64,000 nt of DNA, taken from contig JANXDU010000006.1 in NCBI GenBank assembly GCA_025059195.1, positions 62,001 through 126,000 of the forward strand, in the 5' to 3' direction. Made by a program: the position numbers and the translations under genes. Shown one piece after another: positions 1 to 64,000 of the stretch (its first letter is position 1; the number at the start of each line of letters is the position of its first letter). Source of the stretch: Candidatus Bathyarchaeota archaeon (GTDB lineage: Archaea; Thermoproteota; Bathyarchaeia; Bathyarchaeales; Bathycorpusculaceae). The notes beneath the pieces are model-generated. The model did not search any database, was not told the origin of the DNA, and saw nothing but the letters and a program-made list of their open reading frames with translations.

Positions 1-384
1 AAGGTCGTAAGTGAGGAAACAGCCTCTGAAATTAACAGGGCAATGGAAACGGGAAAAATGATTTTGGCTCTTCCACTGGCAGGCTTTAAGCAAGCACTTT
101 CTCAAGGCGTCCAAGGGGAAAACGAAAAAGCTGTTTTAGAAGAAGAAGGTGTTTCCTTAAAGGACTTCAAAATAAAAAAATTCCCAGAACTAAGCCTTAA
201 AGGTGAACTTCGTGCGGCTATATCACGAGTTAAAGAGTTTTCTCTCCATGAAATATCGGGAGATGAGACAACCCCACGTAAAAATAAGGTTGTTATGAGT
301 TTCATGCTTTACCGAGGTTCCTACGCCACGGTAGTTTTAAGGGAATTTATGAAGCCTCGAAATCCCATTAAGGCGGGCTTTTAG
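1..384 (+). CDS. truD: tRNA pseudouridine synthase TruD, C-terminal part (5' end outside window)
   Basis: The frame is open from the first base, so the gene begins upstream; only the last 127 codons are present. The C-terminal signature SYATVVLREFMKP (about codons 107-119 of this fragment) is the conserved end of TruD enzymes, which isomerise a uridine to pseudouridine in tRNA (U13 in the bacterial enzyme). The catalytic Asp lies in the missing N-terminal part. It converges with the DHH gene and their 3' ends overlap by 17 bases. Confidence 0.9.
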   Translation, partial: KVVSEETASEINRAMETGKMILALPLAGFKQALSQGVQGENEKAVLEEEGVSLKDFKIKKFPELSLKGELRAAISRVKEFSLHEISGDETTPRKNKVVMSFMLYRGSYATVVLREFMKPRNPIKAGF

Positions 385-1564
385 CCCTCGCTTGCCGCAG
401 CGTTTGTTCAGCATTTTCCAAAAGCTTCAACTTTTTGTCCACGGGCAAGATCACGTTTGCAGCATATTGATGGCCGTCAGCCATTCCAAACGGCTCAGAT
501 GCTTTATCCAATAAATCCACTGCCCCAAGTATTTTTCCATCGTCTATGAGGCTCTGCATTATTTTGGGAACTCTCATTGAGACTTTCACAAACTTCTCTT
601 TGAGTCTCCCCCACTTTGGAATATCCTGCGGCACGTTAACGAAGCCCAAGATATATTTGTCGGGTTTTATTAGGCGCGTTTGATAAGATAGGAAAGAGCA
701 GAACTGTCCAATCACTTTTGTGCCCATGCCTTGATACATGTCTCCAGCGTCGAACCACTGGATATGTTCTGTTTCCTTGAGCCCTTCACGGTAAAGCCTT
801 CCAAGAAGCTTTCGGTTAACTTCCTTTCGTTTCCCCTCCAAGATATTTACTTTCTCTTCGATGGTTTTGTCTATTCCCTCCAAACACGCCTTTATTCCAA
901 TCTCTGGGCCATTCTCATAATAGCCCACTGCCCCGAGAATTTGAAGCTTCGAGAATAAAACGCCCACGTTGATTCCGAAGCGGGGGATATCGAAGCTTTT
1001 TCCCTTTTTACGGATTACTCCTTTCTCCAACGCCTCATGTAGAATCATCTCGTTTACAGACTTAAAACCATCGGGAATTTCGCTACTTCCCACGATAGCC
1101 AAATATCCCAAATCGATGTTTTTTTCATTCAATTCCTTAGCAAAAAGATAGCAGCAAGCGGCGCCTGAAAAATCAGTTTCACCCTTAAAACCAAAATGTT
1201 CTAGGTTTAAATCCAAAACTAACGGGTCCTTTGAAGGTTTTGGGTCGTGGTGATCAAGTATTATGGTAAGGTTTTTGCCGGAATTTAGCTTTGATATTAA
1301 GTCCGCGTGGGATGAACCTATGTCAACATAAAAAATGATAATATCCTTCCGTGAATGTAAGTCAGCTATGACCTCTGTGTAAACTTTTTCTAAACAAAAG
1401 GTTTCAGTATTTATCCCTTCGCGCTCCAATGCCTTCTTTGTTATCGCCGCGGAGCATAAACCATCGGCGTCGTCATGATGTACTATAATTGCCTTTTTCG
1501 CTGTCTCTTTTCTAAGCTGCATTATTGCTTGTTTGGCTTTTTGCTTAAAGTCTTGTAAAGACAT
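368..1564 (-). CDS. DHH-family phosphoesterase (RecJ-like)
   Basis: About 398 residues. The N-terminal DHH domain carries HHDDADG (near residue 35) and DHHDP (near residue 104), the metal-binding Asp/His motifs of RecJ/pyrophosphatase-type phosphoesterases. A C-terminal region with a glycine-rich GMADGHQYAAN motif fits the DHHA1 domain. Archaeal relatives include RecJ-like single-strand nucleases, some associated with GINS, and nano-RNA/c-di-nucleotide phosphodiesterases; which activity applies here cannot be told. The ATG at 1564 has a short AGG upstream; a TTG at 1576 that overlaps the stop codon of the preceding HTH-CBS gene is the alternative. The two genes are probably co-transcribed. 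Confidence 0.85.
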   Translation of the reverse strand: MSLQDFKQKAKQAIMQLRKETAKKAIIVHHDDADGLCSAAITKKALEREGINTETFCLEKVYTEVIADLHSRKDIIIFYVDIGSSHADLISKLNSGKNLTIILDHHDPKPSKDPLVLDLNLEHFGFKGETDFSGAACCYLFAKELNEKNIDLGYLAIVGSSEIPDGFKSVNEMILHEALEKGVIRKKGKSFDIPRFGINVGVLFSKLQILGAVGYYENGPEIGIKACLEGIDKTIEEKVNILEGKRKEVNRKLLGRLYREGLKETEHIQWFDAGDMYQGMGTKVIGQFCSFLSYQTRLIKPDKYILGFVNVPQDIPKWGRLKEKFVKVSMRVPKIMQSLIDDGKILGAVDLLDKASEPFGMADGHQYAANVILPVDKKLKLLENAEQTLRQARAKSPP

Positions 1565-1572
1565 AAGCCTAA

Positions 1573-2106
1573 TCAACCTATTGTCTTTAAAAGATCCGAA
1601 CGGGTTATTATTCCCACAATTTTTCTCCCTCTCGCAACCAAAACCCCCTGTCGCCGCTCGAGTAATGGACGAATCACACTTATCCCCGTGTCCTCAGCAA
1701 CCACAGGCAACGGTGGCCCCATAACGTTTTCAACCTTTTCATTAGCTATGTTTGAGCCCAGTTTCCGTATTATGTCCTCTTCAGTTATTGTACCCACAAC
1801 TTTTTGACCGTCAAGCACTGGCAGTTGGGATATAGCGTGACGCACCATTATTTCGCTTATTTTTAAAACACTGTCGTTGGGCTTCGCGAAAATGACACCG
1901 GGGGTCATTATGTCCCTACACTTTTTCTCCGTGCCCTCTGTTAAAACTTCTAAAATTTTATTGATTGTTGAAAGTCTAGGGTTGACTTTTCCCCGTTCTA
2001 TTTTGGCTATATGCGCTTGCGAAATCCCCGTAAGCTCCGCTAGCTTTTTCTGAGTTAACTTTGCTTCAAGTCTCAATTTTTTGAGGGCGGAGCCCGTTAT
2101 AATCAT
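1573..2106 (-). CDS. HTH (XRE-type) regulator with two CBS domains
   Basis: 177 residues from ATG 2106, which is preceded by GGTGGT; a longer frame to 2184 has no such support. Residues 5-60 form an XRE-like helix-turn-helix (LRLEAKLTQKKLAELTGISQ, then IERGKVNPRLSTI). Residues about 65-177 are a CBS pair (CRDIMTPGVIFAKPNDSV..., VENVMGPPLPVVAEDTG...). CBS pairs bind adenosyl ligands such as AMP, ATP or S-adenosylmethionine. The gene is divergent from SAM synthetase across an 84-base gap with a palindromic TATA element, so control of mat in response to an adenosyl ligand is a reasonable inference. Downstream it runs into the DHH gene with about 0-9 bases between them. Confidence 0.87.
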   Translation of the reverse strand: MIITGSALKKLRLEAKLTQKKLAELTGISQAHIAKIERGKVNPRLSTINKILEVLTEGTEKKCRDIMTPGVIFAKPNDSVLKISEIMVRHAISQLPVLDGQKVVGTITEEDIIRKLGSNIANEKVENVMGPPLPVVAEDTGISVIRPLLERRQGVLVARGRKIVGIITRSDLLKTIG

Positions 2107-2142
2107 ATAACCACCAGTTATCATCCGATATAGAATTGATAC

Positions 2143-2161
2143 AGCAAAGTATATATTTGCT
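2143..2161. promoter_or_regulatory. Palindromic TATA-box element between HTH-CBS regulator and mat
   Basis: AGCAAA-GTATATA-TTTGCT: two perfect 6-base arms around a TATA-like core, lying about 30-45 bases from the start codons on both sides. It could serve as a bidirectional promoter and as a dimer operator for the adjacent HTH-CBS protein. Inference from symmetry and position only. Confidence 0.5.
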
Positions 2162-2190
2162 TTCTTACAACCACTAAACTTCATTTAACA

Positions 2191-3411
2191 GTGGGAGCGA
2201 AATTGAGAAACATACTGGTTGAAAGGTTAAGGCAAACGCCTATCGAAGAACAAAAGCTTGAAATCGTAGAAAGAAAAGGTTTGGGACACCCCGATTATAT
2301 TTGCGACGCAGTCATGGAACAAATCTCTCTCCGCCTCAGCAAAGAGTACATGGAAAAAGCGGGCACAATACTGCACCATAATGTGGACAAATCTTTGCTT
2401 GTTGCTGGGCAATCCGAAGTTGGGTTTGGCGGAGGTTACGTCAAACAACCTATGCTTTTTGTCTTCGGTGACAGAGCAACAACGGAGTTCGATGGCATAA
2501 AGATAGATATTGAGGAGATAGCCATAAACACTGCGAGAGAATGGTTCAGAAGAAACATGCGTTTTGTAGACCCGGAAAAACATGTAAAATACCAAGTTGA
2601 ACTAAAGCCAGGTTCCGCGGGCCTCGTAGACATCTTTAAGCGCAAGGGTAAAGTGTTGGGAGCTAACGACACCTCGGCAGCTGTTGGCTACGCCCCTATG
2701 ACGAGAACAGAGAAAATAGTCTTAAAAACCGAGCAGTTTTTAAATTCTAAAGAATTTAAACAGCGCCATCCAGAATCTGGTGAAGACATAAAGGTTATGG
2801 GGTGTCGAAACAATAACAATTTGAACCTAACTATTTCAATGGCTTTTGTGGACCGATATGTAAATAGCGAAAAGGATTACTTCGAAAAAAAGGCGAAAAT
2901 ACTGGAAGAAATCAATAAGTTTGTTAGGTCCAACACAAACTTTGAAAATATAAGTATTCAGTTAAACACGTTGGACGTTCAGGGTAGAGGCATTAGCGGA
3001 ATTTATTTAACAGTTTTAGGAACAAGTGCGGACAGCGGAGATTCTGGACAAGTGGGCAGAGGAAACCGTGTAAACGGTTTAATTTCATTAAACCGACCGT
3101 TCTGCTCGGAGGCAGCGGCGGGCAAAAACCCAGTGAGCCACGTAGGAAAAATTTACAACGTTTTAACTTTTAGAGTAGCCCAACACGTCTACGAAGAGGT
3201 CCCAGAGTTGGAAGAGGTTTACATTTGGCTTTTAAGCGAAATCGGTAGACCAATAGATCAGCCAGCGATAGCCGCAGCGCAGGTGGTAATGAAGGAAAAC
3301 AGCTCTATAGACAAAGTTAGAAGCAAGATTGCGGCGGTGCTGGAATACGAGCTGGAAAACATCGACAAATTCTGTAATGAACTCGCTCAAGGAAAAATAT
3401 CTATTTACTAA
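2191..3411 (+). CDS. mat: S-adenosylmethionine synthetase, archaeal type
   Basis: 406 residues, the usual length of the archaeal MAT family, which is divergent from the bacterial/eukaryotic enzyme. It forms S-adenosylmethionine from ATP and methionine. Family signatures visible are ERKGLGHPDYICDAV near the N-terminus, HHNVDKSLLVAGQ, the glycine-rich GFGGGYV, and GRGNRVNGLISLNRP. The start is GTG at 2191 close to the expected transcription start of the TATA element at about 2152, so the message may be nearly leaderless. SAM made here feeds methylation, the radical SAM enzymes of this window and SpeD. Confidence 0.96.
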   Translation: MGAKLRNILVERLRQTPIEEQKLEIVERKGLGHPDYICDAVMEQISLRLSKEYMEKAGTILHHNVDKSLLVAGQSEVGFGGGYVKQPMLFVFGDRATTEFDGIKIDIEEIAINTAREWFRRNMRFVDPEKHVKYQVELKPGSAGLVDIFKRKGKVLGANDTSAAVGYAPMTRTEKIVLKTEQFLNSKEFKQRHPESGEDIKVMGCRNNNNLNLTISMAFVDRYVNSEKDYFEKKAKILEEINKFVRSNTNFENISIQLNTLDVQGRGISGIYLTVLGTSADSGDSGQVGRGNRVNGLISLNRPFCSEAAAGKNPVSHVGKIYNVLTFRVAQHVYEEVPELEEVYIWLLSEIGRPIDQPAIAAAQVVMKENSSIDKVRSKIAAVLEYELENIDKFCNELAQGKISIY

Positions 3412-3546
3412 AAATTTTTAGCAAAATTTAGCGGAATTTTCACAAGTGTTCGATTTGTGTAACTTAAATTCGTATTCTGAATAATAATCCAAAATTGAAT
3501 AGCTTTATTAATTCACACATGGCAAAACACAAAAAGGGCGATTACA

Positions 3547-3918
3547 ATGGAAAGCGAGCAAGCTGAACTTGTAGAAATACAGCTTGAAGAAGAACAAGAA
3601 ACTGAGGAACCAGCTGAAGGAGAACAACCAACAGCTGAAGAGAAAGTCAGGGAGCAGGAAAAAAGCAAGAACGAAACAGTTCATGAAGAGGATAGAAGCA
3701 GTTTCATACATGGGTTGTCCGTTGGTTTGGGCATGGGTTGCATCACAACTTTCATTGTGATGTGGATTGCTGTGTTCTTCTCTCCAATGTTGCCGCCAAC
3801 GATAACCTACGAATCAATGCTTTCAGTGTTTATTTATCCGCTACTGTACTTGCTAGCAATAGGACTCATCGCACTAACAGCAGGCATTGTAAAAGAATAT
3901 TATGTAAGGAAAGAATAG
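3547..3918 (+). CDS. Hypothetical membrane protein with acidic N-terminus
   Basis: 123 residues, family not recognised. The first 45 residues are extremely rich in Glu and Gln (QLEEEQETEEPAEGEQ) and likely disordered and cytoplasmic. Two hydrophobic segments follow at about residues 58-80 and 94-115, joined by a short Pro-rich loop, then a basic tail VKEYYVRKE. It stands alone, with AT-rich promoter-like DNA on both sides. An antisense frame over the N-terminus is only a shadow of the Glu-rich codons. Confidence 0.65.
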   Translation: MESEQAELVEIQLEEEQETEEPAEGEQPTAEEKVREQEKSKNETVHEEDRSSFIHGLSVGLGMGCITTFIVMWIAVFFSPMLPPTITYESMLSVFIYPLLYLLAIGLIALTAGIVKEYYVRKE

Positions 3919-4003
3919 GACAATAAAAACAGCGGTCTTTACACACACCCTTTAGAGGTTAATAATTTTTATAACCAGCAGCCAAGGGTATAATTGTGGA
4001 ACC

Positions 4004-4633
4004 ATGCCTCACAAATTTAAGAAACTCTTAGAAAAAATAGCCAAGGAAAAAGCTCCGGGACCAGCTCCAACTTTCTCGGTTTTGCACATACTAAAAACGC
4101 TTGAACTTACCGCTGAAAAAGCCATAGGACGCACAAAACTCGCCGAAAAACTTGGAATCGGACAAGGCGCCACACGAACGATAATTAATCATTTAAAAGC
4201 GGCAAACTTGATTTCATCATCAAGAAAAGGGTGCACCCTCACAGAAAAAGGGTGGGAAATCTGGAATGAATACAAGAAAACCTTTCAGAAGAAAGTGGAA
4301 ATCGAAAAATGTGAACTTTTCGGCACAAAGTATAACTTCGCAGTTTTGGCAAAAAACTGCGGACATAAAATTAAATCGGGAATGGAGCAACGAGACGCCG
4401 CAGTTAAAGTAGGGGCGAGAGGAGCTGTGACCATTCTCTTTAAAAACGGTCATCTTACAATTCCCTCAGTGAGTACAGATTTTGAAAACGCCTTCCCAGA
4501 AACCACAGAACAAATCATCAAAGCCTTGCAACCAGAGGAGAATGATGTCATAGTTATTAGTGGTGCTGACACGTTAGATGCAGCCGAATATGGAGCTGCG
4601 GCTGCGGCTTTGACCCTTCTCGATGACTGTTAA
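4004..4633 (+). CDS. Winged-helix regulator-like protein (DUF4443/DUF2111-like)
   Basis: 209 residues. Residues about 20-85 form a winged-helix DNA-binding domain (FSVLHILKTLELTAEKAIG, KLGIGQGATRTIINHLKAANLI, then a LTEKGWEIW wing). The C-terminal half (about 100-205) resembles the ligand-like domain of archaeal DUF4443/DUF2111 proteins, with a Gly/Ala-rich conserved stretch RDAAVKVGARGAVTIL and an Asp/Ala-rich end. Its ligand is unknown. A TATA-like AATTTTTATAACC lies about 35 bases upstream. It converges tightly on the GPN-loop GTPase gene (4-base gap). Confidence 0.65.
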   Translation: MPHKFKKLLEKIAKEKAPGPAPTFSVLHILKTLELTAEKAIGRTKLAEKLGIGQGATRTIINHLKAANLISSSRKGCTLTEKGWEIWNEYKKTFQKKVEIEKCELFGTKYNFAVLAKNCGHKIKSGMEQRDAAVKVGARGAVTILFKNGHLTIPSVSTDFENAFPETTEQIIKALQPEENDVIVISGADTLDAAEYGAAAAALTLLDDC

Positions 4634-4637
4634 GTGT

Positions 4638-5399
4638 CTAATAGGTGTATTTGTCTCCACCAGCAAGTACCCGTTCTAACGCCATGTTAAAGTTAACAAA
4701 TCCTTCGTTTGTCCTCGCTGAGACGGGTATTAGCAGAAACCTTTGGCCAAGTTGGTAAATCGCCTTCATCATATTCCTACTTAGTAGGCGTTTTGTTCCT
4801 TCAAGTTTTTGTTCAATGGCGTATTCCAAAGCTTTAGGATCCGCGGACCAATCCACAATTTTGTTAATATCCTCCTCAGAAAGCAAATCACATTTAGAAA
4901 GTACATGTACTTGCGGCAAGAAAAATCGGTTGTAGACGGCTGCTGAAAGGAAAAGATTTGAGACATAGTTTAGGGGGTTTAGCGAAAAAACGGCGTCGAA
5001 AAGGTAAACTATGGCTTTCGGCTCTTTTGTAAGTTCATTAGCTATGTATGTTCCACAAGCCCTGAAAGCAAAGAGCTCCATTTGTCCAGGAGTGTCAACT
5101 AGAACTATGTCGGATTTTAAATCTTCAATTTCTCTTGAAAGATTTTCAACTTCTTCTGCTAACAAATCGACGGCCATTATCAACGCTCCATTCGGCCCCA
5201 AACCATATTCTTCCATAAGCCTCTCTACGCTTACATAGTCGCGAGCGTCAACATCAGGCGTATAAGGCAAAGTTAAAGCACCGGGGTCCAGATTCACTAT
5301 TGCAACATCTTGTTTTGACATTCTCAACCATTCGCTGAAAGCTGCCGTAAGCATAGATTTTCCAGACCCTGCAGTTCCAATGATAAACACAATAAACAT
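4638..5399 (-). CDS. GPN-loop GTPase
   Basis: About 253 residues. P-loop GTAGSGKS near the N-terminus, the defining GPN insert (GLGPNGAL, near residue 76), switch region VDTPGQMELF and a guanine-specificity SKCD motif. GPN GTPases are dimeric and, in eukaryotes, help assemble and import RNA polymerase II; archaeal members (PAB0955 type) are structurally known but of uncertain role. ATG 5399 is chosen because AGGTGA lies five bases upstream; GTG 5408 and ATG 5405 are in frame just before it. Confidence 0.92.
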   Translation of the reverse strand: MFIVFIIGTAGSGKSMLTAAFSEWLRMSKQDVAIVNLDPGALTLPYTPDVDARDYVSVERLMEEYGLGPNGALIMAVDLLAEEVENLSREIEDLKSDIVLVDTPGQMELFAFRACGTYIANELTKEPKAIVYLFDAVFSLNPLNYVSNLFLSAAVYNRFFLPQVHVLSKCDLLSEEDINKIVDWSADPKALEYAIEQKLEGTKRLLSRNMMKAIYQLGQRFLLIPVSARTNEGFVNFNMALERVLAGGDKYTY

Positions 5400-5468
5400 T
5401 TTCATCACCTAATATAACAAGCACTGTGGTATAAACTGCAAACAACTGAAGGGTAAAAGCTTTTCCGC

Positions 5469-6605
5469 TTAGTATGTAATTCTTGGAAGTTCTGGTTCTT
5501 CAACACTGCGATGTCCTAGAGTTGCCATGAGAAATATTACAAGCCCCATACAAACCAAGGCTACTGTTGTAATAAAGATAGTTAAGAAGAATTTGGACAT
5601 GACGGACACAGTTATTGTTGGACTGCTTGCTCCTGCGTAATCGTCGTCACCAGACCAGCTCGCCTTAAACTGGCACACACCAGTCTCGTTTGCAATCCAC
5701 GTCCAAGAAAACTTCCCTTCAGAATCCGTTTTCACAATAGTCAACGCCTTCCAAGGAGAACCTCCCATCCTAAAGTAGATTGCCACTGCTTTGTTTTGCA
5801 GTTTCGGTGAAAGTTGCCCGGAAATGGTGAGGGCGCTTCCATGTATGACGAGAATTGATGAAAGAGTCAAAGATATAGCTGAGGGCTGCAAGGTTTTATA
5901 ACTTGCAGACACCTGCCCTGGAGCCCATTTCTCGCAATCTTCAAGCGACACTATTTGGCACTCTGCTTGCCACAAGTCTTCTGGACACTCTCCAACCCTC
6001 CACCCTTCCATCCAATTGCCTCCAGTACATTCAGCTACATAATAGCGGACACCATTGTAAGTTACATACCGAACGGGTATTCTCGCGTACCGCGGTGCCG
6101 TGGGAAGGTGGACGGCGATGTTCATGTGCGCCTTGCCAGGGTAATACAGGAGTACAACATCTAATCCTCCAGCCTTCATAATTGAAGCTGCAACATAGCT
6201 GAACAAGTCGCAGTCCCCAACATTTTCCACAATCGTTTCAACCGGGTATTTAGCGGGCAATGTAACATTGTAGGGTATTTGATGCACAATCATCAAAACG
6301 CCGTTTGCAAAGTCCTCATGGGTGCTATAAATATCCCAAAGTTTATCTGCAATGGGTTTCAGAGGATGCGGAGTAACGAATTTGGCGAAATCTCTAATTG
6401 AGACTTGCCTATGATCCAGCCCACAATAATACTCATAAAGGGATTGGGTAACGGCGACGTTTAATTTGTACTGTTCTGAACGGTTGAAGCTCTTCAAGAG
6501 GTAATACGCCACGGTATAACAGCCGGGGGAGTAGCATTGAGATGTATGTATGGATGCTGTCAGAACCGCCGCAATCATGAAGGCTACGAGATATTTCCGC
6601 AGCAT
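5469..6605 (-). CDS. Secreted/anchored transglutaminase-like protein with Ig-like domain
   Basis: 378 residues. An N-terminal signal peptide (residues 1-24) is followed by a transglutaminase-like domain with the nucleophile in VGDCDLFS (Cys132) and a likely His in KAHMNIAV (His160). A conserved Asp was not identified. Residues about 245-335 look like a bacterial-type Ig repeat (LSSILVIHGSALTISGQLSP, GDDDYAGASSPTITV), then a transmembrane helix (about 338-362) and a short cytoplasmic tail. The layout suggests a cell-surface peptidase or cross-linker facing outward. Substrate unknown. Confidence 0.8.
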   Translation of the reverse strand: MLRKYLVAFMIAAVLTASIHTSQCYSPGCYTVAYYLLKSFNRSEQYKLNVAVTQSLYEYYCGLDHRQVSIRDFAKFVTPHPLKPIADKLWDIYSTHEDFANGVLMIVHQIPYNVTLPAKYPVETIVENVGDCDLFSYVAASIMKAGGLDVVLLYYPGKAHMNIAVHLPTAPRYARIPVRYVTYNGVRYYVAECTGGNWMEGWRVGECPEDLWQAECQIVSLEDCEKWAPGQVSASYKTLQPSAISLTLSSILVIHGSALTISGQLSPKLQNKAVAIYFRMGGSPWKALTIVKTDSEGKFSWTWIANETGVCQFKASWSGDDDYAGASSPTITVSVMSKFFLTIFITTVALVCMGLVIFLMATLGHRSVEEPELPRITY

Positions 6606-6685
6606 TTTGTCTCAAAGTCTTTTTAGCAGGGTAAGTTATGGCTCTTATGAACTGACAATCTTTAGTTAAAAACAAATTTCTGGAA

Positions 6686-6752
6686 GGTTGCTCTGGACAC
6701 CCGGATCTCCAATCATCAAAACTCAGAGTCTAGCCTGCTCCTCATCGCAACC
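6686..6752 (-). ncRNA. Candidate C/D-box guide RNA
   Basis: On the minus strand: terminal stem GGTTGC (6747-6752) pairing with GCAACC (6686-6691); C-like box GCGATGA (6742-6748); 15-base guide; perfect D' box CTGA (6723-6726); short spacer; C' box TTGATGA (core 6713-6718); 17-base guide; D-like box CAGA (6692-6695). The 67-base length and spacing fit archaeal C/D sRNAs. The outer boxes deviate (C box U2 to C, D box U2 to A) and the stem abuts them without the usual three-base bulge, so this is a candidate. It lies between the cinA-like and transglutaminase genes. Confidence 0.4.
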
Positions 6753-6767
6753 AAAATCAAGTTTAGT

Positions 6768-7592
6768 TTAAAGACTTTTAAAAGTTTTAACCTTTCCACC
6801 TTTTTCTCTAATCAGCTCAGAAAGTTGTATTATGGCTTTCCCCAATCGGTCCTTTGCAGTTTTTGAATTTTCTGCCGTTGTTGAAAAGTGAATTTCAATG
6901 CAGGGTCTTTTCTCTTCACCCCTTGGATGCGATTTAATGTAAATGTATGGGTTATCCCGCATAGTTAAATCAATTAAGGGGGCTAACGTTGACTCCATAA
7001 TTCCGTCTGCGTATATGCTGGCTTCGAAAAAAGCTAGAGTTCCGGCTTCCTTCCTAAGCATGTCAGCTACAGAACCCTCAAAAATGGCCTCCATTTCCGC
7101 GGGAACCCCTGGCAATGCAATTATTTCTGTTCCATCAGCTTTTAACCGTACACCAGGAGCTGTGCCTACGGGATTCGGCAGAGGGTCTGCCCCATCGGGG
7201 AGTTTCGCCATTTTAATTCTGTAAGGGGTTAACTCCGCGGAATCCAGCCTGCCAGCTTTAGCGTAGGCCTCATACTTCTCCTTAACCATCTGCAAAGCCT
7301 TGGTGTTAAGCTCCAAGCTACGGTTTAGAGCTTTTGCTATGCCATCCAATGTTTTATCGTCGAAAGTGGGGCCCAAACCCCCAGTGGTTATTATAAAGCG
7401 AGGTTTTCTTTCCAGAGCTTCACGCACAGCACTGGCGATTTCCTCAACATCATCGCCTACGACGGTTATCCTCCGAACAGTTACTCCAAGGGATATCGCC
7501 CGTTTAGCAAGCCACTGGGCGTTTGTGTTTAACGTTTTACCTATTAAAAGCTCGTTGCCAACACAAATTATCTCAATTTTTACGCTCATCAT
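6768..7592 (-). CDS. CinA-like molybdopterin-binding domain protein
   Basis: 274 residues. The N-terminal 170 residues match the MoCF/CinA domain: IICVGNELLIGKTLNTNAQWLA, then IITTGGLGPTFDDKT and TAPGVRLKADGTEIIALPGVPAEM. Archaeal members are annotated as nicotinamide mononucleotide deamidase-related or competence/damage-inducible-like proteins. The separate C-terminal CinA amidase domain of bacteria is absent, as is usual in archaea, so the activity is unproven. Two adjacent ATGs (7592 and 7589) follow a GAGG. Confidence 0.85.
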   Translation of the reverse strand: MMSVKIEIICVGNELLIGKTLNTNAQWLAKRAISLGVTVRRITVVGDDVEEIASAVREALERKPRFIITTGGLGPTFDDKTLDGIAKALNRSLELNTKALQMVKEKYEAYAKAGRLDSAELTPYRIKMAKLPDGADPLPNPVGTAPGVRLKADGTEIIALPGVPAEMEAIFEGSVADMLRKEAGTLAFFEASIYADGIMESTLAPLIDLTMRDNPYIYIKSHPRGEEKRPCIEIHFSTTAENSKTAKDRLGKAIIQLSELIREKGGKVKTFKSL

Positions 7593-7773
7593 CCTCGTCG
7601 TGATTTATGCAACAACAAAAATAAACCTTTACCCTTAAGCACGTCATGCCTTAATTATACAAAAATCCGCCTATTGCGCATCCTTTCAGATTAACGTAAG
7701 CAGCAATGCAACATCCACGAGGGGTGTTTAAGGGAGACCAGCCAGAAAATCTTAGAGATGGGAAAGAGAGCCG

Positions 7774-7793
7774 TTGGCTTTTCATAAAGCCAA
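7774..7793. repeat. Perfect 8-bp hairpin in intergenic region
   Basis: TTGGCTTT-TCAT-AAAGCCAA, a perfect inverted repeat with a four-base loop in the 268-base gap between the cinA-like gene and a zinc-ribbon gene. No T-tract follows on either strand, so it is not a standard terminator. The rest of the gap shows no convincing gene. Confidence 0.45.
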
Positions 7794-7860
7794 AATTTGA
7801 GAAAACTTGAAAGTTTTATGCTTTATGCTAACCAATTCGTTAAAAGTCTATTTTGCGGAA

Positions 7861-8070
7861 TTACTTTTTCTTGCTGCCTAGCCACCACTTTAAGTATTCC
7901 TTTCGTCGTCTCTCTTTTTCCTCTTCATCGGTTTCAGCTGGAGACTTCAGCTTTTCCCGTAGCTCGATAAGTTCCTGCTGGGTAACGGAAAGGCCGCAGC
8001 TTTGGCAAACATAGTGCTTAGTAGCCGCTATGTAGCGCATTTCTCCACCGCATTCTGGACAATAAGGCAT
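7861..8070 (-). CDS. Small zinc-ribbon protein
   Basis: 69 residues. Two CxxC knuckles (CPECGGEM at residues 3-10 and CQSCG near 23) form a one-metal zinc ribbon, followed by a charged, probably helical tail ending in basic residues. This is a common archaeal small-protein type of unknown function, possibly nucleic-acid binding. ATG 8070 is the likely start; GTG 8079 in frame is an alternative. It lies 64 bases downstream of a radical SAM gene on the same strand. Confidence 0.7.
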   Translation of the reverse strand: MPYCPECGGEMRYIAATKHYVCQSCGLSVTQQELIELREKLKSPAETDEEEKERRRKEYLKWWLGSKKK

Positions 8071-8133
8071 CTTGACCACTATCTGCCTTAGGAAAGGAAA
8101 GGCTACAAGAAATACGTTTCGATTAAACTAAGT

Positions 8134-9225
8134 CTACGTTATGAAGTTGGTTAAACCCACTTCTTTTGCTAACCTAACCGCATGTTCCATTTCATCCCTG
8201 GTTAGTCTTCGCCGCAGCTCTGGAATCTCATATGCCCGCCATTCCGGCCTATATTGAAACATCACATTCACGCGCGTTTCCCGGCTCAAGTTTGCGGCTA
8301 TCCATTCAAGTATTGGTTTTGTGCAGCATTGAAGGTGTCCAGGCAGAACTAAGACGCGAATTATGAGTTCACCATATTTTTTTGCTGCCAAATGGTTTTG
8401 TGTGCAAACCTTCCAGTAGCTAGGAGCCTCTGAAATTCTCTCGGCGCAGTCACCTGGTCCATACTTGAAGTCCAAAAGGTAAACATCGACAAAACCAGCT
8501 AAGATTTCAGCTGTTTCGGAACTGTAGTATGTGTTAGAGTTCCAAACCACCGGTATGTTCACATTCACATATTTGAATGTTTCAAGCCACTGCCCAAGCC
8601 ACGGTGTTGGTTCTCCACCCACAAGGTTTGCGTTCCGACAGCCACTTTTGCGTAGGGCTTCAACCTCATCTGCGAGTCTTTCCGGTTTATAAATATCGCC
8701 TTTCTCGATCCATTGGGAGATGGTCCAGTTTTGGCAGTGCTTGCACCGCATTGTGCAGCCCATGGTAAAAATAGTTCCCGAAGGAACAAGCTCCGGTTCC
8801 TCGCCCACATGCTCGAAGATACTTGAAACGGTTATCTCTGCTCCGCACTTGCAGAAACCAAGGTTACCTTTAAGCCTATTAACTCCGCATCTCCTAACAC
8901 AAAATTGACACTTTTCCAACATACGCTTTGCGATCTCGATTTTAAGGTCTAAATAGGATTTTTCTGGACTGAGTAAACTATTCAGGTTTTTCTTCCCATC
9001 GTCTATTTCATTCTCAAGTTCATAAAATTCCCGCGTAAGTGCCTCATGTTTTCGCCAAAGCTCATCTGTAGAGTCTTCCTTTCTAAAAGGTGCTGAAAGT
9101 TTCTTGGCTATTTGAAATTTGGCCGGCTTCTCATTATGCACAACGGCGAAATACCTAGCCAAACTTCGCTTTGCCTTTTCGTCGTTCAACACAGCGACGG
9201 CGTCTGGACGTAGGAGCCTCCACAT
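8134..9225 (-). CDS. Radical SAM protein, PflX/COG1313-like
   Basis: 363 residues. An N-terminal cysteine cluster (CQFCVRRCGVNRL, then GFCKCGAE) precedes the radical SAM CxxxCxxC in GCTMRCKHCQNW, with a glycine motif NLVGGEPTPW. This resembles the PflX-like activating-enzyme family of unknown substrate. The open frame extends to 9360, but that part overlaps the end of the upstream radical SAM gene in another frame; ATG 9225, 30 bases after the neighbour's stop, is the better start. It forms an operon with the ArsR and AmrS-like genes. Confidence 0.85.
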   Translation of the reverse strand: MWRLLRPDAVAVLNDEKAKRSLARYFAVVHNEKPAKFQIAKKLSAPFRKEDSTDELWRKHEALTREFYELENEIDDGKKNLNSLLSPEKSYLDLKIEIAKRMLEKCQFCVRRCGVNRLKGNLGFCKCGAEITVSSIFEHVGEEPELVPSGTIFTMGCTMRCKHCQNWTISQWIEKGDIYKPERLADEVEALRKSGCRNANLVGGEPTPWLGQWLETFKYVNVNIPVVWNSNTYYSSETAEILAGFVDVYLLDFKYGPGDCAERISEAPSYWKVCTQNHLAAKKYGELIIRVLVLPGHLQCCTKPILEWIAANLSRETRVNVMFQYRPEWRAYEIPELRRRLTRDEMEHAVRLAKEVGLTNFIT

Positions 9226-9254
9226 AAAGGCTCGACCACGGTTAGTGAAGATCT

Positions 9255-10304
9255 TTAAAACAGCGCATAAGGGTAGGCGTAGCCACTCGGATAAAGTCTT
9301 CCTTTTATTGGGATCTCTCGCCCGCACACCGGACAACGCATGTCCTTTGTTAGGTTCCATCTTGTAATCTCAAAGCTGAAACGCTTAATCAAAAGCTCGT
9401 TGCAATCTGGGCAGTAGGTGTTCTCAGCTGGATGACCCGGAACATTCCCTATGTAAACGAAATTTAGACCAGCGCTCTTGGCAGCAGCGTAGGCCTTCTC
9501 TAATGTCTGGATGGGTGTTGAAGGAATATCCATGAGCTTATAATCAGGATGGAAACGAAGTAAATGAAAAGGCGTGTCTTCTCCAATTGCTTCTTTAATC
9601 CATTCTGCAATTTTCGCAATTTGGTCTATAGAGTCGCCTATTTTTGGAACAAGAAGATTTGTTATTTCTATGTGGATGCCCCGTCGTTTCATTTCTTTTA
9701 AACATTCAAAAATGGGAGCAACCGACGGGACGGATGAAAAATTTTTGTAGAATTCTGGGTCGCCGCCGCCCTTAAAGTCCACTGTAGCTGCGTCCAGATA
9801 GGGCGCAATGGTTCTAACAGCTTCCGGCGTCATGTATCCATTTGTGACAAAAGTGTTAAAGAAGCCAACCTGGTGTGCAAGTTTTGCCGTTTCATAAGCG
9901 TATTCAAAGAATATTGTGGGTTCCGTGTATGTGTAGCTTATGCCTTGGCACCCGTTATCCCTTGTGGCCTTCACAACTTCCTCTGGAGAAAAATTGCGGC
10001 CAGCAATTTGTTTTTCTTGGCTTATGGTCCAGTTATCACAAAATTGGCAGCGGAAGTTGCATCCTACAGTGGCAATGGACATAACGGAGGCGCCCGGATT
10101 AAAGTGGAAAAGAGGTTTTTTTCCAATAGGGTCTACACACGCGGATACAGCTTTTCCATAAACAAGCGAGTAAAGAACCCCTTTCTCGTTTTTTCTGACA
10201 AGGCAGAAGCCAGTCTCTCCACTTTTTATTACGCATCTTCTGCCACATAAATTGCATTTAACTTTCTCGTTTTCCAAACGCTCGTAAAGCATAGCCTCGC
10301 GCAC
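9255..10304 (-). CDS. amrS: AmrS-like radical SAM enzyme (AmmeMemoRadiSam family)
   Basis: 349 residues. N-terminal CNLCGRRCVI...GFCLVR cluster, the radical SAM motif GCNFRCQFCDNW, SYTYTEPTIFFEY, TVDFKGG, and a C-terminal zinc-binding region (CPDCNELL, CPVCGREIP). This is the AmmeMemoRadiSam radical SAM family, usually linked in genomes with AMMECR1 and MEMO1 proteins, neither of which is in this window. The GTG start at 10304 has a strong GGAGG eight bases upstream, overlapping the end of the ArsR-like gene, so the two are translationally coupled. Confidence 0.9.
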   Translation of the reverse strand: MREAMLYERLENEKVKCNLCGRRCVIKSGETGFCLVRKNEKGVLYSLVYGKAVSACVDPIGKKPLFHFNPGASVMSIATVGCNFRCQFCDNWTISQEKQIAGRNFSPEEVVKATRDNGCQGISYTYTEPTIFFEYAYETAKLAHQVGFFNTFVTNGYMTPEAVRTIAPYLDAATVDFKGGGDPEFYKNFSSVPSVAPIFECLKEMKRRGIHIEITNLLVPKIGDSIDQIAKIAEWIKEAIGEDTPFHLLRFHPDYKLMDIPSTPIQTLEKAYAAAKSAGLNFVYIGNVPGHPAENTYCPDCNELLIKRFSFEITRWNLTKDMRCPVCGREIPIKGRLYPSGYAYPYALF

Positions 10305-10307
10305 GGC

Positions 10308-10595
10308 TTATTCCTCCGCCAAATGGAAGCCGTTGCCGTTAAAACCTATTTTTACCGCTTTTCTGGACGCCCTAAACCCCTTTTTGTGCCCATTGGTCGT
10401 TATTAGACCAGCCTCCCGAAGTTTTTTCAAGTGGAAAGATATTGTAGTTGCTGAAACCGATTTTGGCAAAATCTTTTCTATGTCGCTAATAGTTCTGGCT
10501 TCTGGATACTTTTCCAATAAATACTGAAGTATTTTTGTCCTTGTGGGGTCGCTTAGGGCTTCACATATTTTATGACCGTTAGATTGTTTCTCCAA
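10308..10595 (-). CDS. ArsR-family winged-helix regulator
   Basis: 95 residues, TTG start. It has the ArsR fold signature: CEALSDPTRTKILQYLLEK, then a recognition helix SATTISFHLKKLREAGLI and a basic wing (HKKGFRASRKAVKIGF). There is no Cys metal-sensing pair. As first gene of the operon with two radical SAM enzymes it may autoregulate the unit; the region upstream contains AT-rich DNA (10596-10650). Confidence 0.85.
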   Translation of the reverse strand: MEKQSNGHKICEALSDPTRTKILQYLLEKYPEARTISDIEKILPKSVSATTISFHLKKLREAGLITTNGHKKGFRASRKAVKIGFNGNGFHLAEE

Positions 10596-10671
10596 CTTTA
10601 CTCACTATTATTATATAAAAATATTAAAAAATTAAAAGTTTTCCCCCAAAAAGCCGGTACTAAAACCGTTA

Positions 10672-11268
10672 TTATGAAGGAATGCCTTGTTTAATTTCAA
10701 AAACAAAAGGCGCCGTAAACGTTTTAATGTCTAATTCTATATCAAGCAAGCCCTCTAAAAAGCCAGCCCATATTTTAGGTTCGCTGATAAACGGCGCCTT
10801 GACCAGTATGTATTTATCTTTGAGGTAGAAATCCCCGAAGCCTTGAACCCTCAAGCGTTTAAACACTTCATGCCACGTATCCCTATTTGATGTTTGAATG
10901 CCGAGGGTTGCCTCCATGGAGACTTTTGAGGCCTCCCCCATTTTTCGGCCGATTTCTCGCCACCTCTCCTCTGGAATATTCTGGATTAAAATGTTTACAA
11001 GTTCCACGTTGAGGAAGGCTATACGGCTTATTCCACAATAATATTCGCCGGGGAAACGCCAATCATAAATCATCATGCTTCTATAGATATCGAGCATCTT
11101 TGAGAACAACGGCTTTATGCCTTGTTCTTTCCCTTCTCGGATCAACGCGTCAATGAATTTCCGTTCCTCCTCCTCAAGGATGATTGTGGTTCTTTTTGCT
11201 GAATCTCTTTTCTCGTCTAAATTTTTTCCTCTATTTTTTTCTTGCATAATCGGTATATATTTCAGCAT
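10672..11268 (-). CDS. Conserved-looking archaeal protein with ribbon-helix-helix-like N-terminus
   Basis: 198 residues. After a charged leader, residues about 25-50 (RTTIILEEEERKFIDALIRE) look like a ribbon-helix-helix DNA-binding segment. The remaining 140 residues are mixed alpha/beta and were not recognised; they could be a ligand-binding domain. ATG 11268 has a short AGGT upstream. ATG 11247, near the predicted transcription start of a CATATAAGG box at about 11275, would give a leaderless message and is equally possible. Confidence 0.6.
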   Translation of the reverse strand: MLKYIPIMQEKNRGKNLDEKRDSAKRTTIILEEEERKFIDALIREGKEQGIKPLFSKMLDIYRSMMIYDWRFPGEYYCGISRIAFLNVELVNILIQNIPEERWREIGRKMGEASKVSMEATLGIQTSNRDTWHEVFKRLRVQGFGDFYLKDKYILVKAPFISEPKIWAGFLEGLLDIELDIKTFTAPFVFEIKQGIPS

Positions 11269-11315
11269 ACCTTATATGCTTTGTTCCACGAGAGGAAGGG
11301 CCTGAAAGCTGAACG

Positions 11316-11323
11316 TTTTTAAG
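11316..11323 (+). promoter_or_regulatory. TATA-like box upstream of candidate sRNA
   Basis: GTTTTTAAGCCCC with its centre about 27 bases before 11347, the distance expected between an archaeal TATA box and the transcription start. It would place the start almost exactly at the 5' end of the candidate C/D-box RNA. Confidence 0.4.
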
Positions 11324-11347
11324 CCCCTTTTGTATAACTGTTACGAC

Positions 11348-11405
11348 GCCGATGAAGAACCCAAACCGCTGAAGAACTGATGATGCCCCCTGGGGTATCG
11401 GAGGC
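11348..11405 (+). ncRNA. Candidate C/D-box guide RNA
   Basis: Stem GCC (11348-11350) with GGC (11403-11405); C-like box CCGATGA (11349-11355); 13-base guide; perfect D' box CTGA (11369-11372); AGAA spacer; C' box CTGATGA (11377-11383); 15-base guide; D-like box CGGA (11399-11402). GTTA/TAAC complementarity extends outside the stem. Size and spacing fit an archaeal C/D sRNA; the outer boxes deviate in the same way as the candidate at 6686-6752. A TATA-like box sits at the right distance upstream. No target was established. Confidence 0.4.
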
Positions 11406-11421
11406 TATAACCAACTAATTT

Positions 11422-11691
11422 CTAAGAGATAGCCGCCCTTTTAATGAGAAGAACGAGAAACGCGAAACCTACCACAAATAACAATAAGCCAGACACCATG
11501 GACAGAGCATAGTCCAAATCCAGCACCCTCCATAAAACAAGAACCGAATATGTTGGTCCAGCGAAAATCAAAGCTGCGGCGATAAGTGTGAAAAAGGTTC
11601 TCCAAAACCTTGAATTTAAATCTAAACCGCGGGATTTTCCTTCCCTTTTACTCAATTTTAAATCCTCCCAGTTAGGCACAAACACTCCCAA
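11422..11691 (-). CDS. Small two-helix membrane protein
   Basis: 89 residues, not recognised. A charged N-terminal 30 residues is followed by two hydrophobic segments (about 31-53 and 60-82) ending in LIKRAAIS. It lies 17 bases downstream of the PAC2 gene on the same strand and is probably co-transcribed with it. Confidence 0.6.
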   Translation of the reverse strand: MGVFVPNWEDLKLSKREGKSRGLDLNSRFWRTFFTLIAAALIFAGPTYSVLVLWRVLDLDYALSMVSGLLLFVVGFAFLVLLIKRAAIS

Positions 11692-11708
11692 TAAGTTTAG
11701 CTTGCCTC

Positions 11709-12353
11709 TTATAACCCTTCCTTCACCTCGTTTCCCATAGCCTTCATTAAAAATTTAAAAACTGAAAAGCCTGCCCCGCGGTCTGCCCTAAACCCCGTGG
11801 TCGCTCCTAAAAGGCATACACCTTCTAAACCGCGCTCTTTAGCCATCCCGATTGTCAAGCCAGCAGCGCCAACAATCCTTCCTTTTCCATATAAAACGGC
11901 GCCTTTTTCCATAAATTCAACAGCCAGCCTCGGCGATGTTGCAGCGACATAAACGCGCCCAGCATCATCCACGGATGGAACACCGCCCAGGGTTATTATA
12001 AAGTTACAGCCGTAGCCTACTATGAAGTCGAGCACTTCGCCGCAAAGCTCGTAATGGGCTATGACATCCTCAAAAGAAGGTTGTGTGTCACCTGTCATTA
12101 TTATAAAATCGTTTTTATCCATAGGGGCGGCGTAAAACTCGTACTTGGGTAAACGGCAAATACCATCAGCGTTGACGGAAACGTAGTCCGGAAAGCATGG
12201 CGCATACATTTCAGCGAAGGGTTTGGCTCCGCAAAATTTTATTAGGAGATGGGCGGCAATTTTGCCCACGTTCCCAAAACCAGGCAACCCTTGAACAAAA
12301 ATGGGATTATCAAGCATTGGAGTGAAAATCTTACGGAAATACGGTTTGTCCAT
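11709..12353 (-). CDS. PAC2-family protein (proteasome assembly chaperone-like)
   Basis: 214 residues. PAC2 family signatures: NPIFVQGLPGFGNVGKIAAHLL at the N-terminus, then GDTQPSFEDVIAHYELCGEVL and IITLGGVP. Eukaryotic relatives help assemble the proteasome alpha ring; archaeal members are assumed to act similarly but this is unproven. The family also appears as ATP-grasp-linked proteins. Confidence 0.88.
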   Translation of the reverse strand: MDKPYFRKIFTPMLDNPIFVQGLPGFGNVGKIAAHLLIKFCGAKPFAEMYAPCFPDYVSVNADGICRLPKYEFYAAPMDKNDFIIMTGDTQPSFEDVIAHYELCGEVLDFIVGYGCNFIITLGGVPSVDDAGRVYVAATSPRLAVEFMEKGAVLYGKGRIVGAAGLTIGMAKERGLEGVCLLGATTGFRADRGAGFSVFKFLMKAMGNEVKEGL

Positions 12354-12412
12354 AGGCTGTTCTACCTTCGAAAGCGCAACTGTAATAATAAAGGTTTCTG
12401 AATTTCCTAAAA

Positions 12413-12423
12413 GGATTTAAGAA
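12413..12423 (+). promoter_or_regulatory. TATA-like box of the initiator tRNA gene
   Basis: GGATTTAAGAA, centred about 27 bases before the first base of tRNA-Met (12445), the standard archaeal promoter spacing. Confidence 0.6.
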
Positions 12424-12444
12424 AGTTTGGTTCAGCATACATGT

Positions 12445-12523
12445 AGCGGGGTGGGGTAGCCAGGATTAACCCGCTGGGCTCATAACCCAGAGATCGGTCG
12501 TTCAAATCGACCCCCCGCTACCA
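12445..12523 (+). tRNA. Initiator tRNA-Met (CAT), CCA encoded
   Basis: Cloverleaf with acceptor AGCGGGG/CCCCGCT, discriminator A and an encoded CCA (12521-12523). Anticodon arm CTGGG-CTCATAA-CCCAG gives CAT. The three consecutive G:C pairs next to the anticodon loop and the A1:U72 end mark an initiator. T arm GGTCG-TTCAAAT-CGACC. No intron. Confidence 0.95.
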
Positions 12524-12647
12524 ATTCTTTACCAATTTGAAAAACCAAATTGTTTAGTTTCTGCAGCTACACACTAGACGAAAGAATATTCCCAAAAAAG
12601 GTTATATTCAAAAAATAGACAGTTATCTACGGGGAGGAGGAGAAAAA

Positions 12648-14120
12648 ATGAAAGTGAAAACCTTATCGTTAGCGGTGTTTTTGGTGGCGATGCTTTCAAT
12701 CTCTATTGCACCGTGGCCTTCGGTTGACTCTGAATCTCCGGCTAGGGTTGTAAGTTTAGACAATAACATTTTAGTGCATGAGTACATGATGTTGGATGAG
12801 GCTTCCGTGGAGGCTGTGGGCAGTTTTTCAAGCGTTAGCTTTGGGTATTTGCCATTCTGGGTTGACATGGTTGACGCTGAAACGGTTTCAGAAACGGGTG
12901 AAGGAGTCTATGTGGCTGTGTTAGACACAGGGTTGCCTCCGTTCTGGCGGTATTACTTCCCAGCTGATCGCATTAAGGAGGAATGGGGTAGAGGCTTCAC
13001 CCATGATATTAAATGGAACCCCGCAGGATACTACGAGATTGGCCCGCTGAGAGATGACAGGGGTTTCATCACTAGTATTCGTGGTTCAGGCCATGGAGCT
13101 CACGTGACAAGCACTATAATAGGCTTCTACTTTAATCCTGCGGCGCGTCCGGAACTTGGATCTTTTCCAACGCCTCTGTTCTATGTTAGGGGGGTTGCTC
13201 CGAAAGCCACAATTATTCCGGTGCTCGTGTTGGATGCATGGTGGATTTGGCGTCCTGATCTGGGTCGATATGAGCTTCTTACTGGTGGAACTTGGGAGAT
13301 GGTGGCTGCTGGCATCCGCTACGTGGGCGACTTAGCGAAACAGCATAAAGTGAAAATAATCATTAGCATGAGTTTAGGCGGAACAAGGCCGAGCCCACTG
13401 GTGGAGGAAGCTATAAACTATGCGATTTCTCAGGGCTGCATAGTTGTTGCCGCCGCTGGAAACTCTGGTGAAGCTGGAATGAATTGGCCTGGAGCCTATC
13501 CGCAAGTGATTTCCGCAGCAGCTGGAGGATGGACCCTACAGTTTATTGGCAGCGGAACCTCAAATCCTCCGTCACCATATAGGTGGTGGCTAAGCGATGT
13601 GCCGGAAAAGTTTAACGTTGAAGATGCGCTTGGAAACGACTGGCAACACTATCTGGTAGACTTTAGCTCCAGACCTAACCGCACCTTGGGACAGACATGG
13701 AAAGATCTGGATGTTTGCACACCAGGATGTTGGGTTGTAGGTCCATACAAACCCTACGACACAAGACCTACGCCATCGTGGGATTACCGATACTATTTTG
13801 TGTCAGGTACAAGCATGGCTACTCCACATGTCTCGGGAATCGCAGCCCTCGTCGCCCAGAACCACAAATACTTGAGTCAATACGCCTTTGAAGAAATATT
13901 CAGGCTGGCTTCGGTTCGCATTCCAATGCCAAGAGATGAAGAAACCGGCGGTGTATGGGTCTGGCACCCGACTTTAGGCAAATATACCTACTACACTTGG
14001 AACAACCATGACTATGGCAGCGGATGGCTGCAAGCGGACAACGCGTTCTTTGCAGCGCGGGTCTATTTGAATCCAAAAAGTAAAGCAAAAATTTCAGAGT
14101 TCCTTATTGCACCAGACTAG
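12648..14120 (+). CDS. Secreted subtilisin-like serine protease (S8)
   Basis: 490 residues. Signal peptide (1-25), then the S8 catalytic set: Asp93 in VAVLDTG, His149 in GSGHGAHVTS, oxyanion Asn272 in AAAGNSG and Ser389 in VSGTSMATPHVSG. About 100 residues between the Asp and His blocks and several Trp-rich insertions (WWIWRPDLGRYEL) are unlike classic subtilisins. No large propeptide or C-terminal anchor is evident. A very strong site GGGGAGGAGGAG precedes ATG 12648. It converges with a second S8 protease. Confidence 0.92.
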   Translation: MKVKTLSLAVFLVAMLSISIAPWPSVDSESPARVVSLDNNILVHEYMMLDEASVEAVGSFSSVSFGYLPFWVDMVDAETVSETGEGVYVAVLDTGLPPFWRYYFPADRIKEEWGRGFTHDIKWNPAGYYEIGPLRDDRGFITSIRGSGHGAHVTSTIIGFYFNPAARPELGSFPTPLFYVRGVAPKATIIPVLVLDAWWIWRPDLGRYELLTGGTWEMVAAGIRYVGDLAKQHKVKIIISMSLGGTRPSPLVEEAINYAISQGCIVVAAAGNSGEAGMNWPGAYPQVISAAAGGWTLQFIGSGTSNPPSPYRWWLSDVPEKFNVEDALGNDWQHYLVDFSSRPNRTLGQTWKDLDVCTPGCWVVGPYKPYDTRPTPSWDYRYYFVSGTSMATPHVSGIAALVAQNHKYLSQYAFEEIFRLASVRIPMPRDEETGGVWVWHPTLGKYTYYTWNNHDYGSGWLQADNAFFAARVYLNPKSKAKISEFLIAPD

Positions 14121-14253
14121 CATGAACCTTAAAACATCCACATCCCATTTTTATTTTGGAGATCCATCAGATGACCTATTTTGCATAGTCAACCAATGAA
14201 AACGAAGCAACTGTCGAGGTTTAACTAGAAAAAGTTGGGGGTGGAGATCTATT

Positions 14254-16704
14254 TTAGGCTTGCCTGATGAAGTAGATGTACACTTTGAAGGCTTCAGAGC
14301 CTGTGTATATTGTATATCCGCTGATTTGTAGGCGGATTCTTTGGACCGGAGCTGGAATGACCACCCTTTCTGGCGAGTTCCACGTTGCTCCCGCTGTTGT
14401 CGTGAGCCAGCGAGTTCCGTTGTACCATTCAATGTAGAGATCTAGGTCTGATGTGGGATATATGCTCCAGTCATGCATCCACCAGAGTTCAATTACAACT
14501 TTTGATGTACCCTTAGGAACGTTGATAGTTCTCCAGGAAGTTTGCTGACCTTCCTTTAGGATTCCAAAAAATAGCATGTTAGGCGATTTCCATTCGGCTT
14601 TTGTTACTGTAACCTTTATGTTTGCGGAGATGACGTCGTAGCTAGTCCAGTCATTCTCTATAACTACTTTAACGTATCCTGGTTCAATAGGATAGGTCGC
14701 CCATGTGAAGGTTGGCTCTGGTGTAAAGTAGGGAACGGACCAGGTTACGGTGTCGTCTGTAATGTAGAACCATGAGTTGCCGATAACGTTGGCGCCTCTA
14801 ACCCAGTAAGCCGTAACCGTCCTTTTAGCAGTTCCGATGTAGATTTCAAGGCTGTTCCTTCCGAGTGGATTATTGCCCAAAACAACGTTGGTTACTTCAA
14901 GTTTAATAGAGTCCGTTAACTCAGTTACTTCGAATACGTATTCAACTTTGTGGCCTGGTGGCAGGTTGGTGACAGACGCTGTATATACGCCTTCTGTGTA
15001 GATTGGTATATTTCTTATATTTGCGAGGCTGGCTTTTTCTGGGAGCGGAGGCGCGACATCACCATACGAGGGGTCAGCCTTCAAAACTGCCAAAGCCTTG
15101 GTTGCGTTTAGATAGCCAGCGCCTTGTTCGTATTTATTAAAGCCAGGTAACCAAACAGCGCCGCCAGTGAGCGCCTGTTTGTAGTCTTCCGGACTAGCGC
15201 CAAGATTCTTCATTTCTGAGTATGCGTTAAGCAAGGCGGTGGCGCCGGCGATGGCCGGTGTCGCCATAGAAGTTCCGGAAGCCCAAGCAATAGAAGTGGT
15301 GCTATTTGTAGTGAAGGCCGATAGGACAAATCTCCCTGTGGCTGATAGAGTAGGCTTAACGCGACCATCGGATGTGGGCCCACGACTGCTAATAGTATCA
15401 ATTATTGGGGTTGAGCTAACGAATAGTTGTGCACCGGGACCCGGCGGAGCCTGTGGCGGCCTCAAATAATAGTAATCCCAATAGGCTGCGGAGTGCACGC
15501 GGTCCGCCGCCATGCCCGCGGTAATTGAAGTATAGGCGGCTCCAGGTGTCGCTACAGTCATAGACGCTGGGCCGTTATTGCCCGCCGCGGCAACTACGGT
15601 TATGCCATTTGCGGTCAGGGTGTCTATTAGTTGTTCATACATTGTTCTTCCTTCAAAAAGGGAGCCCCCTCCTAGGCTCATGCTGACTACATCTATGTCG
15701 TATCCATAGTTGAGTTTCAAGTTAAGAACATGCTCTAGGGCAAGGATTATTATTCCTCTTGGTATGGCTCCCCCTGTGTGGTCGAAAACTTTAACTATGT
15801 ATAGGCTTGCTGCAGGCGCCATTCCAAGAAGCCAGATGGTTTTTCTTCCCTGCGCATCTGTTGGAAGTGGTATTCCGCTGTAATATTCGAGGGCTTGGGC
15901 GTAAATATAGAGTCTAGTTCCCGGGGAGGCCACTACTCCGCCTCGGCTCGCAATGGTTCCCGCACAATGGCCACCGTGCATATGATTGTTTGGATTGTCC
16001 CAACCTAAATACTTGGGATTCCAAGCCCATGTTGGTGGATAAAGGTCGTATATTGTTTTATTGTTTCGGCTGAGGTCTATTCCGCCAACTATTTCTCCAA
16101 GTGCTTTTTTAGGCGCAAACATGAAATGTTCAGTCCATATGCCAGTATCAATTATCGCCACAAGCGAACCGGCGCCCATGTTTGTTTCTCCCCATATCTG
16201 CTGTGCGCCCATGTAAATAGTGTTCCAGTAATTGTTAATGCCGTCTGGCGGCTCACTCGCAGTGAAAGCCACGGTCTCGTATTCCCCGTCCGCTGCTGTC
16301 AGCTCAAAAAGCGGGTTGGTTTCACCACCCTCAAGCCCAGGTATCGACAATTGATCTTCGAGATATATCTTCTCTACTATGCTGTTTTTGGTTAATTCAA
16401 GCACTCCCCATGCTGGAACCTTCGCGGATAGACCTTTAACAAAATTGAACTGCAAGCCAACCTTACCGCCCATCTCATTTATCTGCTGAATCACGCTACT
16501 GTAATCATTCGTCGATGTTTCGATAAGCACATTTACAAAACCAGTCGCCCTTGTTATTTCTTCCCATAGTACCGGAGATATTTTTGAAGCATCTAGAGCC
16601 ACTTGCACAGAAACTGTTGGAACTAAGCTAAACACTGAAAGCAAAAGTATTGGCAGCAACATCCCAACGCTAAACTTTAAACTTCTCACCGAAATCCATA
16701 ACAT
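14254..16704 (-). CDS. Large secreted subtilisin-like serine protease (S8) with C-terminal domains
   Basis: 816 residues. Signal peptide (1-33), an I9-like propeptide (about 50-120), then catalytic Asp186 (VAIIDTG), His243 (HGGHCAGT), Asn376 (AAAGNNG) and Ser479 (SGTSMATP). Residues about 560-816 are beta-rich and resemble the pre-peptidase/jelly-roll domains attached to extracellular proteases (DLDLYIEWYNGT near 760). No membrane anchor is visible. Start ATG 16704 follows an AGGAGAGGG. The gene faces the 12648 protease tail to tail. Confidence 0.92.
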   Translation of the reverse strand: MLWISVRSLKFSVGMLLPILLLSVFSLVPTVSVQVALDASKISPVLWEEITRATGFVNVLIETSTNDYSSVIQQINEMGGKVGLQFNFVKGLSAKVPAWGVLELTKNSIVEKIYLEDQLSIPGLEGGETNPLFELTAADGEYETVAFTASEPPDGINNYWNTIYMGAQQIWGETNMGAGSLVAIIDTGIWTEHFMFAPKKALGEIVGGIDLSRNNKTIYDLYPPTWAWNPKYLGWDNPNNHMHGGHCAGTIASRGGVVASPGTRLYIYAQALEYYSGIPLPTDAQGRKTIWLLGMAPAASLYIVKVFDHTGGAIPRGIIILALEHVLNLKLNYGYDIDVVSMSLGGGSLFEGRTMYEQLIDTLTANGITVVAAAGNNGPASMTVATPGAAYTSITAGMAADRVHSAAYWDYYYLRPPQAPPGPGAQLFVSSTPIIDTISSRGPTSDGRVKPTLSATGRFVLSAFTTNSTTSIAWASGTSMATPAIAGATALLNAYSEMKNLGASPEDYKQALTGGAVWLPGFNKYEQGAGYLNATKALAVLKADPSYGDVAPPLPEKASLANIRNIPIYTEGVYTASVTNLPPGHKVEYVFEVTELTDSIKLEVTNVVLGNNPLGRNSLEIYIGTAKRTVTAYWVRGANVIGNSWFYITDDTVTWSVPYFTPEPTFTWATYPIEPGYVKVVIENDWTSYDVISANIKVTVTKAEWKSPNMLFFGILKEGQQTSWRTINVPKGTSKVVIELWWMHDWSIYPTSDLDLYIEWYNGTRWLTTTAGATWNSPERVVIPAPVQRIRLQISGYTIYTGSEAFKVYIYFIRQA

Positions 16705-16734
16705 AGTGACGCCCTCTCCTTTCCCCTTTTACGG

Positions 16735-16757
16735 GTGCAATAAATTAAAATATGCAC
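16735..16757. promoter_or_regulatory. Inverted repeat in promoter of the large S8 protease
   Basis: GTGCA and TGCAC separated by 13 A/T bases, overlapping the AT-rich promoter region (16735-16775) upstream of the minus-strand protease. The symmetry and position suit a regulator site; no regulator is assigned. Confidence 0.35.
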
Positions 16758-16801
16758 TAAATTTAAATTTAACGGAAACTTGACCCCACGGAACACTACC
16801 A

Positions 16802-17392
16802 TTAAGGTAAGGGAATTTTCCTAGTCTTTAAAGAAACGCCCACTCCGCAAACAAGCGCGAGAAATACTATCAAAATGGGTGCCAGAGGATATTCGGATAA
16901 CATATACTCCGCAGTTTCTCCGTTTTCGTCAACTACACGAAAAACAAAGTGCATATCTGCTTTATCCATCAAAACTATAACATACGGATATGTTACCATC
17001 TGACAAACTGCTAAATCTTTAGGCGGGCAACGCTTAAACACCTCCACGAAAACATACTCTCCATCGGTCCAAATTCTCTCAATGCTAATTGAGTATCCTG
17101 TCGTAGGACATTGCCCCATAAAAGCACAAACAACAACGCTTCTTGAAAAATCTATCAAAGGAGGAGGCCTAGGCTCACGAACAGATGTATGTCTTTCCCA
17201 AAAACGCACCCAATCAATCTCATCCTTTACGACAAAGTAGGCTTCCTCAACAAAACCGCTAACATCTCCCTTCTCAAGTACCTCAAACGGGATATCCCTA
17301 TCTGAAGCACGGCCCCTCAAAACAAACATAGATAAACCTAACAAAATCAACAAGATGAACAGTTCATAACGTATGCAGCTTTTCAATTTCAT
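16802..17392 (-). CDS. PrcB-like secreted or membrane protein
   Basis: 196 residues. N-terminal signal/anchor (about 8-27), a domain with FSRSVVVCAFMGQCPTTGYSISIERI and a later TYPYVIVL, matching the PrcB C-terminal domain pattern of bacterial protease-complex proteins, and a C-terminal transmembrane helix (about 171-189). Lying directly upstream of the large subtilisin on the same strand it may assist or regulate that protease, which is inference from position. Confidence 0.65.
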   Translation of the reverse strand: MKLKSCIRYELFILLILLGLSMFVLRGRASDRDIPFEVLEKGDVSGFVEEAYFVVKDEIDWVRFWERHTSVREPRPPPLIDFSRSVVVCAFMGQCPTTGYSISIERIWTDGEYVFVEVFKRCPPKDLAVCQMVTYPYVIVLMDKADMHFVFRVVDENGETAEYMLSEYPLAPILIVFLALVCGVGVSLKTRKIPLP

Positions 17393-17416
17393 ATAAAATA
17401 TGATTAGGAAGTCGTT

Positions 17417-17653
17417 TTAAGCTTTACTGAAATCAAACTGCACGGAAAGCCCTTCCAAAGGATTACTGCTTGAAAAAACAACTTGACCATTTATCGTAAT
17501 CATCTCAGATTCAAGTAAAGCTTTCCACAACTTAGCTTCGCTAATAGACCGCCGCAAGCTTTGTCTAAGTCCTTCTATAACCTTTGATCTTTCAGCATCA
17601 GACAAATCAAGAAGATCTATTTTCCTTTGAGTCTTCCTATTCTTCGCACCCAT
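17417..17653 (-). CDS. Hypothetical small protein
   Basis: 78 residues, not recognised. Highly charged, basic N-terminus and a predicted helical central part (LSDAERSKVIEGLRQSLRRSI). It is 24 bases upstream of the PrcB-like gene on the same strand. No clear ribosome-binding site before ATG 17653. Confidence 0.45.
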   Translation of the reverse strand: MGAKNRKTQRKIDLLDLSDAERSKVIEGLRQSLRRSISEAKLWKALLESEMITINGQVVFSSSNPLEGLSVQFDFSKA

Positions 17654-17813
17654 ACGTTTTCCCTTCGCCTGTGCAACATTATCTTATTTCTTAATAAATT
17701 GGTTCCTTCAACGCTCGAAATGTTCCGATAAACGATATATAGCTACGGCTGGACCATCCCAGAAAAGATTAAGAACCAACATTTATAACAGTATTTGTGA
17801 CAAGTGGTCTAAC

Positions 17814-19340
17814 ATGCAAATTGACACCATCGAAAACAATTTGTTCGCAGTGACTTTGAACCCACTGTTAAGGGAACTTATTAGCCGCTTTGATCTTGAA
17901 TGCCCCGAAGACGGGAGCCTTCTTTTAAACTCTCTAAAAGACTTTTTGGGAGAACACGTATCTCTTTGCCCCACTTGTAGAAGCATAAGCAGAAACATTG
18001 CCAGACCATTTTACGAAATTGGAAGTCGCCTTTTAAAGACGGATAAGGATTTCATGAGAACCCAGTTCATAAATGGCGAATACGGTGAAGCATGGTTCAA
18101 AGGCTTCGGTTTAATGATGAAAGGCGTGGAAAAATATGGAATACGCATACCCTTCGTGCCGGCAGGCCCCTTCGAGGTTGTCTGGAACGTTACTTATAAA
18201 TGCAATCTGAAATGCAAACACTGCTACGAGGACGCGGGAAACAAAAAACTTCCAGAGTTGACAACAGATGAAGCCAAACAAGTTGTTGATATACTTTCGA
18301 AAATAGCCGGTGTCGGTTTGCCGGCTCTCTCCTTCAGCGGAGGAGAACCCCTTGCAAGAAGGGACTTCTTTGAGTTGGCAGCCTACGCCAAAAAGCGTAT
18401 TCCATACATCAGCATAGCCTCCAATGGAACTCTAATCACAAAAGACGTTGCTAAAAAGATCAAGGATGTTGGGGTGGACTACGTTGAAATAAGCATTGAC
18501 GGTGCATCGTCAAAAGTGCATGATGAGTTCAGGGGCATACCCGGCGCCTTCGAAAAGGCCCTTCAAGGTGTGAAAAACTGCGCGGAAGAGGGGATAGACA
18601 CTTGTATTGCAACGGTCTTACATAGAAACAACTTCGCAGAAACGGAGAAAATTATTAAATTGGCTAAAGAACTGGATGTCCGCTTCATGCATTTTAACTA
18701 CATCCCAACCGGACGGGCTAAAGCACACATTGAACTTGACTTAACACCGGAAGAAAGACTCAACATCCTACAGACAATAGGCAAGGAAATAATTAACTTA
18801 TATTTACAAGCCAAGGAAGAAGAGTTAAAAAAGGGTAGGTCAGATATAAAAGTGGACAGATTTTTTAGCACATGCCCTCAGTATGCATGCGTCACAAAAG
18901 AATTGTCTCGACAAGTTGGCCAAAAATTTATGGTAGAGGCGCATTACGCGGCTAAAAAGGGTGTTGAAAATGTTGCCAATTTCTTAGGCGGATGTGGCGC
19001 CGGCCGCCTATACTGTGCATTGGAACCGAACGGTGACATAAAACCATGTGTTTTCTTCCCGACAAACGAAACTACTGTTTTGGGCAACATATTAAAGGAC
19101 AACTATGAAGAAATTTGGGACAAAAACCCGTTGCTGTGGCAGTTGCGGATTAGAGAAACCCTTGAAACCTACATTATGGATGGCGAGGAATTGGGTTGCG
19201 GAAGCTGCCCAGACAAGTATATTTGCGGTGGATGTCGCGCAAGAGCCTATAGCTATTTCAAGGGAAACGTTAAAGCTCCAGATATCGGGTGCATCCGCAA
19301 CAAACCCTTATGGGAAAAAATTATGAAAAAACATCTGTAG
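17814..19340 (+). CDS. Radical SAM enzyme with SPASM domain
   Basis: 508 residues. The first 110 residues hold two Cys pairs (LECPEDGS, LCPTCRS). The radical SAM core starts at NVTYKCNLKCKHCYED, with SFSGGEPLARRDF and EISIDGASSKVHDEF. The SPASM region carries CGAGRLYCALEPNGDIKPCVFF and C-terminal CGSCPDKYICGGCRARA, for auxiliary iron-sulfur clusters. SPASM enzymes modify peptides or proteins or mature cofactors (heme, PQQ, mycofactocin types); no precursor peptide is evident nearby, so the substrate is unknown. A TATA-like GATATATAGC lies at about 17735. Confidence 0.88.
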   Translation: MQIDTIENNLFAVTLNPLLRELISRFDLECPEDGSLLLNSLKDFLGEHVSLCPTCRSISRNIARPFYEIGSRLLKTDKDFMRTQFINGEYGEAWFKGFGLMMKGVEKYGIRIPFVPAGPFEVVWNVTYKCNLKCKHCYEDAGNKKLPELTTDEAKQVVDILSKIAGVGLPALSFSGGEPLARRDFFELAAYAKKRIPYISIASNGTLITKDVAKKIKDVGVDYVEISIDGASSKVHDEFRGIPGAFEKALQGVKNCAEEGIDTCIATVLHRNNFAETEKIIKLAKELDVRFMHFNYIPTGRAKAHIELDLTPEERLNILQTIGKEIINLYLQAKEEELKKGRSDIKVDRFFSTCPQYACVTKELSRQVGQKFMVEAHYAAKKGVENVANFLGGCGAGRLYCALEPNGDIKPCVFFPTNETTVLGNILKDNYEEIWDKNPLLWQLRIRETLETYIMDGEELGCGSCPDKYICGGCRARAYSYFKGNVKAPDIGCIRNKPLWEKIMKKHL

Positions 19341-19343
19341 GCC

Positions 19344-19541
19344 TTAGGCTTTGCCCCGCTCCTCTTTACCGAAATACGCTGTCCATTTAAGTTTTCGGGC
19401 ATCTCTTTTGAGCTTCAAGGAATTCTTTCTACACTTGCTTGAACAGAACCAAAAGATAGACCCGTCATTCTTAACATACATCATACCCGTGCCCAACGGG
19501 AAGTCGTTGCCGCAAAATGAGCATTTCTTTAGTTTCGGCAA
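19344..19541 (-). CDS. rpl24e: Ribosomal protein L24e
   Basis: 65 residues with the zinc-binding pattern CSFCGNDFPLGTGMMYV and FCSSKCRKN typical of L24e, a large-subunit protein. TTG start at 19541 with GAGGG just upstream. Third gene of the conserved L7Ae-S28e-L24e operon. Confidence 0.95.
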   Translation of the reverse strand: MPKLKKCSFCGNDFPLGTGMMYVKNDGSIFWFCSSKCRKNSLKLKRDARKLKWTAYFGKEERGKA

Positions 19542-19575
19542 TAAAAGCCCTCCGTTCGCTTTTGCGCTGTCAGCA

Positions 19576-19806
19576 TCATCTTGTTATTTTCTTAGCTTCC
19601 CTTTCGGTTTCCCTTAACATAAGGATATCTTGCAAGCGCACGGGACCCTTAACGTTTCGTGTTATTATGCGACCTTTGTCTTTTCCTTCTAGAATCCTAA
19701 CTCTAACTTGGGTGATTTCCCCGGTTACACCAGTCCTTCCGATAATTTGGATTACCTCCGCAGGAGTTAGCTCCTCTTCAACCGCTGTTTCTTTTTCCTT
19801 GCTCAT
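19576..19806 (-). CDS. rps28e: Ribosomal protein S28e
   Basis: 76 residues; hallmark C-terminal half [22 protein letters not shown] and [20 protein letters not shown]. Small-subunit OB-fold protein near the mRNA exit. The start ATG shares a base with the L7Ae stop codon (TAATG), so translation is coupled. Confidence 0.97.
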
Positions 19807-20186
19807 TATTTGGCTCCTTTCCTTATCTGTTCAATCCTTTTAATTATCTCTTTTACTAATCCACCAGCATCGCCTTCATTAATAATACATGCGGATGCGG
19901 CGGGAACATCTATCCCAACGGAAGTGCCAAGCTTCTCCTTGCTGGGAACATACACATAAGGAATTTTTCTTTCCTCGCACAGAAGTGGCAGGTGCGCCAC
20001 AACTTCTGGTGGATCAACGTCTTCCGCAATGGCAACAAGTTTTGCTTGCCCCCTCTCAACAGCTTTTGTTGTTTCATTAGTGCCCTTTTTCACTCTTCCA
20101 GTTTTCGCAGCTATTTGCAGGGCTTCATAGGCTGCATCTGCAACTTCCTTTGGAACGTCAAATTTTACGTAGAATGGTTTGGACAT
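19806..20186 (-). CDS. rpl7ae: Ribosomal protein L7Ae (kink-turn binding)
   Basis: 126 residues from ATG 20186 ([12 protein letters not shown]), preceded by GGGTGAGG; the longer frame to 20225 is not typical. Motifs [18 protein letters not shown] and [17 protein letters not shown] are diagnostic. L7Ae binds kink-turns in 23S rRNA, C/D and H/ACA guide RNAs and RNase P RNA in archaea, linking it functionally to gar1, rnp4 and the candidate sRNAs here. Autoregulation through a leader kink-turn is known in other archaea; the leader has paired GA steps but no convincing motif. Confidence 0.97.
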
Positions 20187-20288
20187 AAGCCTCACCCTCA
20201 AACGCACTGTCTTAATCAACAACACCTATTTATCAATGTTTCGACGGAAAACCGTGAAAAAACTTTCTTAACACGAAGCAACGTAGAA

Positions 20289-20302
20289 AGATTTAAATAA
20301 TA
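20289..20302 (+). promoter_or_regulatory. TATA-like promoter of gar1-tfb
   Basis: AGATTTAAATAATA about 50 bases before the gar1 start, in the divergent region between L7Ae and gar1. It is followed by a GAGGGGAGC ribosome-binding site. Confidence 0.5.
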
Positions 20303-20345
20303 TGTCCCTTTTGAAACCTTTTGTTTTTCGAGGGGAGCTAAAAGG

Positions 20346-20597
20346 TTGATTAGGCTAGGCCGTGTGCTTCACATAAGCTCAAGCAAAAACATCATAGTCA
20401 AAGTTGAAAGCATGCCTCAAATAGGCGAAATGGTTGTGGATGAGAACTTAAAGCCCATAGGAGAGATTTTTGACATTTTCGGTCCAGTTTCCTCACCCTA
20501 TGTAGCTGTTAAACCCAAAATCTCCAAGCCAGACGTCTTGGTTGGCAATGCGCTGTATGTCCTCCCCTCGAAAAAAGGAAGGAAGAGGGGCAGATGA
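20346..20597 (+). CDS. gar1: H/ACA RNP protein Gar1
   Basis: 83 residues, TTG start. Gar1 pattern: [48 protein letters not shown] and a basic tail KKGRKRGR. It joins Cbf5, Nop10 and L7Ae in the pseudouridylation RNP. The final ATGA overlaps the tfb start, an arrangement seen in many archaea. Confidence 0.93.
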
Positions 20598-21553
20598 GCG
20601 ACACAGAATATGAAGATGTAAATCCTACTTCACATGTTCAACAGGCGAAAGTGCAAGCATGTCCGGAGTGTGGCAGCACAAGGCTTATGCGCGATTACGA
20701 GTGTGCAGAACTTGTATGCATGAACTGTGGATATGTTATCGCCGCAAAGTTGGCGGATAGAGGGCCTGAATGGAGAGCTTTCGATGACGAACAAAGGGCA
20801 AAAAGAACCCGTGTTGGCGCACCACTAACCTACACCATACATGATAAAGGTTTGTCCACGATGATTGACTGGCATGACAGAGACGTCTATGGAAAGGGGT
20901 TATCTCCTGGACAGAAAGCCCAAGTTTATCGACTTAGAAAATGGCAACGCCGCATTAGAGTTTCCGACGCTACTGAACGCAATTTAGCCTTTGCACTTTC
21001 GGAAATCACAAAAATTGCAAACACCTTAAACTTGCCAAAAAACATCTTGGAAACGGCTTCTCTAATTTATAGGAAAGCCGTTAAGGAAAGACTTATACGC
21101 GGAAGGTCAATTCAAGGGGTAACATCTGCAGCCATTTATTTAGCATGCAGACAATGCGGGCTTCCTAGGACCTTAGAGGAAATAGCTCAAGCATCAAATG
21201 TAAGCAAAAAAGAGGTGGGCCGCAGCTACCGCTTCCTAATAAAGGAGTTAAACTACTTCATTCCACCTTTGAAACCGAGTCAATATATAACAAAGTTTTC
21301 AAACCAACTGACAATGCAAGGTAAGGTTGAGGAGATAGCTCACAAGATCCTAGCAGCAGCCAAAGAGTTGAAGCTCACCTCTGGACGGGGCCCTACTGGT
21401 ATAGCCGCAGCTGCAAGCTATATAGCCTCCGTGTTAACCGGAGAGAGGAAAACACAGAGGGAGATAGCAGAGATAGCGCAGGTTACGGAAGTTACCATTA
21501 GAAACCGCTACAAGGAGCTTGTTGAACGATTAATGTTTAGCATAAGCCTCTAG
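20594..21553 (+). CDS. tfb: Transcription initiation factor B (TFB)
   Basis: 319 residues. Zinc ribbon [24 protein letters not shown] (about 22-45), B-finger/linker region [11 protein letters not shown], then two cyclin-like repeats (about 125-220 and 225-315, including [18 protein letters not shown]). TFB bridges TBP-bound promoters and RNA polymerase. Overlaps gar1 by four bases. Confidence 0.97.
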
Positions 21554-21687
21554 TCTTTTTATACCTCTATTTTCTATTTTCATTCATCGTTCGTCATGAT
21601 TGATAACATGGAACGCCTCTCTTAGTTGCCGATTCACGACAAAACACATTTTAGTTTCTGAAGAATAATCTTTTATAGGGTTGTAGT

Positions 21688-22104
21688 TTGGTAAATTGTC
21701 CGAAATGCGGAAGCGAAGTATCCAAGGCCGTTAAAACTTGGAATGTTTCTCCGCGTGGGCCTCCTGGGGAAGGGCCTAAACTGATGGGGCTCTTTGAATG
21801 TCCAAACTGCAAAACAAGGTTCAGGGCTATGGTGGAAGAGAAGGCTGAGGAAACAGTAAGCATTAAAAACATGGTGGAGAGAATAAAGGTGATAAAGGGG
21901 GAGCTTATGCAGACTTTAAAAAACCTGCGGGAAAAAATAAAGACGCTTGAAACTGAACGGGCAAATTTAATGCTTGAAATCGAAAAGTTGAGGAAAGCCG
22001 CTGAATCCAGAGTTAACGCTCTGGAAAGCGAGGTAAACATGCTGAGAGAAGAAGTAAAATCTTTAAGAGAGTTGCTGGGGTATACGGAAGAAAAAGAAAA
22101 ATAA
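21688..22104 (+). CDS. Zinc-ribbon protein with long coiled coil
   Basis: 138 residues. N-terminal zinc ribbon from NCPKCGSEV and FECPNCKTRF (residues 3-47), then a continuous heptad-like coiled coil from about 50 to 135 (IKTLETERANLMLEIEKLRKA). TTG start at 21688. The conserved-looking W/P loop (TWNVSPRGPPGEGPKLMG) between the Cys pairs suggests a real family, but I cannot name it. A long antisense frame opposite is a shadow. Confidence 0.7.
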   Translation: MVNCPKCGSEVSKAVKTWNVSPRGPPGEGPKLMGLFECPNCKTRFRAMVEEKAEETVSIKNMVERIKVIKGELMQTLKNLREKIKTLETERANLMLEIEKLRKAAESRVNALESEVNMLREEVKSLRELLGYTEEKEK

Positions 22105-22144
22105 AGCAAATACCAACGCTGTTTGCCGGTGCTTTCCACAATTT

Positions 22145-22555
22145 TTAGGGCTCTAGAAACTTTTCGTAATACTCGCGAGCCTTTGTAGCAGCTTTTTTTG
22201 GATTCTTTAAAATCGGGTAGCTAACGCCGGACAATTTTTCACATTTGCCAAAATATTCAACGACCTTTTCCACATTACCTTCGTAAAGAGCTAACCCTCC
22301 AGCGATTTGATACCAAACTTTTGCCCTTGTCAAATCTTTTTCCTTTTCAAGTTTTTTGGCGTTTTCCACAGCCTCCTTCATGGAAACCCCAATTTTTCGG
22401 GGGTCAAGAAACATTGTGTTATACAATGCTTCATAAGTTTCCTTATCATCACCGCAGAGTTGTTCAAGTTTTGTCAGCTGCCTTTGGGATGTGTTCTCAG
22501 CTTTTCCACTTTCGTCTTTCTTCTTCCTCTTTTTGAAGAGATCAAGTAGGCCCAT
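22145..22555 (-). CDS. Hypothetical helical (TPR-like) protein
   Basis: 136 residues from ATG 22555 (MGLLDLFKKRKKK), better than the upstream frame start at 22600. A basic N-terminal helix is followed by two helix pairs (SMKEAVENAKKLEKEKDL, AKVWYQIAGGLALYEG, VEKVVEYFGKCEKL) resembling tetratricopeptide-like repeats. Function unknown. Confidence 0.65.
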   Translation of the reverse strand: MGLLDLFKKRKKKDESGKAENTSQRQLTKLEQLCGDDKETYEALYNTMFLDPRKIGVSMKEAVENAKKLEKEKDLTRAKVWYQIAGGLALYEGNVEKVVEYFGKCEKLSGVSYPILKNPKKAATKAREYYEKFLEP

Positions 22556-22650
22556 TTTTATTCGCTCCTTGAGAGCTTCAGCGACGCAATATCTACACAA
22601 TCATTTCTAAGATAGTTAATTTTAAAGGTTTGTTTGTTGTTTTTTAGTTT

Positions 22651-23265
22651 ATGCCTTATAAATTCATATTCGACCTTTCAAAAATTCCACACTTCTTTTT
22701 TACAGAAGTTGCCAAAATAAGCTATGAAAAGAGGATGCACAGAAGAATTGGTGGCGCATTACAAGACATCATCAAAAAATTTAGGATAGAAGAGATGACG
22801 GGGTTGAATCTATCTGACGCTATTCATCTTTTAGAAGATCTTGTTGATATGGAAACAAGGAATTTTCTGGAAAGAAAAAGATTCAAGAAAACAAGGAAGA
22901 GAGCGCTTTTTCTGTCGCATTGCTCGAGGAAATTCATGGACAACCGTTGCAAAGCGAGATTTGAACAAAACATCCCTACGTATGTCTGCGCTCACTGCGC
23001 CTCAGACTGCTTGATCAATAAGGCTGTTTCCGTTGCTGAAAGAAAGGGATACGATGTTTATATTTTACCGGGAGGATCCTGCGTCTCAAAGATTCTAAAG
23101 CTAAAGCGTTATGATGGTGTTATTGGGGTTGCTTGTGGCGAAGAACTGAGGCTTGCCGGGGAAGTTTTAAGTCAAATGAATATTGCTGGTCAAGCTGTGC
23201 CTCTTTTAAAAAACGGATGTGCAAACACTTTTTTCAATCTAGAGACATTGTTAAAGGTTTTGTAG
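22651..23265 (+). CDS. DUF116 family protein
   Basis: 204 residues. Cys-rich C-terminal half: LSHCSRKFMDNRC, YVCAHCASDCLI, LPGGSCVSKIL, VIGVACGEEL and LKNGCANTFF, the pattern of DUF116 proteins, which probably bind iron-sulfur or zinc centres. Biochemical function is not known. N-terminal 90 residues are basic and helical. Confidence 0.85.
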   Translation: MPYKFIFDLSKIPHFFFTEVAKISYEKRMHRRIGGALQDIIKKFRIEEMTGLNLSDAIHLLEDLVDMETRNFLERKRFKKTRKRALFLSHCSRKFMDNRCKARFEQNIPTYVCAHCASDCLINKAVSVAERKGYDVYILPGGSCVSKILKLKRYDGVIGVACGEELRLAGEVLSQMNIAGQAVPLLKNGCANTFFNLETLLKVL

Positions 23266-23307
23266 AAAAACGATGGGTTATTGAGGGGAAACGTAGCGAG
23301 GGAGCCT

Positions 23308-23367
23308 TTACTTCTTCTTTTCTTCTTCTTTAGCCTTCTTCTTGGTGGCTTTTTTCTTGCAAGACAC
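23308..23367 (-). CDS. Possible 19-residue Lys/Glu-rich mini-protein
   Basis: GTG start at 23367 with GAGGTG eight bases upstream and a TAA stop at 23308 encodes MSCKKKATKKKAKEEEKKK. The composition is that of a short nucleic-acid-binding tail, but the frame is too short to be sure it is translated. It lies in the 228-base gap between the DUF116 and L40e genes. Confidence 0.3.
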   Translation of the reverse strand: MSCKKKATKKKAKEEEKKK

Positions 23368-23493
23368 TAAGTTCACACCTCAAAATCAGTAGATGGTTGT
23401 TGTAAACTATACGTTAATATATTTTTTAGAATTTTTCTTGTAAAATATGGGTGAAAAACTTTGTAGAATTTCAAAGAAAATGTTTTTGGATGA

Positions 23494-23655
23494 TTACTTG
23501 ATTATTTCTCGTTTCTTCCAGCGGAGGTTTTTACTGTGGCATTTTCGGCACTTAACCGCTGTTGTAGCATTTCTTGCACCACATTCTCTACATATTTTTA
23601 CATACAGCCTACGTTGTTGAGCCAAAGTTTTTTTGAACGGATCCATGATCGGCAT
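23494..23655 (-). CDS. rpl40e: Ribosomal protein L40e
   Basis: 53 residues from ATG 23655 (MPIMDPFKKTLAQQRRL). Zinc finger CRECGARNATTAVKCRKC followed by a basic end KNLRWKKRE identifies L40e. The longer frame up to 23685 adds an atypical CSCEEG leader and was not used. Confidence 0.93.
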   Translation of the reverse strand: MPIMDPFKKTLAQQRRLYVKICRECGARNATTAVKCRKCHSKNLRWKKREIIK

Positions 23656-23734
23656 TGTTTGGCCCTCTTCGCAGCTACAAGACACAGAAAGCCATCTAAA
23701 TATACTTTTTGCTGTGTTGGGATTTTGTAAAATT

Positions 23735-24610
23735 TTACCGTTTAATCATTTTTTCCAGCAGAAAGGCGACGTCGCTCGGTTTTTCGGCAACTTCAACGCC
23801 AGCTTTCCTAAAAGCTTCGATTTTGCTTTCGGCGGTTCCAGCCTTTCCCATTATGATTGCACCTGCGTGACCCATACGTTTCCCCGGCGGAGCCGTGCGC
23901 CCAGCCACAAAAGCAACAACATGTTTCGGGTATTTTTCTTTGGCTATGTATTCTGCTGCGAGTTCTTCAAGGTTTCCACCTATTTCGCCTATGATGGCTA
24001 CGGCTTCTGTTTGTGCGTCTTTTTCAAAAAGTTTCAAAACATCGACAAAGTTTAAGCCTATGATGGGGTCTCCGCCTAAGCCAACGCATGTGGACTGTCC
24101 CAACTGTCTTTTAGATAGCCCCGCGGCTATTTCGTAGGTTAATGTTCCGCTTCTTGATATCATGCCTACTATTCCGGGTTTGAATATGTGAGCAGGCATT
24201 ATTCCAAGTTTACATTCTCCTGGAGTTATGATTCCAGGCGTGTTGGGCCCTACTACAGTGGCGCCTACTCGGCGGGCGTAAGCCATGACATTCATAGCGT
24301 CTTTAATGGGGATATGCTCCGTTATAATGACAACAGTTTTTAATCCGTTTTCCAGAGCCTCTAAAGCGGCGTCGGCTGCGAAGGGTGCTGGAACAAAAAT
24401 AATAGAAGCGTTTGCCTCATGCCGTTCTAAAGCTTCTTCAACAGTATCATAAACTGGGATCCCGTGGACGGTTGTTCCGCCCTTTCCTGGAGTTACGCCC
24501 GCGACTATTTTTGTTCCGTATTCGAGCATGAGCTTTGTGTGGAAACTCCCTTGGGCTCCAGTTATGCCTTGAACTATTGCCTTTGTTTCTTTCCCAACTA
24601 TTATGCCCAT
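23735..24610 (-). CDS. sucD: Succinyl-CoA synthetase alpha subunit (CoA-ligase)
   Basis: 291 residues. CoA-binding Rossmann domain ([29 protein letters not shown]), [14 protein letters not shown], and the phosphohistidine loop [14 protein letters not shown] (His near 248). With SucC it interconverts succinyl-CoA and succinate with substrate-level phosphorylation. Four bases separate it from sucC; the operon begins with a Lrp-like regulator. Confidence 0.96.
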
Positions 24611-24614
24611 TATT

Positions 24615-25751
24615 TCACATCCTTTTCACGATTTCCACAACTTGCCGCGCCGCATCTTCCATACTATCCAGAACTTGGACTCCCGCTTCTGCTAGTATCC
24701 GCTTTCCCTCTTCCTCGTTTGTTCCCACAAGCCTAATCACCATGGGTTTTTCTATGCCAAGTTTATCTTTGGCTTGAAGAATCCCTTTCGCTACTTCGTC
24801 GCATCGAGTTATTCCTCCGAGAATGTTTATGAAAAGCGCTTTCACATTAGGGTCTGAAAGCACTATCCGTAAAGCTGCCGCTATTTTCTCGGAAGGGGCT
24901 CCTCCGCCAACGTCGAGGAAGTTTGCTGGTTTTCCACCGTAGAGATATATGGCGTCTAAAGTTGCCATCACAAGTCCGGCGCCGTTGCCTATTACACCTA
25001 TTTCTCCATCGAGCTTCACGTAGGCTAAGTCGTTTTTAGCGGCTTCAACCTCTTGGGGTGAAAACTCGCCTTCTAAGGGTCTATCTTTGTATTCCGGATG
25101 ACGGAACAAGGCGTTGTCGTCGACTATTATTCTGGCGTCTACAGCGACGAAGTTTCCCTCGAAAGTTTCGGCTAGAGGGTTCATTTCAATCAATTCCGCG
25201 TCGTAGTCTACTCCAGCTCTGTAGAGGTTGTGGAAAATGTTCGCAAGCATTGAAAGTTTGCTCCCGGTATACCCCATGCGTTTCGCTATTTGCCTAGCGT
25301 GGTATGACCGAAAACCATGAAGTGGATCTATAGAAAATCTCAAAACTTTCTCCGGAGTTTTTTCTGCAACTTCTTCTATCTCCATTCCGCCCTCGGTCGA
25401 CCCAATTATTACGTAGGTTTTGTTTAGCCTATCAACGGTCATTCCAAAATAGAGTTCTTTTTGGGCGTTAACTTTCTCCTCAATCCATACGCTCCGAACT
25501 GGAATCCCTCTTATTTGCATGCTGAAGAGTTTCTCAGCAGCTTTTTCTGCTTCTCTGACTGAATCTGCAAAGAGGATTCCGCCGGCTTTTCCTCTTCCAG
25601 CAACCGGAACTTGCGCTTTAACGACAAGCGGAGGCCTTAGGGTTTGAGCTATTTCGCAAGCTTCAGCTTTGTTTTTGGCTAGGCCTCCTTTGGGCGTTGG
25701 GATTCCATATTTTGCGAGAACACCTTTTGCTTCATATTCTAAAAGCTTCAT
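24615..25751 (-). CDS. sucC: Succinyl-CoA synthetase beta subunit (ATP-grasp)
   Basis: 378 residues. N-terminal ATP-grasp ([37 protein letters not shown]), the conserved IEMNPLAE metal/nucleotide site and C-terminal CoA-ligase half with [14 protein letters not shown] and [16 protein letters not shown]. Nucleotide preference (ATP or GTP) cannot be read. Directly follows the regulator gene (6-base gap). Confidence 0.96.
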
Positions 25752-25757
25752 CGATAA

Positions 25758-26225
25758 CTACCCTTCCCACGTTATGGGTTCTATTGTCACGTAGGACCTT
25801 GTATCTTTTATGCCTTCAATTTCGGATAACTTCCTTAAAACTTCGTTGAGTCTGTCTCGTTCAACTATGAGGATAGCGTCTATGTCGCCAGTCACCCTAA
25901 AGGCTTTCTGGATTTTTATTTCCTTGATTCTTCCGTAGACTTCGCTTCTTTTAGTGGGCGAAACTTTGATGAATATGAAAGCTGGTGTTGAGGAAAAACC
26001 AAGGGCGTTGAGCCCTTTTTCTGTGACGTCTATGAAACCTCTTCCAGTTCTAATGTAGTTCAGGTTTCTCAGTTTTTTCAGGTGGAGGTTTAGGGCTTGT
26101 CTACTTATGCCCAATTCTTTTGCTAGATCGCTTTGTTTTATATGCACAGAGTACAAGCTTGTCAACTTTCCTTTTTCATACAATAGTTTGAGTAGTTGAA
26201 CGGAACGTTTAGTCAAAGCCTCCAA
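25758..26225 (-). CDS. Lrp/AsnC-like transcription regulator
   Basis: 155 residues. Winged helix-turn-helix (IKQSDLAKELGISRQALNLHLKKLRNLNYI) followed by a ligand-binding RAM-like domain (AFIFIKVSPTKRSEVYGRIKEI, VTGDIDAILIVERDRLNEVL). The spacing before sucC indicates one transcript, so it probably controls the succinyl-CoA synthetase genes and itself. An 18-base inverted repeat precedes it. Confidence 0.85.
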   Translation of the reverse strand: MEALTKRSVQLLKLLYEKGKLTSLYSVHIKQSDLAKELGISRQALNLHLKKLRNLNYIRTGRGFIDVTEKGLNALGFSSTPAFIFIKVSPTKRSEVYGRIKEIKIQKAFRVTGDIDAILIVERDRLNEVLRKLSEIEGIKDTRSYVTIEPITWEG

Positions 26226-26250
26226 GTTGCCTTCAACTTTATTATTTTTG

Positions 26251-26268
26251 ACTATTCTTTACAATAGT
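26251..26268. promoter_or_regulatory. Candidate operator of the Lrp-like regulator
   Basis: ACTATT-CTTTAC-AATAGT, a perfect 6-base inverted repeat, sits 25 bases upstream of the regulator start and next to its AT-rich TATA region (26268-26285). This fits autorepression by a dimeric Lrp-type protein. Confidence 0.45.
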
Positions 26269-26428
26269 ATAAGTTATTTAAGCATTTAGAAAAACGTGGA
26301 ATAATAAAAGCCATAAACCACCTGAAAATATGCCACTTAGAACTCTTTTACCGTAACGTATTTATTTATCGGCAAAAAAGGTTATGAAGCCATAGAGAAT
26401 GCAAAAACAAGGAGTGAGGCGGTACAGA

Positions 26429-26707
26429 ATGTCTGAAAGCAACTCAGTGTTGATCGGGAAAAAGCCAGTAATGAACTATGTACTGGCTTGCATAACCCTC
26501 TTCCACGGCGGAGCAAAAGAGGTAAACATAAAAGCCAGAGGAAGAGCCATAAGCCGTGCCGTCGACGTCGTTGAAGTGGTGAGGCGCCGGTTCTTGCCAG
26601 ACGTGAAAATAAAGAAAGTGGGCATTGGAACCGAGACGGTGGCACCCAGAGAAGAGGGTGGCACGCCCACGAACGTCAGCACCATCGAAATAACATTGGA
26701 ACGCTGA
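26429..26707 (+). CDS. albA: Chromatin protein Alba
   Basis: 92 residues from ATG 26429, preceded by GGAGTGAGGCGG; the in-frame ATG at 26399 is less likely. Alba signature: [43 protein letters not shown] and a C-terminal VSTIEITLE strand. The Lys pair near residue 9 (GKKPV) is the DNA-contact and acetylation region. Alba binds DNA and RNA as a dimer. Confidence 0.97.
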
Positions 26708-26779
26708 GTACAGCATCGAACAGTAAGCGTTTCCAAGGCTCCGCCGCCCCTCCTTTATTTGTGGAGGGCACCTTCCTAG

Positions 26780-27289
26780 GTGAAAACAGCGTTATGCAGT
26801 TTCTGTTTAAAAAGCGGAATACTGTGCCAAAAGTGTTCAGAGAAAGTTAAGTCCGGCGAAGTAACCGAACTCGACTTGAAAGTGGCTCGTCTACTTTTGT
26901 CTTTAGAGGAAGCATATCCTTCTCTTCAAAACGTGAACTTTCACAAGGCTGTGGAAGCTGGAAAAACTTTGGCTATACTCGTTGGTAAGGGGGACGTCCC
27001 TCGTCTTCTTGGCTATGGTGGGAAAATAATCAAGGCTTTAGGAGAAAAAACCGGAAAGTCCATTCGCGTTTTAGAGTATGGGGTTGACGATCGGAAGTTT
27101 CTGGAGGATTTGTTTGCCCCTTTAAGCATAGTTACTATAAATACTATATGGCTGCCTGACGGGACAACTGAGACTCGGGTGATTTTGAGAAAGAAGGGGG
27201 GCAAGCAACCTCCCTTCGATGTAAAGGCTTTAAAGGAGATTGCCCGTAAAGTGCGAAACATGACGCTCCGTGTAGAATTTACTGATTAG
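26780..27289 (+). CDS. Zinc-finger/KH-domain RNA-binding protein (NusA-like)
   Basis: 169 residues, GTG start. N-terminal CSFCLKSGILCQKC can hold one zinc. A KH core with the GxxG loop in LLGYGGKIIKALGEKTGKSIRVLEY follows (about 78-105), and a C-terminal basic domain. It resembles archaeal KH proteins of the NusA-like group. It lies 17 bases before aspS and is probably co-transcribed, suggesting a role in RNA or translation. Confidence 0.75.
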   Translation: MKTALCSFCLKSGILCQKCSEKVKSGEVTELDLKVARLLLSLEEAYPSLQNVNFHKAVEAGKTLAILVGKGDVPRLLGYGGKIIKALGEKTGKSIRVLEYGVDDRKFLEDLFAPLSIVTINTIWLPDGTTETRVILRKKGGKQPPFDVKALKEIARKVRNMTLRVEFTD

Positions 27290-27306
27290 TCGGGGCTGCC
27301 ACATCT

Positions 27307-28626
27307 ATGAAGTTGGATGCCATTGGCGATTGGAGGAGAACCCATTATTCTATTGACATAAAGCCGGAGCTTGACGGACAAGAAGTTACACTCTTTGGTT
27401 GGGTTCAGGAGATCAGAGATTTAGGTGGGATACGCTTTATAATATTGCAAGATAGAGAGGGTACTGTGCAGATTACTGTTCCACGGAAAAAAGTTAGCGC
27501 CGAAGTTTTGTCGAAAACCAATAAACTCCAGAAGAGGTACAGCATTGGCGTGAAGGGAATCGTTAGGAAAACCGAGATAACACCTAGAGGTGTCGAAGTC
27601 ATACCGAAGGAAATAAAAATTTTCGGTATGGCTTCACCGCAGCTGCCCCTAGACATAACTGGGAAAGTCCCAGCGAAGCTTGAAGCCCGCTTAGAAGCCC
27701 GCGCGTTGGACCTTTGCCGCGAAGAGAACATAGCAATTTTTAAGATTCAACACACAGCTGTAGAAGCTATACGGGACTTTCTTTTTGAAAGAGGTTTCAT
27801 AGAAGTTCACACCCCTCGTATAATTGCCTCAGCCACGGAAGGAGGCGCCGCGCTTTTTCCAGTGGATTATTTTGAAAGAAAAGCTTTCCTCGCCCAAAGC
27901 CCCCAGTTGTATAAAGAACAACTTGTAATGAGTTTGGAGAAAGTTTTCGAGATTGGACCGTTTTTTAGAGCAGAAGAGTCCCATACACGGAGACATTTAA
28001 GCGAGTTTGTTTCTATAGACATTGAACAAGCTTTTGCCACCGCCGAGGACGTCATGCAGTTGCTGGAACAGCTTATGCGGCATGTATGTAAAGTTGTCAG
28101 CGAGAAATGCCGCAAAGAGTTAGCCTTGCTAAATTACGAGCTTAAAATACCTGAAATCCCCTTCAAGCGTTTAACGTACGATATGGTTCTAGAAGACCTA
28201 AAAAGGAGGGAAGTAGAAATCCCGTGGGGTGAGGATATACCGACACCGGCTTTCAGAACCTTGGGCAAGACCCATCCATACTTTTACTTCATAACGGATT
28301 GGCCGACGCGTTCCAAGGCTTTTTATATAAAACCGCGAGAGGACAACCCGGAACTCTGTGAAGGATTTGACCTCATGTGGAGTTGGATTGAGTTGGCCAG
28401 CGGTGGAACAAGAATATCCTCAAAGGAACTCCTCATAAAACGTCTAAAGGAGAAAGGGTTAAACCCGGAGTCTTTCAAATACCACTTACAGGCTTTTGAT
28501 TATGGTATGCCGCCCCACGCCGGGTGGGCGATAGGTTTGGAGAGGCTCACAATGATGTTGACCGGCAAAAGGAACATTAGAGAGGTCACATTGTACCCGC
28601 GGGACAAGTTTAGGCTTACCCCATAA
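27307..28626 (+). CDS. aspS: Aspartyl-tRNA synthetase
   Basis: 439 residues, archaeal class IIb type. Anticodon-binding OB fold (VTLFGWVQEIRDLGGIRFIILQDREG), motif 2 region EIGPFFRAEESHTRRHLSEFVSIDIE and motif 3 GWAIGLERLTMMLTG. Because a full-length AsnRS is also encoded here, this enzyme could be Asp-specific rather than non-discriminating; this is not decided by sequence reading. Confidence 0.96.
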   Translation: MKLDAIGDWRRTHYSIDIKPELDGQEVTLFGWVQEIRDLGGIRFIILQDREGTVQITVPRKKVSAEVLSKTNKLQKRYSIGVKGIVRKTEITPRGVEVIPKEIKIFGMASPQLPLDITGKVPAKLEARLEARALDLCREENIAIFKIQHTAVEAIRDFLFERGFIEVHTPRIIASATEGGAALFPVDYFERKAFLAQSPQLYKEQLVMSLEKVFEIGPFFRAEESHTRRHLSEFVSIDIEQAFATAEDVMQLLEQLMRHVCKVVSEKCRKELALLNYELKIPEIPFKRLTYDMVLEDLKRREVEIPWGEDIPTPAFRTLGKTHPYFYFITDWPTRSKAFYIKPREDNPELCEGFDLMWSWIELASGGTRISSKELLIKRLKEKGLNPESFKYHLQAFDYGMPPHAGWAIGLERLTMMLTGKRNIREVTLYPRDKFRLTP

Positions 28627-28655
28627 TTTGGGCTTGGAAGGGTGCTTTTCCTCTT

Positions 28656-28949
28656 TTAGCCGCCGCCTACTGGTGGTATAATAGCAAGTATATCGCCATC
28701 TGCAAGTTCGGTTTTAAGCCCTTTGAGGGTTGAGGCACTACGCCCGTTGATTAGGAACTGGAGAAAACCCTTGACGTCGCCGGTTTTGCTGTCATAAACA
28801 TATTCCACGAAGCCTTTCCCGTAGCGCGTAGCCAGCCACTTTAAAACGTCTGCCAAAGTGACATGGCACCCTTCCGGAAACTCTATGGTTTCCTCTCGCT
28901 TGCCAGTTATTTCCCGCAGTGTGGTGAAAAAGCGCACTGAGACCCGCAA
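28656..28949 (-). CDS. Ubiquitin-like small modifier/MoaD-ThiS family protein
   Basis: About 97 residues from TTG 28949, chosen because GGTGA lies seven bases upstream; an open frame to TTG 28985 is longer. Beta-grasp pattern VSVRFFTTLREITGKREETIEFPEG, FLINGRSAS, LADGDILAIIPPVGGG. The C-terminal GG is the site of adenylation and thiocarboxylation or conjugation (MoaD, or archaeal SAMP). No E1-like enzyme is adjacent, so the role is open. Confidence 0.85.
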   Translation of the reverse strand: MRVSVRFFTTLREITGKREETIEFPEGCHVTLADVLKWLATRYGKGFVEYVYDSKTGDVKGFLQFLINGRSASTLKGLKTELADGDILAIIPPVGGG

Positions 28950-29041
28950 GCTGGTTTCACCAAAATTGATAGTGAAGTACAGCAAGATTTAAACTGTTCT
29001 AAGGGGAAAGCCTTCTGCAAAACATTGAAAAAGGGCTGTAT

Positions 29042-29602
29042 GTGGATTCGGCAACGGTTCTCGCAGTAGCCGTTGGCCTTGCCATGGACGCTTTCAGCGT
29101 GTCCATAGCCTATGGAATATGTGCCGAGGGCGACAGCAAAACCAACGCTTTGAAAATGGCTTCATCTTTTGGGGCCTTTCAAATGCTCATGCCAGTGCTA
29201 GGCTGGCTTGCAGGTGAAAAACTACTAGACTTCATAGCCGGATTTGACCACTGGATTGCATTTGGGCTGCTGCTTTTAATCGGCTGCAAAATGATTTATG
29301 AAGCGGCCGAACGAGAAACTGCTGGCAAGGCAGAACCGTTAAACATCCACGCGCTTTTAATCCTTTCCATAGCCACAAGCATAGACGCCCTAGCTGTAGG
29401 CTTAAGCTTCGCTTTCCTAAAAGTGCAAATAGCCACCCCGATAATGGTCATTGGAGCAGTAACCTTCACACTTTCGCTGGTAGGCGCCTTCCTAGGCAAC
29501 AGATTAAGCCAACTACACATAAACAAAATTGGAATTTTAGGTGGGCTAATTCTAATCGCTATCGGATCAAAAATTCTCTTGGAACACTTAACGTTAGGTT
29601 GA
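29042..29602 (+). CDS. mntP: Manganese efflux pump MntP
   Basis: 186 residues, GTG start. Six hydrophobic segments and the duplicated acidic motifs GLAMDAFSVSIAYG (first half) and SIATSIDALAVGLSFAF (second half) are diagnostic of MntP (formerly DUF204), which exports Mn2+. No manganese riboswitch was seen upstream. Confidence 0.93.
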   Translation: MDSATVLAVAVGLAMDAFSVSIAYGICAEGDSKTNALKMASSFGAFQMLMPVLGWLAGEKLLDFIAGFDHWIAFGLLLLIGCKMIYEAAERETAGKAEPLNIHALLILSIATSIDALAVGLSFAFLKVQIATPIMVIGAVTFTLSLVGAFLGNRLSQLHINKIGILGGLILIAIGSKILLEHLTLG

Positions 29603-29618
29603 CCCCTAAAAAGGGTAA

Positions 29619-29629
29619 AGTTTATATGT
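29619..29629 (+). promoter_or_regulatory. TATA box of the thermosome gene
   Basis: AGTTTATATG within the 85-base leader region; just upstream ACCC-CTAAAAA-GGGT (29607-29621) forms a small inverted repeat in the BRE position. A GGAGG ribosome-binding site lies before ATG 29688. Confidence 0.5.
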
Positions 29630-29687
29630 TACCGCATTTTTGCTTAACCACGCATAAGCATTTTACCTTAATGGAGGAAAGGATGAT

Positions 29688-31340
29688 ATGGCTTACTTAA
29701 CAACAACCGCTTCGGGGCAGCCCGTCTTAATCCTTAAAGAGGGAACTGCCCGAAGCCGCGGAAGGGAAGCTCAAAGAAACAACATAATGGCTGCCCGCAT
29801 CATAGGCGAAGTATTGAAGACAACCCTTGGACCCCGTGGAATGGATAAAATGCTCATTGACAGCTTAGGCGACATAACCATAACTAACGACGGCGCCGCC
29901 ATTCTAGACGAGATAGAGGTGGAGCATCCAGCAGCAAAAATGATGGTTGAAGTGGCTAAAACCCAAGACGACATGGTAGGCGACGGAACCACAACCGCCG
30001 TTGTTTTGGCAAGCGAACTCTTGAAAAGGGCTGAGGAGCTCTTAGACCAAAACATACACCCAACAATAATTGTCAGCGGCTACCGCAAAGCCGCCCAAAA
30101 AGCCATCGAAGTTATAAACCGCATAGCCAAACCCGTTGACATTGAAGATAGAGAAACCCTCCGCAAAGTAGCATTAACATCTATGGCAAGCAAAGCTGTA
30201 GGCCCAGCCAAAGAACATTTGGCGGAAATAGCCATAGATGCCGTAAAACAAATAGTTGAGCAAAGAGGCGACAGAAGAGTTGCCGACATAGACAACATCC
30301 AAATCATAAAGAAAACAGGCAAAGGTCTCTTTGAAACTCAGCTTGTGAGAGGCGTAATCATAGACAAGGAAGTCGTTCACCCAGGAATGCCGAAGAAGGC
30401 TGAAAACGCAAAAATCGCTTTGCTGGACTGCCCCCTGGAAATCGAGAAAACAGAGTTCAGCGCTGAAATACGCATCCGCGACCCGTCCCAAATGAAGGCT
30501 TTTCTAGACCAAGAAACCCAAATGCTGAAGGAGATGGTTGAAAAAATCAAGACGACAGGAGCCAACGTAGTCTTCTGCCAAAAAGGTATAGACGACATGG
30601 CACAACACTTTTTAGCGAAAGAGGGAATACTGGCCGCTAGAAGAGTCAAACAATCCGACATGGAGAAGCTTGCAAGGGCTACAGGCGGGAGAATAGTTAC
30701 AGACTTAGACGACTTGACACCCCAAGATCTAGGAACAGCTGGACTGGTAGAGGAACGCAAAATCGGCGAAGATAAAATGATATTTGTAGAAGACTGCAAG
30801 AACCCCCGCTCCGTGGCTATACTCATAAGGGCTGGCCTCGAAAGAATGGTGGACGAAGCGGAAAGAGCGATGACAGACGCCCTCTCAGTGGTTTCAGACG
30901 TCATTGAAAACAGCAAAATCGTGGCGGGCGGAGGCGCCGTTGAAACAGAAATAGCCAAAGAACTCAGAGACTACGCCGCCAAAGTGGGCGGAAGGGAACA
31001 ACTGGCCATAGAAGCCTTTGCCGACTCCATAGAAATAGTGCCAAGAACCCTGGCCGAAAACGCCGGCCTAGAACCAATAGACATAATAGTCGAACTCAGA
31101 GCAGCCCACGAAAAAACAGACGGATACCTCATGGGCGTAAACGTTTTTACGGGAAAAATTGAAAACATGTACAACAACGGCGTCGTTGAACCAGCCATAG
31201 TTAAAGAACAAGCCATCAAATCAGCAACAGAAGCTGCTTCTATGATACTACGCATAGATGACGTCATAGCTGCGTCAAAGCCGAAAGAAGAGAAAGAAAA
31301 AGAGAAAACACCAGGCGAAACCGAAAGCGAAGAATTCTAG
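29688..31340 (+). CDS. ths: Thermosome subunit (group II chaperonin)
   Basis: 550 residues. [65 protein letters not shown] and [12 protein letters not shown] are standard ATPase-domain motifs; residues about 210-370 are the apical domain with the built-in lid. The tail is Glu/Lys-rich ([20 protein letters not shown]) without a GGM repeat. Forms double-ring folding chambers. It is strongly coding-biased, so long antisense frames across it are shadows. Confidence 0.98.
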
Positions 31341-31348
31341 TTTCCCTC

Positions 31349-31371
31349 AATTTTTTAAATTTAAAAATTTT
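31349..31371. terminator. AT-rich palindrome, likely terminator after thermosome
   Basis: TTTTTAAATTTAAAAA (31352-31367) is a perfect palindrome flanked by further T runs, eleven bases after the thermosome stop. T-rich stretches terminate archaeal RNA polymerase; symmetry would also serve the minus-strand ORF. Confidence 0.45.
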
Positions 31372-31390
31372 GAAACCTTCTCCTAAATAT

Positions 31391-31498
31391 TTAAGGAAAA
31401 GTTAAAAAGAAAGCTCTCCCAGAAACTAGAAAGCTAGATGAACCAAAGATGGCTATCATAAAAGCTACTGGTAAACCAAATTTCAGTCGCCGAGGCAT
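31391..31498 (-). CDS. Possible 35-residue single-span membrane protein
   Basis: ATG 31498 with GAGG six bases upstream encodes MPRRLKFGLPVAF, a hydrophobic stretch IAIFGSSSFLVSG and an end AFFLTFP. One transmembrane helix with positive-inside N-terminus is plausible. The GAGGCA of the ribosome-binding site pairs with TGCCTC at the start codon (31484-31500 region), so the start may be masked. Weak evidence; lies in the 215-base gap between thermosome and CorA-like genes. Confidence 0.3.
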   Translation of the reverse strand: MPRRLKFGLPVAFMIAIFGSSSFLVSGRAFFLTFP

Positions 31499-31555
31499 TT
31501 TCTGCCTCAAACCGTTGAGTCCGTTAAAAACGCAATTATAAAGGAAGCGAAAATT

Positions 31556-32410
31556 ATGTGGGTTTATGGTATAAAGGGTAAAAAACTTCACACAAGTAGT
31601 ATCCACTCCTTTGAAGAGCTTGAGAAATTTTCGGAGGAGTTTGACTGGTTCTGGGTAGATTCCCTAGAGCCTAGCCTTGAAGAGTTAAAAATAATCTCGC
31701 AGTTTACAAAAGTTGATTCAAAAATCTTTGAAGACATAAAAAGTGGAAAAGTTCCTCCCCGCTACAAAAAATTTGACGGTTATACGTTTATTCCAATTTC
31801 GTTTGCCATAATGCAGGAAAACGAGTTGAAAACATACCCGATATACATTATCATAAGTCAAAAAACACTCTTCACATTAAGGACGAAGGAGTCATCAGCG
31901 CCTATTGAAAACGCTGTCCAAACGATTAAAGACGCGCTGCCTGAGGTTGAAGGTCTTGGGCTCTCTTTTGTCCTATGTGAATTGTTGCGGGAAAACGCAA
32001 ACAGAAACTTGGATGTTGTGATGGTGCTGAGGGATGTTATAGAAAATTTAGAGGAAAAAGCCATGGCGAGACCATCAAAATCGGTGATGAACGAAGTATT
32101 CATGCTTAGAAAACAAATAGCCACCTTCTACCGTCTCTTATGGAACGAGCAACAAATCGTCGGAGGCCTAAAAAACGGACTAGTCCCTAACATCAAACTT
32201 TGCGAAAAATCTGCACTAAGTCTAGAAGACACTATGAATAACTTATCAAGGGAGCTTGAATTCCTAACGTCATACGATAGCACTTTAGACGGAGTCCTAA
32301 GACTTCAAGACTTAAGCATGATTCACAGAGTTGAAAGAACACTAGTGTATCTGACAATCATCACGGTGATAATGAACCTCGTGCTTATATTGCTGAGTTT
32401 AAGCGGCTAA
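31556..32410 (+). CDS. CorA-like protein lacking the pore signature
   Basis: 284 residues. The cytoplasmic funnel domain of CorA is recognisable (FWVDSLEPSLEELKIISQ, ISQKTLFTLRTKE, the long helix LRKQIATFYRLLWNEQ, RLQDLSMIHRVERTLVYLTIITV). After the first transmembrane helix (about 263-281) the protein stops: there is no GMN motif and no second helix, where CorA channels have about 35 more residues. No frameshift continuation was found after the stop. It may be a non-transporting paralog or need a partner. Confidence 0.75.
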   Translation: MWVYGIKGKKLHTSSIHSFEELEKFSEEFDWFWVDSLEPSLEELKIISQFTKVDSKIFEDIKSGKVPPRYKKFDGYTFIPISFAIMQENELKTYPIYIIISQKTLFTLRTKESSAPIENAVQTIKDALPEVEGLGLSFVLCELLRENANRNLDVVMVLRDVIENLEEKAMARPSKSVMNEVFMLRKQIATFYRLLWNEQQIVGGLKNGLVPNIKLCEKSALSLEDTMNNLSRELEFLTSYDSTLDGVLRLQDLSMIHRVERTLVYLTIITVIMNLVLILLSLSG

Positions 32411-32497
32411 AAGGTTTTTGAACCACCATCGCAATATTGACCAATAAATTTTTAGGAAGACCCATAATCTCTAATTAGTTGAATAAGGTGAAAAGAA

Positions 32498-33283
32498 ATG
32501 AGACAGTTTTGGTTCTTCACCCTCTCAGTGTTTATGCTCTGCAGCATGTTGCTGCTTGCAACCCTAAGAAACACTGAGGCAGGTAACCCGGCATATTCAA
32601 TAATCGAATACCCAAGTATTAACACAGCCGTGGTTGATGGGCAGTGGACAACGCCAGATGAATGGACGGATACGCCGGCAACCCCATTAAGGGGCAACGC
32701 CACCGGGATGTTCGGGTATAACATCCAAGACTTTTTTAATCTAGGTTTGGAGTGGGTTATTGAAATCTTCACCGACAACACTAATGATACGGGCGATTAC
32801 TGGCAAATATGCCTCGACAACAACAACACGGGAGGCACAGCCCCAGACATTTGGGACTTCAAAATAGAAATCATTGGACACACCCAACTAAAGGTTTACC
32901 GAGGAACAGGCACAGGCTGGACAGAAGTAACACCATTGCCCAATGAAATAAGATGGAGTAATAGGATCGCTGCTTCGCCTTGGAACAGCACGCCCCATTG
33001 GATCTTAGAGATAGTTGATATAAGCAAGGTGAACGGCACGGTTCAAGTTCCTAATCCACCGCCCACTGGAATGAGAATTGCAGCTTACGACGCCCGCACC
33101 AGAACACTTGCAGCATGGCCGCCAAACAGCAGAGCAGATGTCCCAGACGAGTGGGGAGTTATTCCAACGTTTTCACTTGAACCGATACCTGAAAACCTAA
33201 ACTTGCCAGCCATAGCGCTACTGTTCGCCCTTACCATCATCGTCATTTCACGAAGAAAACCCAAACAGACAACCAAAAAATAA
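32498..33283 (+). CDS. Putative cell-surface protein with C-terminal anchor
   Basis: 261 residues. Signal peptide (1-28), an extracellular beta-rich domain that begins VVDGQWTTPDEWTDT and resembles DOMON/CBM9-like sugar- or haem-binding modules, then PIPENLNLPAIALLFALTIIV and a basic tail RRKPKQTTKK, a layout like archaeal surface proteins with C-terminal sorting or anchoring signals. Ligand unknown. Ribosome-binding site AAGGTG lies just upstream. Confidence 0.7.
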   Translation: MRQFWFFTLSVFMLCSMLLLATLRNTEAGNPAYSIIEYPSINTAVVDGQWTTPDEWTDTPATPLRGNATGMFGYNIQDFFNLGLEWVIEIFTDNTNDTGDYWQICLDNNNTGGTAPDIWDFKIEIIGHTQLKVYRGTGTGWTEVTPLPNEIRWSNRIAASPWNSTPHWILEIVDISKVNGTVQVPNPPPTGMRIAAYDARTRTLAAWPPNSRADVPDEWGVIPTFSLEPIPENLNLPAIALLFALTIIVISRRKPKQTTKK

Positions 33284-33340
33284 CATCAACCAAAACGCTA
33301 AACCACCCCTCACTTTTTCTGATCTACTATTCTGTCTCTT

Positions 33341-33367
33341 GGCGGTCGAAGTGGATTTGAACGCTTC
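33341..33367 (-). repeat. tRNA T-arm-like fragment
   Basis: Minus strand GAAGCGTTCAAATCCACTTC followed by GACCGCC looks like the T arm and acceptor 3' half of a tRNA, with a GAAG/CTTC stem, but no matching 5' half lies upstream. It may be a decayed tRNA or the far attachment site of a lost element. Confidence 0.3.
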
Positions 33368-33665
33368 TAAGGCATGGCGAAAATTCCCACCACCCCCTTC
33401 TTTTCTGACATGCATAGACTTTAAGACGAAGATTATGGCCAGTTTGTAAGACAAGTTTTTGTTTGTTTTGACTATACCATTATAAGGGACAAGATGATAA
33501 GCCTCTAATGGTCAATTCTCTCGCTGGGTTTGTTAACAGTGCTCCTATGACACGTATGGCCTCAACCTCAAAAATGTTTAAGGTTAAGGGTTCATGGTTC
33601 ACATCTAGGAAAACCCTTACAAACCTTCATAGGTATGAGGACTTTGAGATATTCATTGGCGATTT

Positions 33666-33797
33666 GTGATCCACACAAGCGAAACTTTTGTTATGTTAGT
33701 TACCAACACAGAAAAGAAAATATGCCAACTTATGGATGTAGGATTCGAATACGTCTGCGACTATAACGGCGACAAAATCTTCAGAAAAAGAAAGTAA
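33666..33797 (+). pseudogene. Remnant of the C-terminal end of an archaeal tyrosine integrase
   Basis: The open frame reads ...HTSETFVMLVTNTEKKIC, then QLMDVGFEYVCDYNGDKIFRKRK and a stop at 33795. The ending GFEYVCDxxGxKxFRKRK is one I associate with archaeal site-specific integrases of the XerC/D-like type. There is no catalytic domain: upstream sequence holds only a 53-codon frame (33508-33669) in another phase. It lies 46 bases from the 3' end of tRNA-Arg, the usual insertion target. The family assignment rests on recall of this motif. Confidence 0.5.
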
Positions 33798-33843
33798 CCA
33801 TTACAAAGGAAATTTTAGCGGAGTGTCCGGGGTTCATTTTAAA

Positions 33844-33918
33844 CGGGCGGGGTGGGATTTGAACCCACGACCACAAGCTTAGGAGGCTTGCGCCCTATCC
33901 TTGCTAGGCTACCCGCCC
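33844..33918 (-). tRNA. tRNA-Arg (CCT)
   Basis: Acceptor GGGCGGG/CCCGCCC, D arm GCCTAGC-AAGGATAGGGC, anticodon arm CAAGC-CTCCTAA-GCTTG giving CCT, T arm GTGGG-TTCAAAT-CCCAC, discriminator G. CCA is not encoded and no intron is present. An AT-rich box (ACATTTAAG on the minus strand) lies about 30 bases upstream. Confidence 0.95.
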
Positions 33919-33965
33919 CTATCCATTAACTGCAATTTCAACTTAAATGTATTCTCGACACGGAA

Positions 33966-33974
33966 GATTTAAAC
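33966..33974 (+). promoter_or_regulatory. TATA-like box of tRNA-Leu
   Basis: GATTTAAAC about 37 bases before tRNA-Leu, allowing a short 5' leader. Confidence 0.45.
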
Positions 33975-34006
33975 CTTAGAAAACCTTTTGAGAGTATCCG
34001 CTGGTA

Positions 34007-34124
34007 GCGGGGGTACCCGAGCCAGGTCTAAATAGGCCTTGGGAGCCAGACAAGCCTAAGACAAGGGGGAGGACTTAAGATCCTCTGGCGTAGGCCTCCG
34101 TGGGTTCAAATCCCACCCCCCGCA
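34007..34124 (+). tRNA. tRNA-Leu (TAA) with an apparent intron in the D loop
   Basis: Acceptor GCGGGGG/CCCCCGC, anticodon arm GAGGA-CTTAAGA-TCCTC (anticodon TAA at 34076-34078), long variable arm, T arm GTGGG-TTCAAAT-CCCAC, discriminator A, no CCA. The gene is 118 bases against about 85 for a normal class II tRNA-Leu. The excess of about 33 bases lies in the D loop (34019-34064), between the CCC (34016) and GGG (34065) of the D stem. GTCT/AGAC and TAGGC/GCCTA pair around an AAA bulge (34026-34062). A splicing endonuclease gene lies at 53793. Confidence 0.85.
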
Positions 34125-34155
34125 CTGGTTTGCAGCAAAGTGTTGGCTTAGGAAA

Positions 34156-34485
34156 ATGGATGCCTCTGTTAAGCGTATAGCCAAGCAGCGTATTCAGAAG
34201 CTTTTCCGTTTAGCTATTAAAATTCATAAAGAAAACCAGCAGCTGGCTCAGCGTTATGTGGATATAGCCCGCCGTATAGCCATGGCAGCTAAGGTTCGCT
34301 TGCCAACTGAGTATAGGCGTTTAGTGTGCCGCCACTGCAAAAGCTTTATACTGCCCGGCGTTAGTTGTCGCGTGCGTATAAAACAGCGAAGGGAACCCCA
34401 CGTAGTTATAACATGCCTTAAATGTGGAGGGTATATTCGCATACCGCTGAGGAGGAAAGCGAATGAGCAGAAAAATAACTGCTAG
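34156..34485 (+). CDS. rnp4: RNase P protein component 4 (Rpr2/Rpp21)
   Basis: 109 residues. Helical N-terminus (AKQRIQKLFRLAIKIHKENQ...LAQRYVDIARRIA) and a zinc ribbon VCRHCKSFILPGVSCRVRI...VVITCLKCGGYIRIPL are diagnostic. Part of the archaeal RNase P that matures tRNA 5' ends. Its end overlaps the YhbY gene by 23 bases; both sit just after tRNA-Leu. Confidence 0.95.
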   Translation: MDASVKRIAKQRIQKLFRLAIKIHKENQQLAQRYVDIARRIAMAAKVRLPTEYRRLVCRHCKSFILPGVSCRVRIKQRREPHVVITCLKCGGYIRIPLRRKANEQKNNC

Positions 34486-34744
34486 AATGCGGTGCCGCTT
34501 AAAGAGGGAGTTTAGCAGCGAAAGCCCCACGATTTGGATCGGCAAAGGACAAGTATCAGTTGGACTCATTAAAGAAATCGAGAAGCAGTTGGATAAGAGG
34601 AAAATCGTCAAAGTTAAAATTTTAAAGACAGCCTTAAAAGAGGTAAAGGCCGCTGAGATAGCAGTGGAAATCTCTAAGCAAACAAAAGCCGAAATAGTTG
34701 ATGTTAGGGGGCACACGTTCATTCTTTATAAGCACAAAATTTAA
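34463..34744 (+). CDS. YhbY/CRM-domain RNA-binding protein
   Basis: 93 residues. The CRM fold is evident: RMRCRLKREFSSESPTIWIGKGQVS...LIKEIEKQLDKRKIVKVKIL and the final GHTFILYKHK strand. Relatives bind pre-ribosomal RNA. Overlaps rnp4 and is the typical archaeal neighbour of S19e. Confidence 0.92.
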   Translation: MSRKITARMRCRLKREFSSESPTIWIGKGQVSVGLIKEIEKQLDKRKIVKVKILKTALKEVKAAEIAVEISKQTKAEIVDVRGHTFILYKHKI

Positions 34745-34889
34745 ACATGCAGCGCTAACATTTACAGCGTGAAACTCAAATACTTGGGTAAGCCGAAAGC
34801 TCACATTTAACCAAACATAAACCTTACGGCCAACATTTTTATATCTGGCTTAGGGAATTACTGAAGGAAACAAGCGAGGAAAACAAAAA

Positions 34890-35357
34890 TTGCCAACACC
34901 CTATGATGTCCCAGCAGCAAAGTTTATCCAAAAACTAGCCAGCTATATAAAAGAAAACATTGACGAAGTGAAGCCGCCTTCATGGGCAAGCGTGGTGAAA
35001 ACAGGTGCTCACACGCAGAGACCCCCAGACAACCCAGATTGGTGGTATATCCGCTGCGCTTCACTATTACGCAAAATCTACGTTCACGGACCAATAGGCA
35101 TTGAAAAACTCCGCGCTGAATACGGCGGTAGAAAAGACTTCGGAGTCAGGCCGGAGCACGCTGTCAAAGCTGGCGGCGCAATAATAAGAAAGGCCCTACA
35201 GCAGCTCGAGGAAGCCGGACTAGTGGAGAAATATCAGAACAAAGGAAGACGAATAACAAAAGAGGGCCGCAAACTCCTCGAAGAGATAGCTGAAGAAGTA
35301 ATGAAAGATCTATCGAAAAAAATGCCAGAACTGGAGAAATATCAAAAGAGCGGATAA
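34890..35357 (+). CDS. rps19e: Ribosomal protein S19e
   Basis: 155 residues, TTG start. TPYDVPAAKFIQKLASYIKEN, PDNPDWWYIRCASLLRKIY and a winged-helix core ending LVEKYQNKGRRITKEGRKLLEEIA are diagnostic. A TTTATATC box lies about 50 bases upstream, so this gene probably starts a new transcript. Confidence 0.97.
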   Translation: MPTPYDVPAAKFIQKLASYIKENIDEVKPPSWASVVKTGAHTQRPPDNPDWWYIRCASLLRKIYVHGPIGIEKLRAEYGGRKDFGVRPEHAVKAGGAIIRKALQQLEEAGLVEKYQNKGRRITKEGRKLLEEIAEEVMKDLSKKMPELEKYQKSG

Positions 35358-35360
35358 ACA

Positions 35361-35690
35361 ATGGCGGAAGATGACCTTGAAGAAATTCGACAAAGAAAAC
35401 TTCTTGCGTTGCAACGGAGACTTGCCGAAGAGCAACGAAAAGCCCAAATGGAACAACAATTCGAACTCCAAAAGCAGGCAATACTGAAAAATATTCTAAC
35501 ACCTGAAGCCCGGCAGCGATTGACAAACCTTAGGCTTATAAAACCCGAGTTCACAACTCAGCTTGAATTACAGCTAATCCAACTTGCTCAGATGGGAAAA
35601 TTACCAATTCCGCTTACGGATGAACAGCTTAAGCAAATCCTTATCCAGCTGCAGAGTCAAAAACGTGAAATTAAAATAAGAAGGGTTTAA
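35361..35690 (+). CDS. PDCD5-family DNA/RNA-binding protein
   Basis: 109 residues. Charged coiled N-terminus ([20 protein letters not shown]), central [26 protein letters not shown] and basic end KREIKIRRV match the archaeal PDCD5 homologs, small helical nucleic-acid binders found in this operon in many archaea. Confidence 0.93.
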
Positions 35691-35691
35691 G

Positions 35692-35847
35692 ATGGCGAGA
35701 TTTAAGCCTCCAGCAAAAAAAAGAAGGCTAGCAAAGGCTGGAAAAGTGAAGAGAGCTGTTCCAACGTGGGTTATTGCAAAAACTGCTGGAAAATTTAGAA
35801 CACACCCTAAAAGGAGACACTGGAGAACCAGAAAAATTAAGGCTTGA
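35692..35847 (+). CDS. rpl39e: Ribosomal protein L39e
   Basis: 51 residues, strongly basic. [21 protein letters not shown] and a final RKIKA identify L39e, which lines the exit tunnel. It lies one base after PDCD5 and eleven before L31e. Confidence 0.96.
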
Positions 35848-35858
35848 GGTGAAGGAGC

Positions 35859-36311
35859 ATGAAGCCGGAAGAAGAAACAAAGACTAGCGAAGAAAGCGAA
35901 ACAAAGGAAACAATAGAAAATGCTAAAGAAGAACCCGCAACAACAAAGGAAGAAACGGAAAAACCAGAGGAACCTAAACCGCCAACAAGAGAGAGAATAT
36001 CAGAAGAAGATGAAATTGTTGAAGAAAAATTTTACACAATTCCTCTCGGAAAAGCTTGGATTGTTCCCCCAAACAAGAGAGCGCCCAAAGCCATCAGAAT
36101 AATAAGAGACTTTATAAAAAGACATATGAAACTTGAAGCTAAAAGGGAAGAGGAAGAAGAGGAAACTGAACCAAAAAGGGTTATCATAAGCAATGAAGTA
36201 AACGAGAAAATCTGGGGCAGAGGCATAGAAAAACCTCCTCGAAAAATCCGCGTGAGAGCTACTAAAGACAAGAGTGGCAATGTTACGGTTTATCTAGCTG
36301 AAGGAGACTGA
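35859..36311 (+). CDS. rpl31e: Ribosomal protein L31e with long acidic N-terminal extension
   Basis: 150 residues. The L31e core is EKFYTIPLGKAWIVPPNKRAPKAIRIIRDFIKRHM then VIISNEVNEKIWGRGIEKPPRKIRVRATKDK. Before it are about 55 residues of Glu/Lys/Thr/Pro (residues 1-55) that a normal archaeal L31e of about 90 residues lacks; a Glu run also interrupts the core (KREEEEEETEP). Disordered and of unknown purpose. Confidence 0.95.
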   Translation: MKPEEETKTSEESETKETIENAKEEPATTKEETEKPEEPKPPTRERISEEDEIVEEKFYTIPLGKAWIVPPNKRAPKAIRIIRDFIKRHMKLEAKREEEEEETEPKRVIISNEVNEKIWGRGIEKPPRKIRVRATKDKSGNVTVYLAEGD

Positions 36312-36313
36312 AC

Positions 36314-36994
36314 TTGGCGATTTACCTTACAAGCCTTTTTGGAAGCGCGAGCATAGGAGTATACTCGTTGGTCACGGAAAAAATGCTCATAGTTCCAAAA
36401 TTTGTTTCTCTCAAAAAAGCTGAAAAGATGGCTGAGTGGCTTAAGGTTAAACTCGCGCACACAAATATAGGCGGCTCAGTTTTAGTTGGCGCATTAGCAT
36501 GCGCAAATTCAAATGGGATACTGCTCCCACACTTCACAAGGGACGAGGAAATAATGGTGATAAAGTCCGTTTTCGACGGAAACATAACAGTAATGGAGAC
36601 AAAGAAGACAGCTTACGGCAACATGGTTCTAGCAAACGACCGCGGAGCCATTGTAGACCCGAGGCTTAAACAGTCTGAAATTAGGAAAATTTCAGACACG
36701 CTCGGCGTTGAAGCAGTTCCTGGAGAAATTGCTCAGCTACCCTATGTTGGTTCCTTGGCGGTTGCAACAAATAAAGGTGTCTTAGCACATCCGCTTCTGA
36801 AGGAATCTGAGCGAAAACTTTTGGAAGACGTATTAAAAGTGCCCGTGGATGTAGGCACAGTTAACTGTGGTATACCCTATGTAGGAACAGGGTTAATTTG
36901 CAACAGTAATGTGGCCGTCGCTGGTTCATTAACAACCGGCCCAGAAATGTTTATAATTGGACATGCTTTGGGTGTAGATGAGGAAGATGAGTAA
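36314..36994 (+). CDS. eif6: Ribosome anti-association factor IF-6
   Basis: 226 residues, TTG start. Five-fold pseudo-symmetric beta propeller repeats are visible: IGVYSLVTEKMLIVPK, GGSVLVGALACANSNGILLPH, GNMVLANDRGAIVDPRL, VGSLAVATNKGVLAHPLL and VGTGLICNSNVAVAGSLTTG. Binds the large subunit and prevents premature joining. Confidence 0.97.
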   Translation: MAIYLTSLFGSASIGVYSLVTEKMLIVPKFVSLKKAEKMAEWLKVKLAHTNIGGSVLVGALACANSNGILLPHFTRDEEIMVIKSVFDGNITVMETKKTAYGNMVLANDRGAIVDPRLKQSEIRKISDTLGVEAVPGEIAQLPYVGSLAVATNKGVLAHPLLKESERKLLEDVLKVPVDVGTVNCGIPYVGTGLICNSNVAVAGSLTTGPEMFIIGHALGVDEEDE

Positions 36995-37244
36995 AGTGAA
37001 GGTTTTCAAGGTTATAGGTGAAATCCGAAAGCCCAATTGGCAAACCCCCTTTGAAAAGGAAGTCATGGCCCTCAAGCCCGAACACGCATTGGAAAAAGTC
37101 TACACGGAGCTAGGCAGCAAACATCGCGTCAAAAGATTTCACATAAAAATAAACAGGGTTGAGGAGATTCCACCCGAAAAGGTTGAGGATCCGTTAATAA
37201 GAAAACTTTTAGCCGGAGAAGGGAAAATTGGCTGGCAAAGTTGA
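36987..37244 (+). CDS. rplX: Ribosomal protein LX (L18a/L20a-like)
   Basis: 85 residues from ATG 36987 (MSKVKVFKVIGEIRK); an in-frame ATG at 36978 is an alternative. EKVYTELGSKHRVKRFHIKINRVEEIPPEK is the family core. It overlaps the 3' end of IF-6 by 8 bases and its end overlaps the prefoldin start. Confidence 0.93.
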   Translation: MSKVKVFKVIGEIRKPNWQTPFEKEVMALKPEHALEKVYTELGSKHRVKRFHIKINRVEEIPPEKVEDPLIRKLLAGEGKIGWQS

Positions 37245-37674
37245 AGAAGAACTGCGAAGGCTCAGCATTGAAATGCGCATTTTGGAACAGACAGCTGAAG
37301 CCCTTCAAGCAAGAATAAACATGGTAAACGCTGTCATAACAGACCTAACTTATGCAAGCATGACGCTGGAAGGCATAGAGAAACAAAAAGAAAACGCTGA
37401 GCTTCTTATTCCCATAGGCGGAAGCTCCTACATAAAAGCAAAGCTTGAAACGCCGGACAAAATCACCGTTGGCGTTGGAGCAGGCGTCTCAATTGAAAAA
37501 ACCCTTCAAGAGGCAAAGGAAATCATTAAGAAAAGACTAGAGGATCTGGAAAAGAGCAGAGCTTCCCTTCAGCAACAGTTTTCACAGATCATAGACAGAA
37601 TCAACGAAGACAGAGAGCAGCTTGAAGAGCTCACAGCCGAATTAAGGAAGGAGAAACCCCTCAAGGATGTTTGA
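37228..37674 (+). CDS. pfdA: Prefoldin alpha subunit
   Basis: 148 residues, TTG start. N- and C-terminal coiled coils (RRLSIEMRILEQTAEALQAR; RASLQQQFSQIIDRINEDRE) flank a beta region LLIPIGGSSYIKAKLETPDKITVGVGAGVS. Hands unfolded proteins to the thermosome. Confidence 0.96.
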   Translation: MAGKVEEELRRLSIEMRILEQTAEALQARINMVNAVITDLTYASMTLEGIEKQKENAELLIPIGGSSYIKAKLETPDKITVGVGAGVSIEKTLQEAKEIIKKRLEDLEKSRASLQQQFSQIIDRINEDREQLEELTAELRKEKPLKDV

Positions 37675-38572
37675 AAAACTCAAGTCCGGCTTAAGCAACC
37701 TATTAAACAAAATAGTGACCACTGAACTTAAAGCTGAAAACCTCCGCCCAATCCTCTCAGAGCTTAAGCTGACCTTAATAGAGAACGATGTAGCTGTGCC
37801 CGTGGCAGAACGCATATGCGATGAAATGGAAAAACGCCTCAACGGAGTCCAAGTTAAAAGGCTTGAGGATAAAAGGAAAATTGTCGAGCAAAATCTTCGA
37901 GAAGTGCTCCTCGAAGTCATGACAACAAACGAGAAAATAGATTTCTTAAAGGCTGTTGAGGAAAAGAGGCGGAAAAAAGAGCCTTTCGCGGCTCTTTTTG
38001 TCGGGATTAACGGCACGGGTAAAACTACAACCATAGCTAAGGTTGCCCACTTGTTAAATAAAAGGGGCTACGCAGTTGTTTTGGCGTGCAGCGACACTTA
38101 CAGAGCAGGCTCCATCGAACAGTTGGAAACCCATGCCAGACGGTTAGGCCTGAAGATGATAAAGCATAAGTATGGTGCAGATCCAGCAGCAGTAGCCTAT
38201 GACGCAATAAGCCACGCGAAAGCCCATGGAATACATGCGGTTTTGATTGACACCGCTGGGCGGATGCAAACAAACAAGAATCTCATGAATGAACTTGCAA
38301 AAATTAAACGTGTGGTGAACCCAGACATGACTATTCTAACGGTGGATGCGTTAACCGGAAATGACGCCGTTATTCAAGCGGAAGAATTTCACAAAAGCGT
38401 AGGCATAGACGCGGCCATACTAACAAAAGTGGACGCAGACATTAAGGGAGGAGCGGCTCTAAGCGTAACCTTTGTGACGCGAAAACCCATAATTTTCGTT
38501 GGAACTGGGCAAAATTATGATGCCCTTGAGGAGTTTAAGCCGGAAAAGTTTGTGGAAATTATCATCAAGTAA
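37667..38572 (+). CDS. ftsY: Signal recognition particle receptor FtsY
   Basis: 301 residues. N domain (1-95), then the SRP GTPase G domain: FVGINGTGKTTTIAKVA, CSDTYRAGSIEQLETHARRLG, VLIDTAGRMQTNKNLMNEL, LTKVDADIKGGAALSV and FVGTGQNYDAL. It lacks a long acidic A domain, as in many archaea. Overlaps pfdA by 8 bases; the classic L31e-IF6-LX-pfdA-ftsY order. Confidence 0.97.
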   Translation: MFEKLKSGLSNLLNKIVTTELKAENLRPILSELKLTLIENDVAVPVAERICDEMEKRLNGVQVKRLEDKRKIVEQNLREVLLEVMTTNEKIDFLKAVEEKRRKKEPFAALFVGINGTGKTTTIAKVAHLLNKRGYAVVLACSDTYRAGSIEQLETHARRLGLKMIKHKYGADPAAVAYDAISHAKAHGIHAVLIDTAGRMQTNKNLMNELAKIKRVVNPDMTILTVDALTGNDAVIQAEEFHKSVGIDAAILTKVDADIKGGAALSVTFVTRKPIIFVGTGQNYDALEEFKPEKFVEIIIK

Positions 38573-38585
38573 TGTGCTGAAAATC

Positions 38586-39104
38586 TTATTGCCGACTTTC
38601 AAATATTAATCGAAGCCTCTTTGAAACTTCCTTGAAACCTAAGCCTTTGAACATCGCTAGGGATGGAATGTTGTTAGAGTAAATGTCCGCTTCAACACAT
38701 TCCACACCCTTATTTCTGAACCACTCAAGCATGGCTTTCACCAGAGTCTTGCCGATGCCCCGCCGCCTATAAGCCTTTTCCACAAAGCAGTCGCAAATGT
38801 AACCTCTTTTGGCCTTATATGACCAGGGTTGGCTAATCCATCCCAGAGAATAACCGACAACTTTTCCGTCAGCCTCTGCGACAAAAACAGCCGCGTTTTC
38901 GCCCTTGATGTTTTTGAGGATCCAGTTTGGGTTTTGGAATTCGCTTGGCAACGGTGAGACCATAGAATCCATTGCGCTTTCATCCCGTCCAAGCTTTTCA
39001 GATAACTTGACAATTTGCTGGAGGTCTGCCTCGCTGGCACGGCGGATTTTTACATTTTCAAGAACAACAGGAAACCTTGGTCTATTGGATGGCATAAGCA
39101 TCAC
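38586..39104 (-). CDS. GNAT-family N-acetyltransferase
   Basis: 172 residues. GNAT acetyl-CoA motif A is seen as ICDCFVEKAYRRRGIGKTLVKAML, with VAEADGKVVGYSLGWI before it and ADIYSNNIPSLAMFKGLGFKEVSKRL after. Substrate unknown. It is 16 bases downstream of the BpsA-like gene, suggesting a possible polyamine or protein acetylation role by context only. Confidence 0.85.
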   Translation of the reverse strand: MMLMPSNRPRFPVVLENVKIRRASEADLQQIVKLSEKLGRDESAMDSMVSPLPSEFQNPNWILKNIKGENAAVFVAEADGKVVGYSLGWISQPWSYKAKRGYICDCFVEKAYRRRGIGKTLVKAMLEWFRNKGVECVEADIYSNNIPSLAMFKGLGFKEVSKRLRLIFESRQ

Positions 39105-39120
39105 TTGCTAAAAACACTCT

Positions 39121-40185
39121 TTAAAATCTACCCTTAACCATATTCCCTAATTTACGATATAATGTTGGATGAGTTAAGTCCTCCTTTTTGTCAATAAACT
39201 GAATCTTCAACTTTTTATCGGCATTCGCTGGAAGTTTCGCCTTGCCGAACACTTCAAACCTATACAAGGCGGACTTGTACCAGTTAATCCCCGGGTTTTT
39301 GCCGACCTTAAAGCCCAGGTTACAGGCGAATTCCTCATAGTTTGCGGTGCCATAATCCATCGGGTAAACTGAGAACCCTTGGATTATATCGGTAACAACA
39401 CAGTTCATCCTTGAAAGAAACTTCTGAACGGCTAGCCACTTCTTCAAGGATGCTTCATGGAGGGTTAAACCGAAATAGCCAGCACCATTCTCTCTTAAAC
39501 AAGCCACACCCCGCATTAGAAAGGCTTTCAAACCAGACAAAGTTTCAAGGGGCTCTGAGGAGAAAACATCAAATTTTCCCCGCAGACCCACGGGCAAAGG
39601 ATCAGCCACATTATACTCTACATATTCAATGTTGAAGCCATACTCCCAATTGACGGACTTTATGAATTCACCCAGCCGCTTATCAATATCTAAAACTGTG
39701 ATGCGAGATGGAAGCCTTGTTAAGGCTAAGGCAATGCTTAACAAGTCGTCGTCCCCAATCAGGACTATGGCTTTCCCAGATAAATCGCCATAATAATGCA
39801 TCATGGCAACTCTTGCAACAACATCCCTTTCAAGCATATAACCTTGGAAAAAGTTGATGGATGGACTAGGCCTCTTACTGGCTATCCGTTTGAATTCTGC
39901 CAGAACATTCTCAAACTTTGCGTCGGGAATTATTCGTTTGCCCTGACATAATGTACAAGGCTTACTCTCAAAACTCAAGCTTTCAGGTTTAATTTGGCTC
40001 CAGCCCCTATCTGTAAGTGAGAAACCATCCTCGTCAAAAGCTATAAGACCATTTTCAGCAAGACACTTCAACGCTGCTACAAAATCCTTGAGAGGACTGT
40101 TAACCTTGTCAAGAAGCTCCCAGAAAGTCCTTTTGGAGGAAGCCAACTCATACAATATTTGAGTTTTCACCCTCTCCAAGAACAT
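39121..40185 (-). CDS. bpsA: Branched-polyamine synthase (N4-bis(aminopropyl)spermidine synthase, BpsA-like)
   Basis: 354 residues. N-terminal winged-helix-like domain (ERVKTQILYELASSKRTFWELLDKV), a Cys pair (PCTLCQGK), then an aminopropyltransferase Rossmann core with IVLIGDDDLLSIALALT and TVLDIDKRLGEFIKS. The GDDD motif is characteristic of BpsA, which adds aminopropyl groups to spermidine using decarboxylated SAM. It overlaps speD by more than 35 bases, so the pair is coupled. Confidence 0.88.
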   Translation of the reverse strand: MFLERVKTQILYELASSKRTFWELLDKVNSPLKDFVAALKCLAENGLIAFDEDGFSLTDRGWSQIKPESLSFESKPCTLCQGKRIIPDAKFENVLAEFKRIASKRPSPSINFFQGYMLERDVVARVAMMHYYGDLSGKAIVLIGDDDLLSIALALTRLPSRITVLDIDKRLGEFIKSVNWEYGFNIEYVEYNVADPLPVGLRGKFDVFSSEPLETLSGLKAFLMRGVACLRENGAGYFGLTLHEASLKKWLAVQKFLSRMNCVVTDIIQGFSVYPMDYGTANYEEFACNLGFKVGKNPGINWYKSALYRFEVFGKAKLPANADKKLKIQFIDKKEDLTHPTLYRKLGNMVKGRF

Positions 40186-40513
40186 TCCTCCTTATAACAC
40201 GTTTTTCAACGCTTCTTGGCTTGAATTCCTCCACTAACAGCCCAAAAGCTTTCAATGCCGGCCCATCATCCCCGCATGTGAAAATGTCCAAAGCCATATA
40301 ACCATGCTCCGGCCATGTGTGAACACTCAAGTGTGACTCGCTTAAAAGGTAGATGGCGGAGACCCCGTGAGGCTCAAATTGATGGAAACTTGAAGAAATA
40401 ACGTGTAAACCAGATTTAGCAACAACCCTATCCAAAATCGGCCGCAGGTCTTCCACCCTTGAAAGCTTTCGGGGATCCACGCCCCGAAATTCGGCGATAA
40501 TGTGGATGCCCAT
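40148..40513 (-). CDS. speD: S-adenosylmethionine decarboxylase proenzyme
   Basis: 121 residues from ATG 40513, with GGGTG upstream (GTG 40522 is the alternative). The self-cleavage motif LLSESHLSVHTWPEHGY contains the pyruvoyl-forming Ser (near residue 60). Class 1B size. It supplies decarboxylated SAM to BpsA; some archaeal relatives decarboxylate arginine instead, which the sequence alone does not exclude. Confidence 0.93.
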   Translation of the reverse strand: MGIHIIAEFRGVDPRKLSRVEDLRPILDRVVAKSGLHVISSSFHQFEPHGVSAIYLLSESHLSVHTWPEHGYMALDIFTCGDDGPALKAFGLLVEEFKPRSVEKRVIRRNVLGEGENSNIV

Positions 40514-40546
40514 ATCGAACACCCAACATTATCGTCGAACCAGGAC

Positions 40547-40570
40547 GGGCCCGAAACATTATGTTTGGCC
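40547..40570. promoter_or_regulatory. Palindrome in the speD leader
   Basis: AAACAT-T-ATGTTT (40554-40566), flanked by GGGCCC and GGCC, with a partial repeat TGTTTGGC following. It lies about 35 bases upstream of speD, downstream of a TTTATAAAG box (about 40632). It could be an operator or a leader hairpin. The rest of the 270-base gap (40523-40792) holds no clear gene. Confidence 0.4.
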
Positions 40571-40792
40571 TGTTTGGCTGATTATGCATACTTCTTTCTG
40601 TCCTCTGAGATTTCTCCCGAAAAATTCTTCTTTATAAATTTTTGGCTATCTAGATTGACGTGAACATCATAAACTCAAATTTTGAGACACAGATTTCTCT
40701 CTTAACAGTTCACATAGCCGCTGTTTGACCTCACCGCAGTACTTAAACCCCTTTTGGGCATGTGCCTTTCAACGGGCCACATAAAGTTTTTC

Positions 40793-41707
40793 TCAGAATT
40801 TTTCAAGCAGTTTAAGCAATATGGCCTTAGCCGCGTAAAGCCTGTTTTCACTCTGCTCATAGATTATCGAGTTTGGGCTTTCTATTACATCAGCGCTAAT
40901 TTCATATCCTCTGTGAATTGGCATGTCATGCATTATAAGTGCGTTGTATCCCTCCAACAGCTCCCGGTTCACTTGATATGGCATCATGATTTTAATACGC
41001 TTTTCTTTTTCGGCTGCGTATTTCGGGTCGCTGAAAAACTCCATGTCAACCCACGTATCAGTGTAAACAAAATCCGCGTCTTTCAAGGCTTGCTTCACAT
41101 CCAGCGTTGTTTCATAAAGCCCAGTCTTCCTAGCCTCTTCGAGAAGCTCATCATCCCTTGAAGGCTCGTTAAATATAGGCGTAACCGTAACTATTTTAAC
41201 GCCTGTTTTGATGCATCCCTCTATCAGAGAGTTGCAAACATTGTTATGCACGCCAATGTAAACCAGCTTTAGGCCTTTCAGCTTGCCCTTCCTCTCCTTC
41301 ATGGTCATGAGGTCGGCGATGGCTTGGCTTGGGTGGTATTTCTCGTCACACCCATTTATAACTGGAACTTTTGAGGCTTTAGCCATTACTTGAAGATCAA
41401 CGTTTCGTAGAAGCCTTGCCATTATGCAGTCAACGTTTCGAGACAAGTATTGGGTTTCGTCGTATATATCCGCTATCGTAAAGTTTGTCGTTCTCCAGTC
41501 AATGTAAAGGGCGTGCCCTCCAAGTTGGGTCATGGCAACTTCAAAAGAAACCCTAGTCCTTGTTGAAGTTTTCTGAAAAATCATAGCTAAAGACTTGCCA
41601 TCCAACGCCTTCCGATACTTTTCCGGATTATGCTTAACCTCAATAGCTTTATCGATTATTTCTACAAGTTGTTGCCCAGAAAACCCCTTAAAATTAATCA
41701 AATGCAT
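40793..41707 (-). CDS. argF: Ornithine carbamoyltransferase
   Basis: 304 residues. Carbamoyl-phosphate motif FQKTSTRTRVSFE (near 49), HPSQAIADLMT and the ornithine-side motif HDMPIHRGYEIS. Produces citrulline for arginine synthesis. The next gene on the same strand is speD, 270 bases away. Confidence 0.95.
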   Translation of the reverse strand: MHLINFKGFSGQQLVEIIDKAIEVKHNPEKYRKALDGKSLAMIFQKTSTRTRVSFEVAMTQLGGHALYIDWRTTNFTIADIYDETQYLSRNVDCIMARLLRNVDLQVMAKASKVPVINGCDEKYHPSQAIADLMTMKERKGKLKGLKLVYIGVHNNVCNSLIEGCIKTGVKIVTVTPIFNEPSRDDELLEEARKTGLYETTLDVKQALKDADFVYTDTWVDMEFFSDPKYAAEKEKRIKIMMPYQVNRELLEGYNALIMHDMPIHRGYEISADVIESPNSIIYEQSENRLYAAKAILLKLLEKF

Positions 41708-41803
41708 TTCACACCAACTCCCACTTGAAGTTCAAAGCTTCAACATTCTTCAGCTATTATAAACTTTATGGAAACCTTTTTCTAGACATAATACGTCAAG
41801 CAA

Positions 41804-42637
41804 TTGGGAAAGAACTTGATTCTGCTAGTTGCATCCAAAAAGGACCCAGCAAGCATGAACATTACAAAACAAATTCTTGAAAACTACCCCTCTGAACGAT
41901 TTAAGGAGACGTCTATAGTGGAAGTTTATGCCGTCAAAAAAGACGAAAAAGAGATAAAATTGGTAGTGTTAGATGGAGAATTAGTTTACGCTCAGAACAT
42001 AACCAGTTTTTCACCTTCGCTTGAACTTTTGATTTTCCTTTCGAGGCACAGCAGCGAAAGCGGGATTCCAACCCTCTCAGTGCACACGCCAGGAAACTTC
42101 GGAAGGGCTAGTCTTGGGGGAAAACCGAGAAAACTTTCAGTCTCTCCAGCAAACGCCATGAGAACAGCTTTAAAGGCCATGGCGCAGATGATTGAGGAAA
42201 GGCACCTCAACTATAAAGTGTCTTATGAAGGCACCCATCATGGCCCCTCTTTAGATATACCAACCATGTTCGTCGAATTAGGCAGCACACCGAAACAGTG
42301 GGCGGACACCAAAGCGGCCAAGGTAATAGCCGACGCAACAATGGAAACCATTTCAAGTTTTAGAGAGAACAAGGCACAAGCAGCTTTAGGAATTGGGGGG
42401 CCCCATTATAATGAAAAGTTCACAAAAATTGCTTTAGAAAGCGATATAGCCTTCGGCCACATAATCCCAAAATACGCCGTCCATCAAATCGATGAAGAGA
42501 TGTTGAAACAATGCGTAGAAAAAACACTTGAAAAAGTTGAATTGGCACTACTAGACTGGAAGGGGATAAAAGGAGAGGACAAAGAAAGCCTCGTTAAAAT
42601 GCTCGAGAAACTCGATCTAAAAATCCAAAAAGTTTAA
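41804..42637 (+). CDS. dtdA: D-aminoacyl-tRNA deacylase (DtdA type)
   Basis: 277 residues, TTG start. Archaeal/plant DtdA (GEK1) signatures: SVHTPGNFGRASLGGKPRKLS, EGTHHGPSLDIPTMFVELGS and LGIGGPHYNEKFTKIALE. Hydrolyses D-amino acids wrongly attached to tRNA; zinc-dependent in the family. Confidence 0.95.
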   Translation: MGKNLILLVASKKDPASMNITKQILENYPSERFKETSIVEVYAVKKDEKEIKLVVLDGELVYAQNITSFSPSLELLIFLSRHSSESGIPTLSVHTPGNFGRASLGGKPRKLSVSPANAMRTALKAMAQMIEERHLNYKVSYEGTHHGPSLDIPTMFVELGSTPKQWADTKAAKVIADATMETISSFRENKAQAALGIGGPHYNEKFTKIALESDIAFGHIIPKYAVHQIDEEMLKQCVEKTLEKVELALLDWKGIKGEDKESLVKMLEKLDLKIQKV

Positions 42638-42723
42638 CACTCTTTTTGGATAGAGTACTTCAAAACTATAGAAAGGTTAATAGAAACGTAAGCTAACTAT
42701 CAAAACGTTGCCGGTAGGTGAAA

Positions 42724-42891
42724 ATGGGTTTAAAGTCTTTCCTAGAACAATGCGCCAGAACATTAAAGCTGGCGGTTAAACCGGGAAGAAGTGAGCTATG
42801 GCTATCAATAAAAATATGTTTTTTGGGCATTAGCGTCGTTGGACTAATAGGTTTTATCATAAAATTGTTGAGCAGCGCAGTCCCCTACTAA
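42724..42891 (+). CDS. secE: Protein translocase subunit SecE (Sec61 gamma)
   Basis: 55 residues. Amphipathic N-terminal helix (GLKSFLEQCARTLKLAVKPG) followed by one transmembrane helix (about 28-50). Position immediately before spt5 is the conserved archaeal location of SecE. An AGGTG ribosome-binding site precedes ATG 42724. Confidence 0.92.
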   Translation: MGLKSFLEQCARTLKLAVKPGRSELWLSIKICFLGISVVGLIGFIIKLLSSAVPY

Positions 42892-42912
42892 CATCAATGA
42901 GGGAGCCAAACT

Positions 42913-43380
42913 ATGGAGAAGCCTTTAACAAAAATTTTCGCCGTAAGAACAACAACGGGACAAGAAAGAAATGTAGCTAAGCTTGTAGCCGCTAGAATTG
43001 AAATGAGCAAAATACCGGTAAAAGCTATCCTCGTCCCAGACACTTTAAGAGGATACATCTTCATAGAGGCGGAGGGCCCCCATTTTGTGGAGCAAGCTAT
43101 AACCGGCATAAAACATGTGAAGTCAAGAGTCCCCGACTTCGTAAATTTTTCAGAAATTGAAAAATACATCGTCAGAAAACCAGTAATCGAAGAGTTGAAT
43201 GAAAATGATATAGTAGAAGTTACCGGTGGGCCCTTCAAGGGGATGCGCGCTAAAATAACTCGCATTGATAAAACCAAAGAGGAAGTGACTTTGGAACTCC
43301 TTGAAGCCGCTTTCACGCTTCCGATAACGGTTCACGCAGACTACGTTAAGCTTGTGGAGAAGGCGAAAAATTATGAGTGA
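42913..43380 (+). CDS. spt5: Transcription elongation factor Spt5
   Basis: 155 residues. NGN domain (IFAVRTTTGQERNVAKLVAARI; LRGYIFIEAEGPHFVEQAI) plus a KOW motif ENDIVEVTGGPFKGMRAKITRID. With Spt4 it clamps RNA polymerase. Its end overlaps the L11 start by 8 bases. Confidence 0.97.
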   Translation: MEKPLTKIFAVRTTTGQERNVAKLVAARIEMSKIPVKAILVPDTLRGYIFIEAEGPHFVEQAITGIKHVKSRVPDFVNFSEIEKYIVRKPVIEELNENDIVEVTGGPFKGMRAKITRIDKTKEEVTLELLEAAFTLPITVHADYVKLVEKAKNYE

Positions 43381-43867
43381 AAAGAAAGTTGTAGAACTTC
43401 TTGTAAGCGGAGGACAAGCCACAGCGGGTCCGCCACTGGGACCGGCGCTAGGCCCATTGGGCGTAAATGTTTTAGCGGTCGTGAACAAGATAAACGAACT
43501 TACAAAGGACTATGCTGGAATGAAAGTTCCAGTGAAAGTTGTCGTGAATCCAGAAACAAAAGAATTTGAGGTAAATGTTGGAACTCCGACCACATCAGCT
43601 CTAATAGTAAGCGAGCTAAAAATTGAAAAAGGTTCAGGAAATCCAAAGGCTCAGAAAGTCGGAAACCTCTCAATGCAACAGCTTATACGCATAGCAAAAA
43701 TTAAACGCCCAGAATTACTTTCAAGAACGTTAAAGTCCGCGGTTAAAGAGATTGTTGGAACATGTGTAAGCATGGGCGTCACTGTCGAAGGAAAAGACCC
43801 TAAGGATATTTTAAAAGAAATTGAAGAAGGAAAATACGACAAAATGTTTGTTGAAAACGAATCGTAA
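43373..43867 (+). CDS. rpl11: Ribosomal protein L11
   Basis: 164 residues from ATG 43373 (MSEKKVVELLVSGG). QATAGPPLGPALGPLGVNV and the C-terminal RNA-binding GNLSMQQLIRIAKIKRPELL, IVGTCVSMGVTVEGKDPKDI are diagnostic. Base of the stalk. Confidence 0.97.
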   Translation: MSEKKVVELLVSGGQATAGPPLGPALGPLGVNVLAVVNKINELTKDYAGMKVPVKVVVNPETKEFEVNVGTPTTSALIVSELKIEKGSGNPKAQKVGNLSMQQLIRIAKIKRPELLSRTLKSAVKEIVGTCVSMGVTVEGKDPKDILKEIEEGKYDKMFVENES

Positions 43868-43872
43868 GAGAA

Positions 43873-43885
43873 CCTTTTTATAATG
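43873..43885 (+). promoter_or_regulatory. Internal TATA-like box before L1
   Basis: CCTTTTTATAATGG in the 51-base gap between L11 and L1; L1-L10-P1 could have its own transcript, as in some methanogens. No L1-binding mimic of 23S rRNA was found. Confidence 0.4.
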
Positions 43886-43918
43886 GCATAATAATCCATC
43901 AATGGCACGGGGCCCAAA

Positions 43919-44572
43919 ATGACAATAGAACCAAAAACGTTGCTGAATGCTGTGAAGGAGGCAAAAGAAAAATCTGGAAAAAGAAACTTTACTCAGTCAG
44001 TGGAACTTATTCTAACATTACAAGACATAGACATGAAATCTCCAGAAGGTAGACTTCAAGAAAATGTTGAGCTACCCCACCCATTACCAAGGAAAACAAA
44101 TAAGATATGTGTAATTGCTACAGGAGAGCTTGCGCTCAAAGCAAAAAAAGCCAATTCAGACCTCGTAATTGATAGAGCAGAACTCGAGGCTCTTGCGGGC
44201 AAAAAGAAGGAACTGCGAAAAATCGCCAATGAATATGACTTTTTCTTTTCTGAAGCCCCGTTGATGCCTCTTGTGGGTAAAGTTTTAGGTGCCGTGCTGG
44301 GTCCAAGGGGGAAAATGCCAGTGCCTGTTCCACCTACTGCTGACATAGAAAACCTACTAAATAAATACCGCAAAACTGTTGCCATCAGAATGCGCAACCA
44401 ACCAGTGATACAATGTCGCGTAGGAACAGAAGACATGAAAGATGAGGAGTTGGCGGAAAACATACAAGCCGTCCTAAAAGTTGTCGAGGGAAAAATGAAG
44501 AGGGGGATAAAAAACATTAAATCAATCCATATCAAAACAACCATGGGCGCCCCGGTAGAAATTAAGCTTTAA
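43919..44572 (+). CDS. rpl1: Ribosomal protein L1
   Basis: 217 residues. NFTQSVELILTLQDIDMK, LVGKVLGAVLGPRGKMPVPVPP and VGTEDMKDEELAENIQAVL are typical. Forms the L1 stalk and often represses its own operon. Confidence 0.97.
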   Translation: MTIEPKTLLNAVKEAKEKSGKRNFTQSVELILTLQDIDMKSPEGRLQENVELPHPLPRKTNKICVIATGELALKAKKANSDLVIDRAELEALAGKKKELRKIANEYDFFFSEAPLMPLVGKVLGAVLGPRGKMPVPVPPTADIENLLNKYRKTVAIRMRNQPVIQCRVGTEDMKDEELAENIQAVLKVVEGKMKRGIKNIKSIHIKTTMGAPVEIKL

Positions 44573-44585
44573 GGGGGAGGCTCCT

Positions 44586-45461
44586 CTGCCATCTCAAATG
44601 GTTTTACTAAAAAAGGCTGCCGAAATCGAGAACATCACAAAACTTCTAGGACAATTTAAGGTAATTGGTATAGCCAGCCTCCAAAAGGTAAGAGCCTCCC
44701 AACTGCAAGAACTTAAGAAAAAGTTAGCGCCGGACGTTCACCTACGCGTTGTAAAAAATACTTTGATGAAAAGGGCTCTTGAAATTTTAAGGGAAAAACC
44801 TGAATTAAAGAAGTTAGAGAAGTATTTGACGGGCCCAAATGTTTTTCTTTTCACGAACATGAATCCATTTAAGCTAGCACTGCTCCTTGAAAAGGGCAAA
44901 ATCCGCATGATAGCAAAGGCAGGCGACGTTGCATCTTTTGACATCATCGTTCCTGCTGGAAACACGGGACAGCCTCCGGGACCAATAATAAGCCAGCTAA
45001 ACGCTGTGGGCTTGCCAACAAAGATAGAGGCGGGGAGCGTCTGGATTACCAAAGATACGTTGGTAGCCCGCAAGGGAGACGTCATCTCAGAAAGGCTTGC
45101 AAGCGTTTTGTCAAAGCTTGGAATTAAGGCTGTTGAGGCGGGACTTACATTGAAAGCTGCATACGACGAAGGCTTAATAATAGAAGGGGAACAACTTATC
45201 ATAAACGTACAAGAAATTAAAAGGCAGTTTGAAAATGCTCACATAGAAGCTTTCAAACTTTCGTTAGGCGTCGCTTATCCGACGAAGGAAAACATACAAG
45301 TTTTGTTGCAGATTGCCCACCAAGAAGCTTACACCCTTTCGCTTGGCGCCGCCATTCCAACAAATGAAACCATAAAAGATCTTGTCAGAAAAGCATACAT
45401 GGAAATGTTATGTTTAAGTATGAGAATCCCTAATTTTGAAGGGGGACTCAAACAAGCTTAA
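44586..45461 (+). CDS. rpl10: Ribosomal stalk protein L10 (P0), lacking the acidic tail
   Basis: 287 residues from ATG 44598, or 291 from a CTG at 44586 that reads MPSQMVLLKK. GGGGGAGG at 44573-44580 is five bases before the CTG but 17 before the ATG, so a CTG start is suspected. Core motifs FKVIGIASLQKVRASQLQELKKKL, LRVVKNTLMKRAL, TGPNVFLFTNMNPFKL and VPAGNTGQPPGPIIS are standard; the P1-binding helices continue to about 275. The protein ends SMRIPNFEGGLKQA without the usual KEE-rich region and SLFG end. Confidence 0.93.
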   Translation: MPSQMVLLKKAAEIENITKLLGQFKVIGIASLQKVRASQLQELKKKLAPDVHLRVVKNTLMKRALEILREKPELKKLEKYLTGPNVFLFTNMNPFKLALLLEKGKIRMIAKAGDVASFDIIVPAGNTGQPPGPIISQLNAVGLPTKIEAGSVWITKDTLVARKGDVISERLASVLSKLGIKAVEAGLTLKAAYDEGLIIEGEQLIINVQEIKRQFENAHIEAFKLSLGVAYPTKENIQVLLQIAHQEAYTLSLGAAIPTNETIKDLVRKAYMEMLCLSMRIPNFEGGLKQA

Positions 45462-45501
45462 TTAAAAAGATTAAAATATACTGAAAAGAGAGGTGAAAAG
45501 T

Positions 45502-45822
45502 ATGGAATACATATATGCTGCAATGCTCCTTCACAAAGCTGGAAAAGCAATAAACGAGGAAAACTTAACACAGGTTTTAAAAGCCGCTGGAGTTAATGTT
45601 GACGCTGTTAGAGTCAAAGCATTAGTGGCGTGTCTAGCAGAAGTTAATATAGACGAAATCATTAAATCAGCTCCAACAATGATGACTGCGGCAGTCGCGC
45701 CTACCACCGCAACTCCGACGACGGAAGCCAAACCGAAAGAAGACGAGAAGAAAAAGAAAGAGGAAGAGGAGAAGGCCAGAGAAGAAGCAGCGCTTGAAGG
45801 CCTTGGAGCATTATTCGGCTAA
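45502..45822 (+). CDS. rpl12: Ribosomal stalk protein P1 (L12)
   Basis: 106 residues from ATG 45502, with GAGGTGA before it. [39 protein letters not shown], then an Ala/Thr/Pro hinge, a [12 protein letters not shown] segment and the factor-binding end LEGLGALFG. Binds in several copies to L10. Confidence 0.97.
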
Positions 45823-45895
45823 AGCCAAATTTTAAGCAATAACTTTAACTACTTCCTTAAATGTTAAACAGCGTATTTATTGTTAGGGTTCGTTG

Positions 45896-46309
45896 ATGAA
45901 ACTTTGCAGCGCATGCTTGTTAGGGGTTAGATGCCGCTATGACGGAAAAAGCGCCCTCAACAAAAAAGTTGTCGAGCTGTTAAAAACTGAAACACTAATA
46001 CCAGTTTGCCCCGAGCAGCTTGGCGGTCTACCAACTCCAAGAGAGCCTGCAGAAGTGATCGGGAAAAAAGTGATAACAAAATCAGGACAAGACGTTACAG
46101 AAAAATTCACGCATGGGGCAAGAGAAACCTTGAAGATAGCAAAAATTTTAGGCGTAAGAGAGGCTATTTTCAAACAAGGGAGCCCCTCATGTGGATGCGG
46201 TCGAATTTACGACGGAACTTTTTCAGGGAAAACCATAAAAGGTGATGGGGTAACAACGGCTTTACTAAAAAAGAACGGTATTAAAGTAATAACGGAAGAG
46301 GACCTATAG
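45896..46309 (+). CDS. DUF523 family protein
   Basis: 137 residues. CSACLLGVRCRYDGKSA at the N-terminus, VCPEQLGGLPTPREPAEV, and KQGSPSCGCGRIYDGTF define DUF523. Some relatives are linked with thiouracil desulfuration and iron-sulfur binding; function here is unproven. The conserved Cys residues are all present. Confidence 0.9.
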   Translation: MKLCSACLLGVRCRYDGKSALNKKVVELLKTETLIPVCPEQLGGLPTPREPAEVIGKKVITKSGQDVTEKFTHGARETLKIAKILGVREAIFKQGSPSCGCGRIYDGTFSGKTIKGDGVTTALLKKNGIKVITEEDL

Positions 46310-46320
46310 ACTGTTAACTT

Positions 46321-47331
46321 TCATTTCAAAGTTTTACCGTCCTTTAAAAATTTGAGAAGTGTAACTGGCAACCAACCGCAAATAATCATCAAAGTCCCCG
46401 GAAAGGCCCTTATACCAAAATTTAGTATGAAAGCTTCAAATATTGAGAAGGAAAACGCCATTGCTGCAGCCGACAGAAACGCGGCGTTTCTTCCAAATTT
46501 TTTGCAAGTTTGCACAGCCAAGAGCCCGGCAAAAAAGAAGTCGCCTAAACCAAGGGACATATAAAGCACACCTTTTTCAGTTACAACTTGCGGAAACGTC
46601 GGCAAGATAACCATTACTGGAAGCCTCAAACCAGCTACATGGGTTGCCGCGGAAATCATAGTTCTGGTTACCAGCACTAAAACCGTGTCTGCAAAGGTGA
46701 GAAGACCGGCGAAAAATATTGAGGTTTTCCATGTAAAGAGGATTCCAAGGTAGAGGATTATTAGAACAGCGAAAATAAGTCCGTACATGTTTAACATGTA
46801 TGGAAACCATATCGGCGTTCTGTTGAAGAAAATGTAGAGAGTTAAAAATAAAACGGGTGGAATTGCGGCTAAATACCAGCGTTCTTTTGTGTGCTGTCTA
46901 TCCACTTCATAAATGAGGGCTATGAAGGAAAAACCGCACAAGCAATATAAGACTACCGCACCATAAGCGAATAAAACGTCACATAAAACTGAAAGAGAAA
47001 GGCTAAAGGTTGCTGCCGCAAAACTGAAAACCATGGAAACTACATAAAAAAGTTCAGCTTGAATCTTTTTTACGCCCGAGAAAATATACGTAAATGTGAA
47101 AAGAAGCAGCGAATAGGCAAGCAGGAAAATTGTCATAACAGCCGCTTGGGGCACAAATGTTATAACTGAAACAGCCACCGTAATTGCTACTACAAGCATA
47201 ATGGCGTCTTTAACTTTAAATTCCCTTTCTTCAAAAGCAGCTCTAAGTTTACTTTCAGTCTTCTTATTTAGAATCACTCCTGTCATCATAACTATGAAAA
47301 GGGTTAAGGGCATCGCCACATCGAAATACAT
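46321..47331 (-). CDS. Presenilin-like intramembrane aspartyl protease candidate
   Basis: 336 residues with about nine hydrophobic segments. Two acidic residues lie inside helices: Asp215 (LLTFADTVLVL) and Asp264 in LGLGDFFFAGL, the GxGD motif of presenilin/signal-peptide-peptidase enzymes. The usual PAL motif near the C-terminus is replaced by FPGTL (310-314). The order and spacing fit the family, so it may cut membrane-embedded peptides; the altered PAL leaves doubt. Confidence 0.65.
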   Translation of the reverse strand: MYFDVAMPLTLFIVMMTGVILNKKTESKLRAAFEEREFKVKDAIMLVVAITVAVSVITFVPQAAVMTIFLLAYSLLLFTFTYIFSGVKKIQAELFYVVSMVFSFAAATFSLSLSVLCDVLFAYGAVVLYCLCGFSFIALIYEVDRQHTKERWYLAAIPPVLFLTLYIFFNRTPIWFPYMLNMYGLIFAVLIILYLGILFTWKTSIFFAGLLTFADTVLVLVTRTMISAATHVAGLRLPVMVILPTFPQVVTEKGVLYMSLGLGDFFFAGLLAVQTCKKFGRNAAFLSAAAMAFSFSIFEAFILNFGIRAFPGTLMIICGWLPVTLLKFLKDGKTLK

Positions 47332-47364
47332 AAGCCCACTTAAATAGAAACAAACATTTAAACC

Positions 47365-48270
47365 TTAAAGCCCTAAAAAGCAGTTAAAAACGGCGAGAGA
47401 AGCAATAAGCGCTTCTTCGGTCCTCACAGTTTCTGTTTGCTGCCCCGGAATGGTATTAACCACAAAGTCTACAACGTCTTCCAAGTTAAAGCCTTCACGA
47501 CTAACAATTTCATAAAGCCCCGCAGCTGGCGCCCCAAAGCCGACCAGCACTGTTCTAGCTTTTTCCCACTTTTCAGCAATTTTATCTTTAATCTCCGTAA
47601 AGATAGCCCCGTACCTCGACGTGGCAATTTTCAAGTCAAAGTTTCTGCTTTTAGCTAAACTGCCGAAAGACTCCTCCCAGACTGTTACCTTGTAACCCCA
47701 ATAACATGGAACCTCTTCGAGGTCTACAACTTCCGCCACTATCTGTTTGTTAATGCTAACAATTTTAACGGTTACTCTTTCGCCAGGAGACAAACGCACA
47801 TCGGGCACCAGCACTGGTTTTTCAACACCGACATCTACAAGGATACCGTTTCTTGTCTTTGCCAAAGTTATGCCCTCACGGTATTCACCCACCTTTAAAT
47901 CGGATGCCTTTTTACCGAGAGGATGATGGGGAGTTCTCAAAGGCGGTAAAATTCCTGCATAACGCAATTCAGGCCTCAATTTAAAGATTCTTTTCCGTAA
48001 ATACTGAGGGGTATCCATGTAGCGGAGCAACGTAGTTATTAAATCTACTTCAGCTTTTTGATTAACCTCGGGCAAGTCCCTATAAACTATTATTTCTTCA
48101 ATTCCGAAGATTGCGGCAGCCCTTCCTATCAAGCCCACTTTTGCTGTTTTCTCCCTCAAATGCGGAGTATCAGAAACCACCGAAGCAGGGACGGCTATTG
48201 AAACCTTTTTTCGGTTCAATTTTTCACCAGCACATATTATAGGTAGTCTCGTTAAAGAAGTTAACCACAC
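47365..48270 (-). CDS. SPOUT-family RNA methyltransferase (COG2106)
   Basis: 301 residues, GTG start. SIAVPASVVSDTPHLREKT, IEEIIVYRD, RIFKLRPELRYAGILPPLRTPHHPLG and the knot-forming end VVNTIPGQQTETVRTEEALIASLAVFN match the COG2106 family, related to human SPOUT1. A small OB-like insert (about 135-185) is typical. Target RNA in archaea is thought to be rRNA uridine N3; not demonstrated here. Confidence 0.88.
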   Translation of the reverse strand: MWLTSLTRLPIICAGEKLNRKKVSIAVPASVVSDTPHLREKTAKVGLIGRAAAIFGIEEIIVYRDLPEVNQKAEVDLITTLLRYMDTPQYLRKRIFKLRPELRYAGILPPLRTPHHPLGKKASDLKVGEYREGITLAKTRNGILVDVGVEKPVLVPDVRLSPGERVTVKIVSINKQIVAEVVDLEEVPCYWGYKVTVWEESFGSLAKSRNFDLKIATSRYGAIFTEIKDKIAEKWEKARTVLVGFGAPAAGLYEIVSREGFNLEDVVDFVVNTIPGQQTETVRTEEALIASLAVFNCFLGL

Positions 48271-48345
48271 AACGAACTTGTTACATCATTATCCCTAAAA
48301 ACTAAAAGGGTTAAAAACCTAAAACTAATTAAAGATGGGACAAAA

Positions 48346-49458
48346 ATGTCGAGGATATCTGTTCTGGATGATCCAGCAAGAATTAAAGAGATAGATAGAA
48401 AAGGTATGCTTTCCTTTTGCGTTGAAGCCCCCAAACATCATGAATATGCAGTTAAAATAGCTGAAAAAGTTGAAATTAACCATCTGAAACCGAAAGCGAT
48501 AATTGTGGCCGGGATGGGAGCCTCAGCCATCGGTGGGGAAATTCTGAAAGATTGGGGACAAGGAACCCTTGCGATACCCTTAGAGGTTTGTAGAGGATAC
48601 ACGCTTCCGGCATACGCGAACGAGGAAACCATAGCTGTTATATTAAGCTATTCCGGGGAAACTGAGGAAACTTTAAGCTGTCTCTTTAATGCCATCGAAA
48701 AGAAGTGCAACGTTTTCTGCGTAAGCTCCGACGGAACCATGCTGAAAATGGCGGAAAAATTAAAAATACCAGTTTTGCAAGTGCCAGAAGGAATACCTCC
48801 GAGGGCCGCTCTTCCATACTTGTTTACACCACTTCTGGTATTTCTGGAAAAGCTTAATTTGATTTCAAACGTAAAGGAGGAAATTTCTGAGGCGATTAAG
48901 GTATTAGAGCACGTTTGCAGCGAGAACTCACCAGAAAAACCTTTAAGGATAAACTTTTCTAAGAAGCTTGCCGTTAACCTTGAGGGAACTATTCCTCTTA
49001 TTTATGGTTTCGGGTTTTACCGTTCCGTTGCTCAACGTTTTAAACAACAATTTAACGAAAATAGCAAGATTCCGGCTTTCTGGAATGTTTTTCCAGAGCT
49101 AAACCATAATGAGATTGTCGGATGGGAGAACGCGGAAAAATTGGCAAAAAGTTTCTCTGCAGTGCTTATACGCGACGAAAACGAGCCTACCGAAATAAAA
49201 AGTCACATAGCTGCAACCAAGGAAATCTTGAACGATGAAGGAATAGAGACTTACGAGGTTTGGGGTAAAGGGAGAGGAAAGCTCGCAAAGATGTTGTCCA
49301 CCGTTTTAATAGGAGATTTCACAAGCGTCTATCTAGCCATATTGCGAGGTGTCGACCCGACACCGGTGAGAACAATTTCCGAGTTAAAAGAGAAGATAGC
49401 GAAAGCCGGGACAAGAAATAGAATAATCCAAAGGTTAATGGGGAAAGACTCTGGCTAA
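48346..49458 (+). CDS. Bifunctional phosphoglucose/phosphomannose isomerase
   Basis: 370 residues. SIS-fold motifs AIIVAGMGASAIGGEIL, ILSYSGETEETLSC, VPEGIPPRAALPYL and the C-terminal IYGFGFYRSVAQRFKQQFNENSKIPAFWNVFPELNHNEIVGW (Glu and His catalytic region) match the archaeal PGI/PMI family. Interconverts fructose-6-P with glucose-6-P and mannose-6-P. Tail-to-tail overlap of 4 bases with the inositol-phosphate synthase gene that uses glucose-6-P. Confidence 0.95.
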   Translation: MSRISVLDDPARIKEIDRKGMLSFCVEAPKHHEYAVKIAEKVEINHLKPKAIIVAGMGASAIGGEILKDWGQGTLAIPLEVCRGYTLPAYANEETIAVILSYSGETEETLSCLFNAIEKKCNVFCVSSDGTMLKMAEKLKIPVLQVPEGIPPRAALPYLFTPLLVFLEKLNLISNVKEEISEAIKVLEHVCSENSPEKPLRINFSKKLAVNLEGTIPLIYGFGFYRSVAQRFKQQFNENSKIPAFWNVFPELNHNEIVGWENAEKLAKSFSAVLIRDENEPTEIKSHIAATKEILNDEGIETYEVWGKGRGKLAKMLSTVLIGDFTSVYLAILRGVDPTPVRTISELKEKIAKAGTRNRIIQRLMGKDSG

Positions 49459-50549
49459 GATTTTTGGGCAATAAATTCCTCGAACATTTTTTCAGCGAGT
49501 TCCAGTGACAATAACTGCGGTGGACGTTTAAAGGCGTAAGCGCATATAGGTAGTACAGCTCCCTTCAGTTTGCGGTCTAAGGCGATTTTTACGGCTCTTA
49601 TAACGTCTAACAGTGTTGACCCCGCGTTCGGAGCGTCAACCGTTGAAAGTCTCATGTCAATTTGCACTGACGCCCCGCAGAAGTACAGCCCTCTAACCCA
49701 AAAGAAGCTGTCACGTCTATTCTGAAGAAAATCAACATAATCGGTTGATCCGGCAACCACTTCAGCCTCGTAGGGTAATGCTGTCTTCACCGTCTCGGTT
49801 TTGACTGCCCGCTTTAAGTTTCTGGTTCTTTCAAGGGTGTCAAGAGATTCGGCGCCTCCGCCAACGTCAAGTTGGTAAGTTTCAGTTATACGGACTCCAT
49901 GTCTGGAAAGAAGTTGTAATAAGGTCTTGTGGATGGTTGTTGCGCCTATTTGGTCGACCAAGTCGTCGCCCACGAGAGGTAAACCGGTGTCTTCATAACG
50001 TCTTGCCCATTCTGGGTTACTTGCGATAAAAGTTGGCGTTGCGTTTATAAAAGCGCACCCAGCTTTTAGAGACTGACTTGCATACCATTCAGAAGCCTTA
50101 ACAGCACCGCTCGGAAGCAAGTTAACCACAATTTCAGCATCGCTTGCTTGCAACACTTGTGCGACATCGACCTCCGGCAAACTGCTTACTTGAACCAGAT
50201 GCCTCGTGTATTCACCAACACCGTCCAAAACTGGCCCTTTTTGGACAACTACTCCAGTGGTCGACACGTCCACAAACTTGGGAGCGCAGTTTGGAGAAGC
50301 AAAAATAGCCTCTGCCAAATCCTTTCCAATTTTTCTGCTGTCGACATCAAATGCAGCTACAACTTGAATGTCTCTGGGGTGATATCCTCCAAGGATTAGA
50401 TTCCGTAGTCCTACACATCCATCGTTTTTCTCAAACCTACTATAATACTGGAGCCCTTGGATTAGGGCGGATGCACAGTTCCCAACACCGATCAAAGCTA
50501 CTTTTACCTTCGGCAAAGGGTACGCACCACTTTCGTCCTCACATATCAC
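49455..50549 (-). CDS. ino1: myo-Inositol-1-phosphate synthase
   Basis: 364 residues. NAD-binding KVALIGVGNCASALIQGLQYY, GDDLVDQIGATTIHKTLLQLL and LSTVDAPNAGSTLLDVIRAVKIALDRKLKG match archaeal/actinobacterial enzymes, which convert glucose-6-phosphate to inositol-1-phosphate for phosphoinositide lipids or solutes. Its substrate links it with the convergent PGI/PMI gene. Confidence 0.95.
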   Translation of the reverse strand: MICEDESGAYPLPKVKVALIGVGNCASALIQGLQYYSRFEKNDGCVGLRNLILGGYHPRDIQVVAAFDVDSRKIGKDLAEAIFASPNCAPKFVDVSTTGVVVQKGPVLDGVGEYTRHLVQVSSLPEVDVAQVLQASDAEIVVNLLPSGAVKASEWYASQSLKAGCAFINATPTFIASNPEWARRYEDTGLPLVGDDLVDQIGATTIHKTLLQLLSRHGVRITETYQLDVGGGAESLDTLERTRNLKRAVKTETVKTALPYEAEVVAGSTDYVDFLQNRRDSFFWVRGLYFCGASVQIDMRLSTVDAPNAGSTLLDVIRAVKIALDRKLKGAVLPICAYAFKRPPQLLSLELAEKMFEEFIAQKS

Positions 50550-50598
50550 ACACGGATTTATAAAGCTCTACGCAGTCAATACGTTAAAGTGATTATAA

Positions 50599-50847
50599 AT
50601 GAAAACGTGGTTGGACGTTACAGTTTTACAATGCCCAAACTGTGGACGCCTCTACGCAGAAGTCTCATGGTATGTTGTCGAAATGGAGTCGGACATCCAG
50701 TGCGGAGAATGTGGCAAAGAATTTAATAGTAAAAGGAATATTGTGGATAGAGCGCTATTAGAATTTCAAATAGACGAAAACGGTAAAATTCAAAACGTGA
50801 ACCTTCTAAAACATTTACAGCCACGAAATAACGCGGTACGCTATTAA
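50599..50847 (+). CDS. Small zinc-ribbon protein
   Basis: 82 residues. Two Cys pairs, LQCPNCGRLY and IQCGECGKEF, form a zinc ribbon; the C-terminal part is a short charged region. Not assigned to a family. Its last 33 bases are also the end of a decayed minus-strand gene. Confidence 0.65.
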   Translation: MKTWLDVTVLQCPNCGRLYAEVSWYVVEMESDIQCGECGKEFNSKRNIVDRALLEFQIDENGKIQNVNLLKHLQPRNNAVRY

Positions 50848-51221
50848 CCCTTCAAGTGGAACATTGTCCTCATAAATTCCAGATCTTTGAAGAACAGCCC
50901 TCCAAAGCTCCAGTCCTATGCGTTCTTCGTTTATCTGGCGCTGGCAAACTTAAAATTGTAAGCTTTTCGCCCTTCATGATTTTCAACTGCCACACATCTC
51001 CTGGTTCTCGGATTAGGAGTCATCATGTCCAGCGCTAGGGCGGCAAGTCTTCCATTTTATAGGCAACAAGCACTTCTTCGCTTTAAACTTTAAGATGCCG
51101 CCAGCGAAACTGTTAATCCCTTCAAGCTTAACATTTACGTAAGTGAAACTCTTTCTCGTTTCTTTAAAAGGGGCATAACAACGCACTCAAGTATCGCCAC
51201 TCTTTTAAACCGTCTCGTCTT
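50815..51221 (-). pseudogene. Multiply frameshifted pseudogene of unknown family
   Basis: Reading the minus strand across frames gives a plausible chain: RVAILECVVMPLLKKRERVS (about 51201-51140), YVNVKLEGINSFAGGILKFK (51141-51082), a short VAYKMEDL block (51067-51044), ALALDMMTPNPRT (51044-51004), PGDVWQLKIMKGEKLTILSL (51002-50943) and INEERIGLELWRAVLQRSGI...PLEGLIAYRVISW before a stop at 50815. No single frame spans it; at least four shifts are needed. Composition is protein-like only in this order. It fills most of the 442-base gap before glyS. Confidence 0.55.
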
Positions 51222-51289
51222 TTTAAGGTTTATAACTAAGGAAGCTTAAAAGAGCTTAGCCATTAAGACACTTAAAGGGGAAGCATAAA

Positions 51290-53044
51290 GTGAATAGCCA
51301 ACAACAGGACAAGTTCACGTTGATAAACGAGTTAGCCCGCCGCAGAGGATTCTTCTGGCAGTCCTACGAAATGTACGGTGGAGTCAGCGGCTTCGTAACT
51401 TACGGTTTTTTAGGCGCAAGGCTAAAACAGAACATTGAAAAAAAGCTTAGAGAGCTTTTCGTTAACAAACTTGGAATTATGGAAATAGAAGCCCCAATAA
51501 TAGCGCCAGCCAAGGTTTTTGAGGCTTCAGGCCACGTTGACCACTTTAAAGAGCCAATGGTGGAGTGCCTAAAATGTGGAAGACGCTTTAGGGCGGACCA
51601 TCTTCTCCGCGAAAGCGGGAAATTAAGCGAGGCGGAAGCTGAAAAACTCAACCTAAAAGAATTAAAAGAGGCCATAGAAGGGCATAATGTACGCTGTCCA
51701 GAGTGCAAAGGAGAACTCGGAGAGCCCAAGTATTTCTTAACAATGTTTAAGACCACAATAGGCCCCTATTCAGAGGCCGTTGGTTATGGACGACCAGAAG
51801 CTGCACAAAACATATTTGTGGAGTTTAGACGATTATACGAGACCGCGCGGGAAAAATTGCCTTTTGGTGTGATGCAGATAGGTCATGCTTTGCGAAATGA
51901 AATCTCACCTAGGCAGGGTTTGATAAGACTAAGGGAGTTCACAATAGTGGATATCGAATTCTTCTTTGACCCGGAAGAGCCTAACTGCTTTCTTTTGAAA
52001 GACTTTGAAAATGAAACTTTGCGGCTAGTTTTAGCGGAAAGCCGACTTCGCGGTTCAGAAGATATCATTGAAGTCAAGGTTAAAGAGGCCTTGGAAAAAA
52101 GCTACATAAAGGTTCCATGGCAAGCGGTTTTCATGACTCTAGCAAAAAAACTGTTAATGGAGTTAGGAGTTCCCTCTGAAAAGCAACGTTTTATTGAGAA
52201 GCTTCCATGGGAACGCGCCCATTACTCCCTTCAAAGCTTTGACCAAGAGGTTTATGTTGACCGTTGGGGCTGGATTGAAGTTTCTGGACACGCCTACAGA
52301 GCAGACTACGACCTAAAACAACATATGCGTTTCAGTGGTGTGGACACGCAAGTATTCAAGGAATACGAAAGACCAGTTGAAGCAGAAAAAACTATCGTTA
52401 AGCCTCTTATGACAAAGCTTGGGCCCGTCTTTAAGGATGAAGCCCAGAAAATTGCAAAAATGCTCGAAGAAACAAAACCCGAAGAAGTCGAGGTTTCCTT
52501 TAAGGAGAAAGGGTATTACATGCTCGGAGAATACAAGATTTTGCCAGAACACGTTGAGATCAGAAAACGCAAAGTTAAGGAAAAAGGTAAACGCTTCATA
52601 CCACATGTGGTTGAACCAAGTTTCGGCTCAGATAGGCTTGTTTACGTAACACTTGAGTATGCCTACCGTGTTAAAGAGGACAGGGTTATCCTTAGCTTTC
52701 CGAGAGATATAGCGCCTATACAAGTTGGAGTATACCCGTTGGTGAGTAAAGACGGTTTGCCAGAAAAGGCCATGCAAGTCTATAAAATGTTGGTTGACGA
52801 GGGCTTCATGGTGGAGTACGACGAGGCGGGCTCCATCGGAAGACGTTACGCACGGGCAGATGAGGCGGGCATACCCTTGGGCATAACCATAGACTATGAA
52901 ACGATTAAAAACGACACAGTCACCATCCGGGACCGAGATACTTGGAAACAAGTCCGAAACCACATTAACGTTTTACCGGGACTTCTACACAAGTACTTCC
53001 AAAGTAAGATAAATTTTGAAGATTTAGGCGACCTTGTAAAATAG
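51290..53044 (+). CDS. glyS: Glycyl-tRNA synthetase (alpha2, archaeal/eukaryotic type)
   Basis: 584 residues, GTG start. RRGFFWQSYEMYGGVSGFVTYG, class II motif 2 ALRNEISPRQGLIRLREFTIVDIE, motif 3 VEPSFGSDRLVY and anticodon-binding C-domain IAPIQVGVYPLV...YDEAGSIGRRYARADEAGIPLGITID. A CxxC zinc-like insertion (VECLKCGRRF, VRCPECKGEL) is typical of this type. Confidence 0.97.
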   Translation: MNSQQQDKFTLINELARRRGFFWQSYEMYGGVSGFVTYGFLGARLKQNIEKKLRELFVNKLGIMEIEAPIIAPAKVFEASGHVDHFKEPMVECLKCGRRFRADHLLRESGKLSEAEAEKLNLKELKEAIEGHNVRCPECKGELGEPKYFLTMFKTTIGPYSEAVGYGRPEAAQNIFVEFRRLYETAREKLPFGVMQIGHALRNEISPRQGLIRLREFTIVDIEFFFDPEEPNCFLLKDFENETLRLVLAESRLRGSEDIIEVKVKEALEKSYIKVPWQAVFMTLAKKLLMELGVPSEKQRFIEKLPWERAHYSLQSFDQEVYVDRWGWIEVSGHAYRADYDLKQHMRFSGVDTQVFKEYERPVEAEKTIVKPLMTKLGPVFKDEAQKIAKMLEETKPEEVEVSFKEKGYYMLGEYKILPEHVEIRKRKVKEKGKRFIPHVVEPSFGSDRLVYVTLEYAYRVKEDRVILSFPRDIAPIQVGVYPLVSKDGLPEKAMQVYKMLVDEGFMVEYDEAGSIGRRYARADEAGIPLGITIDYETIKNDTVTIRDRDTWKQVRNHINVLPGLLHKYFQSKINFEDLGDLVK

Positions 53045-53080
53045 TTTTTTCGTTATCTTTTTTAACACTTTCAAAGTATT

Positions 53081-53782
53081 ATGCCTAGAAGAACACGCAC
53101 AGTTAGAGCGGTGGGGAGATGTTTGGTACTTCCAGCGGAAACAGAAGAACGTGTTAGGCGAAGAGCTCTAAACATTTGCCAAGAACACATGAGAAAAGTG
53201 TTAGATTTGACTAGAAAGGTCCCCCAGATGATCGAGTGCCTTATAAAAAATAACAAGGAAGAGGCAGAAAGTATTTACAACGAAATTAGGGCTAGCGAAG
53301 ACGACGTTGACAACGCTAGGCGTCTTGTTTCAAAAGAACTGGCGGAAATAGGCGCCATACTCTTGAGCAGAGAAGACTTTTTGAGGTTCACAAACCTAGC
53401 CAGCGAAATAGCCGATTTCTCCGAAGGAATAGCGTTCCGCCTCCTTCAAATGATGAAACACAACTGGAACGTGCCGGAAGACCTAAAAAAGGATCTTTTA
53501 AAACTATCGGAAGCCGTTCTTGAAACAGTTGTAAAACTTAGGGAAACTACGCTAGTTCTGGCGTATAGCCCGGAGAAAGCCATGGAAAAAGCCAGCGAAG
53601 TTGAAACCGCCGAAAGAGAAGTTGACGAATTATACCGCACCTTAGAAATAAAGCTTCTAAACAGCAAACTTAAAATCCAAGCGCTTCTGCTTTTGAGAGA
53701 TATACTGCAACTTTTAGAAGACTCCGCTGACAAGGCAGAAGACGCCGTGGAAGCGGCGCGTATTTTATCATTTATGATGTGA
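53081..53782 (+). CDS. DUF47/PhoU-like protein
   Basis: 233 residues, all-helical. Repeated ExxxD-type helices (AESIYNEIRASEDDVDNARRLV; TAEREVDELYRTLEIKLL; LLEDSADKAEDAVEAARIL) match DUF47 proteins related to PhoU, often linked with phosphate transporters or metal clusters. No transporter gene is adjacent. Sits 36 bases after glyS. Confidence 0.85.
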   Translation: MPRRTRTVRAVGRCLVLPAETEERVRRRALNICQEHMRKVLDLTRKVPQMIECLIKNNKEEAESIYNEIRASEDDVDNARRLVSKELAEIGAILLSREDFLRFTNLASEIADFSEGIAFRLLQMMKHNWNVPEDLKKDLLKLSEAVLETVVKLRETTLVLAYSPEKAMEKASEVETAEREVDELYRTLEIKLLNSKLKIQALLLLRDILQLLEDSADKAEDAVEAARILSFMM

Positions 53783-53792
53783 AGGGTGAAAG

Positions 53793-54350
53793 ATGACGAG
53801 GAAGATACCAGTTGAATTCATAGAAAATTTTTTGGTCGTTTGGGATCCATCAGATGGTTCAGAACTCTATAAAATGGGCTTTTACGGTAAACCGTTAGGC
53901 ATCTCGAAACCCAAAATCCCAGAGTTTAATGTTCCATTAATTCTAGATTTAATGGAAGGCTTGTATCTTGCTGAAAAAGGAAAGATAACAGTGTATGAAG
54001 GAGTTAACAGGCAGAAAGTGACGTTGAAAAAACTCCGACAAAAAGCAAGAACACTGTATGAGGATTTCGATGAGAAATATGCAGTTTATCGAGACTTACG
54101 CGACAGAGGGATGGTGGTAACCCCGGGAATAAAGTTTGGATGTGATTTTGCAGTCTACAAACATGGGCCAGGATTGGAGCATGCACCCTACATGGTTTCT
54201 GTGAAGAGAGATTCTTCTGAATTAACAGCCACAGAAATTGTGAAAGCTGGTAGATTAGCAACCACTGTTCGAAAGAGGTTTATAGTTGCAGTGCCAAACT
54301 TGGAGAAAGGAAATATTAGATACCTTATATTCAAGTGGTTCAAGGCCTAA
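53793..54350 (+). CDS. endA: tRNA-splicing endonuclease
   Basis: 185 residues, a single-repeat archaeal EndA subunit. Catalytic triad candidates: Tyr in FGCDFAVYKHGP, His in LEHAPYMV and Lys in ATTVRKRFIVAV. Cuts introns at bulge-helix-bulge sites in tRNA and rRNA. This size acts as a homotetramer or, with a second subunit, a heterotetramer; the latter type tolerates introns outside the anticodon loop such as the one suspected in tRNA-Leu here. Confidence 0.93.
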   Translation: MTRKIPVEFIENFLVVWDPSDGSELYKMGFYGKPLGISKPKIPEFNVPLILDLMEGLYLAEKGKITVYEGVNRQKVTLKKLRQKARTLYEDFDEKYAVYRDLRDRGMVVTPGIKFGCDFAVYKHGPGLEHAPYMVSVKRDSSELTATEIVKAGRLATTVRKRFIVAVPNLEKGNIRYLIFKWFKA

Positions 54351-54818
54351 CTATACTTTGTGTGCGTCAAAGATTATTTTGAGAAGTTCTTCCTCTAAAG
54401 TGAGGCCATCCCTTGGGCCCTCGATAATTTCGCCTAATTTTTCGCCTTTAACATTTAAGACTAGAATGTAGGGAATCTTGTTCACGTGGAAAGTTTCAAC
54501 TTCTGGTGGGGAGGGGGGAATACTCCACTTTCTGTTAGTGTTTAAAGGATCTCTCTTCAAACTGCCAAACACTCTTACCTCTAGCCCCGTTAACTCTGAA
54601 ATTAAGGCTAATACTGGGATGTTTGCGACGCAGTCTTTGCACCACTCAGCTGAAAAAGCGACAACAGTATAATCTTTTGCAAAACTCTTCAACTTATTCA
54701 CAACGTCAAACTTTATTTTATAAGCCTTTTTCCGCTCCAGAAATTTATCTCGAAAAGGCGCAGGTATGTTATTAATGTACTGGTGTATATCTACTGTTCT
54801 TTGCCTAATTTTAAGCAA
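54351..54818 (-). CDS. Thioredoxin-like protein
   Basis: 155 residues. VVAFSAEWCKDCVANIPVLALISE contains a thioredoxin-type CxxC (WCKDC, near residue 60), followed by the cis-Pro region VNKIPYILVLNVKGEKLGEI. An N-terminal 45-residue helical extension is atypical. Abuts the endA stop codon tail to tail with no spare base. Confidence 0.8.
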   Translation of the reverse strand: MLKIRQRTVDIHQYINNIPAPFRDKFLERKKAYKIKFDVVNKLKSFAKDYTVVAFSAEWCKDCVANIPVLALISELTGLEVRVFGSLKRDPLNTNRKWSIPPSPPEVETFHVNKIPYILVLNVKGEKLGEIIEGPRDGLTLEEELLKIIFDAHKV

Positions 54819-54936
54819 GTCCGTTTAGACGCCCCCATAACGCGGTCTGACGTCTAAATTCTCTCGAAGAAGTGTATTAAACCTTTTAGAAAGCCTAAAC
54901 CATTTATAACTAAAAGGAGCTAATGAAAAGAGTGGC

Positions 54937-55809
54937 TTGAGTATGAAAAGGCTTTTCGGCTACATTCGTTTGATGCGGCCTATAAACTGTTTAATGATGG
55001 GGTTTGCAGTAGTGGTCGGCGCTGTCCTAGCTGATGCAAACATCATTTTTAAGTTTTACTCGTTGAATTTGGTGTATGGCTTTTTTACTGGTTTCCTATT
55101 AACTGCGGCTTCAATGGTTATAAATGACTACTATGACCGAGAAATAGACGCTATAAACGAGCCCTCACGCCCCATCCCCAGCGGTTTGATAAAACCAAAG
55201 GAAGCCCTAGCGTTTGCTGTCCTACTAACAGTGATGGGGCTGACAGCAGCTGGTTTAAATAGCATAAAAGCTACTTTCAATTGTTTCATAATTGCAGTAA
55301 TTTTTTGGTTGATCTCGGTGAGCTATGTAACTTTTGGAAAAAAGACGGGATTTCCGGGGAATCTCTTAGTGAGCGCATGTGTTTCAGCCCCCTTCCTTTA
55401 TGGAAGTTTAGCTGTGACCAACACTGTGAGGAGCAACATTTGGATTTTCGTTGCAATGGTTTTCTTTTCAAACACTGGCAGAGAGATAACAAAGGGAATA
55501 GCAGACGTGGAAGGGGATAAAGCGCGCGACGTTAAAACTATCGCTGTTATTTATGGAGAAAGAAGGGCGGCAATTGCTGCGGTTATGTTTTTCCTCTTTG
55601 CAGTAGCGTTAACTCCTATACCGCCGCTTTTAAACCTTGTTTCAGTCTTGTTTATTCCAATAGTGGCTATAACAGACGGGGGGCTTATTGCGTCTTCGAT
55701 GATGCTTCTGAAGAACCCAACGAGGGATAATGCTAAGAAAGTGAAAAACCAAAGTTTAGGCTGGTTTCTTGTAGGGTTGATTGCTTTCCTCGCTGGGAGT
55801 ATGGGATGA
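54937..55809 (+). CDS. UbiA-family prenyltransferase (ether-lipid DGGGP synthase-like)
   Basis: 290 residues. Eight or nine hydrophobic segments and the two Asp-rich motifs NDYYDREIDAINEPSRPIPSG and ADVEGDKARDVKTIAV. Archaeal members with this pattern are digeranylgeranylglyceryl phosphate synthases in membrane lipid formation; other UbiA roles cannot be excluded. Starts at TTG 54937 or ATG 54943. A five-codon upstream ORF with a better ribosome-binding site overlaps this start. The 3' end overlaps the CDF gene by 54 bases. Confidence 0.85.
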   Translation: MSMKRLFGYIRLMRPINCLMMGFAVVVGAVLADANIIFKFYSLNLVYGFFTGFLLTAASMVINDYYDREIDAINEPSRPIPSGLIKPKEALAFAVLLTVMGLTAAGLNSIKATFNCFIIAVIFWLISVSYVTFGKKTGFPGNLLVSACVSAPFLYGSLAVTNTVRSNIWIFVAMVFFSNTGREITKGIADVEGDKARDVKTIAVIYGERRAAIAAVMFFLFAVALTPIPPLLNLVSVLFIPIVAITDGGLIASSMMLLKNPTRDNAKKVKNQSLGWFLVGLIAFLAGSMG

Positions 55810-57177
55810 CAAAAAATTTTCTGGCTCCACGTGCACCGTAACATTAGTTTCTGTGAATTTTTTCTTAACTGCATCCTCAATTTTTGACGCAACATTGTGA
55901 GCCTCCTCCACCGAGACTTCACCGGTAAAACAACAGTCTATGTTTATGTAACGCCTTCCACCGGCTACATAGGTGACGACGCGCCTCACGCTTAGGCCCC
56001 CTTGCAGGGTTTTAGTCACCATATATATTATTTGCTGAATTTCTTCTTCGTTCAACTCTGGACCTCTTTGAACTTTTGAATCGAAGGGTTCTATATGCAC
56101 TGTTACGTTTCCAACGTTCTCAATTTTCTGGCTAAGTTTTTGTTCAATTCTCTCGGCTAATTCATGGGCTTCATGCACTGATAAATCGGGATCCACCTGC
56201 GCATGCAATGTCAAGTAAAGTTTACCTTTTGAGTAAACAACATTCACATCATGAACGTCTTTTACACCTTCAATTTCTTTGGAAAGCTTCTCCACAAGTT
56301 TTTCTGTCAGCATCTCTTTTCCAAGGGGCTCAACGTGAATTACAACCTCGGCGACCCCCAAAATACGTTTAAGATTTTCCTCAACTTTTGAAGTCACGGC
56401 ATGGGATTCCTCCAGACTCATGAAGTCTGGGACTTTTATAGCGGCCTCGACAAATATTTTGGCTCCAGCTTTTCTAACCCTTAAATTTATAACTTTTAGA
56501 ACTCCATCGGTTGCTTTAATCTCGTTCCTAACTTTTTCGACTAAATCTTTGGATATTGCATCGCTTAGTTCCATTCCACTTGCTTTAACAAGCTTTACGC
56601 TGAGAAAGCCTATAATGCCGCTCAAGATAATGGAGGCCAGCGCATCGAATATTGGGAACCCAAGGGTCGCCATTCCGAACCCGAACAGCGCCACTATTGT
56701 TGACCCTAAATCTGCAAATGAATGATAAAAACCAGCCTTTGCTGTTGCACTATCCTTTCTCACTTTATGAAGAACCTTTAATCTTAAAAAGTCAACACAC
56801 AATGTGTAAGCTATCGCGGCAAAACCCGCAAGAGTCCATTCTCGCACTATGTAGAGCTCTCCGTGAATAATTTTTTGAAGGGCACTCACAATCAAAAATA
56901 AGGCTGTGCCAAAGAGAATTAAACCTCCTACTAAACCTCCTAAAGGTTCGAATTTCTCATGTCCATACATGTGCTCTTCATCTGATGGCTCTAGCGAAGC
57001 TTTGGTGGCAAGCAAAAGAATAAACATTGACACGGCATCCAGCAACGCATGAGCGGCGTCGCTTATAATGGCTAAACTGCCAACAGCCAAGCCCAAGGTG
57101 AGTTCTACAATAATGACGCTTGTTATGGCGAAGGTCGAAATTTTTAAAGCCTTAAGCCTTTCCTCAACAATACGCAT
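55756..57177 (-). CDS. CDF metal-efflux transporter with three tandem C-terminal modules
   Basis: 473 residues from ATG 57177. Transmembrane part (1-200) holds metal-site motifs SDAAHALLD and HSFADLGSTI (Asp/His pattern of CDF zinc/iron exporters). The cytoplasmic part repeats the CDF dimerisation fold three times (about 205-290, 295-370, 375-460), each ending V(V/T)xHVEP and each with an (E/H)EAH motif, whereas typical CDF proteins of about 300 residues have one. Metal specificity is not readable. Confidence 0.92.
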   Translation of the reverse strand: MRIVEERLKALKISTFAITSVIIVELTLGLAVGSLAIISDAAHALLDAVSMFILLLATKASLEPSDEEHMYGHEKFEPLGGLVGGLILFGTALFLIVSALQKIIHGELYIVREWTLAGFAAIAYTLCVDFLRLKVLHKVRKDSATAKAGFYHSFADLGSTIVALFGFGMATLGFPIFDALASIILSGIIGFLSVKLVKASGMELSDAISKDLVEKVRNEIKATDGVLKVINLRVRKAGAKIFVEAAIKVPDFMSLEESHAVTSKVEENLKRILGVAEVVIHVEPLGKEMLTEKLVEKLSKEIEGVKDVHDVNVVYSKGKLYLTLHAQVDPDLSVHEAHELAERIEQKLSQKIENVGNVTVHIEPFDSKVQRGPELNEEEIQQIIYMVTKTLQGGLSVRRVVTYVAGGRRYINIDCCFTGEVSVEEAHNVASKIEDAVKKKFTETNVTVHVEPENFLSSHTPSEESNQPYKKPA

Positions 57178-57376
57178 TATGTTCAAATAAAATCAAGAAT
57201 AAAAGATTTAAGAGTTATGGAGTTCAAAGCCAAAACATTTAAAAAAAGAGGAGTGTATGTTATGTGGGTATTAACGGTGCAAGGTGAACGTTTTAACCTG
57301 GCCAAAACTTCTGGCGTTTTACAAGCGAAAATGTAGTTGCAACTTTTTACGCCAGTTTTTGAGGAGGGAGAGCTGA

Positions 57377-58669
57377 ATGAGCATAAGCCATATTTTAGAT
57401 GGAAAGCTAACCGACAACACTGTTGAAATAAAGGGATGGCTTGTCACAAAACGCTCAAGCGGCGGGGTGCAGTTCTTAATAGTTAGAGATGGAACAGGGC
57501 TGATTCAAGCGACCATCCATAAAGATGAAGTTGACGAAAAAACCTTTAAAGCTGCAGATGAATTGACCCAAGAATCCGCCATCATAATTAGGGGAATAGT
57601 GAAAGAGGATAAAAGAGCCCCTGGCGGCTACGAAATTCGAGTCAAAGATATGCAAATTGTGCACTTGGCTGAGCGAGAATATCCGCTAGCTAAAAAGGAA
57701 CATGGCATAGATTTCCTCATGCAACATAGGCAGTTGTGGATTAGAAGCCCAAGGCAAGCAGCCATTTTAAGAATTAGAGCAGAGGTGGTTAAGGCTTGCA
57801 GAGATTTTCTTGACAGCCGAGGCTTTGTTTTGACAGATGCTCCAATATTTACGCCAGCAGCCGTTGAAGGAACCACGACTCTCTTTGAAGTGCCGTATTT
57901 TGGGGAAAAAGCTTACTTAACCCAGAGCGGCCAGCTTTATGTTGAGGCTACAATTGCAACTTTCGGGAAAGTCTACTGTTTTGGGCCAACGTTCAGGGCA
58001 GAGAAGTCGAAGACTCCGCGGCATTTAACAGAGTTTTGGATGGTTGAGCCTGAAATGGCTTTCTGCGGCTTTGAAGAAAACTTGAAAGTCCAAGAAGAAC
58101 TGGTGTCGTATATTGTCAAGACAGTTTTAGAAAAACGCCGAAGGGAGCTTGAAACATTAAAGCGGGACATAAAGCCTTTACAGAAGGTTGAGCCTCCCTT
58201 TGAGAGGATAAGTTACACAGAAGCGATAGACACGCTGCAGAAGGCAGGTTTCCCAATAAAATGGGGCGAAGACCTTGGGGCACCTCATGAAAAGTATATT
58301 TCCCTTCGGTTTGAAAAACCTGTCTTCGTTCACAGATACCCCGCTAAGGCTAAAGCCTTTTACATGCAGCCCGACCCAGAGAACCCAGAGGTCGTTCTCT
58401 GTGCAGATTTAATGGCGCCAGAAGGCTACGGCGAAATAATCGGCGGAAGCCAACGCATTCATGACCTTAAACTTTTAGAAAAACGCATAGAAGAGTTCGG
58501 TTTGCCAAAACAAGCCTACAAGTGGTACTTAGATTTGCGAAGGTATGGTTCTGTTCCGCATTCTGGCTTTGGATTGGGAATAGAGCGGACTGTCATGTGG
58601 ATTTGCAAACTAAAGCACATACGAGAAACAATACCCTTCCCAAGAACAATAACCCGCATTTATCCATAG
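57377..58669 (+). CDS. asnS: Asparaginyl-tRNA synthetase
   Basis: 430 residues with the OB-fold anticodon domain ([24 protein letters not shown]) intact, unlike the shorter AsnRS-like asparagine synthetases. Class II motifs [25 protein letters not shown] and [14 protein letters not shown]. Ribosome-binding site TGAGGAGG lies before ATG 57377. Confidence 0.94.
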
Positions 58670-58694
58670 ATTAAAATAAAAATGTTGATTTAGT

Positions 58695-61454
58695 TTAAGT
58701 CCACTTCCAAATCTTTCTGCCGTAGAAAACCTCAGGTAGGATAAACAAGCCGGACATGGATGCCAATATTGCAATTGCCCATTCTATTGGGTCGTATAGC
58801 CAAACCGTTCCCATCAATCCAAAGTACGGAACAAGCAGTGTTGCAGCGACCGAAACTACAACAGCTATAATTAAGAATCTGTTGTTAAAGGCCTCTCTGC
58901 CCATTCTCCAAACACTGCGCCTTTCTGAGCGACAATTCCAAACCACAAACAACTCTTGCAACGTTGCCCGTATAAAAGCCATAGTTCGAGCCTGAGCCAG
59001 CTTCAATTGGCCTTCTAATGTATTTAAATCTGTGGAGCCTGGCAGCATGTAGAAACGCCAATAAAACAAACCGCCGGTCAATGCGAACTGCAGTATGAAA
59101 GTAACTATGATTGAGGCTAATCGCCCGTGTAATATTCCCTCTTTGGGATTTCTCGGAGGCCTTTTCATAATATCTTTTTCGGGAGGGTCCATTGTTAATG
59201 CAAGCGCGGGACCTCCGTCTGTGACCAAGTTTAGCCACAATATCATCGGGGCGGTTAGTGGTAGCTCTAAACCTAAGAGAGCGAATGTTCCAATCAATGC
59301 TAATTCATCGAAATTGCATCTCATTAAGAAAAAAGAGAATTTTCGTATATTGTCGTAGATTCCTCTCCCGCCTTCCACAGCTGTTACAATTGTTGCGAAA
59401 TTATCGTCGGCTAGAACTATGTCGGCGGCCTCTCTTGTAACGTCAGTGCCCGTTATTCCCATAGCTATCCCTACATCTGATTGTTTAAGCGCCGGAGCGT
59501 CATTTACGCCATCACCAGTCATCGCCACTATATGACCCCTCTTTTTTAAGGCCTTCACAATTCTAAGCTTGTGTTCCGGAGACACTCTTGCATAAACCAC
59601 AACTTGTTCAACTATTTTCTCGAACTCCTCGTCGCTCATTGCATCAAGTTCCGCGCCGGTGAGAACCAGATCGCTGTTGTCGCCTTCGCCGGTTTTCAAT
59701 ATGCCCAAGTCTTTGGCCACCGCTACGGCGGTTAGCTTGTGGTCGCCGGTAATCATTATGGTCTTTATTCCAGCTTCATCACACTTTTTAACAGCTAGTT
59801 TGGCCTCTTCTCTGGGCGGGTCAATCATGCCTAATAATCCTACAAAAACCAGATTGCTCTCCAGTTCATCAACATCAAACTTATCTGGATTTATGCGATC
59901 GAGTTCCTTGAAGGCTACTCCTAAAACGCGGAGGGCGTCTTTTGCCATTTTCTCGTTAACTTCGAGAATTTCGCGTTTTCTTTTCCCATTTAAAGTTATT
60001 ATTTTCCCATCAGTTAATACGTGTGTGCACCGATTTAGGACTACTTCTGGAGCGCCCTTCATGTAAGCAAAAAATTTGCCATTAGAAGACTTGTGGATAG
60101 TTGTCATGCGCTTCCTTTCGGAAGTGAATGGCACCTCATGAATACGCGGGTACATTTTTTCCAAATTTTCCTTCAATATTCCGGCTTTAGCTGCTGCAAC
60201 AATTAGTGCCCCCTCCGTTGTATCTCCAATGACGTTTTTTCCATCATAATAAGCGTTGGTGCAGAGAGTCGCCGCCCCTAACAGTAAACGTAAATCATCA
60301 TCGCTTTTAACGTCTACCGGTTCTCCATTTAACAGAAATTCACCTTTAGCGTCGTATCCAACTCCCGTCACGTCAATAAGTTTACTGCCAACATAGATTT
60401 TGCGCACAGTCATTTCTCCTTTAGTCAAGGTGCCAGTTTTGTCAGAGCAAATAACGGTGGTAGCGCCTAAGGCTTCTGCCGAAGAAAGCCTTCGGAGAAT
60501 AGCGTTCTTTTTGGCTAGTTCCCTCGCGCCTAATGCTAGGCAAACAGTTACTACGGCAGGTAAACCTTCCGGTACGGCAGAAACGGCTAAAGCTACTGCT
60601 GTCATAAACATGCGCAGAACATTTTCTAGACGGGTCCCTTCACGAATAACCTCGAGAATGAAGATTATAAAACAAGCAATAACTATTATGGTGGCGAGTT
60701 TCTTTGCAAAGCGCTCCAACTTTTGTTTTAAGGGTGTTTCTTCCTCCTCAACTGTTTGAACCATTTCAGCTATTTTACCGAACTCGGTGCTCATACCCGT
60801 TGCCACTACGACAGCTTTGCCCCTTCCATAAATGGTATGTGTTCCCATGAAAACCATGTTGCGCCTATCGGACACCGGTGTTTTTTCGTCGATGACGCTT
60901 GTAGATTTATCTACGGGTGTGGACTCACCCGTTAACGCGGCTTCCTCTGTTTTTAAATCTACCACCTCAAAAAGACGGGCATCAGCAGGAACACGATCTC
61001 CAGCCTCAAGAACGATTATGTCGCCAGGTACAATTTCCCTCGCAGAAATAACTGTCTCTTTTCCATCCCGAAGAACTCTGGCGCGGGGCGCCGCAAGCTT
61101 CTTCATGGCCTCTATTGCCTTTTCGGAACGATATTCTTGGACAAAGCCTACAACAGCGTTTAGTGCAACAATCGCGCCAATGGTTATTGCGTCGATATAC
61201 TCTTCAAATTCTCCGCCCTTAAACCAACCGACGGCCACCGCAAAAACTATGGCTATTAAAAGCATAATCATAAAAACATCTTTGAACTGATTCAGAAATA
61301 TCTGGAGCGGGGTTATCCGTTTCCTTTCTACAAGTTCGTTATAACCATATTTCTGCAACCTTTTAGAGGCCTCTGCGCTGGTTAATCCTTTCGGACTTGT
61401 TTCAAACGCTTCCATGACCTCTTGGATTTCCAAGGCATGCCAAGGTTTTGACAT
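58695..61454 (-). CDS. Calcium-type P-type ATPase (P2A)
   Basis: 919 residues. N-terminal cation-ATPase domain (residues 1-70), actuator TGES ([11 protein letters not shown]), PEGLP in helix 4 ([12 protein letters not shown]), phosphorylation site [17 protein letters not shown] nucleotide domain, [12 protein letters not shown] hinge and the C-terminal six helices with [29 protein letters not shown]1-like, exporting Ca2+ or Mn2+. It follows the pyrophosphatase gene 110 bases away on the same strand. Confidence 0.95.
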
Positions 61455-61565
61455 GAGAGCGCCTTCCCAAATTTAAGGGCTGCAACTTAAGGAGACATAT
61501 AACATTTGTTTATAAAATTCTCGTTTAATATTTTCAAGACAGCTTATAAAATAAGGAGGAAAAAG

Positions 61566-63635
61566 TTAGAAGACAAAGAACAGAATGATTAATGGTGCAA
61601 AGACTTCGGCCACCAGCGACATCACAGTAATCATAGTGTTTAGCGAAGGCCCAGCTGTGTCTTTAAAGGGGTCTCCAACGGTGTCCCCGGTTACAGCGGC
61701 CTTGTGGGCTTCTGAACCTTTCCCGCCATGCGCACCGGCTTCAATGTATTTTTTAGCATTGTCCCAAAGCCCGCCGGCATTGGCCATGAATAAAGCAAAA
61801 ATTATACCCGTAACGATGCTTCCAGCCAAGAAACCTGCTAACGCCTCTTTTCCGAGCGCTATCAGTGTTATGATGGGCATTATTATGGCCAGTAGGCATG
61901 GCAGCATGAGCTCTTTTAGGGCTCCCTTTGTGGCTATATCCACACATTTAGCGTAGTCGGGCCTAGCCTTGCCCTCCATGAGCCCCGGTATCTCCCTAAA
62001 CTGGCGCCTAACCTCCTCCACCATTCTCTCTGCGTTTCTTCCGACAGCCAAAATCAACAGCGCTGAAAGTAGCGGAGGCATCATGCCGCCGATGAAGATT
62101 CCAGCAACTACTTCAGGTTTCATTAAGTCAAGTGTGGTAATGTCAACCAGATGGGCATAAGCGCCAAAAAGGGCCAGCACCGTAAGCGCTGCGGCACCTA
62201 TGGCGAACCCTTTTGTTATGGCTTTTGTGGTGTTGCCAGCAGCATCCAGCTTGTCAGCAATTTCAATAACTTCCTCGCCTAACCCAGACTGTTCAGCTAT
62301 GCCCTTCGCGTTATCGGATACTGGTCCATAAGCATCTGCAGATATGGTCATACCTACAGTGGCAAGCATTCCAACAGCGGATATGGCGATTCCGTAGAAG
62401 GGGTCTACTCCAAACGCGCTTGAAAGGCGCCATGCGGCTAAGGTGGCGGCACATATACCAATTATGGGTGGAACAATGCTGACGACGCCGTATGAAAAGC
62501 CAGTAAGTATGTTTATGGCCGCTCCAGTTGTTGATGCACGAGCCACTTTTTGAGCTGGACTTCTGTCTATTGACGTAAAGTAGTCGGAAGTTACCCCAAT
62601 AATAACACCAGCTATGAGCCCAGCAACCGTAGGCAGAAATACTCCAAGCCAGTTATCACAGAGTCCAGAGAAATACATAACTATAAGGAGGAACGCTGCG
62701 AAAGATATCCATGTTGCAAAAGACCCCCGATTAAGCGCAGCGCCTGGGTTGCCTCTTATGCTAAGCTTCACAATAAAGGCGCCCAGCATCGCAGCGAAAA
62801 GCCCCATTGCAGCAATTATCAGCGGCAGAATGGTTAGTGAAGGTTTGCCTATTTCAGCGCCAATTAACATCGCAGCAGCAATGCTGGCAATGTAAGAGTC
62901 AACTAGATCGGCGCCCATACCGGCCACGTCGCCAACATTGTCTCCGACGTTATCTGCAATCACGGCCGGGTTCCTCGGATCATCCTCTGGGATGCCCAGT
63001 TCAACCTTTCCAACAAGGTCGGCGCTTATATCGGCGGTTTTAGTGTAAATGCCTCCGCCAGCTTTTGCAAAAAGCGCCAGAGCGCTGGCTCCAAAGCTAA
63101 AACCTAAAACAATCTTGGATGCTTTAATCTCAGTCCACCCTAGTACAACGTTAAAAATGTAGTAGAGAATGCTTATTCCAAGAAGCGCCAAACCCACAAT
63201 AAACAGACCCATAACAGCGCCGCCGTAGAAGGCCACCGGAAAGGCTTTTTTCAATCCTTGTCTCGCAGCATTTGCTGTTCTAACGTTTGCTTCAACGGCA
63301 GCCATCATCCCAACGTAGGCAGCCGCTGTTGTACAAACCGAACCAAAAATATAAGCTACAGCCATGCTGACACCATGATAGACACCTAAGGGGTCACCCT
63401 CACGGAGGGCGTAGAAAGAGTATAGAACCCCCAGAACGGTGGCCATCACAACTACAAAGAACGCTAATGTTAAGTTCTGCCTTCTTAGATAAGCCTTCGC
63501 ACCTTCCTTTATAGCGCCCGCAATTTCTCGCATCCTCTCGGTGCCACTGTCCCGGCCAGTAACATACTTGTATAGATAGCTGGCCAAGCCCACAGCAGCC
63601 AAACCAGCAATCGGCGTAACATAGAACCATTCCAT
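61566..63635 (-). CDS. hppA: Membrane proton-pumping pyrophosphatase, K+-independent type
   Basis: 689 residues with about 16 transmembrane helices. [35 protein letters not shown]-type catalytic loop (near residues 205-240), and C-terminal [17 protein letters not shown]. The motif [14 protein letters not shown] carries Lys where K+-dependent enzymes have Ala (GNTTAA), the known determinant of K+-independent proton pumps. Conserves energy of PPi as a proton gradient. Confidence 0.96.
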
Positions 63636-63774
63636 GAGTTAACCCTCAAACTTTATTCTTTTTCACAAACCCTCTGAAATAAAGCCTCATGCTTATAAAT
63701 TTACTGCAAGGAGAAGGCAAAAGCGCTTTCCAAAGTAAAAGAGTTTATCTGCGGACAGCATTTACTTTGTATGC

Positions 63775-64000
63775 ATGGTGCGCCCCTTGAACTCTGAAGA
63801 GGTAAACCTATTACCAGAACTAGCACCTATAATAGAGGCGTTGTTCCGGCCGACGAAAATTGGGGCTTCGACCTGTTCAAGCCTTTTGTTATGGAAGGGG
63901 AGCATCGAAGGGGTACAAACTTTCACGGCAAAAACGGGTTTTACACTTGGCGGATTTGGATGTTATAAAAATGTTCATCAAAAAGTGTTAAAAACCCATC
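63775..64000 (+). other. Open frame running off the window end, perhaps a frameshifted gene
   Basis: From ATG 63775 the frame MVRPLNSEEVNLLPELAPII stays open to the window end. Its first half looks protein-like. The second half is Ser/Thr/Gly-rich and less convincing, while another frame from about 63855 reads ENWGFDLFKPFVMEGEHRR... to a stop at 63966. Either a real partial gene or a decayed one. Promoter-like TTATAAATT lies upstream at 63692. Confidence 0.3.

Follow-up and report, generated by a model that had tools for sequence, protein, structure and literature searches.

A putative non-canonical intron in the D arm of tRNA-Leu(UAA), conserved across an order of Bathyarchaeia

The stretch of DNA analysed here (the window, 64,000 nucleotides in its full length) carries at positions 34007-34124 a tRNA-Leu(UAA) gene, anticodon TAA, which by sequence reading is interrupted in the D arm. 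The gene lies in an archaeal MAG of 1.37 Mb (92% complete, 36 contigs), on contig C7. Only its D loop is unusual: it is 46 nt long, 33 more than the expected 13, whereas the acceptor, anticodon, variable, and T arms have their normal form. Neither ARAGORN nor Rfam's tRNA model, the latter at its gathering score, detects the gene. The tmRNA model RF00023 matches here weakly, at 15.8 bits where its gathering score is 47; this is a below-threshold match to the tRNA-like part. The features of the gene, and of a splicing endonuclease gene in the same window, are as follows.

34007-34031, + strand: 5′ exon of tRNA-Leu(UAA), with the acceptor strand, the D-stem 5′ strand, and the D loop to A22; D arm identical to that of the intron-less gene of genome G044
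34026-34029, + strand: central helix, exon strand GTCT (G19-U20b); from the MFE fold and the alignment of relatives
34030-34032, + strand: bulge AAA of the 5′ splice site, predicted cut after 34031; AAA in 88 of 92 distinct introns
34032-34064, + strand: putative 33-nt intron at tRNA position 22/23, ATAGGCCTTGGGAGCCAGACAAGCCTAAGACAA; ends from the intron-less orthologue G044 and the EndA cutting rule
34033-34037, + strand: inner (intron) helix, 5′ strand TAGGC; from the MFE fold and the alignment of relatives
34045-34050, + strand: intron-loop motif GCCAGA, conserved in relatives with the consensus GG[C/U]CA[G/A]A (GGYCARA)
34054-34058, + strand: inner (intron) helix, 3′ strand GCCTA; from the MFE fold and the alignment of relatives
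34059-34062, + strand: central helix, intron strand AGAC; exon-intron compensatory changes U-A to A-U and U-A to C-G
34063-34065, + strand: bulge or loop AAG of the 3′ splice site, predicted cut after 34064; from the alignment of relatives
34065-34124, + strand: 3′ exon, with the D-stem 3′ strand, anticodon arm (TAA), variable arm, T arm, acceptor strand, and discriminator A
53793-54350, + strand: catalytic (alpha-type) subunit of a tRNA splicing endonuclease, 185 aa, with Y122, H130, and K161 and a CSL-like K39-P40-K41

Both helices are present in the MFE fold, where the cloverleaf is otherwise normal, and pair probabilities are about 0.7 for eight of the nine pairs. All nine pairs occurred in register in 11 of 200,000 shuffles of the 33 intron bases. 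The splice sites lie in the AAA and AAG that flank the 4-bp central helix GTCT/AGAC, the 3′ side being relaxed. Indeed, the 3′ side is a loop and no strict bulge, because the MFE fold also has a G23-C12 pair. The same fold has a 7 x 2 internal loop between the D stem and the central helix, and it contains no exon-side helix adjoining the 3′ bulge, such as belongs to the strict hBHBh′ motif. As modelled, the motif is a relaxed bulge-helix-bulge with a loop-type 3′ site. The first-pass annotation had described a tRNA-Leu(TAA) with normal arms and a 46-nt D loop, which the sequence confirms, and had paired GTCT with AGAC and TAGGC with GCCTA round an AAA bulge, which are exactly the helices of the MFE fold; its term "incomplete" for the bulge-helix-bulge is apt, since the internal loop makes the 3′ site non-strict.

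EndA cuts between the second and third base of each bulge. Cuts are predicted after 34031 and 34064 because this rule puts them there, as does the comparison with G044, and position 22/23 was assigned with the D-loop numbering 18-19-20-20a-20b-21-22. The joined exons are predicted to read GGUCUAAGGGGG, with the junction GGUCUAA/GGGGGAGG in the RNA.

G044 belongs to the same order and has the one intron-less gene found. It reads GAGCCAGGTCTAAGGGGGAGGACTTAAG, which is identical to the predicted joined exons letter for letter in the D arm, and it is a complete tRNA called by both Rfam (55 bits) and ARAGORN. Removal of 34032-34064 leaves a complete conventional tRNA of a predicted 85 nt, which differs from that of G044 at 3 of 84 positions, none of them in the D arm. 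Against this one intron-less gene stand at least 101 genomes of the same order with an intron at the same place, a count pooled over several D-arm-to-anticodon pattern searches of the order and the class. The order-wide gene reads GGTCTAA-[20 to 44 nt]-GGGGGAGGACTTAAG or a near variant, whereas G044 reads GGTCTAAGGGGGAGGACTTAAG with no insert. Intron lengths thus range from 20 to 44 nt across relatives, with fixed exon ends.

The pairing is kept across this variation. The four central pairs are retained in 82, 90, 92, and 92 of the 92 distinct introns, the outermost being G-A or G-G in 10 of the 92 sequences. In the same helix, an exon U has become A together with an intron A to U in three sequences, and six have C-G in place of U-A or U-G. 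Positions of the inner helix switch among G-C, C-G, U-A, and A-U. Pairing over its five pairs amounts to 419, compared with 370 ± 5 (maximum 386) when the 3′ arms were reassigned at random among the 92 distinct introns in 2000 rounds, a control that ignores kinship. Some members of the family have T-A instead of C-G at D-stem pair 10-25, which spans the intron. The earlier proposal of a non-canonical intron is supported by the order-wide orthologous intron, by an intron-less orthologue that equals the predicted product, and by this exon-intron covariation.

As far as can be judged from sequence, the insert is very probably a protein-spliced archaeal tRNA intron at the non-canonical site 22/23, in the sole tRNA-Leu(UAA) gene that was found. 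Before splicing, AGAC at the 3′ end of the intron would pair with G19-U-C-U of the D loop, and the intron helix would stack beyond the 3-nt AAA bulge. A two-subunit splicing endonuclease would then cut at GGUCUAA^AUAGG and GACAA^GGGGG, and RtcB would presumably join the exons to give the 85-nt tRNA with a normal D loop. A group I intron was considered and excluded. The cyanobacterial tRNA-Leu(UAA) group I intron is a self-splicing core in the anticodon loop; the present insert is 33 nt, lies in the D arm, and has no Rfam intron match.

The genome encodes the proteins for such a reaction. In addition to the catalytic EndA gene of the window, contig C33 carries a second EndA gene, in which Thr replaces the catalytic His, and an RtcB gene is present on contig C17. 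One catalytic subunit and one without the catalytic His are what an (αβ)2 enzyme comprises, and the two EndA proteins probably assemble in this way. The EndA of the window contains the Crenarchaea-specific loop Lys-Pro/Val-Lys/Arg, its K39-P40-K41 aligning over the K-P-R of the EndA chains 3p1z/3ajv. In Aeropyrum pernix, this K-P-R loop (K44-P45-R46) has been tied to the broad specificity of EndA (PMC12397907). The need for a broad-specificity endonuclease, anticipated in the first-pass annotation, is borne out by the two genes and by the CSL-type Lys-Pro-Lys of the window copy. The window EndA is homologous over nearly its full length to the Aeropyrum pernix-type (αβ)2 EndA (3p1z, 3ajv), the K-P-[KR] loop is shared, and the present genome likewise has two EndA genes; unlike the Aeropyrum pernix type, the second subunit here best matches the full-length homomeric 1a79. 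The gene for an RNase P protein (Rpr2/Rpp21 family, 34156-34485) begins 31 bases past the tRNA, so that three tRNA-processing items, the intron tRNA, the RNase P protein, and EndA, lie near each other in the window.

It is very unlikely that the transcript goes unspliced and that the mature tRNA keeps the extra bases in an enlarged D loop. The insert does fold as a stable extension of the D arm; yet it varies from 20 to 44 nt and is little conserved except for the splice helices and one loop motif, and what is kept are the splice-site bulges and the exon-intron pairs. Moreover, the gene of G044 without the insert corresponds to the spliced form, and an enlarged loop would hold G19 in a helix, although the D-loop/T-loop contact normally requires this base.

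The chance that the gene is a pseudogene or an assembly error, with another tRNA-Leu(UAA) doing the work, is extremely small. The incompleteness and fragmentation of the MAG and the presence of further tRNA pieces in it would fit such an origin; against it, the same structure recurs in about 100 other genomes, single-contig chromosomes included, and all tRNA arms are intact. A second tRNA-Leu(TAA), which the first-pass annotation had named as a finding that would tell against an intron, was looked for and not found in the 1.37 Mb, 92% complete assembly, the missing part of which could hold one. TTA is the commonest Leu codon in 15 ORFs of the window (148 of 666 Leu codons). With no other tRNA-Leu(TAA) found and TTA so frequent, a dead gene is unlikely: barring a copy in the missing portion of the genome, this one has to function.

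The earlier reading saw in the direct repeats GAGCCAG and AGACAAG a hint of how the insert arose. That they produced it recently, within this genome, can be given almost no credence: both 7-nt repeats exist, but the AGACAAG pair is not general among relatives, GAGCCAG is largely a conserved loop motif (of the repeats, only the GCCAGA part is conserved, and it floats in position), and the order-wide distribution rules the idea out. Being order-wide, the intron is old, at least as old as the order. An older D-loop duplication is possible.

A scan of named genomes with the pattern gave 71 matches, nearly all of them under the label Candidatus Bathyarchaeota or Bathycorpusculum/Bathyarchaeum; a few are labelled only Crenarchaeota, Nitrososphaerota, or uncultured archaeon. 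Candidatus Bathyarchaeum tardum (JARVGH010000005.1) is among the named matches with the intron. Most tRNA-Leu(TAA) D loops elsewhere in the phylum are intron-less (GGTCAAAGG), and where genomes of the phylum beyond this class do carry a D-arm intron in this tRNA, it differs in sequence and in its site, which reads 21/22. Other introns occupy the same gene within the class. In families f10, f12, and f15 (L079, L080, L083-L086), tRNA-Leu(UAA) has three apparent introns, in the D arm near 15/16, in the anticodon stem near 31/32, and at 37/38. Families f11, f25, and f27 have an intron in the anticodon loop, in some cases accompanied by a stem intron, f19 and f23 have 21/22-like D-arm introns, and two f6 genomes combine the D-arm intron described here with an anticodon-loop intron. 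As different introns are found in the same gene across families of the class, tRNA-Leu(UAA) is a recurrent intron target. In one genome (L093, G018:C25:4745-4782), a second tRNA-Leu(TAA) 3′ half, from the anticodon loop on and without a 5′ half, accompanies an intact gene on C52; it is perhaps an integration remnant.

Non-canonical introns of archaea have been described with the same BHB-type motif and the same EndA and ligase machinery, and they too are missed by ordinary tRNA finders (PMC4090602). Position 22/23 is already among the archaeal non-canonical tRNA intron positions listed there (PMC4090602; Sugahara et al. 2008 as cited there). The known cases come mainly from Crenarchaeota and Nanoarchaeota (PMC4090602), whereas here one old intron is common to a whole order of Bathyarchaeia. 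In Caldiarchaeum subterraneum, the same isoacceptor, tRNA-Leu(UAA), has multiple introns, and non-canonical introns, including D-arm ones, occur in its genome (PMC3293823). A literature search, with subscription journals outside its range, found no description of the present intron for Bathyarchaeota/Bathyarchaeia. What is new is the conserved loop motif and the Bathyarchaeia case; the kind of intron and the position are already known. The intron, non-canonical and order-wide, comes with a natural control that lacks it. Because ordinary tRNA finders miss the gene, archaea of this order may be annotated as lacking tRNA-Leu(UAA); intron-aware finders exist (PMC8450103).

Outside the splice helices, 58 of the 92 distinct introns contain GG[CT]CA[AG]A, where shuffled loops lead one to expect 0.65 (at most 4 in 500 shuffles); the count of 58 is inflated by kinship. 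With up to two extra bases allowed, the motif is found in 66 of 92 introns and in six of eight families; among the 92 scanned, it is absent from the introns of family f7. The loop round it varies freely, and its distance to either splice site varies widely. The motif resembles the usual Leu D loop GG[TC]CAAA of intron-less relatives and may be read in two ways, as a relic of a D-loop duplication or as a surrogate for G18-G19 while G19 sits in the central helix. With G19 locked in the splice helix, it may be this copy that docks on the T loop. It is conceivable, if doubtful, that the motif acts as a D-loop mimic in the intron (GGGAGCCAGA in the window precursor) and keeps the precursor tRNA-shaped for EndA, RNase P, or modification enzymes. 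In this regard, the conserved motif makes the function of the intron testable. Pairing of GCCAGA with TCTGGC of the 3′ exon, to which C/U variation opposite G would be suited, was considered and rejected: the TCTGAC subclade has GGCCAA in the intron with no compensating GUCAGA, and such pairing would also disrupt both the anticodon stem and the variable stem. The D-arm intron of a tRNA-Leu(UAA) from another class of the phylum (G309:C3:199-257) likewise has GGTCAGA in its loop.

Further tRNA loci of the genome may be mentioned. The tRNA-Arg(TCT) gene (L037:168-268; G000:C6, about 11806-11906, + strand) carries about 23 extra nt in its D loop, with TTGGA paired to TCCAA; it is missed by ARAGORN and matched only partially by Rfam, and the insert is likely a further non-canonical intron. 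Nine more tRNA genes are called with anticodon-region introns of 20-81 nt (L026, L027, L029, L030, L032-L036). On contig C4 (L190:84-115; G000:C4, about 34483-34514, − strand), a copy of about 30 bp of a tRNA-Leu 3′ end, as in Leu-TAG, is preceded by a 10-bp palindrome and small ORFs, one of them ribbon-helix-helix-like by eye; this looks like the attachment site of an integrated element. Finally, a degenerate tRNA-Val-like copy with repeated flanks lies beside tRNA-Val(GAC) (L009:120-200 and 500-575; G000:C24) and is a pseudogene from tandem duplication.
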